A stretch of 57,833 bases of DNA from the NCBI GenBank assembly GCA_020830965.2, contig JACCFC020000020.1:1-57833 (forward strand), read 5' to 3'. Origin of the DNA: Neisseriaceae bacterium TC5R-5. GTDB lineage: Bacteria > Pseudomonadota > Gammaproteobacteria > Burkholderiales > Chromobacteriaceae. This document shows, piece after piece, positions 1 through 57,833 of this stretch. The first letter of the stretch is position 1. Each line of letters opens with the position of its first letter. A program made the translations under genes and the position numbers. A model generated the notes under the pieces. The model made no database searches. It saw only the letters and a program-made list of their open reading frames with translations, and was not told the DNA's origin.

Positions 1-21
1 TACACTTATCGGTTATTCAGT

Positions 22-34
22 TTGTTAAAGAGCG
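22..34 (-). promoter_or_regulatory. boxA antitermination element of an rRNA operon leader
   Basis: Read on the minus strand this is CGCTCTTTAACAA, which matches the boxA element bound by NusB/NusE in rRNA leader and spacer transcripts (known enterobacterial core TGCTCTTTAACA). It lies about 55 bases downstream of a strong promoter at 89-117 on the same strand, so it most likely belongs to the leader ahead of a 16S rRNA gene just outside the left edge. No rRNA sequence itself is inside the window. Confidence 0.8.
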
Positions 35-88
35 TTTCAGCTAGTTCCCAGAACCCTTCCTGCTGGCCTGTCTCTGCTGAGGTGGCGA

Positions 89-117
89 ACTATACCCACA
101 CCACTCTCAGACGTCAA
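89..117 (-). promoter_or_regulatory. Strong sigma-70 promoter of a leftward rRNA operon
   Basis: On the minus strand the -35 box TTGACG (112-117) and the -10 box TATAGT (89-94) are separated by exactly 17 bases. A/T-rich tracts lie just upstream at about 118-160, as expected for an UP element. The sequence after the -10 box is relatively G+C-rich, as in stringently controlled stable-RNA promoters. With the boxA at 22-34 this identifies the start of an rRNA operon. The transcript would leave the window at position 1. Confidence 0.75.
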
Positions 118-207
118 CACTATTTTGAAAAAACTTAACAAATAGCTAAAAACCATCAGTTATAGTTGGCACTGCAGCTAACTTTAAAACTCAGGCCCAA
201 TAATTAA

Positions 208-236
208 TAAATGATCAGAGCTACTCTGATCATTTA
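208..236 (-). terminator. Terminator hairpin downstream of rnr
   Basis: A perfect 13-base-pair stem (208-220 with 224-236) with a 3-base loop begins 24 bases after the rnr stop codon. On the minus strand it is followed by a moderately T-rich sequence. It separates rnr from the rRNA promoter further left, which is transcribed in the same direction. Confidence 0.7.
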
Positions 237-260
237 TATCTATTACCTGACAAACAGTAC

Positions 261-2708
261 CTACTTAGGGCGACGCACACGAGGTTTACGGGCAATAGTC
301 ACTGTAGGCTTGGTCACAGCAACGCCCTCAACATTTTCTGGCATTACGGGCAACACAGGAGCGGGCTCACTCAATGACTTATTTGCATGCCTCGCTCGAC
401 TTTTAGAAGAAGCTGACGGCTTAACAACATTTGTGGAAGAACACTGCCCTGAAACTTTTCTCGTCGCTCTAGCACCAACCTCAGGAGAGGCCGACACCTC
501 ACTTGCACTTTTACCCTGTACAGATGAAACTGGAAGCTCTTTTATCAGAGAAAAATCAATTTGCGCACTTTCCAAGCTAGCACTAACCACTTTCACCGTC
601 ATCACATCACCCAGTCGATATTGCATTCCACTTTTTTCACCGACGATGGATTGGAGTTCTTTTTTGAAATGAAAATAATCTTTGCCCAACTCTGAGATAT
701 GTACCAAACCTTCAACATACACATCATCCAAAAGTACAAACACACCAAAACTCGTCACTGCGCTGATTTTACCGGTAAAGATTTCTCCCACCTTGTCCCG
801 CATATAGTAAGTCTTCAACCATGACTCAACGTCGCGGCTGGCGTCATCGGCTCGCCGTTCTGTCATTGAGCAGTGCACACCTAACTGAGCCCACTTGCCT
901 GGTTTGTACTTATCCCCCTTCAGCACTGCTTTGATAGCTCGATGCACTAGTAGATCTGGATAACGACGAATTGGGGAAGTGAAGTGAGCATAAGCCTCAT
1001 ACGCCAAACCGAAATGGCCATTGTTATCCGGTGTATATACCGCTTGCTGCATAGAACGTAATAACATAGTTTGCAGTACTTGCGCATCTGGTCGCCCATG
1101 AATTTGCTGTGCGAGCTTGGCATAATCTTTGGCAGATGGTTTATCGCCCCCATCCAAACCAAGAGCTACCAAGCGCAAATAAGTACGCAAATTTTCCAGC
1201 TTTTCTGGAGTCGGCCCCTCATGCACTCTATATAGGGCCTTATGACCATTTTGTAGCAAGTAATTGGCGGAACAGACATTCGCTGCCAGCATGCACTCCT
1301 CAATCAGACGATGTGCATCATTGCGAATGATGGGCACTATTTTTTCGATTTTACCTGCATCATTGAAAATCATCTGTGTTTCGACTGAATCAAACTCAAT
1401 TGCCCCACGTTTAGCACGCGCAGCTAATAGCACTTTAAATAAGCTATATAGTGTTTGTATTTGCGGCAATAGCAAATGATCGCTACCGTTTTGCAACCAG
1501 TCCCACACTTGGGTATAGGTCAAACGTGCCTTGGATAACATAACGGCTTGATAAAACTGGTAGCGCTTCACTTCACCTTTGGTATTTATCTGCATATCAC
1601 AAACCATACAGAGTCGCTCAACATCAGGATTTAGCGAGCAAACACCATTGGACAATGCCTCTGGTAGCATTGGTATAACTCGGCGCGGGAAATAAACAGA
1701 TGTCCCTCGATTTAAGGCTTCTTGATCTAACGCATCTCCCGGCTGAACATAATAGCTGACATCAGCAATGGCCACGACCAAGCGAAAACCTTTGCCTTGC
1801 TTTTCTGCGTAGACTGCATCATCAAAGTCACGTGCCGTTTCGCCATCTATGGTTACTAAAGGTAAATGGCGCAAATCTACCCGATCATTTGTAAGATCTT
1901 TCTTGCGTACTTTTTTAGGCGTGGCTTTAGCCTGCTTGACGACATCATCTGGAAACTGATGAGGTAGCGCGTGTTTACGTAGCGCAATTTCAATTTCCAT
2001 GCCAGGGTCGGTGTAATTGCCCAGCACTTCCAACACTCGCCCAATTGGCGCTCGCTCAGCGGTAGGTTGCTCCAGAATTTCGACCATCACAACCTGCCCA
2101 TCATTTGCACTGGCCTCACCACCGGGCTCAATCAAAATATCATGATTGATACGACGATCTTCCGCCCTGACGACCCAAACGCCACGTTCACGATTAATAC
2201 GTCCAACTAGACGGCTAACAACTCTTTCTAATATCTCAACTATCTTACCTTCCTGACGCCCTCTACGATCCACTCCCGCCACGCGCACCATCACACGATC
2301 ACCGTGCATGACTTTCTTCATTTCGCGCTCCGACAGGAAAAGGTCCCCACCTGCTCCTTCGCTCTCGTCGGGTATGGCAAAGCCGTACCCATCTCGGTGG
2401 CCTGCTACCTTACACTTGAGCAAGTCGAGTTTCTGGGCTACACACACAGCCCCTTTACGGTTGATTACCACCTCACCATCACGCCCCATCGCAGTAATGC
2501 GGCGTTGAAAATAGAGCGTTTCAGCTGGTTTAATCGATAACATCTGCGCCAACTCTTCTGGATACAAAGGCACCCCTTTGTCCGCTAGAATTTGCAGAAT
2601 AAACTCCCTACTGGGTAAGGGACTGGGATATTTAAGCTTCTCGCGTGCCAAAAATGGATCTTGTTGGCGAAGAGAAAGAGCTCTTGGTTTTTTTTGCGGC
2701 TCAGCCAT
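261..2708 (-). CDS. rnr: Ribonuclease R
   Basis: This encodes an 815-residue 3'-5' exoribonuclease of the RNase II/R family, which degrades structured RNA and takes part in rRNA and tmRNA-linked mRNA quality control. Visible domains in order are an N-terminal winged-helix-like region, cold-shock domains, the RNB catalytic domain with the Asp-rich motif DGETARDFDDAV (about residues 288-299), an S1 domain (about 640-720) with VTSFGVFV, and a basic Ala/Ser/Lys/Arg-rich tail. The ATG at 2708 is preferred over a GTG at 2714 because AAAGGG sits five bases upstream of it. The position next to tRNA-Leu and purA is conserved in betaproteobacteria. The -35 box of the divergent tRNA promoter overlaps its start codon. 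Confidence 0.97.
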   Translation of the reverse strand: MAEPQKKPRALSLRQQDPFLAREKLKYPSPLPSREFILQILADKGVPLYPEELAQMLSIKPAETLYFQRRITAMGRDGEVVINRKGAVCVAQKLDLLKCKVAGHRDGYGFAIPDESEGAGGDLFLSEREMKKVMHGDRVMVRVAGVDRRGRQEGKIVEILERVVSRLVGRINRERGVWVVRAEDRRINHDILIEPGGEASANDGQVVMVEILEQPTAERAPIGRVLEVLGNYTDPGMEIEIALRKHALPHQFPDDVVKQAKATPKKVRKKDLTNDRVDLRHLPLVTIDGETARDFDDAVYAEKQGKGFRLVVAIADVSYYVQPGDALDQEALNRGTSVYFPRRVIPMLPEALSNGVCSLNPDVERLCMVCDMQINTKGEVKRYQFYQAVMLSKARLTYTQVWDWLQNGSDHLLLPQIQTLYSLFKVLLAARAKRGAIEFDSVETQMIFNDAGKIEKIVPIIRNDAHRLIEECMLAANVCSANYLLQNGHKALYRVHEGPTPEKLENLRTYLRLVALGLDGGDKPSAKDYAKLAQQIHGRPDAQVLQTMLLRSMQQAVYTPDNNGHFGLAYEAYAHFTSPIRRYPDLLVHRAIKAVLKGDKYKPGKWAQLGVHCSMTERRADDASRDVESWLKTYYMRDKVGEIFTGKISAVTSFGVFVLLDDVYVEGLVHISELGKDYFHFKKELQSIVGEKSGMQYRLGDVMTVKVVSASLESAQIDFSLIKELPVSSVQGKSASEVSASPEVGARATRKVSGQCSSTNVVKPSASSKSRARHANKSLSEPAPVLPVMPENVEGVAVTKPTVTIARKPRVRRPK

Positions 2709-2735
2709 TGACACCCTTTAGAATAAGTCTATAAT
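2708..2735 (+). promoter_or_regulatory. Near-consensus sigma-70 promoter for the tRNA-Leu pair
   Basis: TTGACA (2708-2713) and TATAAT (2730-2735) are separated by 16 bases and followed by a CCGCG discriminator typical of stringently controlled tRNA promoters. The predicted start near 2742 leaves a leader of about 40 bases before the first tRNA. The -35 hexamer overlaps the start codon of rnr on the opposite strand. Confidence 0.8.
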
Positions 2736-2783
2736 CCGCGTTTCGTCGCAGATTAGATGTAATAATCATACAGTAAAAGCATT

Positions 2784-2870
2784 GCCCAGGTGGCGGAATT
2801 GGTAGACGCACTAGGTTCAGGTCCTAGCGCCCGCAAGGGTGTGGAAGTTCGAGTCTTCTCTTGGGCACCA
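2784..2870 (+). tRNA. tRNA-Leu (anticodon CAG), copy 1
   Basis: An 87-base cloverleaf with a long variable arm, as in class II tRNAs. The acceptor strand GCCCAGG pairs with CTTGGGC, the anticodon stem CTAGG/CCTAG encloses loop TTCAGGT with anticodon CAG, the T-loop is GTTCGAGTC-like, and CCA is encoded. It decodes CUG. An identical copy follows after 38 bases. Confidence 0.97.
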
Positions 2871-2908
2871 TTACTTTATTTGTATATTACATTGTAGTTC
2901 TTGTGATT

Positions 2909-2995
2909 GCCCAGGTGGCGGAATTGGTAGACGCACTAGGTTCAGGTCCTAGCGCCCGCAAGGGTGTGGAAGTTCGAGTCTTCTCTTGGGCACCA
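2909..2995 (+). tRNA. tRNA-Leu (anticodon CAG), copy 2
   Basis: All 87 bases are identical to the copy at 2784-2870, including the encoded CCA. The 38-base spacer contains no evident promoter, so both are probably cut from one transcript started near 2742. No strong terminator is visible between this copy and the end of the convergent MFS gene. Confidence 0.97.
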
Positions 2996-3073
2996 TTCAA
3001 TTTATGGTTTTTCCTTCAGTAAATCCCTGTAATTTTTTAAGTAGCTTATTAGCTCGCTGCCTGGGCTTAATTA

Positions 3074-4465
3074 CTAGCCTTTGGTCAGTTGTGCGCCTGC
3101 TTGATTATCCAAACGCATAAAAATCACACTGGATAAGATGGTGATAACAGCCATAAATACAAATGCCCAAGCAAAGTCACTTGCTACAACTTGCAGATGT
3201 CCTTGCATTGCACCAACCACTTGTACAACAAGCGCCCCTAAAGTTACCCCTACCCCCGCAGCAAGCTGTTGCGCCACACTAGATAAACTAGTTGCCTGAC
3301 TCATGTCTGCTGGCTTGATATCAGCAAACGCAATGGCATTCAGACCGGTAAATTGCAAAGAACGCAAACACCCCCCTGCAAGCAAAATAGCTAACATCAA
3401 TACATGCGGAGTAGATGCCGTAAACAATGCATATACCCCTATCGAAATACCGACCAAAATACTATTAACAATCAGCACACGACGAAACCCAAAGCGCTGC
3501 AAAATATGCACCACAATGGTTTTCATAAAAAGTGCCCCAATCGCCGTAGCACAAGTCAGTAAGCCTGATGCAAAAGCACTGAAACCAAATCCTAGTTGTA
3601 GCATTAAGGGCAGCAGAAATGGAATGGCGCCAACACCCACCCGAAAAGCAAAACCACCAACTACACTCGCATGAAAAGTCTTTGTTCTCAACAGTGACAA
3701 ATTTAGCAAAGGATGCTGGCACCGGTGGTAATGCATCACATAAAGCAATAACAGTAGGGCCCCTAGCAAGACCAAACCAATTGACACTTCTGCAGACAGC
3801 ATATGCTTCCCTTCGGTTGCCAGCCCAAGCATCAGCAAGGACAAACCAATGCCAATCAATGCAAAGCCAAGCCAATCGAGTGGAGGCACCTGGTCTTCTT
3901 TCAAATTGACAATGTGCTTTTTCGCCAGAATCAAACCAAGAATCCCGATAGGAACATTGATCAAAAAAATCCAACGCCAATGAAAGTATGTGCTGATGAG
4001 CCCTCCTAAAGGCGGCCCAATTACCGGCCCCAATAATGCGGGAATAGTCAGGTAGCTTAAGGCCTTCACTAATTCTGCCTTATTAACTGTCTTTAGAATG
4101 ACCAGGCGGCCCACTGGCACCATCATGGCTCCGCCCATACCCTGAATAAAACGCGAAACCACAAACCATTCCAAGGACTCACTAGCAGCACACAATAGGG
4201 AACCTATGACGAAAACAATAATCGCTGAGCAAAAAATTGTCCTAGCGCCAAACTTATCAGCAACCCAACCGCTAATAGGGATGAAGACAGCCAAGCTAAC
4301 CAAATAAGAGGTTAAAGCTAGTTTCAAACTGAGGGGATTAACAGATAAATCCTGTGCAATATCAGGCAAAGAAGTGGCGATCACCGTCGCATCCATATTT
4401 TCCATGAATAGCGCAGTCGCTACGATCAACGGTGTCAACATTCCTGAAGCTATTTTTAACGACAT
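3074..4465 (-). CDS. MFS transporter, DHA2 (drug:H+ antiporter) family
   Basis: A 463-residue integral membrane protein with regularly spaced hydrophobic segments (about 13-14). The N-terminal motif DATVIATSLPDIA (near residue 25) and GWVADKFGART between helices 2 and 3 are typical of the DHA2 branch containing HsrA/MdtD and EmrB/QacA-like exporters. It probably exports toxic compounds using the proton gradient; the substrate cannot be read from sequence. Its start lies 53 bases downstream of the oxidoreductase gene on the same strand. The two genes are inserted between the tRNA-Leu pair and purA, where the conserved block normally has neither. Confidence 0.85.
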   Translation of the reverse strand: MSLKIASGMLTPLIVATALFMENMDATVIATSLPDIAQDLSVNPLSLKLALTSYLVSLAVFIPISGWVADKFGARTIFCSAIIVFVIGSLLCAASESLEWFVVSRFIQGMGGAMMVPVGRLVILKTVNKAELVKALSYLTIPALLGPVIGPPLGGLISTYFHWRWIFLINVPIGILGLILAKKHIVNLKEDQVPPLDWLGFALIGIGLSLLMLGLATEGKHMLSAEVSIGLVLLGALLLLLYVMHYHRCQHPLLNLSLLRTKTFHASVVGGFAFRVGVGAIPFLLPLMLQLGFGFSAFASGLLTCATAIGALFMKTIVVHILQRFGFRRVLIVNSILVGISIGVYALFTASTPHVLMLAILLAGGCLRSLQFTGLNAIAFADIKPADMSQATSLSSVAQQLAAGVGVTLGALVVQVVGAMQGHLQVVASDFAWAFVFMAVITILSSVIFMRLDNQAGAQLTKG

Positions 4466-4518
4466 GATTTAACTAGCTTAAAAAGAGAACAGCAAGTCTA
4501 ACACCATTGTTGGGTTGC

Positions 4519-5568
4519 CTAGTTGGAGACCAACAGCTCTTTACCCTCTGCAGAGCTTATCAGCCCCAACTCCAGCAAATTCATAACACGTAAAGCCTCC
4601 ACTGCCGGTACTGGGTTATCAGCTTCCCCACGCACAGCCAGTCCTACTAACCGATAATAATGACGATAATCTCCACGGCATAATCCCTGAGCCTCTTCTA
4701 CAACAACTCCCGAAGAATTTACTCGATAAAGCTGCCCCGCTATCGAGTCCACTCCCCATCCTTCACCTCCCGGGCTAAGCCCCTGTTTGAGGGTATCCTC
4801 CTGGGGATCTAAGCCAAACTTAATATAGCTGGCCAACTCACCATGTACGCTAAAGCGCGGGCTACCCCCACTGACCAAACAAGATGCATGCAAAATAACC
4901 TGATGTTCTGGATAACGCAGTTGGACATGAAAGTAATCAACGGCCTCTGCACCAGAACGCTGTTTGCTTAATGAGGCTTGTATTGCTACTGGGACACCAA
5001 ATAGCTGTAACACTTGATCTAACAAATGCGGCCCCAAGTCATACCACAAGCCCGCACCGGCATTAGCTCGCTCACGCCAACGATTCTTTACTTGTGGTCG
5101 ATAACGATCAAAATGTGACTCGAAATGACTAAGCTTTCCTAGTTCACCACTTGCCAGTAAGGCCTTTAAGGCCAAGAAATCAGCATCCCAACGCCGGTTA
5201 TGGAATACAGACAGAACAAGATTACACGATTGAGCCAAGTCACATAGCGCACCCGCTTGATCGAGAGTAACCGTAAAAGGTTTATCTACCACCACATGCT
5301 TACCCGCAAGCAACGCCGCCCTTGCTTGCGGATAATGCAGATCATTCGGAGTCGCGATCACGACAAGCTCAATCTCCGGATCATCTAATGCCTGCTGCAA
5401 AGTAGAACGCAGCACACAATGTGGCCAATCGTGTTTTACCAAATCAAGATTAGTACTGACTATCGTATGCAAGCTCAGCTCTGGCACGGCAGTAATCAAT
5501 GGCGCGTGAAAAGTCTTCCCTGCGTAACCATAACCAAGCAAAGCTACATTTACTGGCGCTCTCATCAC
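4519..5568 (-). CDS. Gfo/Idh/MocA family oxidoreductase
   Basis: A 349-residue NAD(P)-dependent dehydrogenase-like protein. The N-terminal Rossmann fold starts with GYGYAGKTFHAPL (about residues 12-24), and VVVDKPF (about 92-98) corresponds to the family's catalytic EKP motif with Asp in place of Glu. The C-terminal half has the alpha/beta domain, including GPHLLDQVLQLFG. It resembles the E. coli YdgJ/YhhX branch, whose substrates (sugar derivatives or inositols) are poorly defined. It lies after the purA terminator and ahead of the MFS gene, so the two may be co-transcribed. Confidence 0.85.
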   Translation of the reverse strand: MMRAPVNVALLGYGYAGKTFHAPLITAVPELSLHTIVSTNLDLVKHDWPHCVLRSTLQQALDDPEIELVVIATPNDLHYPQARAALLAGKHVVVDKPFTVTLDQAGALCDLAQSCNLVLSVFHNRRWDADFLALKALLASGELGKLSHFESHFDRYRPQVKNRWRERANAGAGLWYDLGPHLLDQVLQLFGVPVAIQASLSKQRSGAEAVDYFHVQLRYPEHQVILHASCLVSGGSPRFSVHGELASYIKFGLDPQEDTLKQGLSPGGEGWGVDSIAGQLYRVNSSGVVVEEAQGLCRGDYRHYYRLVGLAVRGEADNPVPAVEALRVMNLLELGLISSAEGKELLVSN

Positions 5569-5591
5569 TCACTACCCTCTATGCCCAAATT

Positions 5592-5620
5592 GAAAAGCCC
5601 ACCAAGATGGTGGGCTTTTC
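5592..5620 (-). terminator. purA: Rho-independent terminator after purA
   Basis: A perfect 13-base-pair stem (5592-5604 with 5608-5620) with a 3-base loop starts 17 bases beyond the purA stop. On the minus strand the stem ends in CTTTTC. The flanking A/T arms make it usable in either direction. Confidence 0.8.
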
Positions 5621-5636
5621 ACACTAACACGCTCGA

Positions 5637-6968
<1,332 letters not shown>

Positions 6969-8120
6969 TCACTTAAACGGCACAAGTTGCCAACCGGCTA
7001 CACCAAGCTGCAACTCTCGATCACAATTCAGGGCCTGTGCCGACTCACCCAAATAATCAATTACTACGATTTCCCCTAAAGCACGTAAGCGCTGAATTTC
7101 CTCACGTGCTTGTAGCAGATAATCAGCAGCCACTCGAATACCTTGCACCACAGCCTTTGCGGGCAAGACTCGAACCAAGTCCCGCAGATCCAAACTAAAA
7201 CCAGTTGCCGGACGAGCGCGACCGAAGCGCCGCCCAACATTGTCATAACGACCACCACGCGCCAACTCTTCCGCCCAACCATCGGCATAGGCGGCGAACA
7301 TCAATCCATTGTGATACTGAGTACCACGTAGCTCAGCCAAGTCAAAGCTCAAGATCACTCTGTCAGCCAACGCCCGAGCGGCAGTAGACAATTGCTCCAG
7401 CCCAAATAACACATCTGGTAAAGCAGGCAAAGATTGACGCGCTTTCTCTAATATTGAAACCGGGCCATAGAGCTCGGGCAGCATCAAGAATGCGCTGCGA
7501 TAAGGCTCCGCCACACTCACCATCAGTTCCGCAATACTTGCCACATCTTTGTCCTGCAAACGAGCAAACAGCTCCTGATTCTCCTCAGGAGATAACTTGG
7601 CGGCTTTTGCCAGTCCTCGAAAAATGGCAATGTGACCAATATCCAAACGCAGATCAGCAAGGCCAGTCTGCTCTAGAATATTCAGCATCAGCTCTATGAT
7701 TTCGAGATCAGCCTCAATACCAGCATAACCGTACAACTCTGCACCAACCTGTAAAGGCTCTCTTGAACCAGTCAAACCATCTGGTCGGGTATGCACCACA
7801 CTACCGGCATAACATAATCGGGTAACACCGGTGCGCCCCCCTAGCAAATGAGCATCGATCCTGGCCACCTGTGGAGTAATATCTGCTCTAAGACCCAACT
7901 GACGTCCCGATAGCTGGTCATCCAGCTTAAAGGTTTTAAGAGCCAGCGAAATATCACCATCACTTAATAAGGAATCGATATATTCAATCATTGGCGGTAA
8001 CACCAGCTCATAGCCTGCCACACGAAAGCTTTCAAGCATTGCCGCCTTGGCAGACTCTACCTGACGAGCGGTAGCCGGTAAAATATCAGCAATGTATTCG
8101 GGTAATAACCAATTACGCAT
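6969..8120 (-). CDS. hisZ: ATP phosphoribosyltransferase regulatory subunit HisZ
   Basis: A 383-residue paralogue of class II histidyl-tRNA synthetase that lacks aminoacylation function and forms the regulatory partner of short-form HisG in histidine synthesis. The class II core is recognisable from RADITPQVARIDA and the repeated GRYDNVGRRFG stretch. The N-terminus WLLPEYIADILP fits known HisZ proteins. Two adjacent ATGs (8123 and 8120) and an upstream GTG at 8135 are possible starts, none with a good ribosome binding site; 8120 gives the most family-like N-terminus. hisG is not in the window. The placement between hflC and purA is a betaproteobacterial signature. Confidence 0.93.
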   Translation of the reverse strand: MRNWLLPEYIADILPATARQVESAKAAMLESFRVAGYELVLPPMIEYIDSLLSDGDISLALKTFKLDDQLSGRQLGLRADITPQVARIDAHLLGGRTGVTRLCYAGSVVHTRPDGLTGSREPLQVGAELYGYAGIEADLEIIELMLNILEQTGLADLRLDIGHIAIFRGLAKAAKLSPEENQELFARLQDKDVASIAELMVSVAEPYRSAFLMLPELYGPVSILEKARQSLPALPDVLFGLEQLSTAARALADRVILSFDLAELRGTQYHNGLMFAAYADGWAEELARGGRYDNVGRRFGRARPATGFSLDLRDLVRVLPAKAVVQGIRVAADYLLQAREEIQRLRALGEIVVIDYLGESAQALNCDRELQLGVAGWQLVPFK

Positions 8121-8140
8121 CATTATTGTCAACACAAATA

Positions 8141-8163
8141 AAGGCGGGATGACGTCCCGCCTT
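8141..8163 (-). terminator. Hairpin between hflC and hisZ
   Basis: A perfect 9-base-pair stem (8141-8149 with 8155-8163) with a 5-base loop lies 58 bases after hflC. On the minus strand it is followed by TATTTG rather than a clean T-run. It may partially terminate hflC transcription just before hisZ. Confidence 0.5.
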
Positions 8164-8220
8164 GTTATCAGTAAACCGACAAAAGCTCTGTCAGCCCCTC
8201 ATCTTCAATAAAGCCAACCG

Positions 8221-9096
8221 TCACTTACCTTGTGAATGTGGGTTCTTAAAATACTTGAAGAACTCGCTATTCGGCTCCAGAACCATGACATCGCTTTTAT
8301 TTTTGAATGAGTCTTTATAAACATCCATGCTACGCCAGAAAGCATAAAATTCGGGGTTTTTACCAAAAGCCTCAGCATAAATAGCTGCAGCCTTAGCATC
8401 GCCCTGTCCTTTTAACTCCTGGGCCTTGCGGTAAGCTTCCGCTAAAGTCACTTCTTTTTGTTTGTCTGCTTCGGCACGAATACGCTCTGCTTCTGCTGCC
8501 CCCTCACTACGTAACTGACTAGCAACAGTACGGCGCTCAGATTGCATACGATCAAACACAGAGTTACTGATATTGTCGGGAAAATCGACTCGCTTTAAAC
8601 GTACATCCAAGATTTGCACACCGATTTTACGGGCATCGGCATCAGCACGCTTGCGCACGGTTTCCATCACCTCATCACGCTTGCCGGAAACCACATCCGC
8701 TACGGTTTTTTGTCCAAACTCGGCACGCAAACCATCATTAATAATTTGTCTCAGACGGGCCACAGCTGCGGCTTCTGTACCTACAGCCTTATAAAACTGC
8801 TCAACATCTACCACCCGCCATTTAACAAAGCTATCTACCAGTACATTCTTCTTTTCGCGAGTGTTAAAGGGTTCCGGAGCCTCTGCATCGATAGTCTGTA
8901 CTCGACGGTCAAAATAACGCACGTTTTGCAACAACGGTATCTTGAATTGAATACCCGGCTCTTTAATAACACGGACCACTTCACCAAACTGAAACACTAA
9001 AGCATATTGCCGTTGATCCACAGTAAACATAGACAAACTGGCAATAAACAATACACACACTATGGCAACCGCCATCGGAATTAATTTATCCATCAC
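8221..9096 (-). CDS. hflC: Protease modulator HflC
   Basis: A 291-residue SPFH/band-7 protein anchored by one N-terminal transmembrane helix (about residues 5-24), with the bulk on the periplasmic side. With HflK it forms the large HflKC assembly that encloses the membrane protease FtsH and limits its activity. The band-7 domain (DQRQYALVFQFGEV onward) is followed by a long Ala/Glu-rich helix (about 150-220) containing ERIRAEADKQKEV. It starts directly after the hflK stop, so the two are translated in tandem. Confidence 0.95.
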   Translation of the reverse strand: MMDKLIPMAVAIVCVLFIASLSMFTVDQRQYALVFQFGEVVRVIKEPGIQFKIPLLQNVRYFDRRVQTIDAEAPEPFNTREKKNVLVDSFVKWRVVDVEQFYKAVGTEAAAVARLRQIINDGLRAEFGQKTVADVVSGKRDEVMETVRKRADADARKIGVQILDVRLKRVDFPDNISNSVFDRMQSERRTVASQLRSEGAAEAERIRAEADKQKEVTLAEAYRKAQELKGQGDAKAAAIYAEAFGKNPEFYAFWRSMDVYKDSFKNKSDVMVLEPNSEFFKYFKNPHSQGK

Positions 9097-10323
9097 TTAT
9101 CGCTCCACCCCAAAGAAGTCACGGCTGCGATTTACATCACGACCACTTTTTGCGTTTGTAGCAGGAGCTGCAGCAGTGCTTGCATCAGCTGCTACTGAAG
9201 GAGGAGGAGTTGCAGGGCTATCACCAACAACAGGGGCAACAGTACTAGCTGGAGTAGTCATTTGCATCAGTTTATCCAATGGCAAATAAAGCAGATTATT
9301 ACTACCCTTCTGATCGACCAATACTTTGGTTGTATTGTTCATGATTTGCTGCATCATATCTAAATACATCCGATCACGCGTTACTTTAGGAGCACTCATA
9401 TATTCAGGTAATAAATGCTTAAAACGCGCGGCATCACCCTCCGCCCGAGCCACTACCCTTTGCTGATAACCATCAGCCTCTTCATGTAAGCGAGCGGCTA
9501 AACCCTTGGCCTTAGGGACGATATCATTGGCATAAGCCAAACCTTCATTGCGCAGCTTATCTTTATCCTGTCCAGCTTTCACTGCATCATCAAACGCCGC
9601 CAATACTTGTTCCGGTGGCTGTACCGCGTTGATATTGACCTTGGCGATACGTACGCCTAATGAATAACGATCGAGTATTTCCTGAATAAGTTTCTGTGCT
9701 TCAACAGCAATCTGAGCACGACCCTCATTTAAAACAAAGTCGACAGGATTACGTCCAACTACTTCACGAATAGCGGTTTCCGTAGCTTGTTTAACAATAT
9801 CTCGACCATCCCGATCACGGCTGGCATTATTGAATAAAAAAGCACGGGCATCTTTGATATCGTATTGCACTGACAACTGAACATCGATGATGTTCTGGTC
9901 AGAGGTAAGCATCAATGACTCTTCTGCCACTTTGCTCTGAGCCGTATTACGATAGCCCACCTCTACACTGCGTAACTCTGTCAGATTAACAACTTCTACC
10001 TTTTCAAACGGATAAGGCAAGCGCCACTGCAGACCTGGCTCGGTAATACGGCTGAAGCTACCCAAACGTAGCACAACCCCCTGTTCACGCGCATCTACTA
10101 CATAAAAGCCACTGGCAAGCCATAAGGCCAGCAGAACACCGACAACAGCCAGCACTCCACCGCGAAATGGTAGTCCGCGCCCAGAAGAAGGCTGCGGCTC
10201 ACCACCAGATGGCTTAGCACCGAGCAGGCGAGCTAGTTTTTGATTTAAGTTGCGAAAAACCTGATCGAGGTCCGGCGGCCCTTCATTGCCCCGGCGGCCC
10301 CTGTTGGGATCATTCTGCGACAT
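9097..10323 (-). CDS. hflK: FtsH protease activity modulator HflK
   Basis: A 408-residue SPFH/band-7 membrane protein that partners HflC. It has a Gly/Asn/Arg-rich cytosolic N-terminus, a transmembrane helix at about 55-74, the band-7 domain starting at YVVDAREQGVV, and an Ala/Pro/Thr-rich C-terminal tail after residue 370. The start MSQNDPNRG (ATG at 10323) is chosen because it matches family N-termini; the longer frame adds 20 residues that overlap the hflX 3' end. It overlaps hflX by 14 bases, indicating coupled expression. Confidence 0.95.
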   Translation of the reverse strand: MSQNDPNRGRRGNEGPPDLDQVFRNLNQKLARLLGAKPSGGEPQPSSGRGLPFRGGVLAVVGVLLALWLASGFYVVDAREQGVVLRLGSFSRITEPGLQWRLPYPFEKVEVVNLTELRSVEVGYRNTAQSKVAEESLMLTSDQNIIDVQLSVQYDIKDARAFLFNNASRDRDGRDIVKQATETAIREVVGRNPVDFVLNEGRAQIAVEAQKLIQEILDRYSLGVRIAKVNINAVQPPEQVLAAFDDAVKAGQDKDKLRNEGLAYANDIVPKAKGLAARLHEEADGYQQRVVARAEGDAARFKHLLPEYMSAPKVTRDRMYLDMMQQIMNNTTKVLVDQKGSNNLLYLPLDKLMQMTTPASTVAPVVGDSPATPPPSVAADASTAAAPATNAKSGRDVNRSRDFFGVER

Positions 10324-11440
10324 GCTTGTACGAGTCTTTATAGTTGTGTTGAGAAGATTGCACACATTCGGCAATCGCTGCACGCAGGAGTTCCAATCCT
10401 GCTCCAGTCAGAGCGGAAACCCTCACTGATCTTGGCATACCCATCTCATCCCGGTCCACTGTCGGCTCCAAAGCACCCAGATCACATTTATTCCAAACAA
10501 CTAACTGTGGTCTGGCCTCAGCACCAATTTCTGCCAAGACTTTATTAACCTCTTCGATTTGAGCGTCTCGTAAAGGACTAGATGCATCCACGACATGCAA
10601 TAACAAATCAGCTTGTATGGTTTCCTCTAAGGTAGCCGTAAAAGCAGCGACCAAGGTATGAGGTAGATCTCGAATAAAACCAACCGTATCCGAAACAACT
10701 ACCGATAACTCATCACTTAAAAACAGCTTACGGCTAGTCGTGTCTAAGGTAGCAAACAACTGATCCGCAGCATAAGTGCCTGCCTTCGTTAAGGCATTAA
10801 ACAGGGTAGACTTGCCGGCATTGGTGTAACCAACAATAGATACGGCAGCGATACCGGCACGCTGACGCCCTTGCCGTTGGGTTTGGCGCTGCTTCTGGAC
10901 TTGAACCAATCGTTGTTTTAAGGCTTTAACACGGAGTCCAAGTAAACGTCTATCCGTTTCCAGCTGAGTTTCACCTGGTCCACGCAAACCTATACCGCCT
11001 TTTTGCCTCTCCAAATGAGTCCAACCTCGCACTAGTCGCGTTGACATATGCGATAACTGCGCCAACTCTACTTGCAACTTTCCCTCGTGACTACGAGCTC
11101 GTTGGGCAAAGATATCTAAAATCAAACTATTGCGGTCAATTACCCGACACTGCAAAGCCCGTTCCAGATTACGCTCCTGCCCGGGTGCTAAAGCATGATT
11201 AAAAATCACTACATTTGCCTCACTCGCGGCTAACAGTGTAGCAATTTCCTCTACTTTGCCTTTACCGGCGAATAGAGCAGCATCAGGACGCTGACGCTTA
11301 CCTTGCACAATGCCCACTAGCTGAACACCAGCACTTTTCACTAGCTCAGCACACTCTGCGGCATTTTCCTGATAATCCGCCTCACCAAAATCAAGACAGA
11401 CCAACACCGCTTGGTCACCTATATCGGGACGATCAAACAC
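10310..11440 (-). CDS. hflX: Ribosome-associated GTPase HflX
   Basis: A 376-residue GTPase that binds the 50S subunit and rescues or splits stalled ribosomes. It has the N-terminal HflX domain, the Gly-rich GGIGLRGPGETQLE linker (about 148-161), and a G domain with G1 GYTNAGKST (204-212), G3 DTVGF (251-255) and G4 NKCD (317-320). The start is a GTG giving MFDRPDIG, which matches homologues. It lies downstream of hfq and overlaps hflK, the classical hfq-hflX-hflK-hflC operon. Confidence 0.96.
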   Translation of the reverse strand: MFDRPDIGDQAVLVCLDFGEADYQENAAECAELVKSAGVQLVGIVQGKRQRPDAALFAGKGKVEEIATLLAASEANVVIFNHALAPGQERNLERALQCRVIDRNSLILDIFAQRARSHEGKLQVELAQLSHMSTRLVRGWTHLERQKGGIGLRGPGETQLETDRRLLGLRVKALKQRLVQVQKQRQTQRQGRQRAGIAAVSIVGYTNAGKSTLFNALTKAGTYAADQLFATLDTTSRKLFLSDELSVVVSDTVGFIRDLPHTLVAAFTATLEETIQADLLLHVVDASSPLRDAQIEEVNKVLAEIGAEARPQLVVWNKCDLGALEPTVDRDEMGMPRSVRVSALTGAGLELLRAAIAECVQSSQHNYKDSYKHVAE

Positions 11441-11528
11441 TATTTAATAACCATATTGATACTCACGCGAAGAACCGAATAAACACATGATAAAGCATGA
11501 TTAATCGGCCCAAACAAACCATACAATA

Positions 11529-11786
11529 CTAAGCATCAGCTTGCTCAGGCTTTTGCACGGGATGTTCATGAGGTAAGTTAACCGGACGAGCAGGTACAAC
11601 CGTAGAAATAGCGTGCTTATAGACCATTTGAGTGACTGTATTTTTCAATAAAACCACATATTGATCGAAAGACTCTACCTGTCCCTGAAGCTTAATGCCG
11701 TTAACCAGATAAATGGAAACGGGTATGTGTTCCTTACGCAATATATTCAGGAATGGGTCTTGTAACATTTGCCCTTTAGAGCTCAT
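11529..11786 (-). CDS. hfq: RNA chaperone Hfq
   Basis: An 85-residue Sm-like protein that forms a hexameric ring and pairs small RNAs with mRNAs. The Sm1 region ([21 protein letters not shown]) and Sm2 motif (YKHAIST, about residues 56-62) are intact, followed by a short acidic/Pro C-terminal tail. A GGAG ribosome binding site lies upstream of the ATG. It sits between der and hflX, the usual place in betaproteobacteria. Confidence 0.98.
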
Positions 11787-11854
11787 TCGTTTTTCTCCGA
11801 ATCGTTAATTGTTGTATTAAGTTTTTGCAGCTCAGTTAGCCACTCTAACGCAAG

Positions 11855-13267
11855 CTATTTCTTTGCACTCTTTCCATAACGGACTTGCTTTTCTCTACCA
11901 GCCATCTTAGACATCGGTTTAGGCTTTGCCTTGGATTTTTCTTTGTCTGCGTCTTTAGCAAATGGATTATCTGAAGATTTGTACTGCACACGCAAAGGAG
12001 TGCCCTGCAGTTTAAACACCTTACGAAAGGTATGTTCCAAATATCGGGTATAACTACTAGGGATTTTATCCAAGGCATTGCCATGCACAACGATAATAGG
12101 TGGGTTCTGCCCGCCTTGATGTGCATAACGCATCTTGGGGCGAATCAAACCAGAGCGTGGCGGCTGCTGCCGCTCCAACGCCACCTCCAAAATACGCGTG
12201 AGCTTTGGTGTCGCTAATTTAACCATCGCAGCACGATAAGCCTCATCAATGGACTTAAACAAATCTGCGATGCCACGACCTTCAATGGCAGAAATGTAAT
12301 GAAACTTGGCGAAATCCAGGAAATTTAGCTTACGAGCAATCTCACGGCGGACGGTGTCTTTCTGCTCTGCATCAATATTGTCCCACTTATTGACGGCAAT
12401 AACTAATGCCCTACCTGCTTCTAAAGCGAAGCCGGCAATAGTTGCATCCTGTTCGGAAATATCTAGCTGCGCATCCAACACTAATACCGCTACATTAGCA
12501 TCTTCAATGGCTTTCAGGGTCTTAATCACTGAAAACTTTTCCAACACCTCATTAACTTTACCCCGACGACGCACGCCAGCTGTATCGATAATGGTGTAAG
12601 TATGCCCATCCCGCTCAAAATCAATGTAGATGCTGTCTCTGGTTGTCCCGGCTTCATCAAAGGCAATTACCCGCTCTTCACCAAGAATGGCATTTACCAA
12701 TGTAGACTTCCCAACATTTGGCCGACCAATGACAGCAAACTTCGGATGACGTATCTGCTCTTCCTCCAGCTCGTCCGGAAAATCAGCCAATACGAGTTCC
12801 ATCAAGTCGCGCACACCATCACCATGCGCCGCCGAGATCACCAATGGTTCACCCAGAGCTAACTCATGAAACTCGGCGCCAGCAATAGCATGCTTCATTC
12901 CTTCGGCCTTGTTCACAACCAAAAAAACTGGCCGTGGCAATTGACGTAAGCGATTGGCGATGATTTTGTCCTGAGGCGTCAACCCACTGCGACCATCAAC
13001 CAAGAACACGACAACATCCGCTTCATCTACCGCTTGAAGCGTTTGTTTCGCCATTTCGAACAAGATTCCTTGATCCACTACAGGCTCAAAACCACCTGTA
13101 TCGACTACCAGATAAGGCTTTTCCCCTACACGACCATGACCGTAATGACGGTCTCTAGTTAAGCCTGGCTGATCTGCCACTAAGGCATCACGACTACGTG
13201 TCAGCCGGTTAAACAAAGTCGACTTGCCCACATTAGGGCGGCCGACCAAAGCAACTGTTGGTTTCAT
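11855..13267 (-). CDS. der: Ribosome biogenesis GTPase Der (EngA)
   Basis: A 470-residue protein with two tandem GTPase domains needed for 50S maturation. The first P-loop GRPNVGKST is at residues 9-17 and the second GRPNVGKST at about 182-190. Each domain has a matching TRDR/TRDS switch and a G4 NKxx motif. A KH-like domain follows (about 355-435), then a lysine-rich tail. Its start is six bases downstream of the bamB stop. Confidence 0.97.
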
Positions 13268-13273
13268 GTAATA

Positions 13274-14425
13274 CTAATTCTGTCCCAAAGTCAGCATCGT
13301 TAGGCGACCGCTCTGCCCCTGAACTAGGGTAGAAACACCTAAAGACACCGGTTGACTGGTCAAGGCCTCAGAGCCAACCTTGACTCGACCAACGATACGA
13401 CCATCTTCATTGGAAAGCAGGTGAGCATAGCCTTCCCCATCTCCAACAAGCACAAAGCGCCCTAGTGTAGCAGGGCCAGAAACATCTCGATATTTAAGGG
13501 CTTCTGTTTTCCAAACATTACGGCCAGAAACACGGTCATATGCCAAAACAGAACCATCTTCTGCTGTCACGTAGACATTGCTGCCATCTAAAGTCACACC
13601 ACGGCTGGAAGACACATCACGCGCCCATAATAAGCTGCCAGAGGCAGCCTCAAAACAAGCCACTCTACCCTGATACGCCACAGCACACACTTGGTTACCA
13701 TCGAATACCGGACGACTCACAACATCGGTTACTCGTTCCAACTCCGTCGCACCACGTGGAGAAGCCACCAAGCCCTGCCATAATGTATTGCCTGTCGGTG
13801 GGCTAATAATATCTAGGCGTCCACCCGCCTGCCCTACCATCACAGCTTCCGGACCAACAGATTGCATGGAGCCATTATTACGCACGGTTAACTGCGGCAG
13901 AACATTACCCAGCGACCATTGCTGCTTGCCAGCGTCACTTAAGGAAAAACCGGTCAAGCGACCATCATTGGTACGCACAACCACTATATCCCCGGCCCGC
14001 TGCGGGGCCTCCAGCATAAGACTGGTTAACGGTTGCTCCCACAATACCCTGCCACTAGCACGATCAACCGCCAGCAATTTGGCGTCTTGTGTACCAACCA
14101 GAACAGTTTCATCAGCTACAGCCACCCCTGCCGATAGCTTTCGCTTAAGATCAGCAGTGGCAGACACCCGGCCACTAAGCGCATCCACCGTTAAAATGCG
14201 CCCATTAACATCGGCACTAACAATATGGCCATTAGCATAAACCGGCAAAAATCCGGCAGTTGGCCCTGCCTGAGTCAGCGTCCACTTCACTTGCAGATTT
14301 TGAGATGATTCGATTGCTGTTAGCGGAGTAGGTTTAAATTGACTAGATCCAGTGAACCAGCTGGCACAACCTGCCAACAAGGTTGAGGACAGTACAGCAG
14401 TAAGTAATAATTGACGGCGAATCAC
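13274..14425 (-). CDS. bamB: Outer membrane protein assembly factor BamB
   Basis: A 383-residue lipoprotein of the BAM complex that folds as an eight-bladed PQQ-like propeller and helps insert beta-barrel proteins. The signal peptide ends in LLAGC with the lipidated Cys at residue 20. Repeated blade motifs such as GRVLWEQPL, GNTLWQGLV, GSLLWARDV and GRNVWKTEA follow. The start is taken as GTG at 14425, because GGGAGAG lies a few bases upstream and it gives a standard short signal peptide. Earlier in-frame starts would add up to 31 residues inside the preceding gene. The gene is tightly packed between der and the TPR gene. Confidence 0.95.
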   Translation of the reverse strand: MIRRQLLLTAVLSSTLLAGCASWFTGSSQFKPTPLTAIESSQNLQVKWTLTQAGPTAGFLPVYANGHIVSADVNGRILTVDALSGRVSATADLKRKLSAGVAVADETVLVGTQDAKLLAVDRASGRVLWEQPLTSLMLEAPQRAGDIVVVRTNDGRLTGFSLSDAGKQQWSLGNVLPQLTVRNNGSMQSVGPEAVMVGQAGGRLDIISPPTGNTLWQGLVASPRGATELERVTDVVSRPVFDGNQVCAVAYQGRVACFEAASGSLLWARDVSSSRGVTLDGSNVYVTAEDGSVLAYDRVSGRNVWKTEALKYRDVSGPATLGRFVLVGDGEGYAHLLSNEDGRIVGRVKVGSEALTSQPVSLGVSTLVQGQSGRLTMLTLGQN

Positions 14426-14426
14426 T

Positions 14427-15056
14427 CTACTCTCCCAGCGCATCGAGTTTAATCTGGACGAATTCACGGCTAGGTGAATCTGCCTGTAATTTTGCCAAAG
14501 CAGCCTTATAAGCGTCACGAGCCGCCACTTTATCGCCTTTGGCCACTAATACGTCACCACGCATATCAAAGTACAAAGCATCAAACGCAGCAGGATGCTC
14601 TTTATTTAATTCAGCAATGGCGGCATCAAATCGCTTTTGATCAAGCAATACTGCAACCAAGCGCAAACGGGCCACAGCTTTCTCCGCCTCGTCTTTGCTA
14701 TTACTTAGCACCCACTCCAGTTGCGACTGCGCCAAAACGAAGTCATTTTTCTCATATGCTTGCTTTGCCAGCAATAAAGACGCACGAGTAGCGTAGGCAG
14801 AAGATGAAAACTCATTTTGCAAGATCTGCACCACTGACTTGAGCTTGCTAATATCTTTTGCCGTTGCAGCTGTAGTAACATTGTCGTAGACCATAGCAGC
14901 CTTTGCCGACTGCTGACCTTCATAATAGCGGTAAGCCGTAACCCCTGAATAAACAACCGCAGCCAGCACTAAAGCGCTAACAATCCACTTACCCCATTGC
15001 TGCCAGAAGGCTTTGATTGCATCAATCTGTTCTTGTTCTTGTAAATCGAACGCCAT
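14427..15056 (-). CDS. yfgM: YfgM-family tetratricopeptide membrane protein
   Basis: A 209-residue protein with a short cytosolic N-terminus, one transmembrane helix (about residues 23-45) and a periplasmic TPR-like domain. Homologues (E. coli YfgM) associate with PpiD and the SecYEG translocon and influence periplasmic chaperone networks. An AAGGG site precedes the ATG by eight bases. It lies between hisS and bamB as in most proteobacteria, and its stop codon is within two bases of the bamB GTG start, suggesting translational coupling. Confidence 0.92.
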   Translation of the reverse strand: MAFDLQEQEQIDAIKAFWQQWGKWIVSALVLAAVVYSGVTAYRYYEGQQSAKAAMVYDNVTTAATAKDISKLKSVVQILQNEFSSSAYATRASLLLAKQAYEKNDFVLAQSQLEWVLSNSKDEAEKAVARLRLVAVLLDQKRFDAAIAELNKEHPAAFDALYFDMRGDVLVAKGDKVAARDAYKAALAKLQADSPSREFVQIKLDALGE

Positions 15057-15071
15057 TTTTGGCCCTTTCTT

Positions 15072-16343
15072 TTAATTCATCAATGCCGCAAGTGCCGCTG
15101 GCACACTTTCTAGCGCGACGGTCTGCTGCACTATATCAGTACGCAAGGGCTTAATCACCGCCTGGCCAGCACAAATTTCATCCTCGCCGACAATAACAGC
15201 AAACAAAGCACCAGAAGCATCCGCTTTCTTCATCTGTGATTTAAAACTTGCCTCACCCAGGTGCTGAATCACTGAAAAACCAGCGGTACGCAAAGATTGC
15301 GCCAGCCTCATTGCATAGAGTGGCGCGCCCGTTCCCTGATTAAGCAGATAAACATCAGCAGCAGGTGAGGCAGGCAATAGCCCTTTTCCCTGCAATAACA
15401 ACAAAACCCGCTCCATACCCATGCCAAAACCAATACCAGCAGTCGCTTTACCACCCAACTGCTCTATCAGTCCATCATAGCGACCACCAGCACATAGGGT
15501 GCCCTGAGCACCTAGTTCTGTGGTGACCCATTCGAACACAGACTGATTGTAATAATCTAAGCCACGCACTAGGCGCGGGTTTTCTTTATAAGCCACGCCT
15601 AAAGCTGTCAGCATTTCCTTCCAGCCCTGATAATGCGCTAAAGACTCTGGCCCAAGATAATCTAATAAGCGCGGCGCATTATCTGCCATTTGTTGCAAAG
15701 CAGGATTCTTCGTGTCCAATACCCGCAAAGGATTGGTATATAAACGACGCTTACCATCCTCATCCAGCAGTTCATGGTGGCACTCCAGATAAGCAATCAG
15801 CGCCTCACGATGAGCAAGACGTTCAGCCGAATTACCAAGGCTATTGATTTCCAACTGTAAATATTGCGTCAAGCCTAGACGCCGCCACAAATCAGCGGTC
15901 ATGACGATGATTTCTGTATCAATATCCGGCCCGGCAAACCCCAAGGCCTCAACGCCAATTTGATGAAACTGGCGATAACGACCTTTCTGCGGACGCTCAT
16001 GACGAAACATCGGCCCCATATACCAGAGTTTCTGCGTACTGTTGTAGAGCAGATTATGTTCTACAACTGCCCGCAATGTACCCGCTGTACCCTCTGGACG
16101 CAAAGTCAAACTATCTCCATTGAGGCTATCAACAAAGGTATACATTTCTTTCTCGACAACATCGGTCACTTCACCAATGGCACGAACAAACAATGGGGTG
16201 GTTTCAACTATAGGTGTACGTATATTCTGGTAACCATAATCAGCTAGCAAAGCACGCAAAGTAGCTTCAAAGAACTCCCACTGGTAGGATTCGGCAGGCA
16301 ACACATCATTCATGCCTTTGACTGCCTGATATTTTTGTGACAT
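15072..16343 (-). CDS. hisS: Histidyl-tRNA synthetase
   Basis: A 423-residue class II aminoacyl-tRNA synthetase that charges tRNA-His. The class II motifs are visible: motif 2 with [16 protein letters not shown] (about 110-125), the histidine-specific LVRGLDYYN motif (about 260-268), and motif 3 with [11 protein letters not shown] (about 305-315). An anticodon-binding domain forms the C-terminal 100 residues. Length is typical. It sits between ispG and yfgM. Confidence 0.97.
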
Positions 16344-16391
16344 TGTTTTTTTCTTAAAATTGCTAAATCGTAATTTTAAATACGGTTAATC

Positions 16392-17669
16392 TCAAACGGA
16401 ACGAATAGGAATAACACGGCTAGTCTCTTCACGGCGCTTAGCCCCACCTTCGCCATATCGACTATGCACATAGCGCTCAATAATATCGGTGAACTCAACA
16501 GCGATATTATCACCTTTAAGCGTGATATCTTTCTGCCCATCAATATACACTGGCGCTACAGGCACCTCGCCCGTACCCGGTAGAGAAATACCAATATCAG
16601 CCAATTTACTCTCTCCTGGGCCATTCACCACGCAGCCCATCACCGCCACATTCATTTCTTCTACACCTGGATATTGCAAACGCCAAACCGGCATTTGCGC
16701 GCGCAAGTAATCTTGAATATGCCCGGCCAACTCCTGGAAAAAGGTGCTAGTAGTACGACCACAACCCGGACAAGCCGTCACCAAAGGCGTGAAGCTACGT
16801 AAACCCATCGTCTGCAGCAGCTCTTGCGCCACCTGCACTTCTTTAGTACGTGCAGCACCAGGTTCTGGGGTCAAGGAAATACGGATGGTGTCGCCAATTC
16901 CTTCCTGTAAAAGCACCGCCAATGCAGCACTAGACGCAACAATCCCTTTAGAGCCCATACCTGCTTCAGTAAGCCCTAAGTGCAAGGGAAAATCACAACG
17001 CTGAGCCAAGTCACGATAAACCGTAATCAAATCCTGCACATTACTGACTTTGCAGGACAGCAATATCTGTTCAGCAGGCAAACCCAGTTCCAAGGCCTTA
17101 TCTGCCGACTCCAGAGCAGACACAATTAAGGCCTCACGCATCAACTGTTCAACAGGCAAGGGCTGCGCGGCCTTATTATTAGCGTCCATCATTCTGGCCA
17201 ATAAGACCTGATCAAGACTGCCCCAATTAACACCAATACGCACTGGCTTACCATATTCAATCGCCGTACGAATCATAAAAGCAAACTTGTCATCTCCCTT
17301 GCTACCCTTACCCACATTGCCGGGATTGATACGGTATTTAGCTAACGCTTTCGCACAATCGGGAAAATCCTTCAGCAAGCGATCACCATTAAAATGAAAA
17401 TCGCCAATCAACGGCACATCACAAGCCATATCATCCAGACGCTGGCGAATTTCAGCCACTTTGCCCGCTGCCTCGGCAGAGTTAACCGTAATACGCACCA
17501 ACTCAGAACCGGCCTCGGCTAAAGCAAACACTTGCTGCACCGTAGCAACAACATCTGCTGTATCAGTATTTGTCATTGATTGCACAACAACCGGCGCCTG
17601 TGAACCCACCAAAACCTGACCAATACGCACCTGACAGGTAAGTCGACGCACCCTATTTATACTATTCAT
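16392..17669 (-). CDS. ispG: 4-hydroxy-3-methylbut-2-enyl diphosphate synthase (flavodoxin)
   Basis: This is the 425-residue iron-sulfur enzyme of the MEP isoprenoid pathway that reduces MEcPP to HMBPP. The TIM-barrel half begins after [19 protein letters not shown]. The [4Fe-4S] ligands are in CPGCGR (about 300-305) and in GCVVNGPGE (about 345-353). The window also encodes ispD and ispF of the same pathway, at a separate locus. It lies 49 bases after rodZ. Confidence 0.97.
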
Positions 17670-17715
17670 TGACTATTTGCATCCTAAGTGTAGAGAACCC
17701 GCCATCCAAGCATTG

Positions 17716-18618
17716 CTACTTTAGATAAATTTTGGCAGTTGCTCCACGAACTTTATCCGAGAAGTCCACTGCCTGGCCGTTGAAATTAACTGTAACTTGG
17801 GATGCATTGCCAATAATGAGCGTAAATGGTGGAGTGCCAACGGCCTCCTTACTGGTACCAGGGGACAAGGTTCCGTAAACCAGCTTTTCACCGCTGGCAT
17901 CAATCATAGACACCCAAGATGCCTCGTCTTTTACCGATAGCAATACACGCCCAATGGCCACATTAGCCACAGGGGCACTAGCTGGCGCCGATGGCACGAC
18001 CGCCGCTGACTGAACGACGGGCACAGAGCTAACGGGCAACTTGCTTGCAACGGAAGTCACCAGTTGACCAAGCGGAGCACTGGCCACGGCAGACGAAGCC
18101 GTATTATTGACAATATCTTTATCTTGCTGCGCCAGAGGAGCAGAGCTCGACACCGAGACAGACGAAGGAAACTCCAGCGCTATATTGCCATTTGCCAGCC
18201 AAGCCACACCGCCCCCCACCGCCACCAGCAACAATAGCAAACCTACCCAGCGACCACTTCTACCCGAATTCCCCGCGCCGCCCAAGGGGAAAGCCTGCTC
18301 ATGATCGTGAATACCATCACGCACCAGATTCGCGACATCATTGACGGCGGAAGGAAACTGCTGCTCCAGCAATGCCATCAAAGGGGCCGGATCCAAGCGT
18401 AGGAAGCAAGCATAATTACGTACAAAACCACGCACGAAAGTGGCCCCCGGCAGAATGGAAAAATCATCCCGTTCAATAGCTTCCAACTGTCGTATAGAAA
18501 ACTTCAACCTATCGGCCACTTCTCCCAAACTCAAACCGACAGCCTCCCGAGCCGCTTTTAGCTGCGCACCGACGCCTATGGTTAATGGTGAACTTGTTGG
18601 TTCAAATGATGATTCCAT
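17716..18618 (-). CDS. rodZ: RodZ-like cytoskeletal/transcription-factor-like membrane protein
   Basis: A 300-residue bitopic protein with an N-terminal helix-turn-helix domain (about 18-73, LKAAREAVGLSLGEVADRL), a transmembrane helix (about 124-142), an Ala/Ser/Val/Pro-rich linker, and a C-terminal DUF4115 domain (about 225-300). RodZ links MreB filaments to the membrane and supports rod shape. The only Shine-Dalgarno-like sequence abuts the ATG, so the exact start is uncertain. It begins just after the pilW stop in the conserved pilW-rodZ-ispG order. Confidence 0.92.
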   Translation of the reverse strand: MESSFEPTSSPLTIGVGAQLKAAREAVGLSLGEVADRLKFSIRQLEAIERDDFSILPGATFVRGFVRNYACFLRLDPAPLMALLEQQFPSAVNDVANLVRDGIHDHEQAFPLGGAGNSGRSGRWVGLLLLLVAVGGGVAWLANGNIALEFPSSVSVSSSAPLAQQDKDIVNNTASSAVASAPLGQLVTSVASKLPVSSVPVVQSAAVVPSAPASAPVANVAIGRVLLSVKDEASWVSMIDASGEKLVYGTLSPGTSKEAVGTPPFTLIIGNASQVTVNFNGQAVDFSDKVRGATAKIYLK

Positions 18619-18620
18619 CC

Positions 18621-19376
18621 TCAGCTTCCACTCAGCATTAGTTGTGTTTGTTTGGAGTCCGGGTATCTACTTTTAAGAACATTAGAATACTCTGCCTCTA
18701 ATGCTCTATCCCCCGTGTTACGCGTTACCCTCACACCCAGCCACAAGTCTGCGGCTGACAATGAAGCAATAGTGCCTCTAGCCGTCATACGTTCAAAATA
18801 AAATGTCGCCAACTTGGCATTACCCTGGCTCAGGTGCAGCTCCGCCAGCTCACGCAAAGCTGGCTCAAAATTAGGTGCAGCACGTAAAGCCATTAACAGG
18901 TAGTCATTAGCCTGCTCACCTTTACCAACCTTCGCATTGCATTGCCCCAGATTCAGGTACGCAGTTTGCGGCGAATCATACAGCGGATTCGCTAAGGCTT
19001 TTTGGAAATAAGGCAAAGATTCCTCAATTCGATTACGCTCACAGAGAAACAAACCGTAGTTATTATTGGCCTCCGGATTGTCAGGCTCCAGTTGCAAGGC
19101 CTTCCGGTATGCTGCTTCAGCACGACCATCCTGCTGCAACAGAGCCAACACATAGGCTTGTGCAATATAAGCAGAGGGATAAGTGCTATCGGCTAAAACT
19201 GCCTGCTCGGCAGTGTCCAATGCCACTTTCAGATTACCTAGCTTCGCATACTCCACAGCTAACTGAGTACGTACTTGCGCTAACTCTCGCTGCCTACCTA
19301 GCCCATCAGTATCGGCAAATGCAGTTATTACACAGGCTAGCAAGCCGCCAGCAAACCACATCCGCCATATATTCAT
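18621..19376 (-). CDS. pilW: Type IV pilus biogenesis/stability lipoprotein PilW (PilF)
   Basis: A 251-residue outer-membrane pilotin with a signal peptide and lipobox LLAC (Cys 15), followed by tandem TPR motifs (for example [15 protein letters not shown] and [15 protein letters not shown]). It helps the secretin PilQ reach and assemble in the outer membrane. The ATG overlaps the rlmN stop as ATGA, showing translational coupling. No other pilus genes are in the window. Confidence 0.93.
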
Positions 19377-20467
19377 GGTTTTTTAGCCTCAGTTAACTGC
19401 ATCCATTTAAGCTGGCGCTGGGTCTTGTCTGTCACCTGCCCTGCCAACTGACCACAAGCGGCGTCAATATCGTCGCCTCTCGTTTTGCGCACAGTTACCA
19501 CGTAAGCATGTTCCTGTAGAATTTCACGAAACATCCTTATGGCATTATTGCTGGAGCGAGCATAGCCTGAGTTAGGAAATGGATTAAATGGGATAAGATT
19601 AAACTTACAGGGCACATCGCGCACCAGTTCAAGCAATTGTCTTGCATGTTCCGGCCTATCGTTCACACCGTCAAGCATCACGTATTCGAAAGTAATAAAA
19701 TCGCGTGGTGCTTTTTCCAAATAACGCCGACAAGCCGCCATTAATTCGACAAGTGGATATTTCTTATTTACAGGAACAATTTCATTGCGAATAGCATCAT
19801 TAGGGGCATGTAATGACACAGCCAAAGCAACCGGACATTCTTCACGCAGCCTATCCATTTGCGGTACTAAACCTGATGTAGACAAGGTGACGCGGCGGCG
19901 CGACAAGCCATAAGCATGGTCATCCAGCATAATCTGCATGGCACTAACCACATTGTCGAAATTAGCCAACGGTTCGCCCATGCCCATCATGACGACGTTG
20001 GAAACCACTCGCTCATTTTTGGGCGTCACGCCCATCGCTTTATTCGCCCACCAGAGCTGGCCGATAATTTCAGCCGTACTCAAATTACGGTTAAAGCCCT
20101 GCCGCCCGGTAGAACAAAAAGTACACTCAAGCGCGCATCCCACCTGCGATGACACACACAAAGTGCCGCGTTCGTTTTCGGGAATAAAGACGGTTTCAAC
20201 GCCATTTCCCGTGCCAACATCCAGCAGCCACTTGCGGGTACCATCGCTGGACGCCTGCCCGGTCATCAAGGCCGGCACGCTAACTTCGGCACTTTGTTGT
20301 AGCTTGGTGCGTAAACTCTTGGCCAAATCAGTCATGGCATCAAAGTCGGCTTCAGCCATCTGATGCATCCAGCGCATCACTTGCTTGGCACGAAACGGCT
20401 TCTCGCCCATGGCAGCAAAATGCTGCGTGAGCTGCTCCAAAGTAAAATTGAGCAGATTAGTCTTCAT
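19373..20467 (-). CDS. rlmN: Dual-specificity 23S rRNA/tRNA adenine-C2 methyltransferase RlmN
   Basis: A 364-residue radical SAM enzyme that methylates A2503 of 23S rRNA and A37 of some tRNAs. The cluster-binding CxxxCxxC is at Cys 111, 115 and 118. The C-terminal [11 protein letters not shown] contains the catalytic Cys, and the N-terminal helical RNA-binding region begins [20 protein letters not shown]. It overlaps pilW by four bases. Confidence 0.97.
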
Positions 20468-20510
20468 TCAATCCTCAACAACAAAAGCGAGCACTGCATC
20501 GCCCGATGCA

Positions 20511-20536
20511 AGCCTTGGCAGAGCCACACCAAGGCT
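20511..20536 (-). terminator. Hairpin between ndk and rlmN
   Basis: A perfect 8-base-pair stem (20511-20518 with 20529-20536) with a 10-base loop lies 20 bases past the ndk stop. No T-run follows on the minus strand, so it may be an attenuating or RNA-stabilising hairpin instead of a classical terminator. Confidence 0.35.
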
Positions 20537-20556
20537 GCCATCAACTTCACTAAAAT

Positions 20557-20982
20557 CTAGTGAGCACTGATTTCCGAAGCAGCGAAAAAGTACGCTATTT
20601 CGATAGCCGCATTTTCGAGACTATCAGAACCATGAACCGCATTAGCATCGATAGAATCAGCAAAATCAGCACGAATGGTACCGGCTTCAGCCTTTTTCGG
20701 ATCAGTAGCGCCCATTAGCTCACGATTCTTCAATACAGCATTGTCGCCTTCCAAAGCTTGAATCATCACCGGGCCCGACACCATAAAATCAACCAGGTCT
20801 TTGAAAAAAGGACGCTCTCTATGTACTGCATAAAATCCCTCGGCTTCGGCGCGAGATAGCTGCTTCATTCTAGCGGCAACTACTTTTAAGCCAGCCGTTT
20901 CAAAACGATCATAGATTTTGCCAATCACATTTTTAGCCACTGCATCTGGCTTGATAATGGACAAGGTACGTTCAACTGCCAT
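20557..20982 (-). CDS. ndk: Nucleoside diphosphate kinase
   Basis: A 141-residue enzyme that balances NTP and dNTP pools by ping-pong phosphate transfer. The start of the family fold, [12 protein letters not shown], and the phosphorylated His 117 in NAVHGSDS are present. The ATG at 20982 is preferred over an upstream in-frame start (nine more residues) because AGGAGA precedes it at good spacing. It opens the conserved minus-strand block that runs down to rnr. Confidence 0.98.
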
Positions 20983-21112
20983 ATAAACTCTCCTAAACAT
21001 GCAAGACAAATAGCTGAATTCGAGTATTATGCAAATCTCGAGCTACACAATTTTGACGAACCGCGAATTTTAACAGCGTTTTTAACCAACTGCTGCACAT
21101 TATTCAGGCCCC

Positions 21113-21904
21113 ATGACTCAACAAAACCAAACACCTAATCCACAAATTGACCACGACGACCCCGACCTGAGTCTGAAGCTGAAAAAGCGCTTGCTCATTG
21201 CCGGCGGCTTAGTCGCCATCGCGCTGGCTGCTATTCCGGTAATGGACAGCCTAAACAAGCCTAAGGTCGAGATGACGGCCACCAACCAGACGTCCAGCTC
21301 AGGCAAGATCCAGCAGCAAGCTGCCAGTTCGACCGCCAGCGTACCTGCACCCATCGCACAAACAGCAATAGAGACAAGCGCCCCTCAGAACGAAAGCAGC
21401 GCGCCTAGCAACATAAACAACACGCTACCAAGCCCCCCTCCATTACCAACAGCAGCCAAAACAGAATCGGCCATCACACAGCAGCAAGCAGCACCTCCGC
21501 CACTAGCAACGACGACCAAACCAAAGGCACCACAAAGCCACGATAGAACAGTCGAGAAAAAGGAGCTCAGCCAGACACCAGCCAGCAAACCAACCAAACC
21601 AAACCAAGCTCCCCAAATAGCGACGCAAGAAGCCAAATCCAACAATATCGCTATGCCCACCACGAAAGACAGCCAGGCCAAACCCTCCGGCAGCTCAGTA
21701 GGCTATCAAGTACAACTGGGCTTATTTGCCAGCGTGAGCAATGCAGAGAAACTACTGCAAGAATTGAAAAAACAAGGCATCCAGGCACATAGCGTTACCA
21801 AAGTGCAGTTAGGACCGTTCAAAACAAGAGCAGAGGCAGACGAAGCCATGAACAAGCTACGCCAGTTGGGTTATACGCCATTGCTCTCACCTGCAGGTCA
21901 ATAA
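21113..21904 (+). CDS. SPOR domain-containing membrane protein
   Basis: A 263-residue bitopic protein with an acidic N-terminus, one transmembrane helix (about residues 27-45), a low-complexity Pro/Ala/Gln/Ser/Thr linker of about 140 residues, and a C-terminal SPOR domain (about 195-263, from YQVQLGLFASVSNAEKL). SPOR domains bind denuded septal peptidoglycan, so a cell-division role (DedD- or FtsN-like) is likely but unproven. It is transcribed away from ndk, with a shared intergenic region of about 130 bases. Confidence 0.85.
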   Translation: MTQQNQTPNPQIDHDDPDLSLKLKKRLLIAGGLVAIALAAIPVMDSLNKPKVEMTATNQTSSSGKIQQQAASSTASVPAPIAQTAIETSAPQNESSAPSNINNTLPSPPPLPTAAKTESAITQQQAAPPPLATTTKPKAPQSHDRTVEKKELSQTPASKPTKPNQAPQIATQEAKSNNIAMPTTKDSQAKPSGSSVGYQVQLGLFASVSNAEKLLQELKKQGIQAHSVTKVQLGPFKTRAEADEAMNKLRQLGYTPLLSPAGQ

Positions 21905-21940
21905 TGGTGCGTCAAAGCAAGGGTCTTGACATGATCAGAA

Positions 21941-21964
21941 GCTGCCGCCTCACCAGGCGGCAGC
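21941..21964. terminator. Hairpin between convergent SPOR gene and greB
   Basis: A perfect 10-base-pair GC-rich stem (21941-21950 with 21955-21964) with a 4-base loop lies between two convergent genes. Neither side has a T-run, so termination may be Rho-assisted or the hairpin may simply protect 3' ends. Confidence 0.5.
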
Positions 21965-21998
21965 AATATGAGGGCTTGGGGCGAGAATGTAACGCTTG

Positions 21999-22553
21999 TT
22001 AATCGACCTTTTCATAACGTACTTCTAATATCTCTATATCTTCTTCGCCATCCGGCCCACGAAACAGCACACTATCACCTGCACGCGCCTTCAGTAATAC
22101 TCGGGCAATCGGGGAGATCCAACTGATATGACCACGCGCCAAATCAATCTCGTCAACACCAACAATGCGCAGCAACTGCTCACGACCATTGCCACGCTCA
22201 ATCAGCACCGTTGCCGCAAAAAATATCTGATCTGTTGCCACGCGCGTTTCCGGATCAACCACTTCAGCAATTTCCAGGCGTTTAGTCAGAAAACGGATAC
22301 GCCGGTCAATCTCACGCAAACGCCTCTTACCATATAGATAATCGCCATTTTCGGAACGATCACCATTGCTGGCCGCCCAGTTAACGATCTGCACCACTTC
22401 GGGACGCTCACGATTCACCAGCTGATAAAGTTCATCTTTCAGACGTTGCCAACCACCTGGGGTCAGATAGTTTTTGCTGGAAACGGGTAGGCGCAACTCG
22501 GGGGCCAACTCCTCGTCGGCGTCATCCTGTTCCTTGGTAAAAGCTTTGCTCAT
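21999..22553 (-). CDS. greB: Transcription elongation factor GreB
   Basis: A 184-residue factor that enters the RNA polymerase secondary channel and stimulates cleavage of backtracked transcripts. The N-terminal coiled coil carries NGDRSENGDYLYGKRRLREID with the acidic tip, and the C-terminal FKBP-like domain begins near VDPETRVATDQIFFAATV. The acidic N-terminal extension and the GDYLYGK version of the tip favour GreB over GreA. It ends nine bases after the start of nothing else and begins nine bases below the NUDIX gene stop. Confidence 0.93.
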   Translation of the reverse strand: MSKAFTKEQDDADEELAPELRLPVSSKNYLTPGGWQRLKDELYQLVNRERPEVVQIVNWAASNGDRSENGDYLYGKRRLREIDRRIRFLTKRLEIAEVVDPETRVATDQIFFAATVLIERGNGREQLLRIVGVDEIDLARGHISWISPIARVLLKARAGDSVLFRGPDGEEDIEILEVRYEKVD

Positions 22554-22561
22554 ATTCGGAT

Positions 22562-23092
22562 TTATCCACCATCAGGCTGGCAAGCAGAACCATGGACATC
22601 GGTCTGTTGCAACGCAGCCAAGCAATAAGGCAACAAACTCTTGGGTTTAAGCTTGGCTCGCCGCAGTTGCTCTTGATTCAACCACTCCAGCAGATACTGA
22701 TTATCCGGTTGCATACGACACAACTCAGGGCCACCCAGTTGCACAGTACCGCAATGGCGACGAGCCAGAAAAACATACTCAATACGACGACGACCTTCCA
22801 GAGCACAGAGCTGATCACCAAGCCAGACGTGCAGGCCGGTCTCTTCTTCGGCTTCACGCACACAGGCCATTGCTACCGTTTCGCCTGGCTTCACCGTACC
22901 ACCAGGCAGCACATAGTAGTCTTTACCTGGCTTAATACGCCGCATCAGCAAGATGCGCTGCTGTTCAATAATAATAATGGCAGCACGCTGTCGTTTTGGT
23001 GCACAGGCATCGACGACTTCATTTGCTGTCGTCTTGGCTTTATGCACCGGCAAGGTCAGCAAACGCCACAACTTGCGCCACAATCTAAGCAA
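22562..23092 (-). CDS. NUDIX hydrolase
   Basis: A 176-residue protein with a complete Nudix box at residues 65-87 (GTVKPGE followed by REAEEETGL), which binds Mg2+ and hydrolyses nucleoside-diphosphate-linked substrates. The N-terminal 30 residues are basic. The substrate is not predictable. It starts six bases after the rluB stop and ends nine bases before greB, so the three are probably one transcript. Confidence 0.85.
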   Translation of the reverse strand: MLRLWRKLWRLLTLPVHKAKTTANEVVDACAPKRQRAAIIIIEQQRILLMRRIKPGKDYYVLPGGTVKPGETVAMACVREAEEETGLHVWLGDQLCALEGRRRIEYVFLARRHCGTVQLGGPELCRMQPDNQYLLEWLNQEQLRRAKLKPKSLLPYCLAALQQTDVHGSACQPDGG

Positions 23093-23097
23093 GCGGT

Positions 23098-24519
23098 TTA
23101 ACCTGCGGCTTTGGGCAGCACTTTTTTAGGCTGCGCACGTCTGGGTGAGGCCTTTTTAGAGGGCGCAACTTTCTTGCCACCGGTCACGGTCAAGTCTGCC
23201 CACTTCATCACAGCGGCCACTTCTGCCGAATTCAACTCATAAAACTGCCCGCGCTTAAGACGAGGAGGTAAGCCGATATTGCCAAAGCGCACACGCATTA
23301 AACGACTGACGGTTAATTTGAAGTGCTCGAAAATACGACGTACTTCGCGATTACGCCCTTCTTTGATCACGACATTAAACCACTGGTTGGCCGCCTCATC
23401 AGCGCCACCTTTTTGGAAAATGCGTTCAAAGCGTGCCTCACCATCTTCCAGCTGCACACCTTTGACCATTTCCTTCATCACCTCTGGCGTCAACTCACCC
23501 AGCACGCGCACCGAATATTCGCGCTCAACTTCAAAACTAGGGTGCATCATGCGATTAGCCAGCTCGCCACTGGTGGTAATCAACAGCAAACCAGAGGTAT
23601 TCACATCCAGACGACCAATTGCCACCCAACGACTGGACTTAGCCTGTGGCAAACGATCAAACACTGTTACCCGGCCACCTGGGTCATCCCGGCTGACAAT
23701 TTCGCCTTCTTCTTTGTGATACATGATCACGCGGGGCAGACGATCCGACCATTTCAGCTTGATCGCGTCGCCTTTCACAACCACTCTATCTTGCGGGCCG
23801 ACACGGTCACCCAAATCAGCTTTTTTTCCATTGATGGTTACCAGGCCGGCCTCTATCCACTCCTCCATCTCGCGACGCGAGCCAACGCCGGAAGCAGCCA
23901 AAGCCTTTTGCAGACGTATCGGCTCAATCTCTTTCAAGTCGACCCGTACTTCACGCAAACGTTTTGACTTGTCCTGGATATCCTGATTAGGACTGCGTAA
24001 GCGCAGTTTTTTGGCCTTTTGCACCAGTGGTTTGCCATTAGCAGGCCGCTCAGTACGGGCTACTTCACCAGGCTTGGTCGGCCTGGCTCCATTCTTGCTA
24101 CCAAAACGTTTTTCATGTTCCAGTATCACGTTGCCGTTAACGTCGCCATTATCATCACGACCGTAAGCTTGCTTGCGCGAAGCGGCCTGTAATTGCTGTT
24201 GCTCCTGCTCACGCCGGCTGAGCTTAAATAACGGCACACCTTTATGCAAAGGCGGAGCCCCATTGGCCTGCGCATTACGAGTGGAGGGTTTGCGGCCTGA
24301 TGGTGTGGTGCGACCATCTCGCCCTTGTCGGGTAGCATTTGTCGCATCTTGCGGCTGGGCAAAACGGGGTTTAGCGGTTCCATTTCCTGGGGTAGCCAAA
24401 CTGCGTGGCTGGGCATTGCCACGGCTGGTATCAGGGGTGCGTCCTTGCGAATGGGATTCACGACCTTTAACACGCGCCACCGGTTGGCGGGCGGGTTTGG
24501 TTTGTCCTTTAGTAGACAT
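23098..24519 (-). CDS. rluB: 23S rRNA pseudouridine synthase RluB (RsuA family)
   Basis: A 473-residue enzyme expected to make pseudouridine 2605 of 23S rRNA. An S4 domain (about 197-255, IRLQKALAASGVGSRREMEEW) is followed by the RsuA-type catalytic domain with GRLDVNTSGLLL (about 305-316), where Asp is the nucleophile. The first 190 residues are basic, rich in Gln/Gly/Arg/Pro/Asn and probably disordered, and the C-terminus is a Lys/Pro/Ala tail. Long basic extensions on RluB are common in betaproteobacteria. It lies beside scpB, the usual order. Confidence 0.95.
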   Translation of the reverse strand: MSTKGQTKPARQPVARVKGRESHSQGRTPDTSRGNAQPRSLATPGNGTAKPRFAQPQDATNATRQGRDGRTTPSGRKPSTRNAQANGAPPLHKGVPLFKLSRREQEQQQLQAASRKQAYGRDDNGDVNGNVILEHEKRFGSKNGARPTKPGEVARTERPANGKPLVQKAKKLRLRSPNQDIQDKSKRLREVRVDLKEIEPIRLQKALAASGVGSRREMEEWIEAGLVTINGKKADLGDRVGPQDRVVVKGDAIKLKWSDRLPRVIMYHKEEGEIVSRDDPGGRVTVFDRLPQAKSSRWVAIGRLDVNTSGLLLITTSGELANRMMHPSFEVEREYSVRVLGELTPEVMKEMVKGVQLEDGEARFERIFQKGGADEAANQWFNVVIKEGRNREVRRIFEHFKLTVSRLMRVRFGNIGLPPRLKRGQFYELNSAEVAAVMKWADLTVTGGKKVAPSKKASPRRAQPKKVLPKAAG

Positions 24520-24570
24520 ATATTTACTCTTTCAATGCGAGCGTTCCAGCAGAATGCGGGTACTAGGATT

Positions 24571-25212
24571 TTATTCTGCAACTAGCTCTAAATTATCCGC
24601 CTCATCGTCGAGGGGGCGTTGGTCTGCGTTCGCTGGCAATTGCTCATCCTGCTGCGCGGAGTCAGACACGATCAACGTTTCCAACTCTGCCAATGGTGGC
24701 AGTTGCTCTAGCGAAGCAAAGCTCAAATCATCCAGAAACTTACGAGTGGTGGCGTACAAACCGGGACGGCCCGGCACATCCTTGTGTCCGATCACTTCAA
24801 CCCATCCTCGTTCCAGCAGTGTTTGCACAATATTGCTGGAAACCGATACTCCCCGTATCGCTTCAATATCACCACGGGTTACAGGTTGTTTGTAGGCGAT
24901 TATGGCCAAGGTTTCCATCACAGCACGTGAATATCTTGGCGGTTTTTCCGGACTTAAGCGATTGAGGTAAGGTGTAAACTCGGCACGAGCACGAAAGCGC
25001 CAGCCCGAAGCCAGCTTAACAAGCTCAATACCCTTATCGCACCAGTCTGCCTGAATATCGACAAGTATGTCACTGATCAGTGCAATCGTTACATCCTCGG
25101 CAAACAACTTCTTCAGCACTGCTAACGACAGGGGTTCCTGTGCTGTCAGCAAAGCGGTCTCCAATACTATCTTCAAATATTTCAGATCCGAGATGGTAGA
25201 AGGTGTAGACAT
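24571..25212 (-). CDS. scpB: Segregation and condensation protein ScpB
   Basis: A kleisin-associated winged-helix protein that, with ScpA and SMC, compacts and segregates the chromosome. Typical motifs are [18 protein letters not shown] near the N-terminus and [10 protein letters not shown]-like [22 protein letters not shown] in the middle. The C-terminal tail is acidic. The start is uncertain: ATG at 25212 gives a family-like 213-residue protein, while an in-frame ATG at 25263 would add 17 residues; neither has a strong ribosome binding site. Confidence 0.93.
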
Positions 25213-25314
25213 TGAACCACAGCGCTTGAAATAAGCTTCTTGATTATGCGAGGAATTGAGCATCTTACAGGAGCTTGGGCAATTAAGCGAAATTAATCGT
25301 TAGATCTTGACATT

Positions 25315-25821
25315 TTAATCGGCCAAGGAAGTCAAACTGTAGCGTTTTAGCATCTGTCCCTGCTCTTTTTGAATGCCTAGCAACTGGCCGCCACAAGATT
25401 CTATTGTATGTATAGCTGCTGCATTACTGGCCAGACAGACGATTACCCAGTTACCACTTGCCGGCCTATCGCCTAATGTCTGCACATACTGCAGCAAGAC
25501 TTTGGCAAAACCTTGACCACGCCAGGCTGGCAGCACTTCAAATTCGATATGACCAGCTTGATCCAGAACAAACGGCGTATCGGCCCGCCGCAAACGAATA
25601 GCACCGATAATCTGACCGGCACTGTCCAGCAAAAACCAGGTTTGGCAAGCCACTTCGCCCTCTGGCAAATCTTGCCCTTGCGCGTGTTTCAGCAAACTCT
25701 GCAGATGGCTTTCTGCATCAATATTGATATTTTGGTAGTGGGGCCACGCTTGCTGCCGACAAGCCTCTAAATAGGTTTCATAGGCAACGAGGTGCATCAG
25801 GCTAGCGGCTTCGATACGCAT
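25315..25821 (-). CDS. GNAT family N-acetyltransferase
   Basis: A 168-residue protein with the acetyl-CoA binding core of GNAT enzymes: FEVLPAWRGQGFAKVLLQYV (about 92-111) contains the Q/RxxGxG/A pyrophosphate loop, and a later segment (NAAAIHTIESCGG) corresponds to motif B. The substrate cannot be inferred. It is interposed between scpA and scpB, which are usually adjacent. Confidence 0.8.
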   Translation of the reverse strand: MRIEAASLMHLVAYETYLEACRQQAWPHYQNINIDAESHLQSLLKHAQGQDLPEGEVACQTWFLLDSAGQIIGAIRLRRADTPFVLDQAGHIEFEVLPAWRGQGFAKVLLQYVQTLGDRPASGNWVIVCLASNAAAIHTIESCGGQLLGIQKEQGQMLKRYSLTSLAD

Positions 25822-25899
25822 GGCGATCTTTCTTAGTTGATAGTTTCATCGTAAGTGCTTATGCGACAACATCAAGCCTTTTTCGAAGAAGCCACCAGA

Positions 25900-26724
25900 T
25901 CACAACAGAGCAATACGCACATAAATGGTCTGATAAGGTACATCCTGACTGACTTTCACCATACCTTCCTTCACCAGTTCCAGCACCGCAATAAAATTGA
26001 CCACCAAATGCGTCACCCCTTTAGTCACATCAAATAACTCTTCAAACGGCACATAGTCACGACCATCCAGATAACGCAGCAGCCAGCTCATCTGCTCGCG
26101 TACCGATAATTCATCCTGTTTTACCTGATGATGGCGTTGGTGTTTGGCACGCGACAAAATCACCAGCCACGCCTGACGCAGATCTGCCGCACTCACCTCG
26201 GCCAAGCGCTGCTCGGCAGACTGCTCCACCAATACCGCCAACCAGGCAAAATCACGCTCTGCCTGCGGTAGCTTATCCAAAGCCAATGCAGCCAGTTTCA
26301 TCTGCTCGTACTCCAGCAAACGGCGCACTAGTTCGGCACGCGGATCGCCAGCCTCACCGTCTTCCTCCTGCGGCGGACGTGGCAACAATAAACGCGACTT
26401 GATTTCTATTAACAAAGCAGCCATCAGCAAATATTCGGCAGCCAGTTCTAGCCGACCCTGCTGCATCACCTCGATATAGCCCATGTATTGAGCAGTAATA
26501 GCCGCCATCGGTATATTCAGCACATCCAAGTTTTGCTTGCGGATCAGATACAGTAATAAATCCAGCGGCCCCTCAAAACTCTCCAGAATAATTTGCAGGG
26601 CATCTGGTGGAATAAAGAGGTCTTGTGGCAGCTCCAGTACCGGCTGCCCAAAAACATGAGCAAGCGGCAAGCAAGCAGGCAGCACTTCTGCGGTAAGTTC
26701 GAAAGCGTCAGGGGGATTACTCAT
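25900..26724 (-). CDS. scpA: Segregation and condensation protein ScpA
   Basis: A 274-residue bacterial kleisin that bridges the SMC dimer. The conserved segment SFEGPLDLLLYLIRKQNLD (about 49-67), followed by a DVLNIPMAAITAQY stretch and an AAEYLLMAALLIEIKSRLLLP helix, is diagnostic. The C-terminal winged helix ends near PYQTIYVRIALL. It is transcribed toward the GNAT gene and scpB and is preceded by the dcd terminator. Confidence 0.95.
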   Translation of the reverse strand: MSNPPDAFELTAEVLPACLPLAHVFGQPVLELPQDLFIPPDALQIILESFEGPLDLLLYLIRKQNLDVLNIPMAAITAQYMGYIEVMQQGRLELAAEYLLMAALLIEIKSRLLLPRPPQEEDGEAGDPRAELVRRLLEYEQMKLAALALDKLPQAERDFAWLAVLVEQSAEQRLAEVSAADLRQAWLVILSRAKHQRHHQVKQDELSVREQMSWLLRYLDGRDYVPFEELFDVTKGVTHLVVNFIAVLELVKEGMVKVSQDVPYQTIYVRIALL

Positions 26725-26762
26725 GAATAGCAGGCAAACCCATTAATGATGGACAGTGAACA

Positions 26763-26804
26763 CAAAAAAAGAAGGCGTAGCGGCAAGGGGGAACCGCTAA
26801 CGCC
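26763..26804 (-). terminator. Rho-independent terminator after dcd
   Basis: The arms 26774-26783 and 26794-26804 pair over ten bases with one bulged A. On the minus strand the hairpin is followed by TTCTTTTTTT (26763-26772). It lies about 155 bases past the dcd stop and just upstream of scpA, so it separates the two units. Confidence 0.75.
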
Positions 26805-26958
26805 CTAAGGAGAAACCGTCTGCCGCACCTGAGCCAAACAAAGCAAAAGCGGGCTAACTCTCTGTTTATCCTAGAGCATTTTACAAAAATTGCGAGCTAG
26901 TATTTTTTGTTCCATACAAAAATACAGTTCTAACATCACCTTATTTCACCATCTACCC

Positions 26959-27528
26959 TTAAGGGCGCGGCAAGGTCACTCCGCTCTGTTTCATATATTT
27001 ACCGGCACGATCACGATAGGAGACATCACATACCTCATCCGACTCAAAAAACAAGACCTGCGCGACACCCTCATTGGCATAGATCTTGGCTGGCAGCGGC
27101 GTGGTATTAGAAAACTCCAGCGTGACATAACCTTCCCACTCCGGCTCAAACGGCGTGACATTCACGATAATGCCGCAACGCGCATAGGTGGACTTACCCA
27201 GACAAACGGTGAGTACCGAACGCGGAATACGGAAATACTCCACCGTGCGCGCCAGCGCAAAACTATTAGGCGGGATGATGCAATAGCCTTTGCCAGACAC
27301 TTCCACAAAAGAATCCGGATCAAAGTTTTTAGGATCAACAATCGTGCTGTTGATATTGGTGAACACCTTAAACTCATCAGCACAGCGAATATCGTAGCCA
27401 TAGCTGGAAGTGCCATACGAAATGACTTTTTCACCGTTGTGGACTTTGATCTGGTCCGGCTCAAACGGCTCTATCATTTGCTGCGAAGCCGCCATACGGC
27501 GAATCCATTTATCCGACTTAATGCTCAT
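26959..27528 (-). CDS. dcd: dCTP deaminase
   Basis: A 189-residue trimeric enzyme converting dCTP to dUTP, the main route toward dTTP in proteobacteria. The family N-terminus [13 protein letters not shown], the active-site motif [20 protein letters not shown] and the central [13 protein letters not shown] stretch with catalytic Glu are present. Length matches the family. It stands alone between mutY and scpA with its own downstream terminator. Confidence 0.97.
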
Positions 27529-27623
27529 ATTATTAAACCCATGGTAGGTAATGAATTAGCGGCGATTTTACCTAGCTAACACTCTTTCTGCTAACACCGC
27601 TGAATTTTATTCGCCCGCTCTTA

Positions 27624-28673
27624 CTATCGAGCATTGGCTAATTGCAATAACAAACGCTTGACTGGAGCAGGCACACCCGCCTCTGCCGCCAGCTCCAGGC
27701 TCAACCACTGTCCATCCAGCTCTTTAGTTCCTTGCGCCTGTAACTGCGCTAGCCGCACTGGCAAGGGCGTGATGATCAAACGATAATGCGTAAATACATG
27801 CTCCAACTCGTCCCAGGCCGGCAGGATATCGCCCTGCCCCATCTGTGCCAACCAGTCTTCCACCGCCAGCGAAGACGCAAACTCCGGTAAGGACAACAAA
27901 CCACCCCAGATACCGGTTGGCGGACGCCGCTGCAACCATACCTGATCACCATGTGTCGCCAGCAACATCACCGTATGCTTGGTCGGCACGGCTTTTTTAG
28001 GTCGACGCAGCGGCAACTCGGCAGTACGGCCATCACGCGCAGCAACACAGACATCAACCATCGGACACAATATGCAGGCTGGCTTGCTGCGCCGACAAAT
28101 TGTCGCGCCCAAGTCCATCAGGCCCTGGGTATAGGCTGTCATGAATGCCGCATCCGTTGGCAATAAGCTCTCCGCCAAACACCACAACTGCTGCTCGACT
28201 TTTTTATCACCAGGAAAACCCTCGACCCCGAAACAGCGTGTCAGCACCCGCTTGACATTACCGTCCAGAATCGTCTCCCGCTCCGCAAAAGCAAACGCGG
28301 CTATCGCCGCAGCGGTAGAACGCCCTACTCCCGGCAAGCGCTCCAGTTGCAAACGGGTACGCGGAAACTCGCCAGCAAACTCCTGCACCACCATCTGCGC
28401 GGCTTTATGTAAATTACGTGCCCGACTGTAGTAGCCCAAACCACTCCACAACACCAGCACTTCATCCAGCGAAGCACTCGCCAAACTGGAAACATCAGGA
28501 AAACGGGCCAAAAAACGCGGGTAGTATGCCAGTACGCTGCTCACCTGGGTCTGTTGCAACATAATTTCCGACAACCAGATACGATACGCGTCTGCCTGCT
28601 GCCAAGGCAGACCATGACGCCCGTGCTGCTGCTGCCACAAGCATAAACGCTCAGCAAAAGAAAGCTGCAACAT
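27624..28673 (-). CDS. mutY: A/G-specific adenine glycosylase MutY
   Basis: A 349-residue base-excision repair glycosylase that removes adenine mispaired with 8-oxoguanine. The catalytic Glu 36 lies in SEIMLQQTQV, the helix-hairpin-helix is LPGVGRSTAAAIAAF (113-127), and Asp 137 follows in ILDGNVKR. The [4Fe-4S] ligands are Cys 193, 200, 203 and 209 (C-x6-C-x2-C-x5-C). A C-terminal NUDIX-like domain (about 225-349) recognises 8-oxoG. Confidence 0.96.
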   Translation of the reverse strand: MLQLSFAERLCLWQQQHGRHGLPWQQADAYRIWLSEIMLQQTQVSSVLAYYPRFLARFPDVSSLASASLDEVLVLWSGLGYYSRARNLHKAAQMVVQEFAGEFPRTRLQLERLPGVGRSTAAAIAAFAFAERETILDGNVKRVLTRCFGVEGFPGDKKVEQQLWCLAESLLPTDAAFMTAYTQGLMDLGATICRRSKPACILCPMVDVCVAARDGRTAELPLRRPKKAVPTKHTVMLLATHGDQVWLQRRPPTGIWGGLLSLPEFASSLAVEDWLAQMGQGDILPAWDELEHVFTHYRLIITPLPVRLAQLQAQGTKELDGQWLSLELAAEAGVPAPVKRLLLQLANAR

Positions 28674-28799
28674 ACATCTCTGCCATTCAATAAGTGGCGA
28701 GCATGGTAACGGAAAGCCCCCGCAGCACCAAGCAGCACAACGTCAAATGCGCTAAAATGAAAAGCTTAATCATAAGTATGCCTTCAGCAAGGAAGTTCC

Positions 28800-30890
28800 A
28801 TGTCCAGTTTCCGCTCCCGCCAACGCGCCAATGTGCGTCGCGATGTTAATCAGCGCGACACCACCTCTAGCCCGCAGGCAGGTGCCAGCAACGCTAGTCA
28901 ATCGCCAAGCCAAAATAACAAGACTAGCCCGGACGGCCCACGTCAGCCTTACTCCGGCCGCCGGCCCGGTCCGGCCAAACCCAGCTGGCAAAAACGCCCG
29001 GGTGATAACAATGCCGCCGAACAAGATTCCAGCAATAAGCCAAGCCCACAAAACAAACCGCATAAGGGGCGCGATAAAGAACGCCCACCTTACTCACGCG
29101 ATGAGCGCAACCCACGCAATCAGGATGAGCGCAGATCAGCAGAACCCAATCGAGCCCGACCGCTGCCGATCAAAGCGGCAGAAACCCATACCGACCCCGC
29201 CCCGCTACAGCGTCCGAAACCACACTTCTCACCACGCGATGACAAGCGGCCCGGCGAACTGAAAAGTTATAGCCGTGATCGTGGCCCATCCGGCCCCAAG
29301 CCCTTAAATACCAAAGAAGCAGCAGCCAGTTACCCACGCGAACGCAGTTTGCCGTCACCTTCACGTGCCACAACGGAAACGAGAGAAGACGCCGCGCCAC
29401 GCAAGCTGTTCAGTAAACCAACGGGGGAACGGGAGAACCGCTTTCGTGAGCAAGAAAACAAGCCATCGCAGCGATATAATGTCGACCAAGCGCAAACGAA
29501 CACAGCGGATACTGGCCCACGGAAACTCTTTGTCAAACCGACCACACAGCAGCCGGAGCGCGCTACCAGCAGGCCAGCTCAGGAAGCTCCTGCCATACGG
29601 CAGGAGCGCCGCTATGAGCGCAATGACACACCACGCAGCCCTATGCACAACAGCCAGCAAAGCGCACCCTTAAGTGAGTTGGAGCTGACTAATGTGCAGG
29701 ACAGCAGACTACAGTTGTTTGCACCCTGCCCACGTGGACTGGAAGACATTCTGGCCAGTGAATTAAGTGCTTTATCAGCTAACGATATTGAGATCATCGA
29801 AGGCGGTGTTCACTTCAGCGGCAACCATGAACTGATGATGGCGGCTAATCTGCACAGCCGCGTTGCTAGCCGTATTCTGCTGCGACTGGCACACAGCCAC
29901 TACCACAATGAAAAAGACATTTACTCACTCGCGCTGCAAGTAGACTGGCCACACTGGTTTGCTGTTAGCAAAACCATCAAACTCAAAACTGATGGTATTG
30001 GCACCCAACTTAAAAGCTTGGACTTTGTTTCGCTCACGGTAAAAGACGCTATTTGCGACCGCTTCCGCCAGGCAGACCAAGGCCGCCCCAATGTCGACAC
30101 CCGCACCCCCGATGTGCGCATCAATGTCTTCCTCACCCACAACAGCGCGACGATTTACCTGGATACCAGCGGTGAAGCATTGTTCAAACGAGGCTGGCGT
30201 GAAGAAGCTGGCGATGCGCCAATACGCGAAAACCTGGCTGCCGGCATTCTGCTGCTGGCCGGTTACGATGGCAGCCAGCCCTTGATCGACCCCATGTGTG
30301 GCAGCGGTACCTTTCTGGTAGAAGCCGCTGACATCGCGCTCAAACGCGCACCGGGGCGATTGCGTGAGTTTGGCTTTCAACATTGGCTGAATTTTGACAA
30401 GACTAATTGGGCTGCTCTGAAATTAGCAGCACAACAAGCGGAACTGAGCAAGCCGGACCTGACAATCAGCGGCTCCGATCACTCCAGCGTCATGATGACC
30501 ATCTGCCGCAACAATCTGCAACGCGCTGGCCTTAGCGAACAGATTCAACTCACTGACCTCGACATCCTGCAAGTACGCCCCAATGGCAGCAACGGCATGC
30601 TGGTAAGCAACCCGCCCTACGGTGTACGACTGGAAGAACTGGAGCAACTGGCCGAGTGGTACCCACAACTAGGCGATTGGCTGAAAGCGCACTTTGCCGG
30701 CTGGACCGCCTACTTTTTCAGCGGAGATTTACGATTGGCGAAACTCATTCGCCTCTCTCCGAAACGTCGCACACCGCTGTATAACGGCGCACTACCCTGC
30801 CGCCTGTTTGTCATCCAGATGATAGAAGGCAGCGCACGCAAAGAAAAACCGACCAGCACCGACACCGATCAGCAAACAGACACGCTCTAA
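28800..30890 (+). CDS. rlmL: THUMP-domain class I SAM-dependent RNA methyltransferase, RlmL-like, with long disordered N-terminus
   Basis: A 696-residue protein. Residues 1 to about 300 are low-complexity, rich in Arg, Pro, Ser, Asn and Gln, and contain two copies of PRKLFxKPT (about 200-208 and 240-248). A THUMP domain follows (about 305-430) and then the methyltransferase domain, with DPMCGSGTFLVEAA (about 498-511) as the SAM-binding loop and the catalytic SNPPYG motif (about 602-607). These match the N2-guanine methyltransferase half of RlmKL, which modifies G2445 of 23S rRNA. The RlmK half is absent, as in many betaproteobacteria. The AAGGAAG site four bases before the ATG supports this start, so the extension is probably translated. 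Confidence 0.88.
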   Translation: MSSFRSRQRANVRRDVNQRDTTSSPQAGASNASQSPSQNNKTSPDGPRQPYSGRRPGPAKPSWQKRPGDNNAAEQDSSNKPSPQNKPHKGRDKERPPYSRDERNPRNQDERRSAEPNRARPLPIKAAETHTDPAPLQRPKPHFSPRDDKRPGELKSYSRDRGPSGPKPLNTKEAAASYPRERSLPSPSRATTETREDAAPRKLFSKPTGERENRFREQENKPSQRYNVDQAQTNTADTGPRKLFVKPTTQQPERATSRPAQEAPAIRQERRYERNDTPRSPMHNSQQSAPLSELELTNVQDSRLQLFAPCPRGLEDILASELSALSANDIEIIEGGVHFSGNHELMMAANLHSRVASRILLRLAHSHYHNEKDIYSLALQVDWPHWFAVSKTIKLKTDGIGTQLKSLDFVSLTVKDAICDRFRQADQGRPNVDTRTPDVRINVFLTHNSATIYLDTSGEALFKRGWREEAGDAPIRENLAAGILLLAGYDGSQPLIDPMCGSGTFLVEAADIALKRAPGRLREFGFQHWLNFDKTNWAALKLAAQQAELSKPDLTISGSDHSSVMMTICRNNLQRAGLSEQIQLTDLDILQVRPNGSNGMLVSNPPYGVRLEELEQLAEWYPQLGDWLKAHFAGWTAYFFSGDLRLAKLIRLSPKRRTPLYNGALPCRLFVIQMIEGSARKEKPTSTDTDQQTDTL

Positions 30891-30976
30891 ACCATCCCTT
30901 CCCCCGCCTAACTCAGTTTCTGGCGGGGCCACACCCCCGCTTGCAGCCGGACGCAACACACACTACACCTATCAGT

Positions 30977-31579
30977 ATGGAAACCTCTTTTCTCTCAGCC
31001 ACTGTCCTGCTCATCCTGATCATTGATCCGCTGGGCAATATTCCGCTCTTTATCGCCGCCCTCAAACAAGTCAAACCCGAACGCCGCAAAAAAGTGGTCT
31101 ATCGCGAATGCCTGATCGCTTTCAGCGTGCTGTGCACCTTTATGTTTTTTGGTCGCGACTTCCTCAAGCTGATGCACCTCACCGATGCCTCCATGCGTGT
31201 GGCCGGTGGCGTCATCCTGTTTCTGATTGCCATCAAGATGATCTTTCCCGGAGAAGGCAATATGTTTGGCAATGAGAAAATTCATGGTGAGCCCTTCATC
31301 GTACCAATTGCCATTCCGCTGATTGCCGGCCCATCGGCCATGGCCACCGTGATGCTGATGTCCAGCCGCGACCCTGATCGCATGCTGGAGTGGATAGGTG
31401 CGCTCATGATCTGCATGCTGATCACAACAATCGTGTTTCTGTTTTCCGGCAAGCTGCAAAAGCTGCTGGGAGAACAGGCGATCACCGCACTGGAACGGCT
31501 GATGGGCCTAGTACTCACTGCCATCGCTATCGAAATGCTGCTCAGCGGCATTGCCACTTATATTCAGCAATTTCACTAG
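30977..31579 (+). CDS. MarC family integral membrane protein
   Basis: A 200-residue protein with six predicted membrane helices and the family motifs IIDPLGNIPLF (about 16-26) and IPLIAGPSAMATVM (about 112-125). MarC/YchE/YhgN proteins are widespread, but their transport function is unproven and the old link to multiple antibiotic resistance was not supported. The ATG at 30977 is preferred over an upstream TTG because the first helix then begins right after METS. A GC-rich inverted repeat (30902-30908 with 30922-30928) separates it from the methyltransferase gene. Confidence 0.85.
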   Translation: METSFLSATVLLILIIDPLGNIPLFIAALKQVKPERRKKVVYRECLIAFSVLCTFMFFGRDFLKLMHLTDASMRVAGGVILFLIAIKMIFPGEGNMFGNEKIHGEPFIVPIAIPLIAGPSAMATVMLMSSRDPDRMLEWIGALMICMLITTIVFLFSGKLQKLLGEQAITALERLMGLVLTAIAIEMLLSGIATYIQQFH

Positions 31580-31632
31580 CATTACGCTTAAAATAGCAGG
31601 CTTGACCAACACGAGCACTCAGGAGAGCCGGC

Positions 31633-32487
31633 ATGGCCTGCCCACATCAAGCGACGACTGACCAGCCAAAGGAATGGCACGGCGCCAAACTCGACTTTAG
31701 TAAAGATATGAGTTACGGCAACTATCTAGATCTGGAAAAAATCCTGCATGCGCAACACCCCAGATCAACAGAACACAATGAAATGCTGTTCATCGTCCAG
31801 CACCAGGCCAGTGAGCTGTGGATGAAGCTGATGCTGCACGAGTTACACGCCGCCAAGCGCTGCCTACATGAAGACCAGCTGGCACCGGCCTTCAAAATGC
31901 TGACGCGGGTAGCCCGCATCATGGATCAGTTAGTTCATGCCTGGGATGTGCTCGCCACCATGACCCCATCCGAATACAGTGCCATCCGTCCGTTTTTAGC
32001 CAGTTCCTCCGGCTTTCAATCTCATCAGTACCGTGAAATCGAATTTCTGCTTGGTAATAAACAAGCCACCCACCTGCAAGTACATCAGGAAATCCCCGAC
32101 GCGCAGCAACGCTTGCAGCAGGCACTAAGCAGCCCATCGCTCTACGACGAGGCCATCATGCTGCTGCAACGCCAGCACTTCGAAATTGCCCCGGAGCGCC
32201 TGACGCGTGACTGGAGCCAGGCCACCGTGGCGGACGAATCCGTGGAAGCGGCCTGGCTGCGTATTTATCAGCAACCAGAACGATACTGGGCTTTATACGA
32301 ACTGGCAGAGAAACTGGTTGATATGGAAACCTCGTTTAGATTATGGCGCTTCCGCCATGTCACCACGGTGCAGCGTATCATTGGCAACAAAACGGGTACT
32401 GGTGGGACTGCCGGTGTCAGCTATCTGAGCAAGATGCTGGAAGTGGTGTTGTTCCCTGAATTATTTTCACTGCGTACCGCTTTGTAG
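31633..32487 (+). CDS. kynA: Tryptophan 2,3-dioxygenase
   Basis: A 284-residue heme enzyme that opens the indole ring of L-tryptophan to N-formylkynurenine, the first step of the kynurenine pathway. Diagnostic segments are [34 protein letters not shown] and the C-terminal [19 protein letters not shown], whose His is the heme ligand and which closes over the substrate. CAGGAGAG lies upstream of the ATG. kynB and kynU are not adjacent. Confidence 0.96.
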
Positions 32488-32635
32488 AGTAGAGGAGAGA
32501 TGGAGCACCACAAGCAATAGCGATGACCATACAAACAAATTAAGCAAGTTTGCTAACTTTTGATCGCTTGTCGCTGCACTACCAAGCCATTCTCACTAAC
32601 ATGACTAACTAAAATTACCATCTGGACACCCTCGC

Positions 32636-33796
32636 ATGAGCCAACAAAAATTCCTCCCCTTTGCGCTGCCGGATATTGGCGACGAAGAGATCAACGAAGT
32701 CGTCGACACCCTGCGCTCGGGCTGGGTGACCACCGGCCCCAAGGCCAAACAGTTTGAAGCCGATTTTGCCGCCTTTATCGGCGACGGCGTCGAAGCCATT
32801 GCCGTCAACTCCGCCACCGCCGGCCTGCACCTAGCGCTGGAAGCCATCGGCATCGGCCCCGGCGATGAAGTCATCGTCCCCAGCTACACGTTTACCGCCA
32901 CCGCCGAAGTGGTGCGCTACTTGGGCGCACATCCGGTCTGTGTTGATGTCGAAGCCGATACCCTCAATATCAGCCCGGCGGCCATTCGTGCCGCCATCAC
33001 CCCGCAAACTCGTGCCATCATGCCGGTACACTTTGCCGGGCTGGCCTGCAAAATGGACGAAATTGGCGCGATTGCACGCGAACACGGTCTGAAAGTAGTC
33101 GAAGACGCCGCCCATGCGCTACCGACCACTTATCAGGGCAAGATGATAGGTACTTATAGCGATATCACCGTATTCAGCTTTTACGCCAACAAAACCATGA
33201 CTACCGGCGAAGGCGGTATGGTGGTGTCAAAAAACCCGGACCTGATCGCACGCTGCAAGGTGATGCGTCTGCACGGTATCAGCCGTGATGCCTTTGACCG
33301 CTATACCTCGAATACCCCGGCCTGGTTCTATGAGGTGATCGCCCCCGGCTACAAATACAATATGCCGGACATCGCCGCCGCTATCGGCCTACAGCAACTG
33401 AAAAAAATCCGCCGCTTTCACCAGCAACGCGAAGTAATGGCGCAGCGTTTTGATCATGAGTTGGCCGATCTGCCGCTGACCTTGCCTGCACGCCCACAAC
33501 TGGCCAGCGACACCCATGCCTGGCACCTGTATCCGGTACGTCTGCACGCCGATGCCGGCATCAACCGCGATGACTTTATCGCGCAAATGGCAACACGCGG
33601 CATAGGCTGCTCGGTACACTTTATCCCGCTGCACCGCCAGCCTATCTGGCGCGATAGTTATCAGTTGCGCAGAGAGCAATTTCCTATCACTGACGCCGCT
33701 TTTGAGGCCGAAGTCTCCCTACCTCTCTATACCCGCATGAGCGCCGATGATCAAAGCCGCGTGATTGCTGCTGCGCGCGCGATTCTGACGACATGA
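32636..33796 (+). CDS. DegT/DnrJ/EryC1/StrS family sugar aminotransferase (PglE/WecE-like)
   Basis: A 386-residue PLP enzyme that aminates a keto-sugar nucleotide. The PLP-binding Lys 186 is in [14 protein letters not shown], and [14 protein letters not shown] (77-90) and [12 protein letters not shown] (155-166) are family motifs. Together with the downstream 4,6-dehydratase it could convert UDP-GlcNAc to a UDP-4-amino-trideoxy sugar, as in bacillosamine synthesis. It overlaps the sugar transferase by ATGA. It opens a three-gene operon. Confidence 0.88.
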
Positions 33797-34449
33797 AGCC
33801 GCTGCCGCAAAGCCCGCTACCCGCCTGCTGCCAGCCGCCGCAGCGTGGCTCGGCCGGCGTGAAGCGGGCTTTCGACCTGCTGGCCGCTAGCTGCGGCCTG
33901 CTGCTGTTGGCACCGCTACTGCTGGCGCTGGCATTGTGGATCAAACTGGACTCACCCGGCCCAGTTTTTTTCCGGCAACAACGAGTGGGGCGTTACGGCC
34001 AGCTATTCCGCATCCACAAATTCCGCAGCATGCATCTTGATGCCGAGCAGCAAGGGCAATTAACCGTCGGCCCGGACCGGCGCATTACCCGTGCCGGCCG
34101 CCTGCTACGTAAAAGCAAGCTGGACGAACTACCGCAACTGATTGATGTATTACGCGGCAAGATGAGCTTGGTGGGGCCGCGCCCGGAAGTACCGAAATAC
34201 GTCGCCCATTATCCTGCCGAGGTACGCGAACAAATCTTGGCGCTACGCCCCGGCATTACCGATTGGGCGTCGATCCGGATGATAGACGAGAACGATATTC
34301 TGGGTGCCACCAGCGACCCGGAACGCGCCTATATCGAACAGATTCTGCCAACCAAACTTGGCTACTATGTACGCTACGCACAAACGCACAGCCTGCTGGG
34401 AGATATACACATCATCCTGGCAACCTTATGGAAAATTATCAGGCGCTAA
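33793..34449 (+). CDS. Initiating sugar phosphotransferase (monotopic PGT, PglC-like)
   Basis: A 218-residue member of the bacterial sugar transferase family, which moves a phospho-sugar from its UDP carrier to undecaprenyl phosphate. It has one N-terminal membrane helix (about 27-50), the FRIHKFRSM motif, the catalytic Asp 111-Glu 112 pair in [10 protein letters not shown], and LVGPRPE (127-133). The small size without extra N-terminal helices resembles PglC rather than WcaJ/WbaP. It lies between the aminotransferase and dehydratase genes, pointing to a glycan or glycoprotein built on an amino-deoxy sugar. Confidence 0.9.
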
Positions 34450-34494
34450 GCTGATTCACTCAAATCGCCAACACACCGTACACCAACCAAGCCC

Positions 34495-36378
34495 ATGCTA
34501 GAAAAACTGCTCTCCTTTTCCCGCCATCACAAAATGGCTCTACTCGCGCTGATGGATGCGCTCTTGCTACCGCTGGCGCTGTGGAGCGCAGTGGTGCTGC
34601 GCCTAGGCGGGCAATGGGACCCCAAGCTGACTCCCTATTTATGGATATTCCTGATGCCACCGCTATGGGCCATCCCCATCTTCATCAAGCTGGGGCTGTA
34701 CCGTGCCGTGCTGAAGTATCTGGACGATAAAATCATCTACACTGTTTTTGTCGGCGTCACCCTGGCGGTACTGGTATTGCAGGCCGTGATACAGATGGCC
34801 GCTATCTGGGCCATGCCGCGCGCCGCCATCATCATCTTCTGGGTGTTTGCCATGGCCTATATCGGCGGCAGCCGCTTTTTGCTGCGCGGCCTGGTCAGGC
34901 GCATTGACGCAGTGGATGCTCCGCGTGAGCACGTAATTATCTATGGTGCCGGTTATGCTGGCGTGCAATTACTACTGGCACTGCAAGCCGGGCCGGAATA
35001 CCGGCCCATGGCCTTCGTCGATGACAACCCCCGGCTATGGCGCAAGACCTTCCGTGGCGTGGCGGTGCATAATCCTGCCGAATTAAGCCAATTGGTCAAT
35101 AGCACCCAGGCCAAATGTATTCTGCTGGCCATGCCCTCAGCCAGTCTTGGTCGGCAGCGCGAAATACTGCAAGCACTGGAAGCCTTACGTATCCCGATCA
35201 AGCGCCTGCCCGGCATGGCCGATCTGGTTTCTGGTGGCGTCACAGTAGAAGAACTAAAAGAAGTCGATATCGAAGACCTGCTGGGTCGCGACGCGGTACC
35301 ACCACAGGCCGAGCTATTAACCCGCAATATCCGCGATAAAGTGGTGATGGTAACCGGTGCCGGTGGCTCAATAGGCAGCGAACTGGTACGACAGATTGCC
35401 CACCACCAACCTACTCGTCTCGTACTGTTTGAACAATCAGAATATGCCTTGTACAGCATTGAGCAGGAACTACGGCAACACCATCCGCATCTGACCCTCA
35501 CCCCTCTACTGGGCTCGGTTACCGACTACCAGCGCCTGTGTCAGGTGATGCGCGCCTTCAACGTGGCCACCGTCTACCACGCAGCTGCCTATAAACATGT
35601 GCCCATGGTGGAGCACAATCCGATAGCCGGCATCGTCAACAATGTCTTTGGTACCGATACTACCGCCCGTGCGGCCGAAAGCTGCGCAGTAGATACTTTT
35701 GTGCTGATCTCCACCGACAAAGCAGTACGCCCCACCAATGTGATGGGAGCCAGCAAACGACTGGCGGAACTCACCCTGCAGGCCCGCCACGCTCGCGGCA
35801 GCAAAACCCGTTTCGTGATGGTGCGCTTTGGCAATGTGCTCGGTAGCTCCGGCTCGGTCGTGCCCTTATTTCGCAATCAGATCAAGGCTGGAGGCCCAAT
35901 CACCCTCACCCACGCCGACATCACCCGCTACTTCATGACCATCCCCGAAGCCGCTCAGCTCGTTATTCAGGCTGGCGCCATGGGAGATGGTGGCGATGTC
36001 TTTGTACTGGATATGGGCGAACCGGTACGCATTATCGACCTGGCACGGCGCATGGTGCACCTGTCCGGCCTGGAAGTGAAAGATGCCGCACACCCGCACG
36101 GCGATATCGAAATCGTCATTACCGGCCTGCGCCCTGGCGAAAAGCTGTATGAAGAATTACTGATCGGAGACAACGTCCAAGCCACCGCCCACCCACGCAT
36201 CAGACGTGCGCAGGAATACCGCCTAGCGACCGCCGAAATCAACTTCATCTTGGATAGGCTGGAAAATAGCTGTCAGCAACAGGATGCCATTGGGGCTTTT
36301 GAATGCCTGAAAGAAGCGGTGCATGAATTTAAAGCAGCAGCCAAAACGCAGGATTGGGTACAGCAGAGTAGTTACTAG
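34495..36378 (+). CDS. Membrane-bound nucleoside-diphosphate-sugar 4,6-dehydratase (PglF/WbpM/CapD-like)
   Basis: A 627-residue protein with four N-terminal membrane helices (up to about residue 130), a CoA-binding-like Rossmann segment GAGYAGVQLL (151-160), and a catalytic short-chain dehydrogenase domain with VTGAGGSIGSELV (286-298). The active site has Thr 407, Asp 408, Lys 409 and Met 417, with Lys 421. Met in place of the usual SDR Tyr is the hallmark of PglF/WbpM 4,6-dehydratases acting on UDP-GlcNAc. It closes the operon. A bidirectional terminator follows at about 36474. Confidence 0.9.
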   Translation: MLEKLLSFSRHHKMALLALMDALLLPLALWSAVVLRLGGQWDPKLTPYLWIFLMPPLWAIPIFIKLGLYRAVLKYLDDKIIYTVFVGVTLAVLVLQAVIQMAAIWAMPRAAIIIFWVFAMAYIGGSRFLLRGLVRRIDAVDAPREHVIIYGAGYAGVQLLLALQAGPEYRPMAFVDDNPRLWRKTFRGVAVHNPAELSQLVNSTQAKCILLAMPSASLGRQREILQALEALRIPIKRLPGMADLVSGGVTVEELKEVDIEDLLGRDAVPPQAELLTRNIRDKVVMVTGAGGSIGSELVRQIAHHQPTRLVLFEQSEYALYSIEQELRQHHPHLTLTPLLGSVTDYQRLCQVMRAFNVATVYHAAAYKHVPMVEHNPIAGIVNNVFGTDTTARAAESCAVDTFVLISTDKAVRPTNVMGASKRLAELTLQARHARGSKTRFVMVRFGNVLGSSGSVVPLFRNQIKAGGPITLTHADITRYFMTIPEAAQLVIQAGAMGDGGDVFVLDMGEPVRIIDLARRMVHLSGLEVKDAAHPHGDIEIVITGLRPGEKLYEELLIGDNVQATAHPRIRRAQEYRLATAEINFILDRLENSCQQQDAIGAFECLKEAVHEFKAAAKTQDWVQQSSY

Positions 36379-36473
36379 CCCACTTTATCTCACCCACAAC
36401 GCTCGCAACACACAAAGTGCTGCCAAGAGCTTTATTTCTAAATTCTCTCGTTTTTAATTGAATAGCAATCGTA

Positions 36474-36511
36474 AAAAGCCGCAAAATAAATTTAATCATT
36501 TTGCGGTTTTT
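36474..36511. terminator. Bidirectional Rho-independent terminator
   Basis: A 9-base-pair stem (36479-36487 with 36498-36506) with a 10-base loop has an A-run on its left and a T-run on its right. On the plus strand it can end the sugar operon, which stops at 36378. On the minus strand it ends the small-peptide operon 43 bases after the last precursor stop. Confidence 0.85.
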
Positions 36512-36553
36512 ACTTCGAAGAGCAAACCTATTAAATCATTATTACGTATCAAT

Positions 36554-36687
36554 TTAGTGAAGTACCATTTCAGCAATCGCCTCGACTACTGCACCGATTA
36601 CCCTACAAACCCCACATCCGCCAGCAACATCTTCAAAGTCATCAAAACCTAGTTCAACCATTTCACTACATCTTGATTTTTTTGCAT
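36554..36687 (-). pseudogene. Double-glycine-leader peptide precursor 4, frameshifted
   Basis: A good start lies at 36687 (GAGGG seven bases upstream, ATGCAA) but the frame closes after 12 codons. One base out of phase, from an internal ATG at 36661 to the stop at 36554, the sequence reads MVELGFDDFEDVAGG followed by a 20-residue core with two Cys (CGVCR at its start). Base-by-base comparison with precursor 3 (37222-37386) aligns ATGCAA, then CAAGA, then ATGGTTGAA, and shows one missing base just before the internal ATG, in an A-run (GTGAAATGG). Restoring it gives a 24-residue leader ending in VAGG. It may be a decayed gene, a phase-variable gene, a sequencing error, or use the internal ATG, which has no ribosome binding site. 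Confidence 0.6.
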
Positions 36688-36755
36688 ATCAATACCCTCA
36701 TTGTTAAGTTTGCATGCCAGCCACTTGTACTGCTGGCAACCTACGCCATGATAAA

Positions 36756-36935
36756 CTATAGAAACTGACGAATTGGTGGATTAATACCAATTAAAATCGG
36801 AAGCGGCCGCCAAGGAATAGGCCGCTGAACTATACAACCTCCTTCAATGACTCCTCCACTGATACTTTCTACTTCTTCTAAAGTTAATATTGAAAGCGCT
36901 TGATCAGAATTTGACAACAAAACTTCAGTTTCCAT
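36756..36935 (-). CDS. Double-glycine-leader peptide precursor 1, Pro/Ile-rich core
   Basis: A 59-residue precursor. The leader (residues 1-28) ends in LTLEEVESISGG, matching the consensus of hydrophobic and acidic positions before Gly-Gly that C39 peptidases recognise. The 31-residue core is VIEGGC followed by a stretch with five Pro and two Arg (RPIPWRPLP), ending in Ile/Pro-rich sequence. A second GG in VIEGGC could be an alternative cleavage site. The ATG at 36935 is chosen because AAGGAGA precedes it; the longer frame adds ten unsupported residues. The core lacks GxxxG motifs, unlike its neighbours. Confidence 0.75.
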   Translation of the reverse strand: METEVLLSNSDQALSILTLEEVESISGGVIEGGCIVQRPIPWRPLPILIGINPPIRQFL

Positions 36936-36952
36936 GAAAGTCTCCTTATTTA

Positions 36953-36986
36953 CTGACTCACCCACGTGTTATCGTGGATAAGTCAG
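36953..36986 (-). other. Intergenic hairpin between peptide precursors 2 and 1
   Basis: Two helical blocks (36953-36958 with 36981-36986, and 36962-36966 with 36973-36977) flank a 3x3 internal loop and enclose a 6-base apical loop. It lies in the 63-base gap between two precursor genes and ends just before the AAGGAGA site of precursor 1. It has no T-run, so it could be an RNA-processing or stability element. Confidence 0.4.
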
Positions 36987-36998
36987 CAATTAAAAACC

Positions 36999-37184
36999 TT
37001 ACCGGTTAGCCAAGTCTCTACCAAAGGTATAGCCAGCATCCCAAGCAGCAATCGCAAGTGCGACTCCCGCTCCTATTGCTGCTCCTATCCAACCACCTCC
37101 AACATTGTCAATCTCCTCAATGCTTAAATCACAAACTTCTTGAGCATCGAGTTTAGAAGAAAAATGAGTATTGAGTTCGTGCAT
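36999..37184 (-). CDS. Double-glycine-leader peptide precursor 2, class IIb/microcin-like
   Basis: A 61-residue precursor. The 30-residue leader ends in LSIEEIDNVGG. The 31-residue core starts GWIGAAIGAGVALAIAAW and ends GRDLANR. Several GxxxG/AxxxG-type spacings and alternation of small and hydrophobic residues are what two-peptide (class IIb) bacteriocins and some class II microcins show. AAGGA lies upstream of the ATG. It sits 37 bases after precursor 3 in the same direction. A membrane-active antibacterial peptide is the best inference; a signalling peptide is the alternative. Confidence 0.8.
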   Translation of the reverse strand: MHELNTHFSSKLDAQEVCDLSIEEIDNVGGGWIGAAIGAGVALAIAAWDAGYTFGRDLANR

Positions 37185-37221
37185 AGCAATAATCCTTTAC
37201 CAATTTAGTTGAGTACATTTG

Positions 37222-37386
37222 TTAACGAGGTCTATTAGCCAGATAGCCCGCCACAGCCCCTGCGATAAACAAGAGAGGTATTAAGCCACCTCCACCAACC
37301 TCTTCAACTTCATCAATGTTTAATTCGATCATTTCATTTCCATGATCAGCTTCAACCATCAACGCAAACTCTTGAATATTTTGCAT
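37222..37386 (-). CDS. Double-glycine-leader peptide precursor 3 (54 residues)
   Basis: This short frame was read directly from the sequence. The 32-residue leader starts MQNIQEFALMVEADHG and ends LNIDEVEEVGG; the 22-residue core is GGLIPLLFIAGAVAGYLA followed by NRPR. GAGGG lies eight bases before the ATG. The core is very hydrophobic with a basic end, and its GYLANRPR end resembles the GRDLANR end of precursor 2. The upstream context and leader resemble precursor 4, suggesting duplication. It is the first gene of the four-precursor minus-strand operon, facing the exporter genes. Confidence 0.75.
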   Translation of the reverse strand: MQNIQEFALMVEADHGNEMIELNIDEVEEVGGGGLIPLLFIAGAVAGYLANRPR

Positions 37387-37490
37387 GTTAATACCCTCAC
37401 TGTATAGAAATTAAAGTCCTGTCAAAAACACCTTTTCATCTTAGATATTATTGACGCTTGCACTGAATTAAATACTCAAACTATAATCGG

Positions 37491-37510
37491 TTGAATATTT
37501 TTTTATTCAA
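37491..37510. promoter_or_regulatory. Palindrome in the divergent promoter region of the peptide system
   Basis: TTGAATA (37491-37497) and TATTCAA (37504-37510) form a perfect inverted repeat around six T. It lies in the middle of the 193-base AT-rich gap between precursor 3 and the HlyD gene, so it could be an operator controlling both directions. On the minus strand TTGAAT (37505-37510) and TATAGT (37480-37485) could serve as -35 and -10 boxes with a long 19-base spacer. No convincing promoter was found for the plus strand. Confidence 0.4.
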
Positions 37511-37579
37511 ATTGCGTAACTATCATCGCATGATTAAATTTAAAGTCAATTAATTTTAGAAGATCTTAAACTGGCCAAA

Positions 37580-38851
37580 ATGACAGAAAGAACTCCTCTT
37601 TTTCGTAAACAGGCGTTGGAGCAGTTTACCAATCGTCGTTACGGAAAAATATTATTAGCACACCCATTAAGTTTCTCCATATTAACCATTTTGTTTTTAA
37701 TAATTGCTATAGCTATTGTTGTATTCTTTTTCACCTTCGCCTACACCCGCAAAGTCGCAGTACCTGGGGTGCTATTACCAACCCAAGGCTTGATTAGGGT
37801 GGCGTCAACCCAAAGTGGAGTGGTGACAGAAAGCAGGGTATATGAAGGGCAACAAGTAGCAGCCGGAGAGGTATTGTTTGTGCTAAGCAATCAGCGCACC
37901 AGTGCCACTAAAGGTGACGCGGAGCAGGTGATTTCAACCTTATTACAGGGCCGGCGGGACAGCCTGACGACTGAGCAGCAAATACTACGACTACAGACAC
38001 AACAACGCATGGGGGTATTACAACGCAAGGCCACTGATCTGGCGGCCGAAGTACGGAGAGTAGATGAACAGCTGCTGATGCAACAGAGGCGGACGGCTTT
38101 GGCCGAGCAAGCGGTACAGCGTTATCAAAAACTGGAACAAGCCGGCTTCATTTCTCCTGCTGGCGCGCAGGACAAGCAGGCCGAGCTATTGGATCAACAG
38201 GGCCGCTTAAGCGAGCTACAACGTACACGAGCAGCAGCCTTACGGGAACAGGATGCTGCTCAAGCGGATTTGAATGACCTAGCATTGCAAGCCAAGCGTG
38301 AACAAGCTGCCGTGCAGCGAGAGGAAGCGACGTTAGAGCAGGACTTGACAGAAAACGAAGCACGACGCGAGTTGCTGGTACGCGCACCCCAAGCCGGAAT
38401 TGTCAGCGCAATTATTGCCGAACCAGGGCAAACGGTGATGGCCAGCCAGGTATTGGCCAGTTTGTCCCCCTTAGGTTCGCCATTGGAGGCCGAGCTGTAT
38501 GCTCCATCGCGCGCAGCGGGTTTTGTCAAACCGGGGATGACGGTGTTACTACGTTATCAGGCCTACCCCTATCAAAAGTTTGGTCAGTTTCAGGGATATG
38601 TGCGTGAGGTATCCAGCAGTGCATTACGCGCTGGCGAGTTGAATTTGTCAGAGAACGGTTTGCTGGCCAGCGGAGGCAGCGAACCACTATACCGGGTGCG
38701 AGTGCGTTTAGATAAACAGCAGATCACCACTTATGGCAAAGCACAAGCCTTAAAAACCGGGATGGTGCTGGAAGCCAGTGTGTTGCTGGAGCAACGCAAG
38801 CTATACGAATGGGTGTTGGAACCCTTATATAGCATTAGTGGGAAAATGTAA
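37580..38851 (+). CDS. HlyD-family periplasmic adaptor of a bacteriocin exporter (CvaA-like)
   Basis: A 423-residue membrane fusion protein with a short cytosolic N-terminus, one transmembrane helix (about 33-54), a biotinyl-lipoyl-like half motif (GVVTESRVYEGQQVAAGEVLF), a long Gln/Ala/Glu-rich coiled-coil hairpin (about 115-270), and a C-terminal beta-barrel region. It should link the inner-membrane ABC exporter to an outer-membrane TolC-like channel. Its stop overlaps the exporter start by one base (TAATG), so the two are coupled. The ribosome binding site is weak. Confidence 0.9.
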   Translation: MTERTPLFRKQALEQFTNRRYGKILLAHPLSFSILTILFLIIAIAIVVFFFTFAYTRKVAVPGVLLPTQGLIRVASTQSGVVTESRVYEGQQVAAGEVLFVLSNQRTSATKGDAEQVISTLLQGRRDSLTTEQQILRLQTQQRMGVLQRKATDLAAEVRRVDEQLLMQQRRTALAEQAVQRYQKLEQAGFISPAGAQDKQAELLDQQGRLSELQRTRAAALREQDAAQADLNDLALQAKREQAAVQREEATLEQDLTENEARRELLVRAPQAGIVSAIIAEPGQTVMASQVLASLSPLGSPLEAELYAPSRAAGFVKPGMTVLLRYQAYPYQKFGQFQGYVREVSSSALRAGELNLSENGLLASGGSEPLYRVRVRLDKQQITTYGKAQALKTGMVLEASVLLEQRKLYEWVLEPLYSISGKM

Positions 38852-41013
38852 TGGCACAGACACCTTTTTTGCAGTTTTGGGGCCGCCGCCGCTTGCCCTT
38901 GTTGTTGCAGACCGAGGCCGCAGAGTGCGGGCTGGCTTGCCTGGCGATGATAGCCAGTTACTGGGGGCATCATATTGACCTAGCCGGTATGCGGCGACGT
39001 TTTTCGGTCTCCCTTAAGGGGTCTACTTTAAAAAGCCTAATCGGTATGGCCCAGAGTTTGGGCTTGCAACCACGTCCACTTAAACTAGATCTGCCACATC
39101 TAATGCAGCTTAAGCTGCCTTGCCTGCTGCATTGGGATATGAATCATTTCGTAGTACTCAAGCGGCTTAATCGCAAACAGATCGTCATTCATGATCCAGC
39201 CGTAGGCGAGCGCAAACTGTCGTGGGAGGAGACGTCTACACATTTCACTGGAGTAGCGCTGGAGTTAACACCGGGTGGCACGTTTCAAAAAGCTAGCGAG
39301 GTACAGCGTTTTAGCCTGCTGTCTTTAATGGGACGGGTAGATGGTCTAGGCTATGGTTTAAGTCAATTATTGCTATTAGGTGTGGCTTTACAGGTGTGCT
39401 TGCTGGTAGCGCCTTTCTATATGCAGTGGGTAGTGGATGAGGCACTGGTAGCAGCTGACCGTGATTTAATTACCGTGCTGGGCATCGGTTTTTTATTATT
39501 GGTACTGATACAGACGGCTATTGGTGCAGTGCGTTCCTGGATTACCACGGTGCTGGCCACCAATTTAAATTTTCAGTGGCTGAGCAATGTATTTATTCAT
39601 TTATTGCGCTTGCCACTACCCTGGTTTGAAAAGCGCCATCTAGGCGATATTGTGTCGCGATTTGGTTCAATTCAAACCATACAAAAGGCGTTGACCACCC
39701 AGTTTGTCGAAGGACTACTGGATGGAGTGCTCGTGCTGATCACGCTGGTGGTGATGCTACTGTACAGCCCTAGCCTGGCTGCTATCAGTGCAGGGGCCGT
39801 ATTGCTATACGGTATTTTGCGCTGGTCTTTGTTCAGAGTATTGCGTGAAGCCAACGCTGAGCAAATTATCCATGCCGCCAAGCAGCAGAGTCATTTCCTA
39901 GAATCAGCACGCGGGGTACAGAGTGTACGCTTATTCGGCCGCGAAGAAGAACGGCGCATGAGCTGGATGAATATGTTGGCAGATCAATTTAATGCGGATT
40001 TACGCATCGCCCGGATGAATATTTCATTTCAGACCGCTAATACACTGTTATTTGGCGCAGAGCGCGTGATAGTCGTATGGATGGCCGCCATCGCGGTACT
40101 GGATACGCGCTTTTCGGTAGGTATGTTGTTTGCGTTTCTCAGTTATAAAGATCAGTTCAGCGAGCGCATGGCTGCTTTGATCGATAAGGTATTTGAGTTT
40201 CGCATGTTGCGACTACATGGGGAGCGAGTAGCAGATATTGTACTAACCGAAGCTGAGCAGGATGGCCTGGATGTGGAGGTCGATATTAGCAGAGTAAGCG
40301 CTAGCATTGAGTTGCGCGGCGTGTCGTTTCGCTATGCCGATAGTGAACCTTATGTATTGAAGGATTTGGATTTGAGTATCCCAGCAGGGCAATGTCTGGC
40401 CATTATCGGCGGATCCGGCTGTGGTAAAAGCACACTGTTGAAGTTGCTACTAGGCCTGCATCAGCCGAGTGAGGGTGAGATATTAATCGGAGGTGTCAAA
40501 CTACAGAGCCTGGGTTTGTCGAACTACCGACAACTACTGGGCACAGTAATGCAGGATGATCTACTGTTTGCGGGTTCGATTGCGGATAACATCTGCTTTT
40601 TTGACCCGCAACCCGAGCAGGAAAAAATTGTATATTGCGCCCAGCAGGCGGCGATTCATGAGGAGATCATCACGATGCCGATGACCTATAACACGCTGGT
40701 AGGCGATATTGGGAGCGGCTTATCCGGTGGGCAGAAACAAAGAATTTTACTAGCCCGTGCATTGTACCGGCAACCAAAAATCTTGGCCTTGGATGAGGCT
40801 ACCAGTCATCTCGATGTACAAAACGAGCAGCTAGTAAATCAAGCAATCAGACAAATACCACTGACCCGCATCATTGTTGCTCACCGACCAGAAACCATTG
40901 CCATGGCAGAACGAGTAGTGCTACTGGAGCAGGGTCAGATTATACAAAGCTGGGAGCAAGCTGCCGTGTCACAAAAGAATAGTAAAGCGGCAACGCAAGA
41001 TCCAGTCGTTTAA
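38851..41013 (+). CDS. Peptidase C39-containing ABC transporter (bacteriocin maturation and export, CvaB-like)
   Basis: A 720-residue protein. The N-terminal C39 peptidase has Gln 20, catalytic Cys 26 (AECGLACL), His 99 (NHFVVL) and Asp 115 (HDPA), so it should be active in cutting after Gly-Gly. A six-helix ABC membrane domain follows (about 160-440). The nucleotide-binding domain has Walker A GGSGCGKST, the Q-loop in MQDDLLFAGSI, the signature LSGGQKQR, Walker B ILALDEATSHLD and the switch His in VAHRPET. It should cleave the leaders of the peptides encoded divergently at 36554-37386 while exporting their cores. Confidence 0.94.
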   Translation: MAQTPFLQFWGRRRLPLLLQTEAAECGLACLAMIASYWGHHIDLAGMRRRFSVSLKGSTLKSLIGMAQSLGLQPRPLKLDLPHLMQLKLPCLLHWDMNHFVVLKRLNRKQIVIHDPAVGERKLSWEETSTHFTGVALELTPGGTFQKASEVQRFSLLSLMGRVDGLGYGLSQLLLLGVALQVCLLVAPFYMQWVVDEALVAADRDLITVLGIGFLLLVLIQTAIGAVRSWITTVLATNLNFQWLSNVFIHLLRLPLPWFEKRHLGDIVSRFGSIQTIQKALTTQFVEGLLDGVLVLITLVVMLLYSPSLAAISAGAVLLYGILRWSLFRVLREANAEQIIHAAKQQSHFLESARGVQSVRLFGREEERRMSWMNMLADQFNADLRIARMNISFQTANTLLFGAERVIVVWMAAIAVLDTRFSVGMLFAFLSYKDQFSERMAALIDKVFEFRMLRLHGERVADIVLTEAEQDGLDVEVDISRVSASIELRGVSFRYADSEPYVLKDLDLSIPAGQCLAIIGGSGCGKSTLLKLLLGLHQPSEGEILIGGVKLQSLGLSNYRQLLGTVMQDDLLFAGSIADNICFFDPQPEQEKIVYCAQQAAIHEEIITMPMTYNTLVGDIGSGLSGGQKQRILLARALYRQPKILALDEATSHLDVQNEQLVNQAIRQIPLTRIIVAHRPETIAMAERVVLLEQGQIIQSWEQAAVSQKNSKAATQDPVV

Positions 41014-41030
41014 CGCGGCCACTTCTTGCA

Positions 41031-41621
41031 TCACTTCTGCGCCGGTGCCTCATTAATATACTCAACCAGAGACACTACTTTTTGCACGCCGGCAGTTTCA
41101 CTGACAATTTGCGCTGCGGCTGCTGCTTCCGCTTGTGTCAGCAGACCCAGCACATACACCACACCACGCTCGGTCACTACTTTGACATCATTCGGATTAA
41201 AGCCCTGACCATTAAGCAAACGCGCACGCACTTTACTGGTGATCCAGGTATCGTTGCTACGCTCAGACAAGCTGCTGGCGGCGGTGGTTTCGGTGTAATT
41301 AAACACCCGACGCACATTAGGCGTACCACGTGCAGTCAGCTCCGCCTGTTGCCGCGCCTGCAGCGTTGGAACTTCACCGGTCAATAACACTGCGCGATTA
41401 AAGCTGGTCACGTTGACATGGGCGGAGGGAAATAACTTACTAATCTGGCCACTGGCCTTCACCTCAATAGCCTGATCGTCTACATATGCACCACTGGTGC
41501 GCCGATCCGATGCCACCATTACTCCACCGGCAGCCCCAGCCGCAACAACGCCAAAACAGGCACTCAAGCTACTGCACAAACTGGCAGCCAGCAGCCACAC
41601 CGCCAAAGAACGGCTTTTCAT
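41031..41621 (-). CDS. dolP: BON-domain outer-membrane lipoprotein DolP (YraP)
   Basis: A 196-residue lipoprotein with signal peptide and lipobox LSAC (Cys 22), then two BON domains (about 65-130 and 140-190), each with the phospholipid-binding fold signature such as NRAVLLTGEVPTLQARQQ and GVVYVLGLLTQAEAAAAAQ. DolP binds anionic lipids and supports outer-membrane integrity and BAM function. The ATG at 41621 has GGAGGGG just upstream; the longer frame adds residues inside gmhA. It overlaps neither neighbour's core and is convergent with the ABC exporter. Confidence 0.92.
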   Translation of the reverse strand: MKSRSLAVWLLAASLCSSLSACFGVVAAGAAGGVMVASDRRTSGAYVDDQAIEVKASGQISKLFPSAHVNVTSFNRAVLLTGEVPTLQARQQAELTARGTPNVRRVFNYTETTAASSLSERSNDTWITSKVRARLLNGQGFNPNDVKVVTERGVVYVLGLLTQAEAAAAAQIVSETAGVQKVVSLVEYINEAPAQK

Positions 41622-41622
41622 C

Positions 41623-42216
41623 TCAATCCCCTCCCAACAACATGTAATCCACAGCATCACTCAGGGCATGCAGCAATAGAATATGCACCTCCTGAATACG
41701 GCAGGTACGCATTGATGGCACGATCAAATGCACATCGTCGGATGACAAAATCTCGGCCAACTTGCCGCCATCTTTACCGCTAAGGGCAATCACCCCCATC
41801 CCGCGCTCATGAGCGGCATACACCGCCTCCACCACATTGGCCGAGTTACCGGACGTCGAAATCGCCAGCAATAAATCATTGGTGTGACCCAAAGCACGTA
41901 CTTGCTTGGAAAACACCATATCAAAATCGTAGTCGTTGCCAATCGCGGTCAGAATGGAGCTATCGGTCGCCAAAGAAATCGCAGCCAAACCCGGCCTCTC
42001 CTTCTCAAAACGCCCCACCATTTCGGCAGCAAAATGCTGGGCATCAGCAGCAGAGCCACCATTACCACAAGCCAGAATTTTGCCCTCATTCATCAGGCAG
42101 GCCACCATGCGCTCCGCCGCTACCGCTACACCAGCGGATAACAGCTCCATCGCCTCCTGCTGCGTGGCCATATTCTCCAGAAAATGCCCATTCACCCGGT
42201 CAATCAAATCCATCAA
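41623..42216 (-). CDS. gmhA: SIS-domain protein, phosphoheptose isomerase GmhA / DnaA-associating DiaA type
   Basis: A 197-residue sugar isomerase domain protein. SIS motifs are CGNGGSAADAQHFAAEMVGRF (about 50-70) and AISTSGNSANVVEAV (about 118-132). The fold is shared by GmhA, which makes D-glycero-manno-heptose 7-phosphate for LPS, and DiaA, which stimulates DnaA loading at oriC. The yraN-this gene-dolP order is that of diaA in E. coli, but betaproteobacterial proteins here are usually annotated as phosphoheptose isomerase, so both roles remain open. Confidence 0.85.
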   Translation of the reverse strand: MMDLIDRVNGHFLENMATQQEAMELLSAGVAVAAERMVACLMNEGKILACGNGGSAADAQHFAAEMVGRFEKERPGLAAISLATDSSILTAIGNDYDFDMVFSKQVRALGHTNDLLLAISTSGNSANVVEAVYAAHERGMGVIALSGKDGGKLAEILSSDDVHLIVPSMRTCRIQEVHILLLHALSDAVDYMLLGGD

Positions 42217-42231
42217 CCATCCTCAATACAC

Positions 42232-42567
42232 TTAGATGAAAATATTTTTCAGCCACTCGGGCGGCGCGTCGGCCACCGTCAACACAGCATCAAAACGACA
42301 AGGCACATTCAAGCCTTTAATAGACAAATACATTGCCGCCGCCTGCTCCAGCTTGCGGCGTTTAGCCGGGGTAATACTTTGAGCCGCGCTACCAAAACGC
42401 TCAGAAGCACGGTGCCGCACCTCAACAAACACCCAGTGAGCCTGATCGCGCATCACCAAATCCAACTCACCGGCACGGCACGACCAATTACGTTCCACCA
42501 GCGTTAATCCCCGTGCCTGCAAAAAAGCCAGCGCCCTATCCTCAGCCTGCTGGCCCAGCTTATTCAC
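42232..42567 (-). CDS. yraN: YraN family protein (UPF0102)
   Basis: A 111-residue protein of the UPF0102 family, predicted to have an endonuclease-like fold. The segment GELDLVMRD followed by WVFVEVRHR (about residues 32-52) provides the D-ExK/R-like arrangement typical of that fold. Its biological role is not established. The start overlaps the stop of the upstream LpoA-like gene by ATGA. Confidence 0.93.
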
Positions 42568-43682
42568 TGCAGCTCTCCGGCTCCCAGCACCTTAACCGGC
42601 AACTCCCGCTCAAAAACGCGCCCCTCACCCAGCTTCAAGTCACCGCTCACTCCGTCTAGGCGCAAGGAAGACACCTTGCCCTTGCCTGCCAACAGCACCG
42701 CTAGGCGCCAGGCATCAATTCCCAAGGCATACAGTCGCTCAGTTTGCATCGTCAAGGCCGCCGCCGGCTTGGGATAATGCTTTACCGCATCATGCTCCGG
42801 CATCAAAAACCAGGGCATATCAATAATGCGCACCCCGGCAAGCTCAGGCCCGACATGATGACTGTTTAACTGCGATGTGCCATACACTGGCAACTCCGGA
42901 TTCAATCCCTGCTTCAACTTCCCAGCCTCCTGGGCATTCACCGCCATAAACACCGCATCGGCACTCTCGGCCGCAATTAATACCGCATCCTCCCGACCTG
43001 ATGTCACCTCCAGGCTTACTGGCCGTTTATTCGGGTAGCGCCGCTGCCACTCATCCAGAAAAGCCTGCTCTAGACGCCGCGACAAAGCATCCTCCCCTAC
43101 CAGCAATAATGGTCGGGTGCGACCATCCTGCGCCATCAGTTTGGCAATCTGCTGTGCTTCACCCTCCACTACCAGTGATAGCGAATAGAGTTTGGCGTTA
43201 CCCAATACCTCTCGATTGACCGAATTCAAAGCCAGCGTTGGCACCGACACATAAGGCGCTACCGATGCAATCGCGCTACGTGACAACGGCCCAATCACCA
43301 CATCGGCACCCGCTGCCACTGCCTCGCGATAACGGCTCACCACCGTATCCTCAGATTCGCTCACCACCACCAACTCCGCATTAGCATCGGTAGCCGCAGC
43401 AGTTTCTACCCCACGCTGTACCACCGCAGCGGCCTCCTTCAAACTAGGCGAATCATTCGGCAACAACACCGCGATGCGAATTTTGGCATCATTACGGCTA
43501 GCTGCCGGCGCGGCAGTACGCGCTGCTAACGGAACAGCAGACGATTTAACCGGCTGCTCTGCCTGCGCGCCCAAAGACTTCATCGGCGCAGCGTTATTTT
43601 GGATGATATAGTCCGGTGTCTGCGCCATCGCTGGCGTTACCCAAATCAACACAACCATCCACAACGGAATCAATCTGTGCAT
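42564..43682 (-). CDS. Penicillin-binding protein activator, LpoA/YraM C-terminal type
   Basis: A 372-residue periplasmic protein with a signal peptide ending TPAMA before Gln 22, followed by a linker and a periplasmic-binding-protein-like domain ([19 protein letters not shown] onward). It corresponds to the C-terminal domain of LpoA, which activates PBP1A; the N-terminal TPR domain of the 678-residue E. coli protein is absent, as in other betaproteobacteria. No lipobox Cys follows the signal sequence, so it may not be lipidated. The ATG at 43682 overlaps the start region of the divergent rsmI. Confidence 0.85.
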
Positions 43683-44588
43683 GCTTCGTTCGCCCATTTG
43701 CTGGAATCAGCTAAAGAAAGTTTTAGTAGCGGCACATTATATGTGGTCGCCACACCCATTGGAAACCTAAATGACATCAGCGCCCGCGCGCTGGCCTCGT
43801 TTAATCAAGCCGACATCGTTTGCGCCGAAGACACCCGCGTAACCGGCCAAATGCTCTCCGCCTACCACATCCACGCCAAACGCTTGGTCAGCCTACGCGA
43901 ACACAATGAACGCCATATGGCCGAACAAGTGATTCGCTGGCTGGCAGAAGGCAAAATGGTGGTGCAAGTTTCCGATGCCGGCACCCCGGCCATCTCTGAC
44001 CCCGGCGCCCGGCTGGTAGAGGCCGTGCGCGCCGCCGGCCACCCAGTTTGCCCACTCCCCGGCGCCAGTGCCGTCATCACCGCACTCAGTGCCAGTGGTT
44101 TTACCGCCAACAGCTTTCTGTTTCACGGCTTTTTGCCAGCCAAATCCGGCGAGCGCCGCAAAACACTGCTGACTTGGCTGAACGCCCCCCACCTTACCGT
44201 GTGTTATGAAGCCCCACACCGTATTGTCGACACCTTAAGCGATATCGTCAGCGAACTCGGTCCCGAGCGTCGGGTGATGCTAGCACGCGAACTCACCAAA
44301 ACCTTTGAAACCTTCCGTAGCCTACCGGCCAACGAACTACTAGCCTGGGTCAGCGCCGACAGCAATCAGCAACGCGGCGAAATTGTCCTGATCATCGACG
44401 CTGCCCCGGCACGCGATGGCGACGACGATAGTCTGCCAGAACATACCCTGCGCATCCTTAAGCTACTGGCAGCAGAACTGCCCACCAAGCAAGCCGCCAG
44501 CCTCACCGCCAGCATTACCGGTGCCAACCGCAAACAGCTTTACGAACTGGCATTGCAACAAAAACAAGGCACTGGCAGCGCCGACTAA
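43677..44588 (+). CDS. rsmI: 16S rRNA (cytidine-1402-2'-O)-methyltransferase RsmI
   Basis: A roughly 300-residue SAM methyltransferase that methylates the ribose of C1402 in the 16S decoding site. The motif GTLYVVATPIGNLNDIS begins the fold, and SDAGTPAISDPGARLV, PLPGASAVITALSASG and FYEAPHR-like CYEAPHRIVDTL are all characteristic. No ATG precedes the core; GTG at 43677 (303 residues) or TTG at 43698 (296 residues) are the likely starts, neither with a clear ribosome binding site. Its 5' end overlaps that of the divergent LpoA-like gene. Confidence 0.93.
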   Translation: MHASFAHLLESAKESFSSGTLYVVATPIGNLNDISARALASFNQADIVCAEDTRVTGQMLSAYHIHAKRLVSLREHNERHMAEQVIRWLAEGKMVVQVSDAGTPAISDPGARLVEAVRAAGHPVCPLPGASAVITALSASGFTANSFLFHGFLPAKSGERRKTLLTWLNAPHLTVCYEAPHRIVDTLSDIVSELGPERRVMLARELTKTFETFRSLPANELLAWVSADSNQQRGEIVLIIDAAPARDGDDDSLPEHTLRILKLLAAELPTKQAASLTASITGANRKQLYELALQQKQGTGSAD

Positions 44589-44616
44589 GCCTTGCGATAA
44601 AAATCACAAAAAAACA

Positions 44617-44645
44617 TTTACAAAGCCGCCCTTGCTGGTTATCAT
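44617..44645 (+). promoter_or_regulatory. Promoter of tRNA-Leu(CAA)
   Basis: TTTACA (44617-44622) and TATCAT (44640-44645) are separated by 17 bases and lie just after the rsmI stop. A 7-base-pair hairpin (44646-44652 with 44658-44664) lies between this promoter and the tRNA, within the tRNA leader. Confidence 0.6.
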
Positions 44646-44671
44646 GCATTCCTTCTCGGAATGCCGAAGTC

Positions 44672-44756
44672 GCCCGGGTGGCGAAATTGGTAGACGCAGG
44701 GGATTCAAAATCCCCCGCCGCAAGGTGTGTCGGTTCGAGTCCGACCCTGGGCACCA
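44672..44756 (+). tRNA. tRNA-Leu (anticodon CAA)
   Basis: An 85-base class II tRNA with a long variable arm. Acceptor GCCCGGG pairs with CCTGGGC (one G-U), the anticodon stem GGGGA/TCCCC encloses loop TTCAAAA with anticodon CAA, the T-loop reads GTTCGAGTC, and CCA is encoded. It decodes UUG. Confidence 0.97.
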
Positions 44757-44789
44757 TAACGACTTCCCAAGCAATCCGAAACAAACCTG

Positions 44790-44816
44790 AAACCCGCACA
44801 TGCGGGTTTTTTGTTG
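44790..44816 (+). terminator. Rho-independent terminator after tRNA-Leu(CAA)
   Basis: Stem AACCCGC (44791-44797) pairs with GCGGGTT (44802-44808) around a 4-base loop and runs into a T-tract. It lies 34 bases after the tRNA and makes the tRNA a single transcription unit. Confidence 0.85.
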
Positions 44817-45188
44817 TCTCAAGCCATCCAAAGGCGACTTAAGCAAGCCGATAGTTTTATTGGTATCGAGCAGAAGCCATTCAAAAAAACACCAACACAA
44901 AGCCAAGACCAACATGCCCCTAACCGACAGCACTCTAGGGTCAGGATGTGTCCTTCACAAATGGATAGGCTGTCAGTATATCTTTTCCCATCACCATTAA
45001 AATCCAAGGTGCAGGTGTCAGCCTCATGTAGGATATTGGCTTGTGTCAAGAACGTAGACCGATACGGTTGTTGTTTGTTACGACCACCTCTAAGAACCGC
45101 TAGCAGATGACACAAGAAACATCACATTCGGCCAGATTTTGTGCTTCAATTCCCCCCAACTATTTTCCCTCCGGAGCGCTTACCCACT
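44817..45188. other. Intergenic region without a supported gene
   Basis: This stretch of about 370 bases lies between the tRNA terminator and pncA. Short open frames occur on both strands, but they have Cys/Trp-rich unstructured translations, no ribosome binding sites, and some run through the antisense of the tRNA. No recognisable riboswitch, repeat or mobile element was found. The promoter of pncA must lie in its right part. Confidence 0.5.
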
Positions 45189-45833
45189 ATGCCCTTACAC
45201 GCTTACCCTGCCGACTGTGCGTTGATCGTGATTGATGTTCAAAACAGCTTTTGCCCTGGCGGTGAGCTGGCTGTGAAGGATGGCGACGCCGTGGTTCCGT
45301 TGATTAATCAGTTAATGCCAGCTTTTCAGCAGGTCGTGTTGACGCAGGATTGGCACCCCGCTGACCATATTTCCTTTGCCGGCAACCATGTCAGCAAAAC
45401 GCCTTTCGCAAGCATCACGCTACCTTATGGTGAGCAGACTTTATGGCCGGAGCATTGTGTCGCCGGCAGCCACGGCGCCGATTTTCATGCTGGGCTGAAT
45501 ACTGATTACGCACAGTTGATTATCCGTAAAGGTCATCATCGAGCGGTGGACAGTTACTCGGCCTTTGTTGAAGCTGACGGCCAAACCCTAACGGGTCTGG
45601 CCGCGTATCTGGCAGCTCGTGGCATTAAACGTATTTGGCTGGTGGGTCTCGCTACCGATTTTTGCGTGGCCTGGAGTGCGCTGGATGCCCGCAAAGTGAG
45701 ATTGGAAACCACGGTCATCACCGATGCCTGCCGCGCTATCGATCTAAATGGCTCCTTAGCGGCAGCCACAGCACAGATGCAGGCGGCAGGGGTGCATTTG
45801 CAGACCTTAGGGGAACTACAAAGCGGTGCTTAA
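45189..45833 (+). CDS. pncA: Nicotinamidase
   Basis: A 214-residue cysteine hydrolase that deamidates nicotinamide to nicotinate for NAD salvage; some members also act on pyrazinamide. The catalytic Asp is in LIVIDVQNSF, the metal-binding Asp/His set is in QDWHPADHISFA, and the nucleophilic Cys is in GLATDFCVAWSA. The ATG at 45189 gives the family-typical N-terminus. It is convergent with the amino-acid permease gene. Confidence 0.94.
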   Translation: MPLHAYPADCALIVIDVQNSFCPGGELAVKDGDAVVPLINQLMPAFQQVVLTQDWHPADHISFAGNHVSKTPFASITLPYGEQTLWPEHCVAGSHGADFHAGLNTDYAQLIIRKGHHRAVDSYSAFVEADGQTLTGLAAYLAARGIKRIWLVGLATDFCVAWSALDARKVRLETTVITDACRAIDLNGSLAAATAQMQAAGVHLQTLGELQSGA

Positions 45834-45861
45834 ACCAATATGGCGTCTACTTGGCCTAGGC

Positions 45862-47241
45862 TCAGTTAGCCAGCTGCGCCTTCTCATCTTGCTTTTTCAA
45901 GCGAAACACCAGGTACATGGCGGCCACCCATAGTGGCGATAATAGCATCGGCAATTTGTAGGCACTCCAATCGAGAAAGACCAAGATAATCACAAAGATT
46001 AGCCCCATAAAACCTAAGGCAATCCAATCGCCTACCGCCGCCCATGGTGCCGGGAAGGCCGTTTGCTGGCCCAAACGCTGTTTTTCTTTGCGGAATTTCA
46101 TGTGAGTGATGATGATCATCACGCGATTGATGGTGTCGCAGGCCACCGAGAAGTTCAGAATCATATTGAATACGGTTTGCACCGGGAAAACATACTGCAA
46201 AAAGACTACGCCGCCCACCATAGCGGATGAAAACAAAATGCCATTCACCGGCACACCCTTGGCATTCAGCTTGCGAAACGCTTGCGGTGCGTTATTTTGC
46301 TCAGCCAAGCTGTACAACATTCGCGCATTGGAATAGAGCCCGCTGTTATAGGCAGACAGCACTGCCGTAATCACCACAAAATTGACCACGTGCGCAGCCG
46401 ATTGAATCCCGGCATGGGCAAATACCTGTACGAAGGGGCTGGCTTCTCCGGTAATGGTATTCCACGGACTAATCATCATCACAATCGCCAACGCGCCTAT
46501 GTAAAACAGCATGATGCGCCACATCACCTGATTAATCGCTCTAGGGATGGATTTCGTCGGGTTAGCAGCCTCACCAGCGGTGACACCAATGAGTTCGGTA
46601 CCACCATAGGCAAAGATAACAATCGCCAGCGAAGCCACCATGCCGGACACGCCATGCGGCATGAAGCCACCATGTGCCCACAGATTCGACACCGCCACCT
46701 CTGGCCCGAGGCTGCCGTTGTAAATCATGAAGGCACCGCTCAGGATAAATGCAGCGATGGTCAGGACTTTAATGATGGAGAACCAGAACTCCATCTCCCC
46801 AAATAATCTGACCTGCACCAGATTCACTGCGGTGATAGCGAGAAACAGCACCAGTGCCGATAACCAGCCCGGCATCGTGGGAAACCAGAAATTGATATAG
46901 GTGCCGATTACCGTCAATTCAATCATATTGACGATGATGTAGGATAACCAGTAATTCCAGCCGGAAAAAAAGCCCGGAAACTTGCCCCAATACTTATAGG
47001 CAAAATAGCTGAAGGAGCCTGACACCGGCTCATCCACCACCATTTCACCCATCTGACGCATAACTAGGAAAATCACTAAGCCCACTAAGGCGTAAACCAG
47101 CAAGACACTGGGGCCAGAGGCTCCAATCGCTTCGGACGAACCATAAAACAAGCCGGTGCCGATGGCTCCGCCCAGCGCAATCATCTGAATATGCCGGTTT
47201 TTCAGCGAGCGTCGCATTTGATGATTATTTTCTGACAGCAC
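45862..47241 (-). CDS. Amino acid permease, APC superfamily (AAT family)
   Basis: A 459-residue secondary transporter with 12 predicted helices. The opening LKNRHIQMIALGGAIGTGLF (residues 13-32) and GEMVVDEPVSGSFSYFA are typical of the proton-coupled AAT group that includes CycA, AnsP, PheP and GabP. The closest profile by eye is CycA/AnsP-like neutral amino-acid uptake, but substrate cannot be assigned with confidence. A 7-base-pair GC-rich inverted repeat (47320-47326 with 47339-47345) lies between it and corA. Confidence 0.88.
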   Translation of the reverse strand: MLSENNHQMRRSLKNRHIQMIALGGAIGTGLFYGSSEAIGASGPSVLLVYALVGLVIFLVMRQMGEMVVDEPVSGSFSYFAYKYWGKFPGFFSGWNYWLSYIIVNMIELTVIGTYINFWFPTMPGWLSALVLFLAITAVNLVQVRLFGEMEFWFSIIKVLTIAAFILSGAFMIYNGSLGPEVAVSNLWAHGGFMPHGVSGMVASLAIVIFAYGGTELIGVTAGEAANPTKSIPRAINQVMWRIMLFYIGALAIVMMISPWNTITGEASPFVQVFAHAGIQSAAHVVNFVVITAVLSAYNSGLYSNARMLYSLAEQNNAPQAFRKLNAKGVPVNGILFSSAMVGGVVFLQYVFPVQTVFNMILNFSVACDTINRVMIIITHMKFRKEKQRLGQQTAFPAPWAAVGDWIALGFMGLIFVIILVFLDWSAYKLPMLLSPLWVAAMYLVFRLKKQDEKAQLAN

Positions 47242-47392
47242 TTTCGTTCTTCCTTTGGGTTTTAGCTAGTTTGGCTTGCGCTGAATGCGCTGAAATTAGA
47301 ATGGGTCGCTAAAGGGGGACCTTGGCTCAAATGCCTAGGCCAAGGCATCGTGCGGCAAGTACGGAAGAAAGCGTAAACCTGACAGCAAGCCC

Positions 47393-48460
47393 TCACAACC
47401 AGCGCCGCCGCCAAAACACCCAGAGCAGACCACCAGCAATTCCCAGCATGAGCAGCAGCACCATATAGTAGCCATAGTGCCATTTCAATTCCGGCATATT
47501 TTCGAAATTCATGCCGTAAATACCGGCAATCAGCGTCAGCGGCATAAAAATCATCGTCAATACGGTAAGCAACCGCATTTGTATATTCAGCCGATGTGAT
47601 TGCGTGGACATGTATAAGTCCAGCATGCTGCCAACCATTTCGCGCGACATCTCCAAAGACTCGATCACATGCATCGTGTGATCGTAAACATCGCGCAAAT
47701 ACAGCAGTGTTTCCGGCTTGAAAAAGTCATGGTGACTACGGTTAAACGACAGCAATATTTCACGCAAAGGCAGTAAGGCACGGCGCAATTTCAGGCAATC
47801 GCGTTTCAGGCGCTGAATTTGCAACAGCACGCTTTGATCACGGCCACGCAACAACTTGCTATCCATTTTTTCGACGCGCTCATTGAACTCGGTCAGCACG
47901 CCAAAATAATCATCCACCATGGCATCCAACAGTGAGTAGCCCAGGTAATCGGCCTCTTTGCTGCGAATCAGCCCCACTTCTTTGCGCAAACGTTCGCGTA
48001 TTTGCTCGAACACGCCGGTTGGTCGTTCCTGAAAAGTGAGAACAAAGCGATGGCCTATCACCAGATAAATCTGATCAGACAATAAACGACCCGTATTCGC
48101 CTGATAGTCAAACACCCGGCTGGCGATAAACAGGTAGTCGCCATACTCCTCCACTTTGGGCCGCTGCCGCGCATTCAGTACATCTTCCAGCACCAGTGAA
48201 TGCAGGCCAAACCGTTCGCCAATAGCCTGCATCACCGCAGGCTCGCGCAAACCGTAGACATTCAGCCAGAGCACGCCCTGGCCGACCTGGTGCTTCATGC
48301 CCTCTTCCAGCGACTTGAACACGGTTTCTGTCAGCTGTGCGGCATCATACTCCAGCAGCATAATTGTTGAACTTAACGGGGTACCTTCACCAACGGCAAA
48401 TAAAGCACCCGGTGCCTCGCCTAGTGAGGGAATCCGTTTTTTCAGTTTCGCGTGACGCAT
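47393..48460 (-). CDS. corA: Magnesium/cobalt transport protein CorA
   Basis: A 355-residue pentameric divalent-cation channel. The large cytosolic funnel domain is followed by a stalk helix and two C-terminal transmembrane helices. The first ends in the signature YGMNF, which forms the selectivity filter, and a basic tail RRRWL closes the protein. It begins ten bases after the ppx stop, so the two may be co-transcribed. Confidence 0.95.
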   Translation of the reverse strand: MRHAKLKKRIPSLGEAPGALFAVGEGTPLSSTIMLLEYDAAQLTETVFKSLEEGMKHQVGQGVLWLNVYGLREPAVMQAIGERFGLHSLVLEDVLNARQRPKVEEYGDYLFIASRVFDYQANTGRLLSDQIYLVIGHRFVLTFQERPTGVFEQIRERLRKEVGLIRSKEADYLGYSLLDAMVDDYFGVLTEFNERVEKMDSKLLRGRDQSVLLQIQRLKRDCLKLRRALLPLREILLSFNRSHHDFFKPETLLYLRDVYDHTMHVIESLEMSREMVGSMLDLYMSTQSHRLNIQMRLLTVLTMIFMPLTLIAGIYGMNFENMPELKWHYGYYMVLLLMLGIAGGLLWVFWRRRWL

Positions 48461-48469
48461 TGCATTTAT

Positions 48470-49984
48470 TTACACAAGAACAATTTCGAGTTGTGCACCC
48501 AGCTTTTTCCACTGGCTCACCTCCTGCTTGAAGCTGCTGGCAGTCAGGGGGCTTTGTTCCAGCCACGCCTTGCTTACTGTCAAAGCAAAACCATTTTTTT
48601 GCTGGCTGAGGTTCAGCATCGGCGGCAAGGACAATGGCCGGCGACTACGACAGAACAAGGCCGCCAAGCGCAGTGCGACCACGGCCTGCCACAAGCTGGT
48701 GTCACCCTTATACGGCTCCATCTTGCCAAGGTCTCCACGATGCCCCAGTACAATCGCCGCCAGTATTGCCTGTTCGCGTTTGGAAAACCCCGGCATATCG
48801 GCATATTGCAAAATATAGGCCGAGTGTTTGTGATACGCAGTGTGAGCAATACTCAGGCCAATTTCGTGCAGCTTGGCCGCCCACAGCAAGCGCTTGAGCA
48901 TGGCTGGGTCAATCTCACTACCCACCATCAGCATACGATACAAGCTCTCAGCCAACTGCTGCACCCGCTCCACTTGCGGCAGATCGACGTGATAGCGGCG
49001 CTTGAATTGCGTAATGGTCGCATCACGCATATCTTTTGCGCGCTGGCGTCCCAAGAGGTCATATAACACGCCGTCCCGCAACGCACCTTCGGTGACGGTC
49101 ATTTTGTCGACATTGAGCTCTTCAAACACGGCAATCATCACGGCCAACCCACCCGCCAGCACGGGAATACGATCGGCTTTTAAGCCATTAATCTCAAGGT
49201 GTTTGATATTGTCCTGACGGATCATCACCTTTCTGAGCTTTTCCATGCCCGCCAACGTAATATCCGCAGTGCTCCAACCATTGATGTCCAGAATATCGCG
49301 CAGAGCTCGTGCGGTACCTGATGTCCCCACGGCCAAAAGCCATTCTTCCGGTTGATATTGATGGGCAATATTCTGAATTTCACTGCGCGCCGCCAGTGTC
49401 GCCTCTTGAAAGTTAGCCCGTGTCAGTTCCCCATCGGGGAAATAGCGCATCGAATAACTCACGCATCCCATAGGCAGGCTCTCGGTTACCAGTGCCTTGT
49501 AATGGGAGCCAATGATGAATTCGGTTGAGCCACCACCGATATCCACTACCAAGCGCCGCTCCTTGGTGTCGGGCAAGGTGTGCGCGGCTCCCAGATAAAT
49601 CAGCCGAGCCTCTTCTCGCCCGGCAATCACCTCTATGGGGAAGCCTAGCAGCGCTTCCGCTTGGCTGATGAATTCAGCAGCATTTTTAGCAACGCGCAAG
49701 GTGTTAGTCGCCACCGCCCGCACCTGTGCGGGAACAAAGCCACGCAGTCGCTCGCCAAAGCGGGCCAGGCAATCCAGCCCGCGCTGCATCACTTCTTCTT
49801 CTAGGTATTTTTCTGCGTTCAAACCTGCGCCCAGGCGCACGGTTTCTTTCATGACGTCCAGCGGATAGAGTTGATCATCCACCACTCTGGATACTTGTAG
49901 ACGAAAGCTGTTAGACCCCATATCGATGGTGGCCAATAAGTCATGGGATGGCTTGGCAGATGTCAAGAACAGACCTTTTCTCAA
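48470..49984 (-). CDS. ppx: Exopolyphosphatase (Ppx/GppA family)
   Basis: A 504-residue ASKHA-fold phosphatase that shortens inorganic polyphosphate from its ends. The N-terminal ATIDMGSNSFRL (about 18-29) and VVDIGGGSTEFI (about 142-153) are the phosphate loops, and an HD-like helical C-terminal domain carries KLHEIGLSIAHTAYHKHSAYI. Length favours Ppx over GppA. ppk is not found beside it. phoU lies upstream on the same strand beyond a 473-base gap. Confidence 0.93.
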   Translation of the reverse strand: MRKGLFLTSAKPSHDLLATIDMGSNSFRLQVSRVVDDQLYPLDVMKETVRLGAGLNAEKYLEEEVMQRGLDCLARFGERLRGFVPAQVRAVATNTLRVAKNAAEFISQAEALLGFPIEVIAGREEARLIYLGAAHTLPDTKERRLVVDIGGGSTEFIIGSHYKALVTESLPMGCVSYSMRYFPDGELTRANFQEATLAARSEIQNIAHQYQPEEWLLAVGTSGTARALRDILDINGWSTADITLAGMEKLRKVMIRQDNIKHLEINGLKADRIPVLAGGLAVMIAVFEELNVDKMTVTEGALRDGVLYDLLGRQRAKDMRDATITQFKRRYHVDLPQVERVQQLAESLYRMLMVGSEIDPAMLKRLLWAAKLHEIGLSIAHTAYHKHSAYILQYADMPGFSKREQAILAAIVLGHRGDLGKMEPYKGDTSLWQAVVALRLAALFCRSRRPLSLPPMLNLSQQKNGFALTVSKAWLEQSPLTASSFKQEVSQWKKLGAQLEIVLV

Positions 49985-50457
49985 TGATTGTAATGGTCAG
50001 CCTAAGCTGCCACACCCAACCTTGAGCCGGCTGTTCGATCAAGGTGGCTCTGCGTTGAGCAGAATACGCAGCAAGGCTGGCTATTATAGGCTTACGCAAG
50101 CATAGTGCACGGAATATTAGGCCTTAAGAGCCGCTAACAAAACCTCGAAGAGTATCTGAGCCAAGGCACGCCGACGCAGACAGTACCAGTAGTACGGCAA
50201 GGAGGGGCAACGTTGGATCAGGGGTTTTATTAGCAGCTCTAAACGGCCCTTGATGTCCCCACCGTACTTGCTAACGGTCTGACAGCAAAGAAAACTTAGA
50301 TTGATGGCGGTACAGTAACCGGCAAACGATGCGACTTTGGAATAGTCGAGACCAGCCTCTATATACCGCCATTTCCGTCTAAATCGAGCAGCGTTGTCAG
50401 CGCCCGGCCCGCTCAGCAAACGCTGCACCAAGCCGATTGGACGCACGGTACAGCGTG
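49985..50457. other. Gap between phoU and ppx with no confidently recognised gene
   Basis: The gap contains one 109-codon open frame on the minus strand (50117-50446), with a Leu/Arg/Cys-rich product that I do not recognise and no clear ribosome binding site. The frame starts directly after phoU. It could be a remnant of a decayed gene or mobile element; no inverted repeats or family motifs were seen. Confidence 0.35.
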
Positions 50458-51156
50458 TTATAAAACTTCGCGCTTTTTGACTTCCAGTGTGGTGTGACGA
50501 ATATCCTTGCCCTTGACCAGATACACCACGTATTCAGAGATATTGGTCGCATGATCGCCAATACGCTCAAGTGCCTTGGAGATGAACAAGGTGTCGATAG
50601 ACATGCTGATAGTGCGTGGATCCTCCATCATGAAGGTGATCAACTGCCGTAGCTCGGCAGCGAAATCGTCGTCCAGTCGCTCATCGGCTTCGGCCAGTTC
50701 CAGCGCGGCCGAGGTATCCAGGCGGGCGAAGGCGTCCAGCGCACGCCGCAACATGGCCAGCGCACCATCGGCCATTTTTTCTATCTCGCGAAAACGCGGC
50801 ATTTGATAACGTTCAGACTGATAGATGGTGCGTCCCATACGGGCAATTTTTTTGGCTTCATCGCCAATGCGCTCCAGATCGGTAATGACCTTGATCACGG
50901 TAAAAACGATGCGTAAATCACTGGCCGCAGGCTGACGACGTGCAATAATTTGCAAACAATCATCGTCAATCGCCACTTCCATCGCATTGACCTTGGCATC
51001 CGCCGCCACAACTTGATCAAGCTTGACGATATCACCGGCTAATAAACCAGCAAGTGCGGCAATGATTTGCTGCTCGACCAGGCCACCCATTTGTAGTACC
51101 CGGGTGCGAATCGTTTCCAGTTCCATATCAAATTGTTTGGAAATATGTTCTGCCAT
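50458..51156 (-). CDS. phoU: Phosphate signalling protein PhoU
   Basis: A 232-residue all-helical protein built of two similar three-helix bundles, each with the metal-binding motif type seen in ITDLERIGDEAKKIARM (first repeat, about 91-107) and KALERIGDHATNISEYVVY (second, about 193-211). It represses the Pho regulon through PstB and PhoR when phosphate is plentiful. pst genes are not in the window. It lies upstream of ppx, a thematically consistent phosphate neighbourhood. Confidence 0.95.
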   Translation of the reverse strand: MAEHISKQFDMELETIRTRVLQMGGLVEQQIIAALAGLLAGDIVKLDQVVAADAKVNAMEVAIDDDCLQIIARRQPAASDLRIVFTVIKVITDLERIGDEAKKIARMGRTIYQSERYQMPRFREIEKMADGALAMLRRALDAFARLDTSAALELAEADERLDDDFAAELRQLITFMMEDPRTISMSIDTLFISKALERIGDHATNISEYVVYLVKGKDIRHTTLEVKKREVL

Positions 51157-51264
51157 GTATCCCTCAATGCAAAGCCGGTAAAAATACTATGTTAGATGGA
51201 TTGAATGACAAAAAAATGACAAGTCATCTCCTTGTAGGATTTCTTCTCACCATCAACACAACTC

Positions 51265-51924
51265 TCAGCGAATTACCTCTACCCCACTTTGCCGCCCCAA
51301 TAACAGCACATCGGCACGTCGGCGCGCAAATAGGCCACAAGTCACCACCCCTACCAAGTGATTAATCGCCTCTTCCAGTTCCACCGGTTTTTGGATCTCC
51401 AAACCGTGCACATCCAGAATGAGATTGCCATTATCCGTCACCACCCCCTGCCTCAATTCAGGGTGACCACCCAAACGCACTAATTCACGCGCCACATAAC
51501 TGCGTGCCATCGGAATCACTTCAATAGGCAAGGGGAAATGGCCCAGCATGGTGACGTATTTGCTTTCATCAGTGATACACACAAACTGTTGGGCAACACT
51601 GGCAATAATTTTTTCTCGCGTCAAGGCCGCACCACCACCTTTAATCATATGCAGATAGTGATTAATTTCGTCAGCACCATCGACATAAACTGGCAGTTGA
51701 TCCACTTCATTCAGGTCATACACCGGTATGTGATGGGCTTTTAAACGAGCGGTAGAAGCCTCGGAGCTGGACACCGCACCACGGATACGACCTTTAATTG
51801 TCGCCAGTTCTTCAATGAATAAATTAACCGTACTGCCTGTTCCCACACCGATAATGCAATCATCCGGGACAAATTCGAGGGCTTTTTTGGCCACGGCAAG
51901 CTTTAGCTGGTCTTGAGTCAACAT
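51265..51924 (-). CDS. rpiA: Ribose-5-phosphate isomerase A
   Basis: A 219-residue enzyme that interconverts ribose 5-phosphate and ribulose 5-phosphate. Motifs [30 protein letters not shown] and [11 protein letters not shown] carry the active-site residues. The ATG at 51924 is chosen because AAGGA lies nine bases upstream, while the more upstream ATG abuts that site. It follows ispF on the same strand. Confidence 0.96.
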
Positions 51925-51979
51925 CACAATCATTCCTTATAGAGAACTTCAGTGGCGAATAATATGGCAACGCGCCACG

Positions 51980-52462
51980 CTATCCTTCGTATTTCGTCAG
52001 TAAACAAACCGCCTGCGCTTCAATCGCTTCGCTACGGCCAAGATAGCCAAGCAGCTCATTCGTCTTGCCTTTCACATTGACCGCCGACAGAGCTAAGCCC
52101 AGATCAGCGGCAATATGCTGTCGCATCGCGTCAATATACGCTGCCAGTCTAGGCTGTTGCGCAATCACGGTTGCATCGACATTTACCGGCTGCCATCCGG
52201 CAGCACGTACCCGCTGCACCGCCTCACGTAATAATTCCCGGCTGTCCGCCGCTTTAAAGCGTGGGTCGGTATCCGGAAAATGGCGGCCGATATCGCCCAG
52301 AGCTGCCGCCCCCAACAAGGCGTCAGTGATCGCATGCAGTAAGGCATCAGCATCAGAATGCCCAAGTAAACCCTTATCATGCGGGATCAAGACCCCACCT
52401 AAAATCAGTGAGCGCCCGGCCACCAGTTGATGCACATCATAACCCTGCCCAACTCGAAACAT
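51980..52462 (-). CDS. ispF: 2-C-methyl-D-erythritol 2,4-cyclodiphosphate synthase
   Basis: A 160-residue trimeric enzyme of the MEP pathway that cyclises CDP-methylerythritol phosphate. Zinc ligands are in GYDVHQL near the N-terminus and in [16 protein letters not shown] (about 36-51). AAAGG lies six bases before the ATG at 52462, while the ATG at 52468 would abut it, so the shorter start is chosen. It overlaps the ispD 3' end by 26 bases. Confidence 0.96.
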
Positions 52463-53147
52463 CTGCATCCTTTCTTGCCGCTAAAATAGCCTCTGCCAAG
52501 GCAATATCCCGCGGATAGGTCACTTTGAAATTCTGAGCATCCCCTTCCACCAATTGTGGCCGCAAGCCGAGCGCTTCCAGCGCACTGGCTTCATCGGTTA
52601 TATCAGCCAAGGGCATGCTGGCCAGCGCTTGAACAAGCTTGCCTGCGCGAAACATCTGTGGCGTTTGGGCCAACCATAAATCACTACGCGGCACGGTAGC
52701 ACTCACGCAGCGAGCAGCGTCCGCTCGCTTCACAGTATCCGCTACCGGCAAGGCCAATAAGCCCCCCACTTCATTGTCAGTCAATTCCGTGATTAAGCGC
52801 TCAACAGCAGTCTGCGACAAACAACAACGCGCGGCATCATGTACCAACACCCAGTCGCGCTCGCCACAGTTCAGGGCCTGTAAACCATTACGCACCGTCT
52901 CGGCCCGGCTGGCACCGCCAACACGGCAAACACGCAACTTGGCTAGCGGCCAGTCGAAACGGTCAAACCATAAGTCATCCGCCGCCAGCACCACGGTCAC
53001 TTGGCTGATTGCCGGGACAGCCGCCAAGGTGCTCAGCGTATGCCAAAGCAAGGGCTTGCCATTAAGTTGTAAGTATTGTTTGGGGCGAGTCGCCCCCAGA
53101 CGGCTACCAGAACCAGCAGCCGGCACCAAGGCCAGATAAGAACTCAC
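52437..53147 (-). CDS. ispD: 2-C-methyl-D-erythritol 4-phosphate cytidylyltransferase
   Basis: A 236-residue nucleotidyltransferase of the MEP pathway. The CTP-binding loop [18 protein letters not shown] (residues 9-26) is intact, and [12 protein letters not shown] and the C-terminal [15 protein letters not shown] are characteristic. The ATG overlaps the dnaQ stop by ATGA, and the 3' end overlaps ispF, so the three are coupled. Confidence 0.96.
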
Positions 53148-53872
53148 TGTTCAGCACCCAACTCGACAGGCGACTCTACACGACGCCACAAACACTGACC
53201 CTTTACCGCCTTATCCAGTTCATCCAGATAATGCTGATGGGCAGCCAGTTCGGTCTCATTCAGACACTTTACCAATAGAGGTTTACGCTCAAACTGCATC
53301 GCCGTGCCATCCATCTGCGTCGTCATGTCTACATCGATGTCCATCACCAGGCTTTCCTGGCCACGAGTCATCCACAAATAAACTTCCGACAGTAATTCGC
53401 AGTCTACCAAGGCGCCATGCAGGGTGCGGTTGGAACGATCTATTTCAAAGCGATCGCACAGAGCATCTAGGCTATTACGTTTACCCGGAAATAAATCACG
53501 CGCCTCACGCAAAGTATCAATCACATTCGCGCAGAGCTTGGCAATGGGCACCATGCCCAGCCGTGCAAATTCGGCATTCAGAAAGCCAATATCAAACGCC
53601 GCATTATGAATAATCAGCTCTGCATCACACAAAAAGTCCGCGATCTCTGTCGCTACTTGCGCAAAGCGCGGCTTGTCCTGCAGAAACTCTAAGGAAATAC
53701 CATGCACACGCTGAGCATCCGGGTCGATTTCCCGTTCTGGATGAATATATACATGTAAATACTTGCCAGTCAGTTTGCGGTTAATCATTTCCAAACCGGC
53801 AAACTCGATGATGCGGTGTCCCTGCGAGTGTTCGAGACCGGTCGTTTCGGTATCGAGAATAATTTGTCTCAT
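53144..53872 (-). CDS. dnaQ: DNA polymerase III epsilon subunit
   Basis: A 242-residue proofreading 3'-5' exonuclease of DEDDh type. ExoI is LDTETTGL (Asp 7, Glu 9), ExoII is IHNAAFDIGFLNAEF, and ExoIII is HGALVDCELLSEVYL with the His/Asp pair. The C-terminal region after residue 185 would contact the alpha subunit. It overlaps ispD by four bases and is in the same direction as rnhA upstream. Confidence 0.96.
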   Translation of the reverse strand: MRQIILDTETTGLEHSQGHRIIEFAGLEMINRKLTGKYLHVYIHPEREIDPDAQRVHGISLEFLQDKPRFAQVATEIADFLCDAELIIHNAAFDIGFLNAEFARLGMVPIAKLCANVIDTLREARDLFPGKRNSLDALCDRFEIDRSNRTLHGALVDCELLSEVYLWMTRGQESLVMDIDVDMTTQMDGTAMQFERKPLLVKCLNETELAAHQHYLDELDKAVKGQCLWRRVESPVELGAEQ

Positions 53873-53924
53873 TTTGCTTCCTGATCACAGACCAATGCAG
53901 CCTGCCTGTGCTTGCTGTTCAGCC

Positions 53925-54368
53925 TTAAATCACGGTAATACCGCGATTGGCCAACTGATCGGCTCTTTCATTAAACTCGTGGCCGGAATGCCCTTTCACC
54001 CAGCGCCACTCCACTTGCAAATGACGATTGCGCTCCTGGTCTAACTGCTGCCATAAGTCGGCATTTTTAACCGGCTCTTTCGCCGCAGTTCTCCAACCAC
54101 GAAGCTTCCAAGCATGTATCCATTCGGAAATGCCCTTTTGCACATATTGTGAGTCGGTATACACCACGACCTGACAAGGCCGATTTAACGCGGCCAGCGC
54201 TTTGATCACCGCCAGCAACTCCATGCGGTTATTGGTCGTATTGACCTCTCCGCCGAACAACTCCTTTTCCTTGCCCTTATAACGCAACAAGGCCCCCCAT
54301 CCTCCCGGCCCAGGGTTACCTTTGCAAGCCCCATCGGTATACATCTCTACTACGTCTTCAATTGCCAT
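53925..54368 (-). CDS. rnhA: Ribonuclease HI
   Basis: A 147-residue enzyme that cuts RNA in RNA-DNA hybrids. The carboxylate tetrad is Asp 12 ([11 protein letters not shown]), Glu 50 (NRMELLAV), Asp 72 (YTDSQYV) and Asp 137 (NERADQLA), with His 127 in KGHSGH. Length is typical. It lies between the methyltransferase gene and dnaQ, as in many proteobacteria. Confidence 0.97.
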
Positions 54369-54412
54369 GCTGTCTCAAATCTGGGCAGAACAGAATGTTC
54401 TGTTTTGGTGGG

Positions 54413-55153
54413 TTAATCGCTACTGTTTATTGTTTGACAAGGCGTATGCTGACGCTCACTACCGGCAGTAACGGCTAGTCCCGCCGATGCTTTAGCGGGG
54501 GCCCACTGCGGCATAATCAAACGCATACCACGCTGTCGTTTCACCGCTTCAATACCATACACCCCGGCCGCCAACGGCCACCAGCGATCTCCAACTTTTT
54601 CCATAAAGCCAAAGCGCTCTACCCAATCACCGCGCAAAAATGGCGGCGCATAGGCCATAAAGCTGACGGTACAGGGTTCAAGCTCAAGTAAGGTCAACCA
54701 GTCTTTGATGCGTACCAAAGACAAAAAATGACCATTCCAGGGCGCCCTATCACGCCGTTGTAACAAATGACGCACCCCCCATAATGATACTGGATTGAAC
54801 CCGGTCAAGATCAAACGCCCTTCGGGCATCAAGACGCGCTCTACTTCACGCAACACCTGATGAGGTTGAGTGGTAAAATCGAGCACATGTGGCATCACCA
54901 GCAAATCCAGACTACGGGTTTCAAAAGGCAACTGTGCTGGATGACAGCGGATATGGGCAGCGCCCTCTTCTGCTGCACAACACTGCCAGGCAATACGGTT
55001 AGCACGCAGCAGATCAAGGCTGGGCAAACCCAGCTGCACTGCATGAAAACCAAAAACATCCGCTACAGCCAAATCAAAATACGCTTGCTCACGCGCCAGC
55101 AAATAAGTACCTAACTCGCTGGACATTAACCAACTGCTAAACGAATTTTTCAT
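54413..55153 (-). CDS. Class I SAM-dependent methyltransferase (YafS-like)
   Basis: A 246-residue methyltransferase-domain protein. The fold is recognisable from LPFETRSLDLLVMPHVLDF, HQVLREVERVLMPEGRLILTGFNP and the following helix, which match the UbiE/type-11 family, although the first glycine-rich loop is weak. Position between rnhA and gloB is conserved for YafS-type proteins, whose substrate is unknown. The ATG at 55153 (MKNSFSSWL) lies 13 bases from the divergent gloB start, so the two share a very short control region. Confidence 0.85.
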   Translation of the reverse strand: MKNSFSSWLMSSELGTYLLAREQAYFDLAVADVFGFHAVQLGLPSLDLLRANRIAWQCCAAEEGAAHIRCHPAQLPFETRSLDLLVMPHVLDFTTQPHQVLREVERVLMPEGRLILTGFNPVSLWGVRHLLQRRDRAPWNGHFLSLVRIKDWLTLLELEPCTVSFMAYAPPFLRGDWVERFGFMEKVGDRWWPLAAGVYGIEAVKRQRGMRLIMPQWAPAKASAGLAVTAGSERQHTPCQTINSSD

Positions 55154-55166
55154 CAAGGAAGGCCTT

Positions 55167-55931
55167 ATGCAAGCCATGTTCACTGTCACCCCGGTCAGGG
55201 CGTTCACTGACAATTATATCTGGGTTTTACAGGATGGCGACGCGGCTGTCGTTGTCGACCCAGGCGATGCCACCCCAGTTAACCACTTTCTGCACCAGCA
55301 GCAATTACGCCTGGAAGCCATTTTACTTACTCACCATCATGCCGATCACACCGGCGGGGTAGCGGCTTTACAACAGACTTGGCCAAACCTGCCCGTTTAT
55401 GGCCCGGCCAATATCAGTGGTGTTACGCATGCAGTGCAGGAGGGCAGTCAAATAACACTTTCTTTTGCCCAAGCGCTTGTCATGGAAGTGCCCGGACACA
55501 CTCTGGATCATGTAGCATATTACTTTGAAAAGGCGTTATTTTGTGGCGACACTTTATTCGGCGCAGGTTGTGGCAGGGTATTTGAAGGTACTCCACAGCA
55601 GATGCTGGCCTCACTCAAAAAAATCTCCCAACTGCCAGCCAGTACAAAAATTTATCCAGCACACGAATATACCCTAGCCAATTTACGCTTCGCCCTGGCA
55701 GTAGAAGCCAATAATCCGGTATTAGCCATACGCTCTAGCCGCGATCAGGCACTTCGTGAGCGGGATCAAGCCACCTTGCCCTCAACTCTGAGCCTGGAGC
55801 TAGCCAGCAACCCGTTTTTGCGCACAGCACAAACAAGCATCCAGCAAGCAGTAGCGCAATACAGTGAACAGCCATTCAGTGACGAAGCCACAACTTTTGC
55901 CTTGTTGAGGGCATGGAAAAACCAATTCTAA
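55167..55931 (+). CDS. gloB: Hydroxyacylglutathione hydrolase (glyoxalase II)
   Basis: A 254-residue metallo-beta-lactamase-fold enzyme that hydrolyses S-lactoylglutathione, the last step of methylglyoxal detoxification. The binuclear metal site begins with THHHADHTGG (His 56, His 58, Asp 60, His 61). Later ligands are in PGHTLDHV and CGDTLFGAGCGR. AAGGAAGG precedes the ATG. It is divergent from the methyltransferase. Confidence 0.96.
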   Translation: MQAMFTVTPVRAFTDNYIWVLQDGDAAVVVDPGDATPVNHFLHQQQLRLEAILLTHHHADHTGGVAALQQTWPNLPVYGPANISGVTHAVQEGSQITLSFAQALVMEVPGHTLDHVAYYFEKALFCGDTLFGAGCGRVFEGTPQQMLASLKKISQLPASTKIYPAHEYTLANLRFALAVEANNPVLAIRSSRDQALRERDQATLPSTLSLELASNPFLRTAQTSIQQAVAQYSEQPFSDEATTFALLRAWKNQF

Positions 55932-56046
55932 CAACATGGCAATAGGCTATACCTTAACAAAACCCATGAAATTACTTGGTTTTTGAGTTGACACCCCCTA
56001 AAGTGCTGTTTAGCATCAGCCACAATTAAAATCTTAGGCTCGCCAA

Positions 56047-57711
56047 ATGAATTTTTTCGCACCATTGGCACTTTCGCTGTCATGTACGCTTTTATTTGCT
56101 CCGCTCGCGCAGGCCGAATTTGGAGCTATTGCCCCGTCCGCAGGACAGGATCAGAACCTGAATATCGCCATGGATATGATGCAATTAAACAGCAGTTTGC
56201 TGCGCAATGGTGACAATGTCTGGGAACGGGTGAGAGAGGGTTTTCAAATTCCGGAAGTCAATGCCGATATCGTTCGCCAGCAAGAACGGTTCTACGCTGG
56301 CAAACCAGAGTACTTCCGTCGCACGCTGGACCGTAGCCGCAAATATCTGTTTCACATCATGAACGAAGTAGAGCGACGTGGCATGCCAACGGAAATCGCT
56401 TTATTGCCGCTGGTAGAAAGCGCCTTCGTCCCCTCCGCCCGCTCTCCGGTCGGGGCATCTGGCTTATGGCAGTTTATGCCCGCTACTGGCCGCCAATATG
56501 GACTGGAACAAACCTGGTGGTATGACGGCCGTCGCGACGTCACCGAAGCCACCAGAGCCGCGCTGGACTATCTGGAAAAGCTCTATGCTCAATTTGGCGA
56601 CTGGAATATCGCCTTGGCCGCCTATAACTGGGGTGAAGGCAATGTTGCTCGCGCCATTGCCCGCTTACAAGCCAATGGTCAGGAAGTGACGTACGAAAAC
56701 ATTAACATGCCCAACGAAACGCGCAATTACGCTCCCAAATTGCTCGCCGTGCGCAATATCCTCAGTAACCCAGAAAAATTTGGCGTGCACCTGAGTAAGT
56801 TTCCAAACAAACCTTATTTTGTCTCTGTCTCTACCGGCAAGCATATGGATGTCGATATTGCCGCCAAACTGGCCGGTATGTCTATAGCGGAATTCAAAGA
56901 GCTGAACCCGGCTTTTAATCTACCCGTTTATGCCCATAAAGCCGGTCGCCAAATGCTGATACCCGCGCAGAAAGCGGATAAGTTTCAAGCCAATCTAGAA
57001 AAATGGGACAAGCCCCTGCTGAGCTGGGAGGTCTACACACCACAAAGTGAAGTGAATATCAGCGAGGTTGCCAAAGAGTACGGCATGAACCGTAGCCAGC
57101 TAATGGCGGCGAACAATCTTTCCAGCCAGACTTTAAAAGCGGGTCAGCCCATCCTAGTGGCGCTGAACAAAAACAGCGACCACTTACCAACACTAAACTT
57201 AGCAGCGCCGGTCACCGTGGCAAGCAACACACCCTCCCCTGCCAGCTTCAACCAAACCAACAAAACAGCCAGCACAACATCCGATAGCAAACCAACCGTC
57301 GTCGCTCTGAACGCCTCTGCAAACAAAAACAGCAATAAAGACAATAGTTATACCGTCACCAATGGCGACACGCTGTTTAGCATTGCGCGTCGTTACAGCT
57401 TAAATCAGAGCGATATCAAAACTTTAAACAAACTGGATGACGCCGGCAATCTAGCAGTAGGTCAAGTCCTCACGCTCAACAAAGCCACTCGTAATGACGA
57501 TGATGGCCTGCTAAAAGTAGGCGAGATCAGAACGATCAAACGCCAAGGCACCGGTAACGTACCACTCGAATACGTCGTACAACGCGGCGATACCATCGCT
57601 AGCATCGCCCGTCGCTTTGGTATCAAACAGAATGATATTCAGCGCTGGAATAACAGTTTACGAGTGACCCGCCTGCAACCCGGCCAGAGAGTGCTGATCC
57701 AAGGCAGCTAA
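56047..57711 (+). CDS. mltD: Membrane-bound lytic murein transglycosylase D with LysM repeats
   Basis: A 554-residue periplasmic peptidoglycan-cleaving enzyme. A signal peptide (1-23, ending AQA) is followed by the lytic transglycosylase domain with catalytic Glu 124 in PLVESAFVPSARSPVGASG. Three LysM repeats follow: one divergent (about 325-375), and two clear ones starting YTVTNGDTLFSIARRYS and YVVQRGDTIASIARRFG. A Ser/Thr/Asn-rich linker separates the first from the others. The last LysM is complete, so the gene ends naturally, directly before the IS end. No lipobox is seen, unlike E. coli MltD. Confidence 0.93.
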   Translation: MNFFAPLALSLSCTLLFAPLAQAEFGAIAPSAGQDQNLNIAMDMMQLNSSLLRNGDNVWERVREGFQIPEVNADIVRQQERFYAGKPEYFRRTLDRSRKYLFHIMNEVERRGMPTEIALLPLVESAFVPSARSPVGASGLWQFMPATGRQYGLEQTWWYDGRRDVTEATRAALDYLEKLYAQFGDWNIALAAYNWGEGNVARAIARLQANGQEVTYENINMPNETRNYAPKLLAVRNILSNPEKFGVHLSKFPNKPYFVSVSTGKHMDVDIAAKLAGMSIAEFKELNPAFNLPVYAHKAGRQMLIPAQKADKFQANLEKWDKPLLSWEVYTPQSEVNISEVAKEYGMNRSQLMAANNLSSQTLKAGQPILVALNKNSDHLPTLNLAAPVTVASNTPSPASFNQTNKTASTTSDSKPTVVALNASANKNSNKDNSYTVTNGDTLFSIARRYSLNQSDIKTLNKLDDAGNLAVGQVLTLNKATRNDDDGLLKVGEIRTIKRQGTGNVPLEYVVQRGDTIASIARRFGIKQNDIQRWNNSLRVTRLQPGQRVLIQGS

Positions 57712-57833
57712 GAGCCTGTTCACGATCTTCGAAGAAGCAGGACGAGAAATGCCAGATGAACGAGTTGCAAACTTGAGTTGAGCTTACGCTCGCAGTTCTT
57801 CCACAAACGTCTGCATTTCTCCAGCCAACCAAA
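57712..57833 (-). mobile_element. 3' end of an IS5-family-like insertion sequence, cut by the window edge
   Basis: The sequence starting GAGCCTGTTCACGAT (57712) directly after the mltD stop looks like the terminal inverted repeat of IS5-family elements, and the adjacent frame is the transposase C-terminus. Only 122 bases are visible. The other end, target duplication and intactness cannot be judged. Confidence 0.7.
57720..57833 (-). CDS. Transposase C-terminus, IS5-family-like (partial)
   Basis: The minus-strand frame entering from the right edge encodes the last 37 residues: FGWLEKCRRLWKNCERK, then a Leu-rich helix ending LLLRRS and a TGA stop. This matches the conserved end of many IS5-family DDE transposases, where a W-L-x-x-C/R-R-R-L segment surrounds the last catalytic Glu region. 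The start lies outside the window, so completeness is unknown. Confidence 0.75.
   Translation of the reverse strand, partial: FGWLEKCRRLWKNCERKLNSSLQLVHLAFLVLLLRRS

Follow-up and report, generated by a model that had tools for sequence, protein, structure and literature searches.

In the window analyzed here (the whole 57,833-nt stretch of DNA from Neisseriaceae bacterium TC5R-5), four short precursors with predicted double-glycine leaders, P1–P4, are encoded opposite an HlyD-type adaptor and a peptidase-containing ABC exporter (Table 1). Judged from the sequence, there is about an even chance that this locus is a small type I secretion unit for membrane-active, bacteriocin-like, unmodified peptides. 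In the proposed mechanism, the four precursors would be expressed from one minus-strand transcript ending at the hairpin at 36479, and the C39 domain of the exporter would bind each leader and cut after the last glycine of V-x-G-G. The cores would then leave the cell via the ABC part, the HlyD-type adaptor, and a TolC-type outer-membrane channel encoded elsewhere. The common transcript, the cutting, and the export are very probable. The cores of P3 and P4 (and of P1, if it is made) are predicted to form short, hydrophobic helices with the spacing of glycine zippers, whose most likely action is to insert into and depolarize the membranes of nearby, probably related, bacteria, and the P2 core would be a separate Pro/Arg-rich peptide. 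The case for an antibacterial membrane role, rather than one in self-lysis, biofilm, or signaling, is evenly balanced.

Table 1. Features of the peptide cassette, with positions in the window.
Feature	Position	Strand	Description
Terminator-like hairpin	36479-36506	-	11 pairs, then a T run, directly past P1
P1	36554-36661	-	35-aa precursor; leader MVELGFDDFEDVAGG; predicted core CGVCRVIGAVVEAIAEMVLH, 20 aa
12-codon frame	36649-36687	-	Behind ribosome-binding site common to P4; overlaps P1 start in another frame
P2	36756-36935 (from its ATG)	-	59-aa precursor; leader METEVLLSNSDQALSILTLEEVESISGG; core VIEGGCIVQRPIPWRPLPILIGINPPIRQFL, 31 aa
P3	36999-37184	-	61-aa precursor; leader end ..SIEEIDNVGGG; core WIGAAIGAGVALAIAAWDAGYTFGRDLANR, 30 aa
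P4	37222-37386	-	54-aa precursor; leader end ..MIELNIDEVEEVGGG; core GLIPLLFIAGAVAGYLANRPR, 21 aa, hydrophobic
AT-rich divergent region	37387-37579		Between P4 and adaptor; presumed bidirectional promoter region
HlyD-type periplasmic adaptor	37580-38851	+	423 aa; partner of the exporter
Peptidase-containing ABC exporter	38851-41013	+	720 aa; C39 16-141, membrane domain 174-438, ATPase 503-652

The original prediction of four small minus-strand double-glycine ORFs facing an adaptor and an exporter was confirmed, with the ORFs found at 36554–37386. By eye, all other ORFs of at least 30 aa in 36379–41030 overlap the six cassette genes. No immunity gene was seen among the cassette ORFs of at least 30 aa, and no further convincing ORF of that size was seen by eye in 36379–41030; a smaller or distant immunity gene is possible. 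Likewise, the cassette contains only precursors, adaptor, and exporter and no modification enzyme, although a distant enzyme is possible. The hairpin at 36479–36506 is the probable end of the minus-strand transcript of the four peptide genes. It was recovered also as an inverted repeat (I2), and it is one of two terminator-like sites found (0.8 expected), the second of which lies inside P4. A promoter scan remained at chance level (3 found, 3.1 expected).

All four precursors carry a leader of the M-x-E-L-x3-E-x-x-x-V-x-G-G kind that ends in GG. The strength of this pattern was assessed with a matrix trained on 25 leaders taken from other loci, in which an ATG and a ribosome-binding site each added a small bonus. 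At a score of at least 10, exactly P1–P4 and nothing else in the whole window matched, although some of the 25 training leaders were first noticed by their likeness to P2–P4, so that the window has had some influence on the matrix. At a score of 12, shuffles of the window (n = 60) gave a mean of 0.15 matches per window and at most 2, and shuffles of 36379–37579 (n = 500) averaged 0.002, or one match in all. The P1 leader scored lowest of the four (12.3). In the V-x-G-G register the cores of P1–P4 are 20, 31, 30, and 21 residues long; the lengths first proposed (20, 31, 31, and 22) hold for P1 and P2 and not for P3 and P4, where the sequences GGG and GGGG, respectively, leave the cleavage register uncertain by one residue. 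The cores carry little net charge (-1, +2, 0, and +2) and are short, which counts against an antibacterial action on membranes. None of the four precursors matches a Pfam family at E 1, and searches of Pfam and NCBIfam gave nothing over cut-off for P1–P4.

By their sequences, P1 and P4 are duplicated genes, because they have in common repeats of 34 nt at the 5' end (85%) and 19 nt at the 3' end (84%), as well as 8 of 15 leader residues. The C-termini of P3 (..LANR) and P4 (..LANRPR) are also alike. The claim that the cores differ strongly from each other consequently holds only in part. The ribosome-binding site and ATG (36685–36687) that P1 has in common with P4 lead into a frame of 12 codons ending at 36649. 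In its listed form, P1 begins at an internal ATG for which no good ribosome-binding site is seen by eye. Since the good ribosome-binding site and its ATG lie in another frame, P1 either begins at the internal ATG or is decaying. The description of the locus as a peptide cocktail is reasonable for P2, P3, and P4, but P1 looks like a duplicated, perhaps decaying, P4 copy. The A7 run before P1, considered as a phase-variation site, is not special, since the window has 18 places with runs of at least seven A or T. The search for P1 relatives gave no match besides P1 itself.

P3, which has a core of the glycine-zipper type, and P4 are similar to hydrophobic peptides encoded in other Burkholderiales, some of which adjoin related exporters. 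Hydrophobic double-glycine peptides are found opposite the adaptor in three Massilia loci (L057, L060, and L063) and in loci L056, L061, and L065. The scores of the P3 core with the L158 core and with the Massilia L057 core were reached by 1 and 9 of 50,000 shuffles, respectively, and that of the P4 core with Duganella L059 by 7 of 50,000, where the pairs are the best of 116 comparisons and L158 was originally found with P3 as the query. These similarities show P3 to be akin to peptides elsewhere, and P4 less surely so. Three P3 matches (L157, L158, and L162) were kept after their context was read, and four (L159, L160, L161, and L163) were discarded as lying in long frames with no leader match. 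P4 has a single match besides itself, in a five-peptide genome (G057). P3, the precursor searched family-wide, has relatives in 0 of the 60 other genomes of the family, and this counts against the favored explanation.

The core of P2 is Pro/Arg-rich, with 6 Pro among its 31 residues and a net charge of +2, and we take it to resemble animal RPIP/RPLP repeats. No credible relatives of P2 were found in 398 other genomes of the order; four weak matches (E 2.7e-4 to 6e-3) were rejected, as they lie inside long frames of 245–466 codons with no leader match at score 8. Searched with P2 and P3, the plasmid collection gave no match at E 1. A PDB sequence search for likeness of the P2 core to a known PrAMP (E 10) gave four matches, all to ATG4B/APG4B at E 1.1–1.2, and so no similarity to a PrAMP of solved structure. 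Among the papers listed by literature searches, the titles and abstract starts showed no bacterially encoded PrAMP, a kind of absence that such a search is unable to prove. Model TIGR03949 (lactobin A/cerein 7B, class IIb bacteriocins) matches the P2 leader at 17.9 bits and that of P3 at 9.5 bits, both below the curated cut-off of 21.5, and does not match P1 or P4. The P2 match spans only model positions 2–18, which is the leader part.

The machinery of the locus is of a common kind. The exporter matches PF03412, PF00664, and PF00005 over cut-off in one chain, identifying it as a C39 peptidase-containing ABC exporter (PCAT), and, of the proteins with solved structures, the ABC-type bacteriocin transporters 4ry2 and 8vp3 match its sequence best. 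As first proposed, the peptidase triad of Cys26, His99, and Asp115 is intact. These residues and Gln20, presumably the oxyanion Gln of the C39 peptidase, are the same in 96 of 96 related exporters. The exporter is the only C39 match found in the genome, and 16 TolC-type (OEP) stretches are present on seven other contigs. Of 99 loci, 98 have an adaptor match ahead of the exporter, and the remaining locus is truncated by a contig end. Across 96 loci, double-glycine ORFs number 114 in 602 kb within 3.5 kb of the exporter family versus 5 in 485 kb farther off, a count that is not exhaustive (the best 80 of 574 were kept) and is partly circular (the 25 training leaders come from such loci).

The exporter clusters with those of its congeners (a 13-row group, support 99), and the genus is Chromobacterium according to the named records. 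Among the papers listed by literature searches, none dealt with this kind of locus in Chromobacterium. What differs from the congeners is the place of the exporter and its cargo: other cargo lies beside the exporter in all 11 congeners that have it, and no exporter, adaptor, or polysaccharide match lies 1.5 kb or less from the BON block in any of 18 congeners. The side of BON away from DiaA carries differing ORFs in six congeners, so that no exact insertion junction is defined. The original prediction had weighed against itself an exporter kept beside different cargo while its precursors lack relatives; this is the case within the genus and, for P3, within the family, but not outside the family, where P3- and P4-like peptides occur, some beside related exporters. 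Its suggestion of acquisition is not demonstrated, as the exporter groups within the genus and has the base composition of the window. The AT-richness invoked in its support (13 G/C in 37501–37560) is present and limited to the peptide segment at 36379–37579, which has 38.2% G+C; it does not extend to the adaptor (51%) or exporter (49%), compared with 50.6% for the window. In the 11 congeners, the 400 bp before the adaptor has 33–63% G+C and the exporter loci 57–68%.

Several other functions have to be weighed, of which self-lysis and biofilm roles are serious rivals. By analogy with the Nap peptides of Neisseria, the cores might target cells of the producing population itself once it is in stationary phase, so that DNA or nutrients are set free and strict self-protection is unneeded; this is unlikely. 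The low G+C of the peptide segment relative to the window and the adaptor–exporter pair does parallel the nap island (38% G+C vs 53% for the genome; PMC11798529), and the cassette shows no immunity gene. However, the Nap peptides are cationic (predicted pI 9–10) and the present cores are weakly charged, the nap island does carry a putative immunity gene, napI (PMC11798529), and by eye, not by sequence comparison, the six cassette genes include no counterpart of napF, napR, napH, or napI. A role as biofilm or community peptides, analogous to EbfG1-4 of Synechococcus elongatus, is unlikely. EbfG1-4 equal P1–P4 in number and are likewise associated with a C39 transporter, PteB, and their mature forms have no homology to proteins from other cyanobacteria and no known domain (PMC4997328); moreover, polysaccharide-like genes (32636–36378, named by reading) adjoin the cassette. 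Against this, the EbfG cores are 6–7 kDa (PMC4997328) versus about 2–3.5 kDa here, hydrophobic glycine-zipper cores are more like membrane-active peptides, and none of the 11 congener loci has a match of >45% identity to the polysaccharide genes beside the exporter, among the matches listed. It is quite improbable that the cassette is decaying, with the peptides as leftovers being lost after an exporter that had other cargo in the genus was moved: the P1 ribosome-binding site in another frame and a cargo unlike that of all 11 congeners would fit, but the leaders of P2, P3, and P4 are intact, with ribosome-binding sites by eye, the adaptor and exporter are full length, and leaders of 15 aa like that of P1 are usual among relatives (for example L048, L056, and L061). 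That the adaptor–exporter pair of one genus is a loading dock with swapped, unrelated cargo, and that P2 could act inside target cells like animal proline-rich peptides, is very improbable. The cargo types named for such a dock are short Cys peptides, His-rich cores accompanied by weakly cupin-like enzymes, and graspetide-like cores accompanied by an ATP-grasp protein; that of the present species is named as an unmodified hydrophobic array including P2.

The locus offers a clean test case, with one C39 exporter found in the genome and four defined cores of 20–31 residues. All four could be made by synthesis, because no modification enzyme is seen, and P2, for which no relatives are known, would be the first choice. 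The exporter kept in the genus while its cargo changed raises the questions of how a single C39 domain can recognize precursors so unlike one another and by what means cargo is swapped. Non-enteric Gram-negative double-glycine peptides are often predicted and seldom tested (PMC10233263); double-glycine peptides receive only passing mention in PMC3262810 and PMC9200625.

Among known systems, class II microcins combine a double-glycine precursor with a C39 ABC exporter, a membrane-fusion adaptor, and a TolC-type channel, and have an immunity gene beside the precursor (PMC10233263). The immunity gene of class II microcins and McbC is next to or overlaps the precursor gene, and the fact that none is seen here is counted against a bacteriocin. 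McbC (mcbABCI) of Moraxella catarrhalis provides a precedent from a non-enteric Gram-negative in which killing has been proven (PMC2761928). Counted from the stated leader position, its mature form has ~60 residues, compared with 20–31 for the present cores. In strain O12E, McbC (77 aa) lacks the 24 N-terminal residues present in the plasmid allele and the strain still kills (PMC2761928), so an N-terminal extension before the leader appears dispensable (compare P1 with P4). The nearest studied betaproteobacterial analogue is the Neisseria nap island, which resembles the present locus in having several short double-glycine peptides (three, with cores of 36, 16, and 31 aa), an AT-rich peptide segment, and a C39 neighbor of normal composition (a peptidase gene at the island edge, 52% G+C). 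It differs in its cationic cores and extra nap genes, and the available part of the report does not name an HlyD-type adaptor; the Nap peptides are described there as having no antibacterial activity, which also counts against a bacteriocin (PMC11798529). EbfG1-4 are four double-glycine proteins whose export is aided by PteB and which enable biofilm; unlike P1–P4, they are cyanobacterial, with larger cores and a biofilm role that has been shown (PMC4997328). Bacteroidetocins are likewise Gram-negative double-glycine peptides, antibacterial in that case, with no evident immunity protein; they have at least two cysteines and are accompanied by a five-TM protein and, in most cases, by a thiol oxidoreductase gene, neither of which is seen here (PMC6671954). 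The lactobin A/cerein 7B family is approached, below its curated cut-off, by the P2 leader and more weakly by P3. Finally, the cyanobacterial double-glycine groups I–VII, several of which include modification enzymes or SurA not seen in the present cassette, combine a C39 exporter and HlyD with one to sixteen diverse precursors that have the leader consensus M(R/K)ELX3E(I/L)X2(I/V)XG(G/A) (PMC3140520).

Six genes make up the cassette, which is located on contig C62 of a host genome of 3.53 Mb: the minus strand encodes the precursors P1 to P4, the plus strand the adaptor and the exporter. A domain search indicates that the exporter carries C39, membrane and ATPase domains, and its top sequence matches among solved structures are 4ry2 and 8vp3, both ABC-type bacteriocin transporters. 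The prediction of four small double-glycine genes has been probed using a leader matrix of 14 columns, built from 25 leaders of other loci with bonuses for ATG and ribosome-binding site, on both strands of the whole window. P1 to P4 were recovered at a score of at least 10, with no match elsewhere in the window, by a matrix that is not wholly independent, as several training leaders were first noticed through searches with P1-P4 as queries. The lowest of the four scores is that of P1 (12.3). At a score of 12, dinucleotide-shuffled windows (n = 60) gave a mean of 0.15 matches (maximum 2), and 500 shuffles of the peptide segment gave 1 match in total.

Coordinates of the cassette, its flanks and features of other loci (L-numbers)
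Feature	Position	Strand	Description
P1	36554-36661	minus	double-glycine precursor gene
P2	36756-36935	minus	double-glycine precursor gene
P3	36999-37184	minus	double-glycine precursor gene
P4	37222-37386	minus	double-glycine precursor gene
Peptide segment	36379-37579		
Adaptor	37580-38851	plus	HlyD-type
Exporter	38851-41013	plus	C39 peptidase-containing ABC exporter
Left flank	32636-36378		presumably polysaccharide genes (named from their sequences)
Right flank	41031-43697		presumably BON-DiaA-YraN-LpoA block (named from their sequences)
L041 protein pair	2200-4844 of L041		beside His-rich peptides
L032 protein	1960-2970 of L032		MvdD pre-ATP-grasp domain
L174 cluster	5160-10536 of L174 (contig C1, about 271.2-276.5 kb)		second peptide-like cluster of the window's own genome

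The exporter is present in 11 of the 18 congeners (genomes of the genus taken as Chromobacterium) at 73-79% identity, and in all 11 loci double-glycine ORFs lie upstream of the adaptor and face it. None of the small ORFs of these 11 loci matched P1-P4 in a search at E 1. Seven loci (L035-L039, L041, L042) encode His-rich HVHVH-type cores, L032 encodes TTxxVGEE cores together with an MvdD-type ATP-grasp protein, and L033, L034 and L040 encode further types. This change of cargo within one genus is striking.

Short His-rich double-glycine cores (HVHVH, HVD, HIH) are found in the peptide upstream of the L041 adaptor, in L035-L039 and L042, and in Paucibacter L053. Two proteins of about 430-450 aa adjoin the His-rich peptides in L041 and L042, one of the L041 pair having weak Cupin_8/JmjC matches below the cut-off; peptides and proteins together are possibly an undescribed modified peptide class. 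The TTxxVGEE double-glycine precursors upstream of the L032 adaptor, which we take to be graspetide-like and which are accompanied by the MvdD protein, use the window's exporter family. In L174, a short ORF ending ..LALARPIRHIRVIS lacks a double glycine and adjoins several proteins, two of which (470 and 385 aa) are 34% and 29% identical to the L041 enzyme.

Beyond the genus, the loci were sampled: the best 80 among 574 confirmed were combined with others drawn from further genomes of the order, and the counts describe this sample. Double-glycine ORFs occur within 3.5 kb in 67 of 96 loci (at least one), 23 (at least two) and 5 (at least four), and 114 lie near the exporter versus 5 far from it, a contrast that is partly circular because training leaders were taken from such loci. 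In a tree of 94 exporters, made by a quick method and with several long branches flagged, the window, the 11 congeners and Paucibacter L053 form one group (support 99), within which the window branches outside the other twelve (support 92). In the wider exporter group of 36 relatives, upstream ORFs are oriented towards the adaptor in 30 cases and in its own direction in 5, compared with 9 and 52 in the remaining 60 loci; consequently, the facing layout is a habit of the window's own exporter group. Hydrophobic double-glycine peptides form pairs in L057 and L060; single ones are found in L063 and L056, among others. The array in L048 has five ORFs, of which four are hydrophobic and share the adaptor's strand. 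Pro-rich repeats follow a hydrophobic core start in L044 and in Zoogloea L105, L113, L124 and L128 (Cys-Pro in Zoogloea). Nine double-glycine precursors surround one exporter in L067 (Undibacterium pigrum), with a near-identical tiny core (PEVDVESGGG or like). The exporter of L084, a record labelled Bacillus subtilis, resembles that of Stenotrophomonas L080 very closely, and the contig is probably a contaminant.

The P3 and P4 cores are hydrophobic with small-residue spacing. The alignment score of the P3 core with the L158 core (a locus itself found with P3 as query) was reached by 1 of 50,000 shuffles, that with the Massilia L057 core by 9, and that of the P4 core with the Duganella L059 core by 7, each pair being the best of 116 comparisons in a library of 117 cores. 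Because these figures need multiplying by about 116, kinship is likely for P3 and suggestive for P4. Before the same correction, the lowest p in the library was 0.003 for P1 and 0.024 for P2, which amounts to nothing. Across 399 genomes of the order, a set that contains the window's own genome, P3 has matches in 7 other genomes, leader-bearing in three (L157, L158, L162), P4 has a relative in one and P1 in none. Of the 31 residues of the P2 core, 6 are prolines and 3 are arginines, and P2 has no credible relative but itself across the same genomes; 4 weak matches were rejected.

P1 and P4 are duplicates: a 34-nt repeat (85%) is common to their 5' ends and a 19-nt repeat (84%) to their 3' ends, and their leaders agree at 8 of 15 residues. 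The ribosome-binding site and ATG common to both starts open, in P1, a 12-codon frame that stops just within the P1 ORF, which lies in a different frame and starts at an internal ATG. The resulting 15-residue leader (M-x-E-L..GG) has, however, the form of the usual full leader in L048, L056 and L061, and a Moraxella strain that kills has an McbC lacking the N-terminal extension present in another allele (PMC2761928). Consequently, re-initiation from the 12-codon frame may yield P1, or P1 may be decaying; the sequence alone is compatible with both.

The original prediction described the region as AT-rich, suggesting acquisition. The AT-richness holds for the peptide segment only, as the adaptor and exporter match the window in base composition; in congeners the stretch before the adaptor is also AT-rich, to varying degree. 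All 19 genomes of the genus have the BON block, and in the 18 besides the window's own nothing within 1.5 kb of the block matched the exporter, the adaptor or the polysaccharide genes. Movement of the adaptor-exporter pair inside the lineage, accompanied by a cargo change, therefore fits better than import of the cassette as a whole.

The genome contains one C39 match and 16 TolC-type stretches, the latter on seven other contigs, and predicted export is therefore plausible throughout. The cassette showed neither an immunity gene nor a modification gene. Class II microcins require an immunity protein (PMC10233263); bacteroidetocins seem to manage without one (PMC6671954). In the related Neisseria, double-glycine peptides similar in size to those of the window, from a 38% G+C island, promoted self-lysis and did not inhibit other bacteria (PMC11798529), and four double-glycine proteins of Synechococcus function in biofilm development (PMC4997328). 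Based on these finds and precedents, export of the peptides is predicted with high confidence, and a putative antibacterial membrane role is an even proposition. The P2 core, for which kin were not found, would together with the change of cargo distinguish the cassette, which is a real, well-formed example of an already known kind of system and not a categorically new one.
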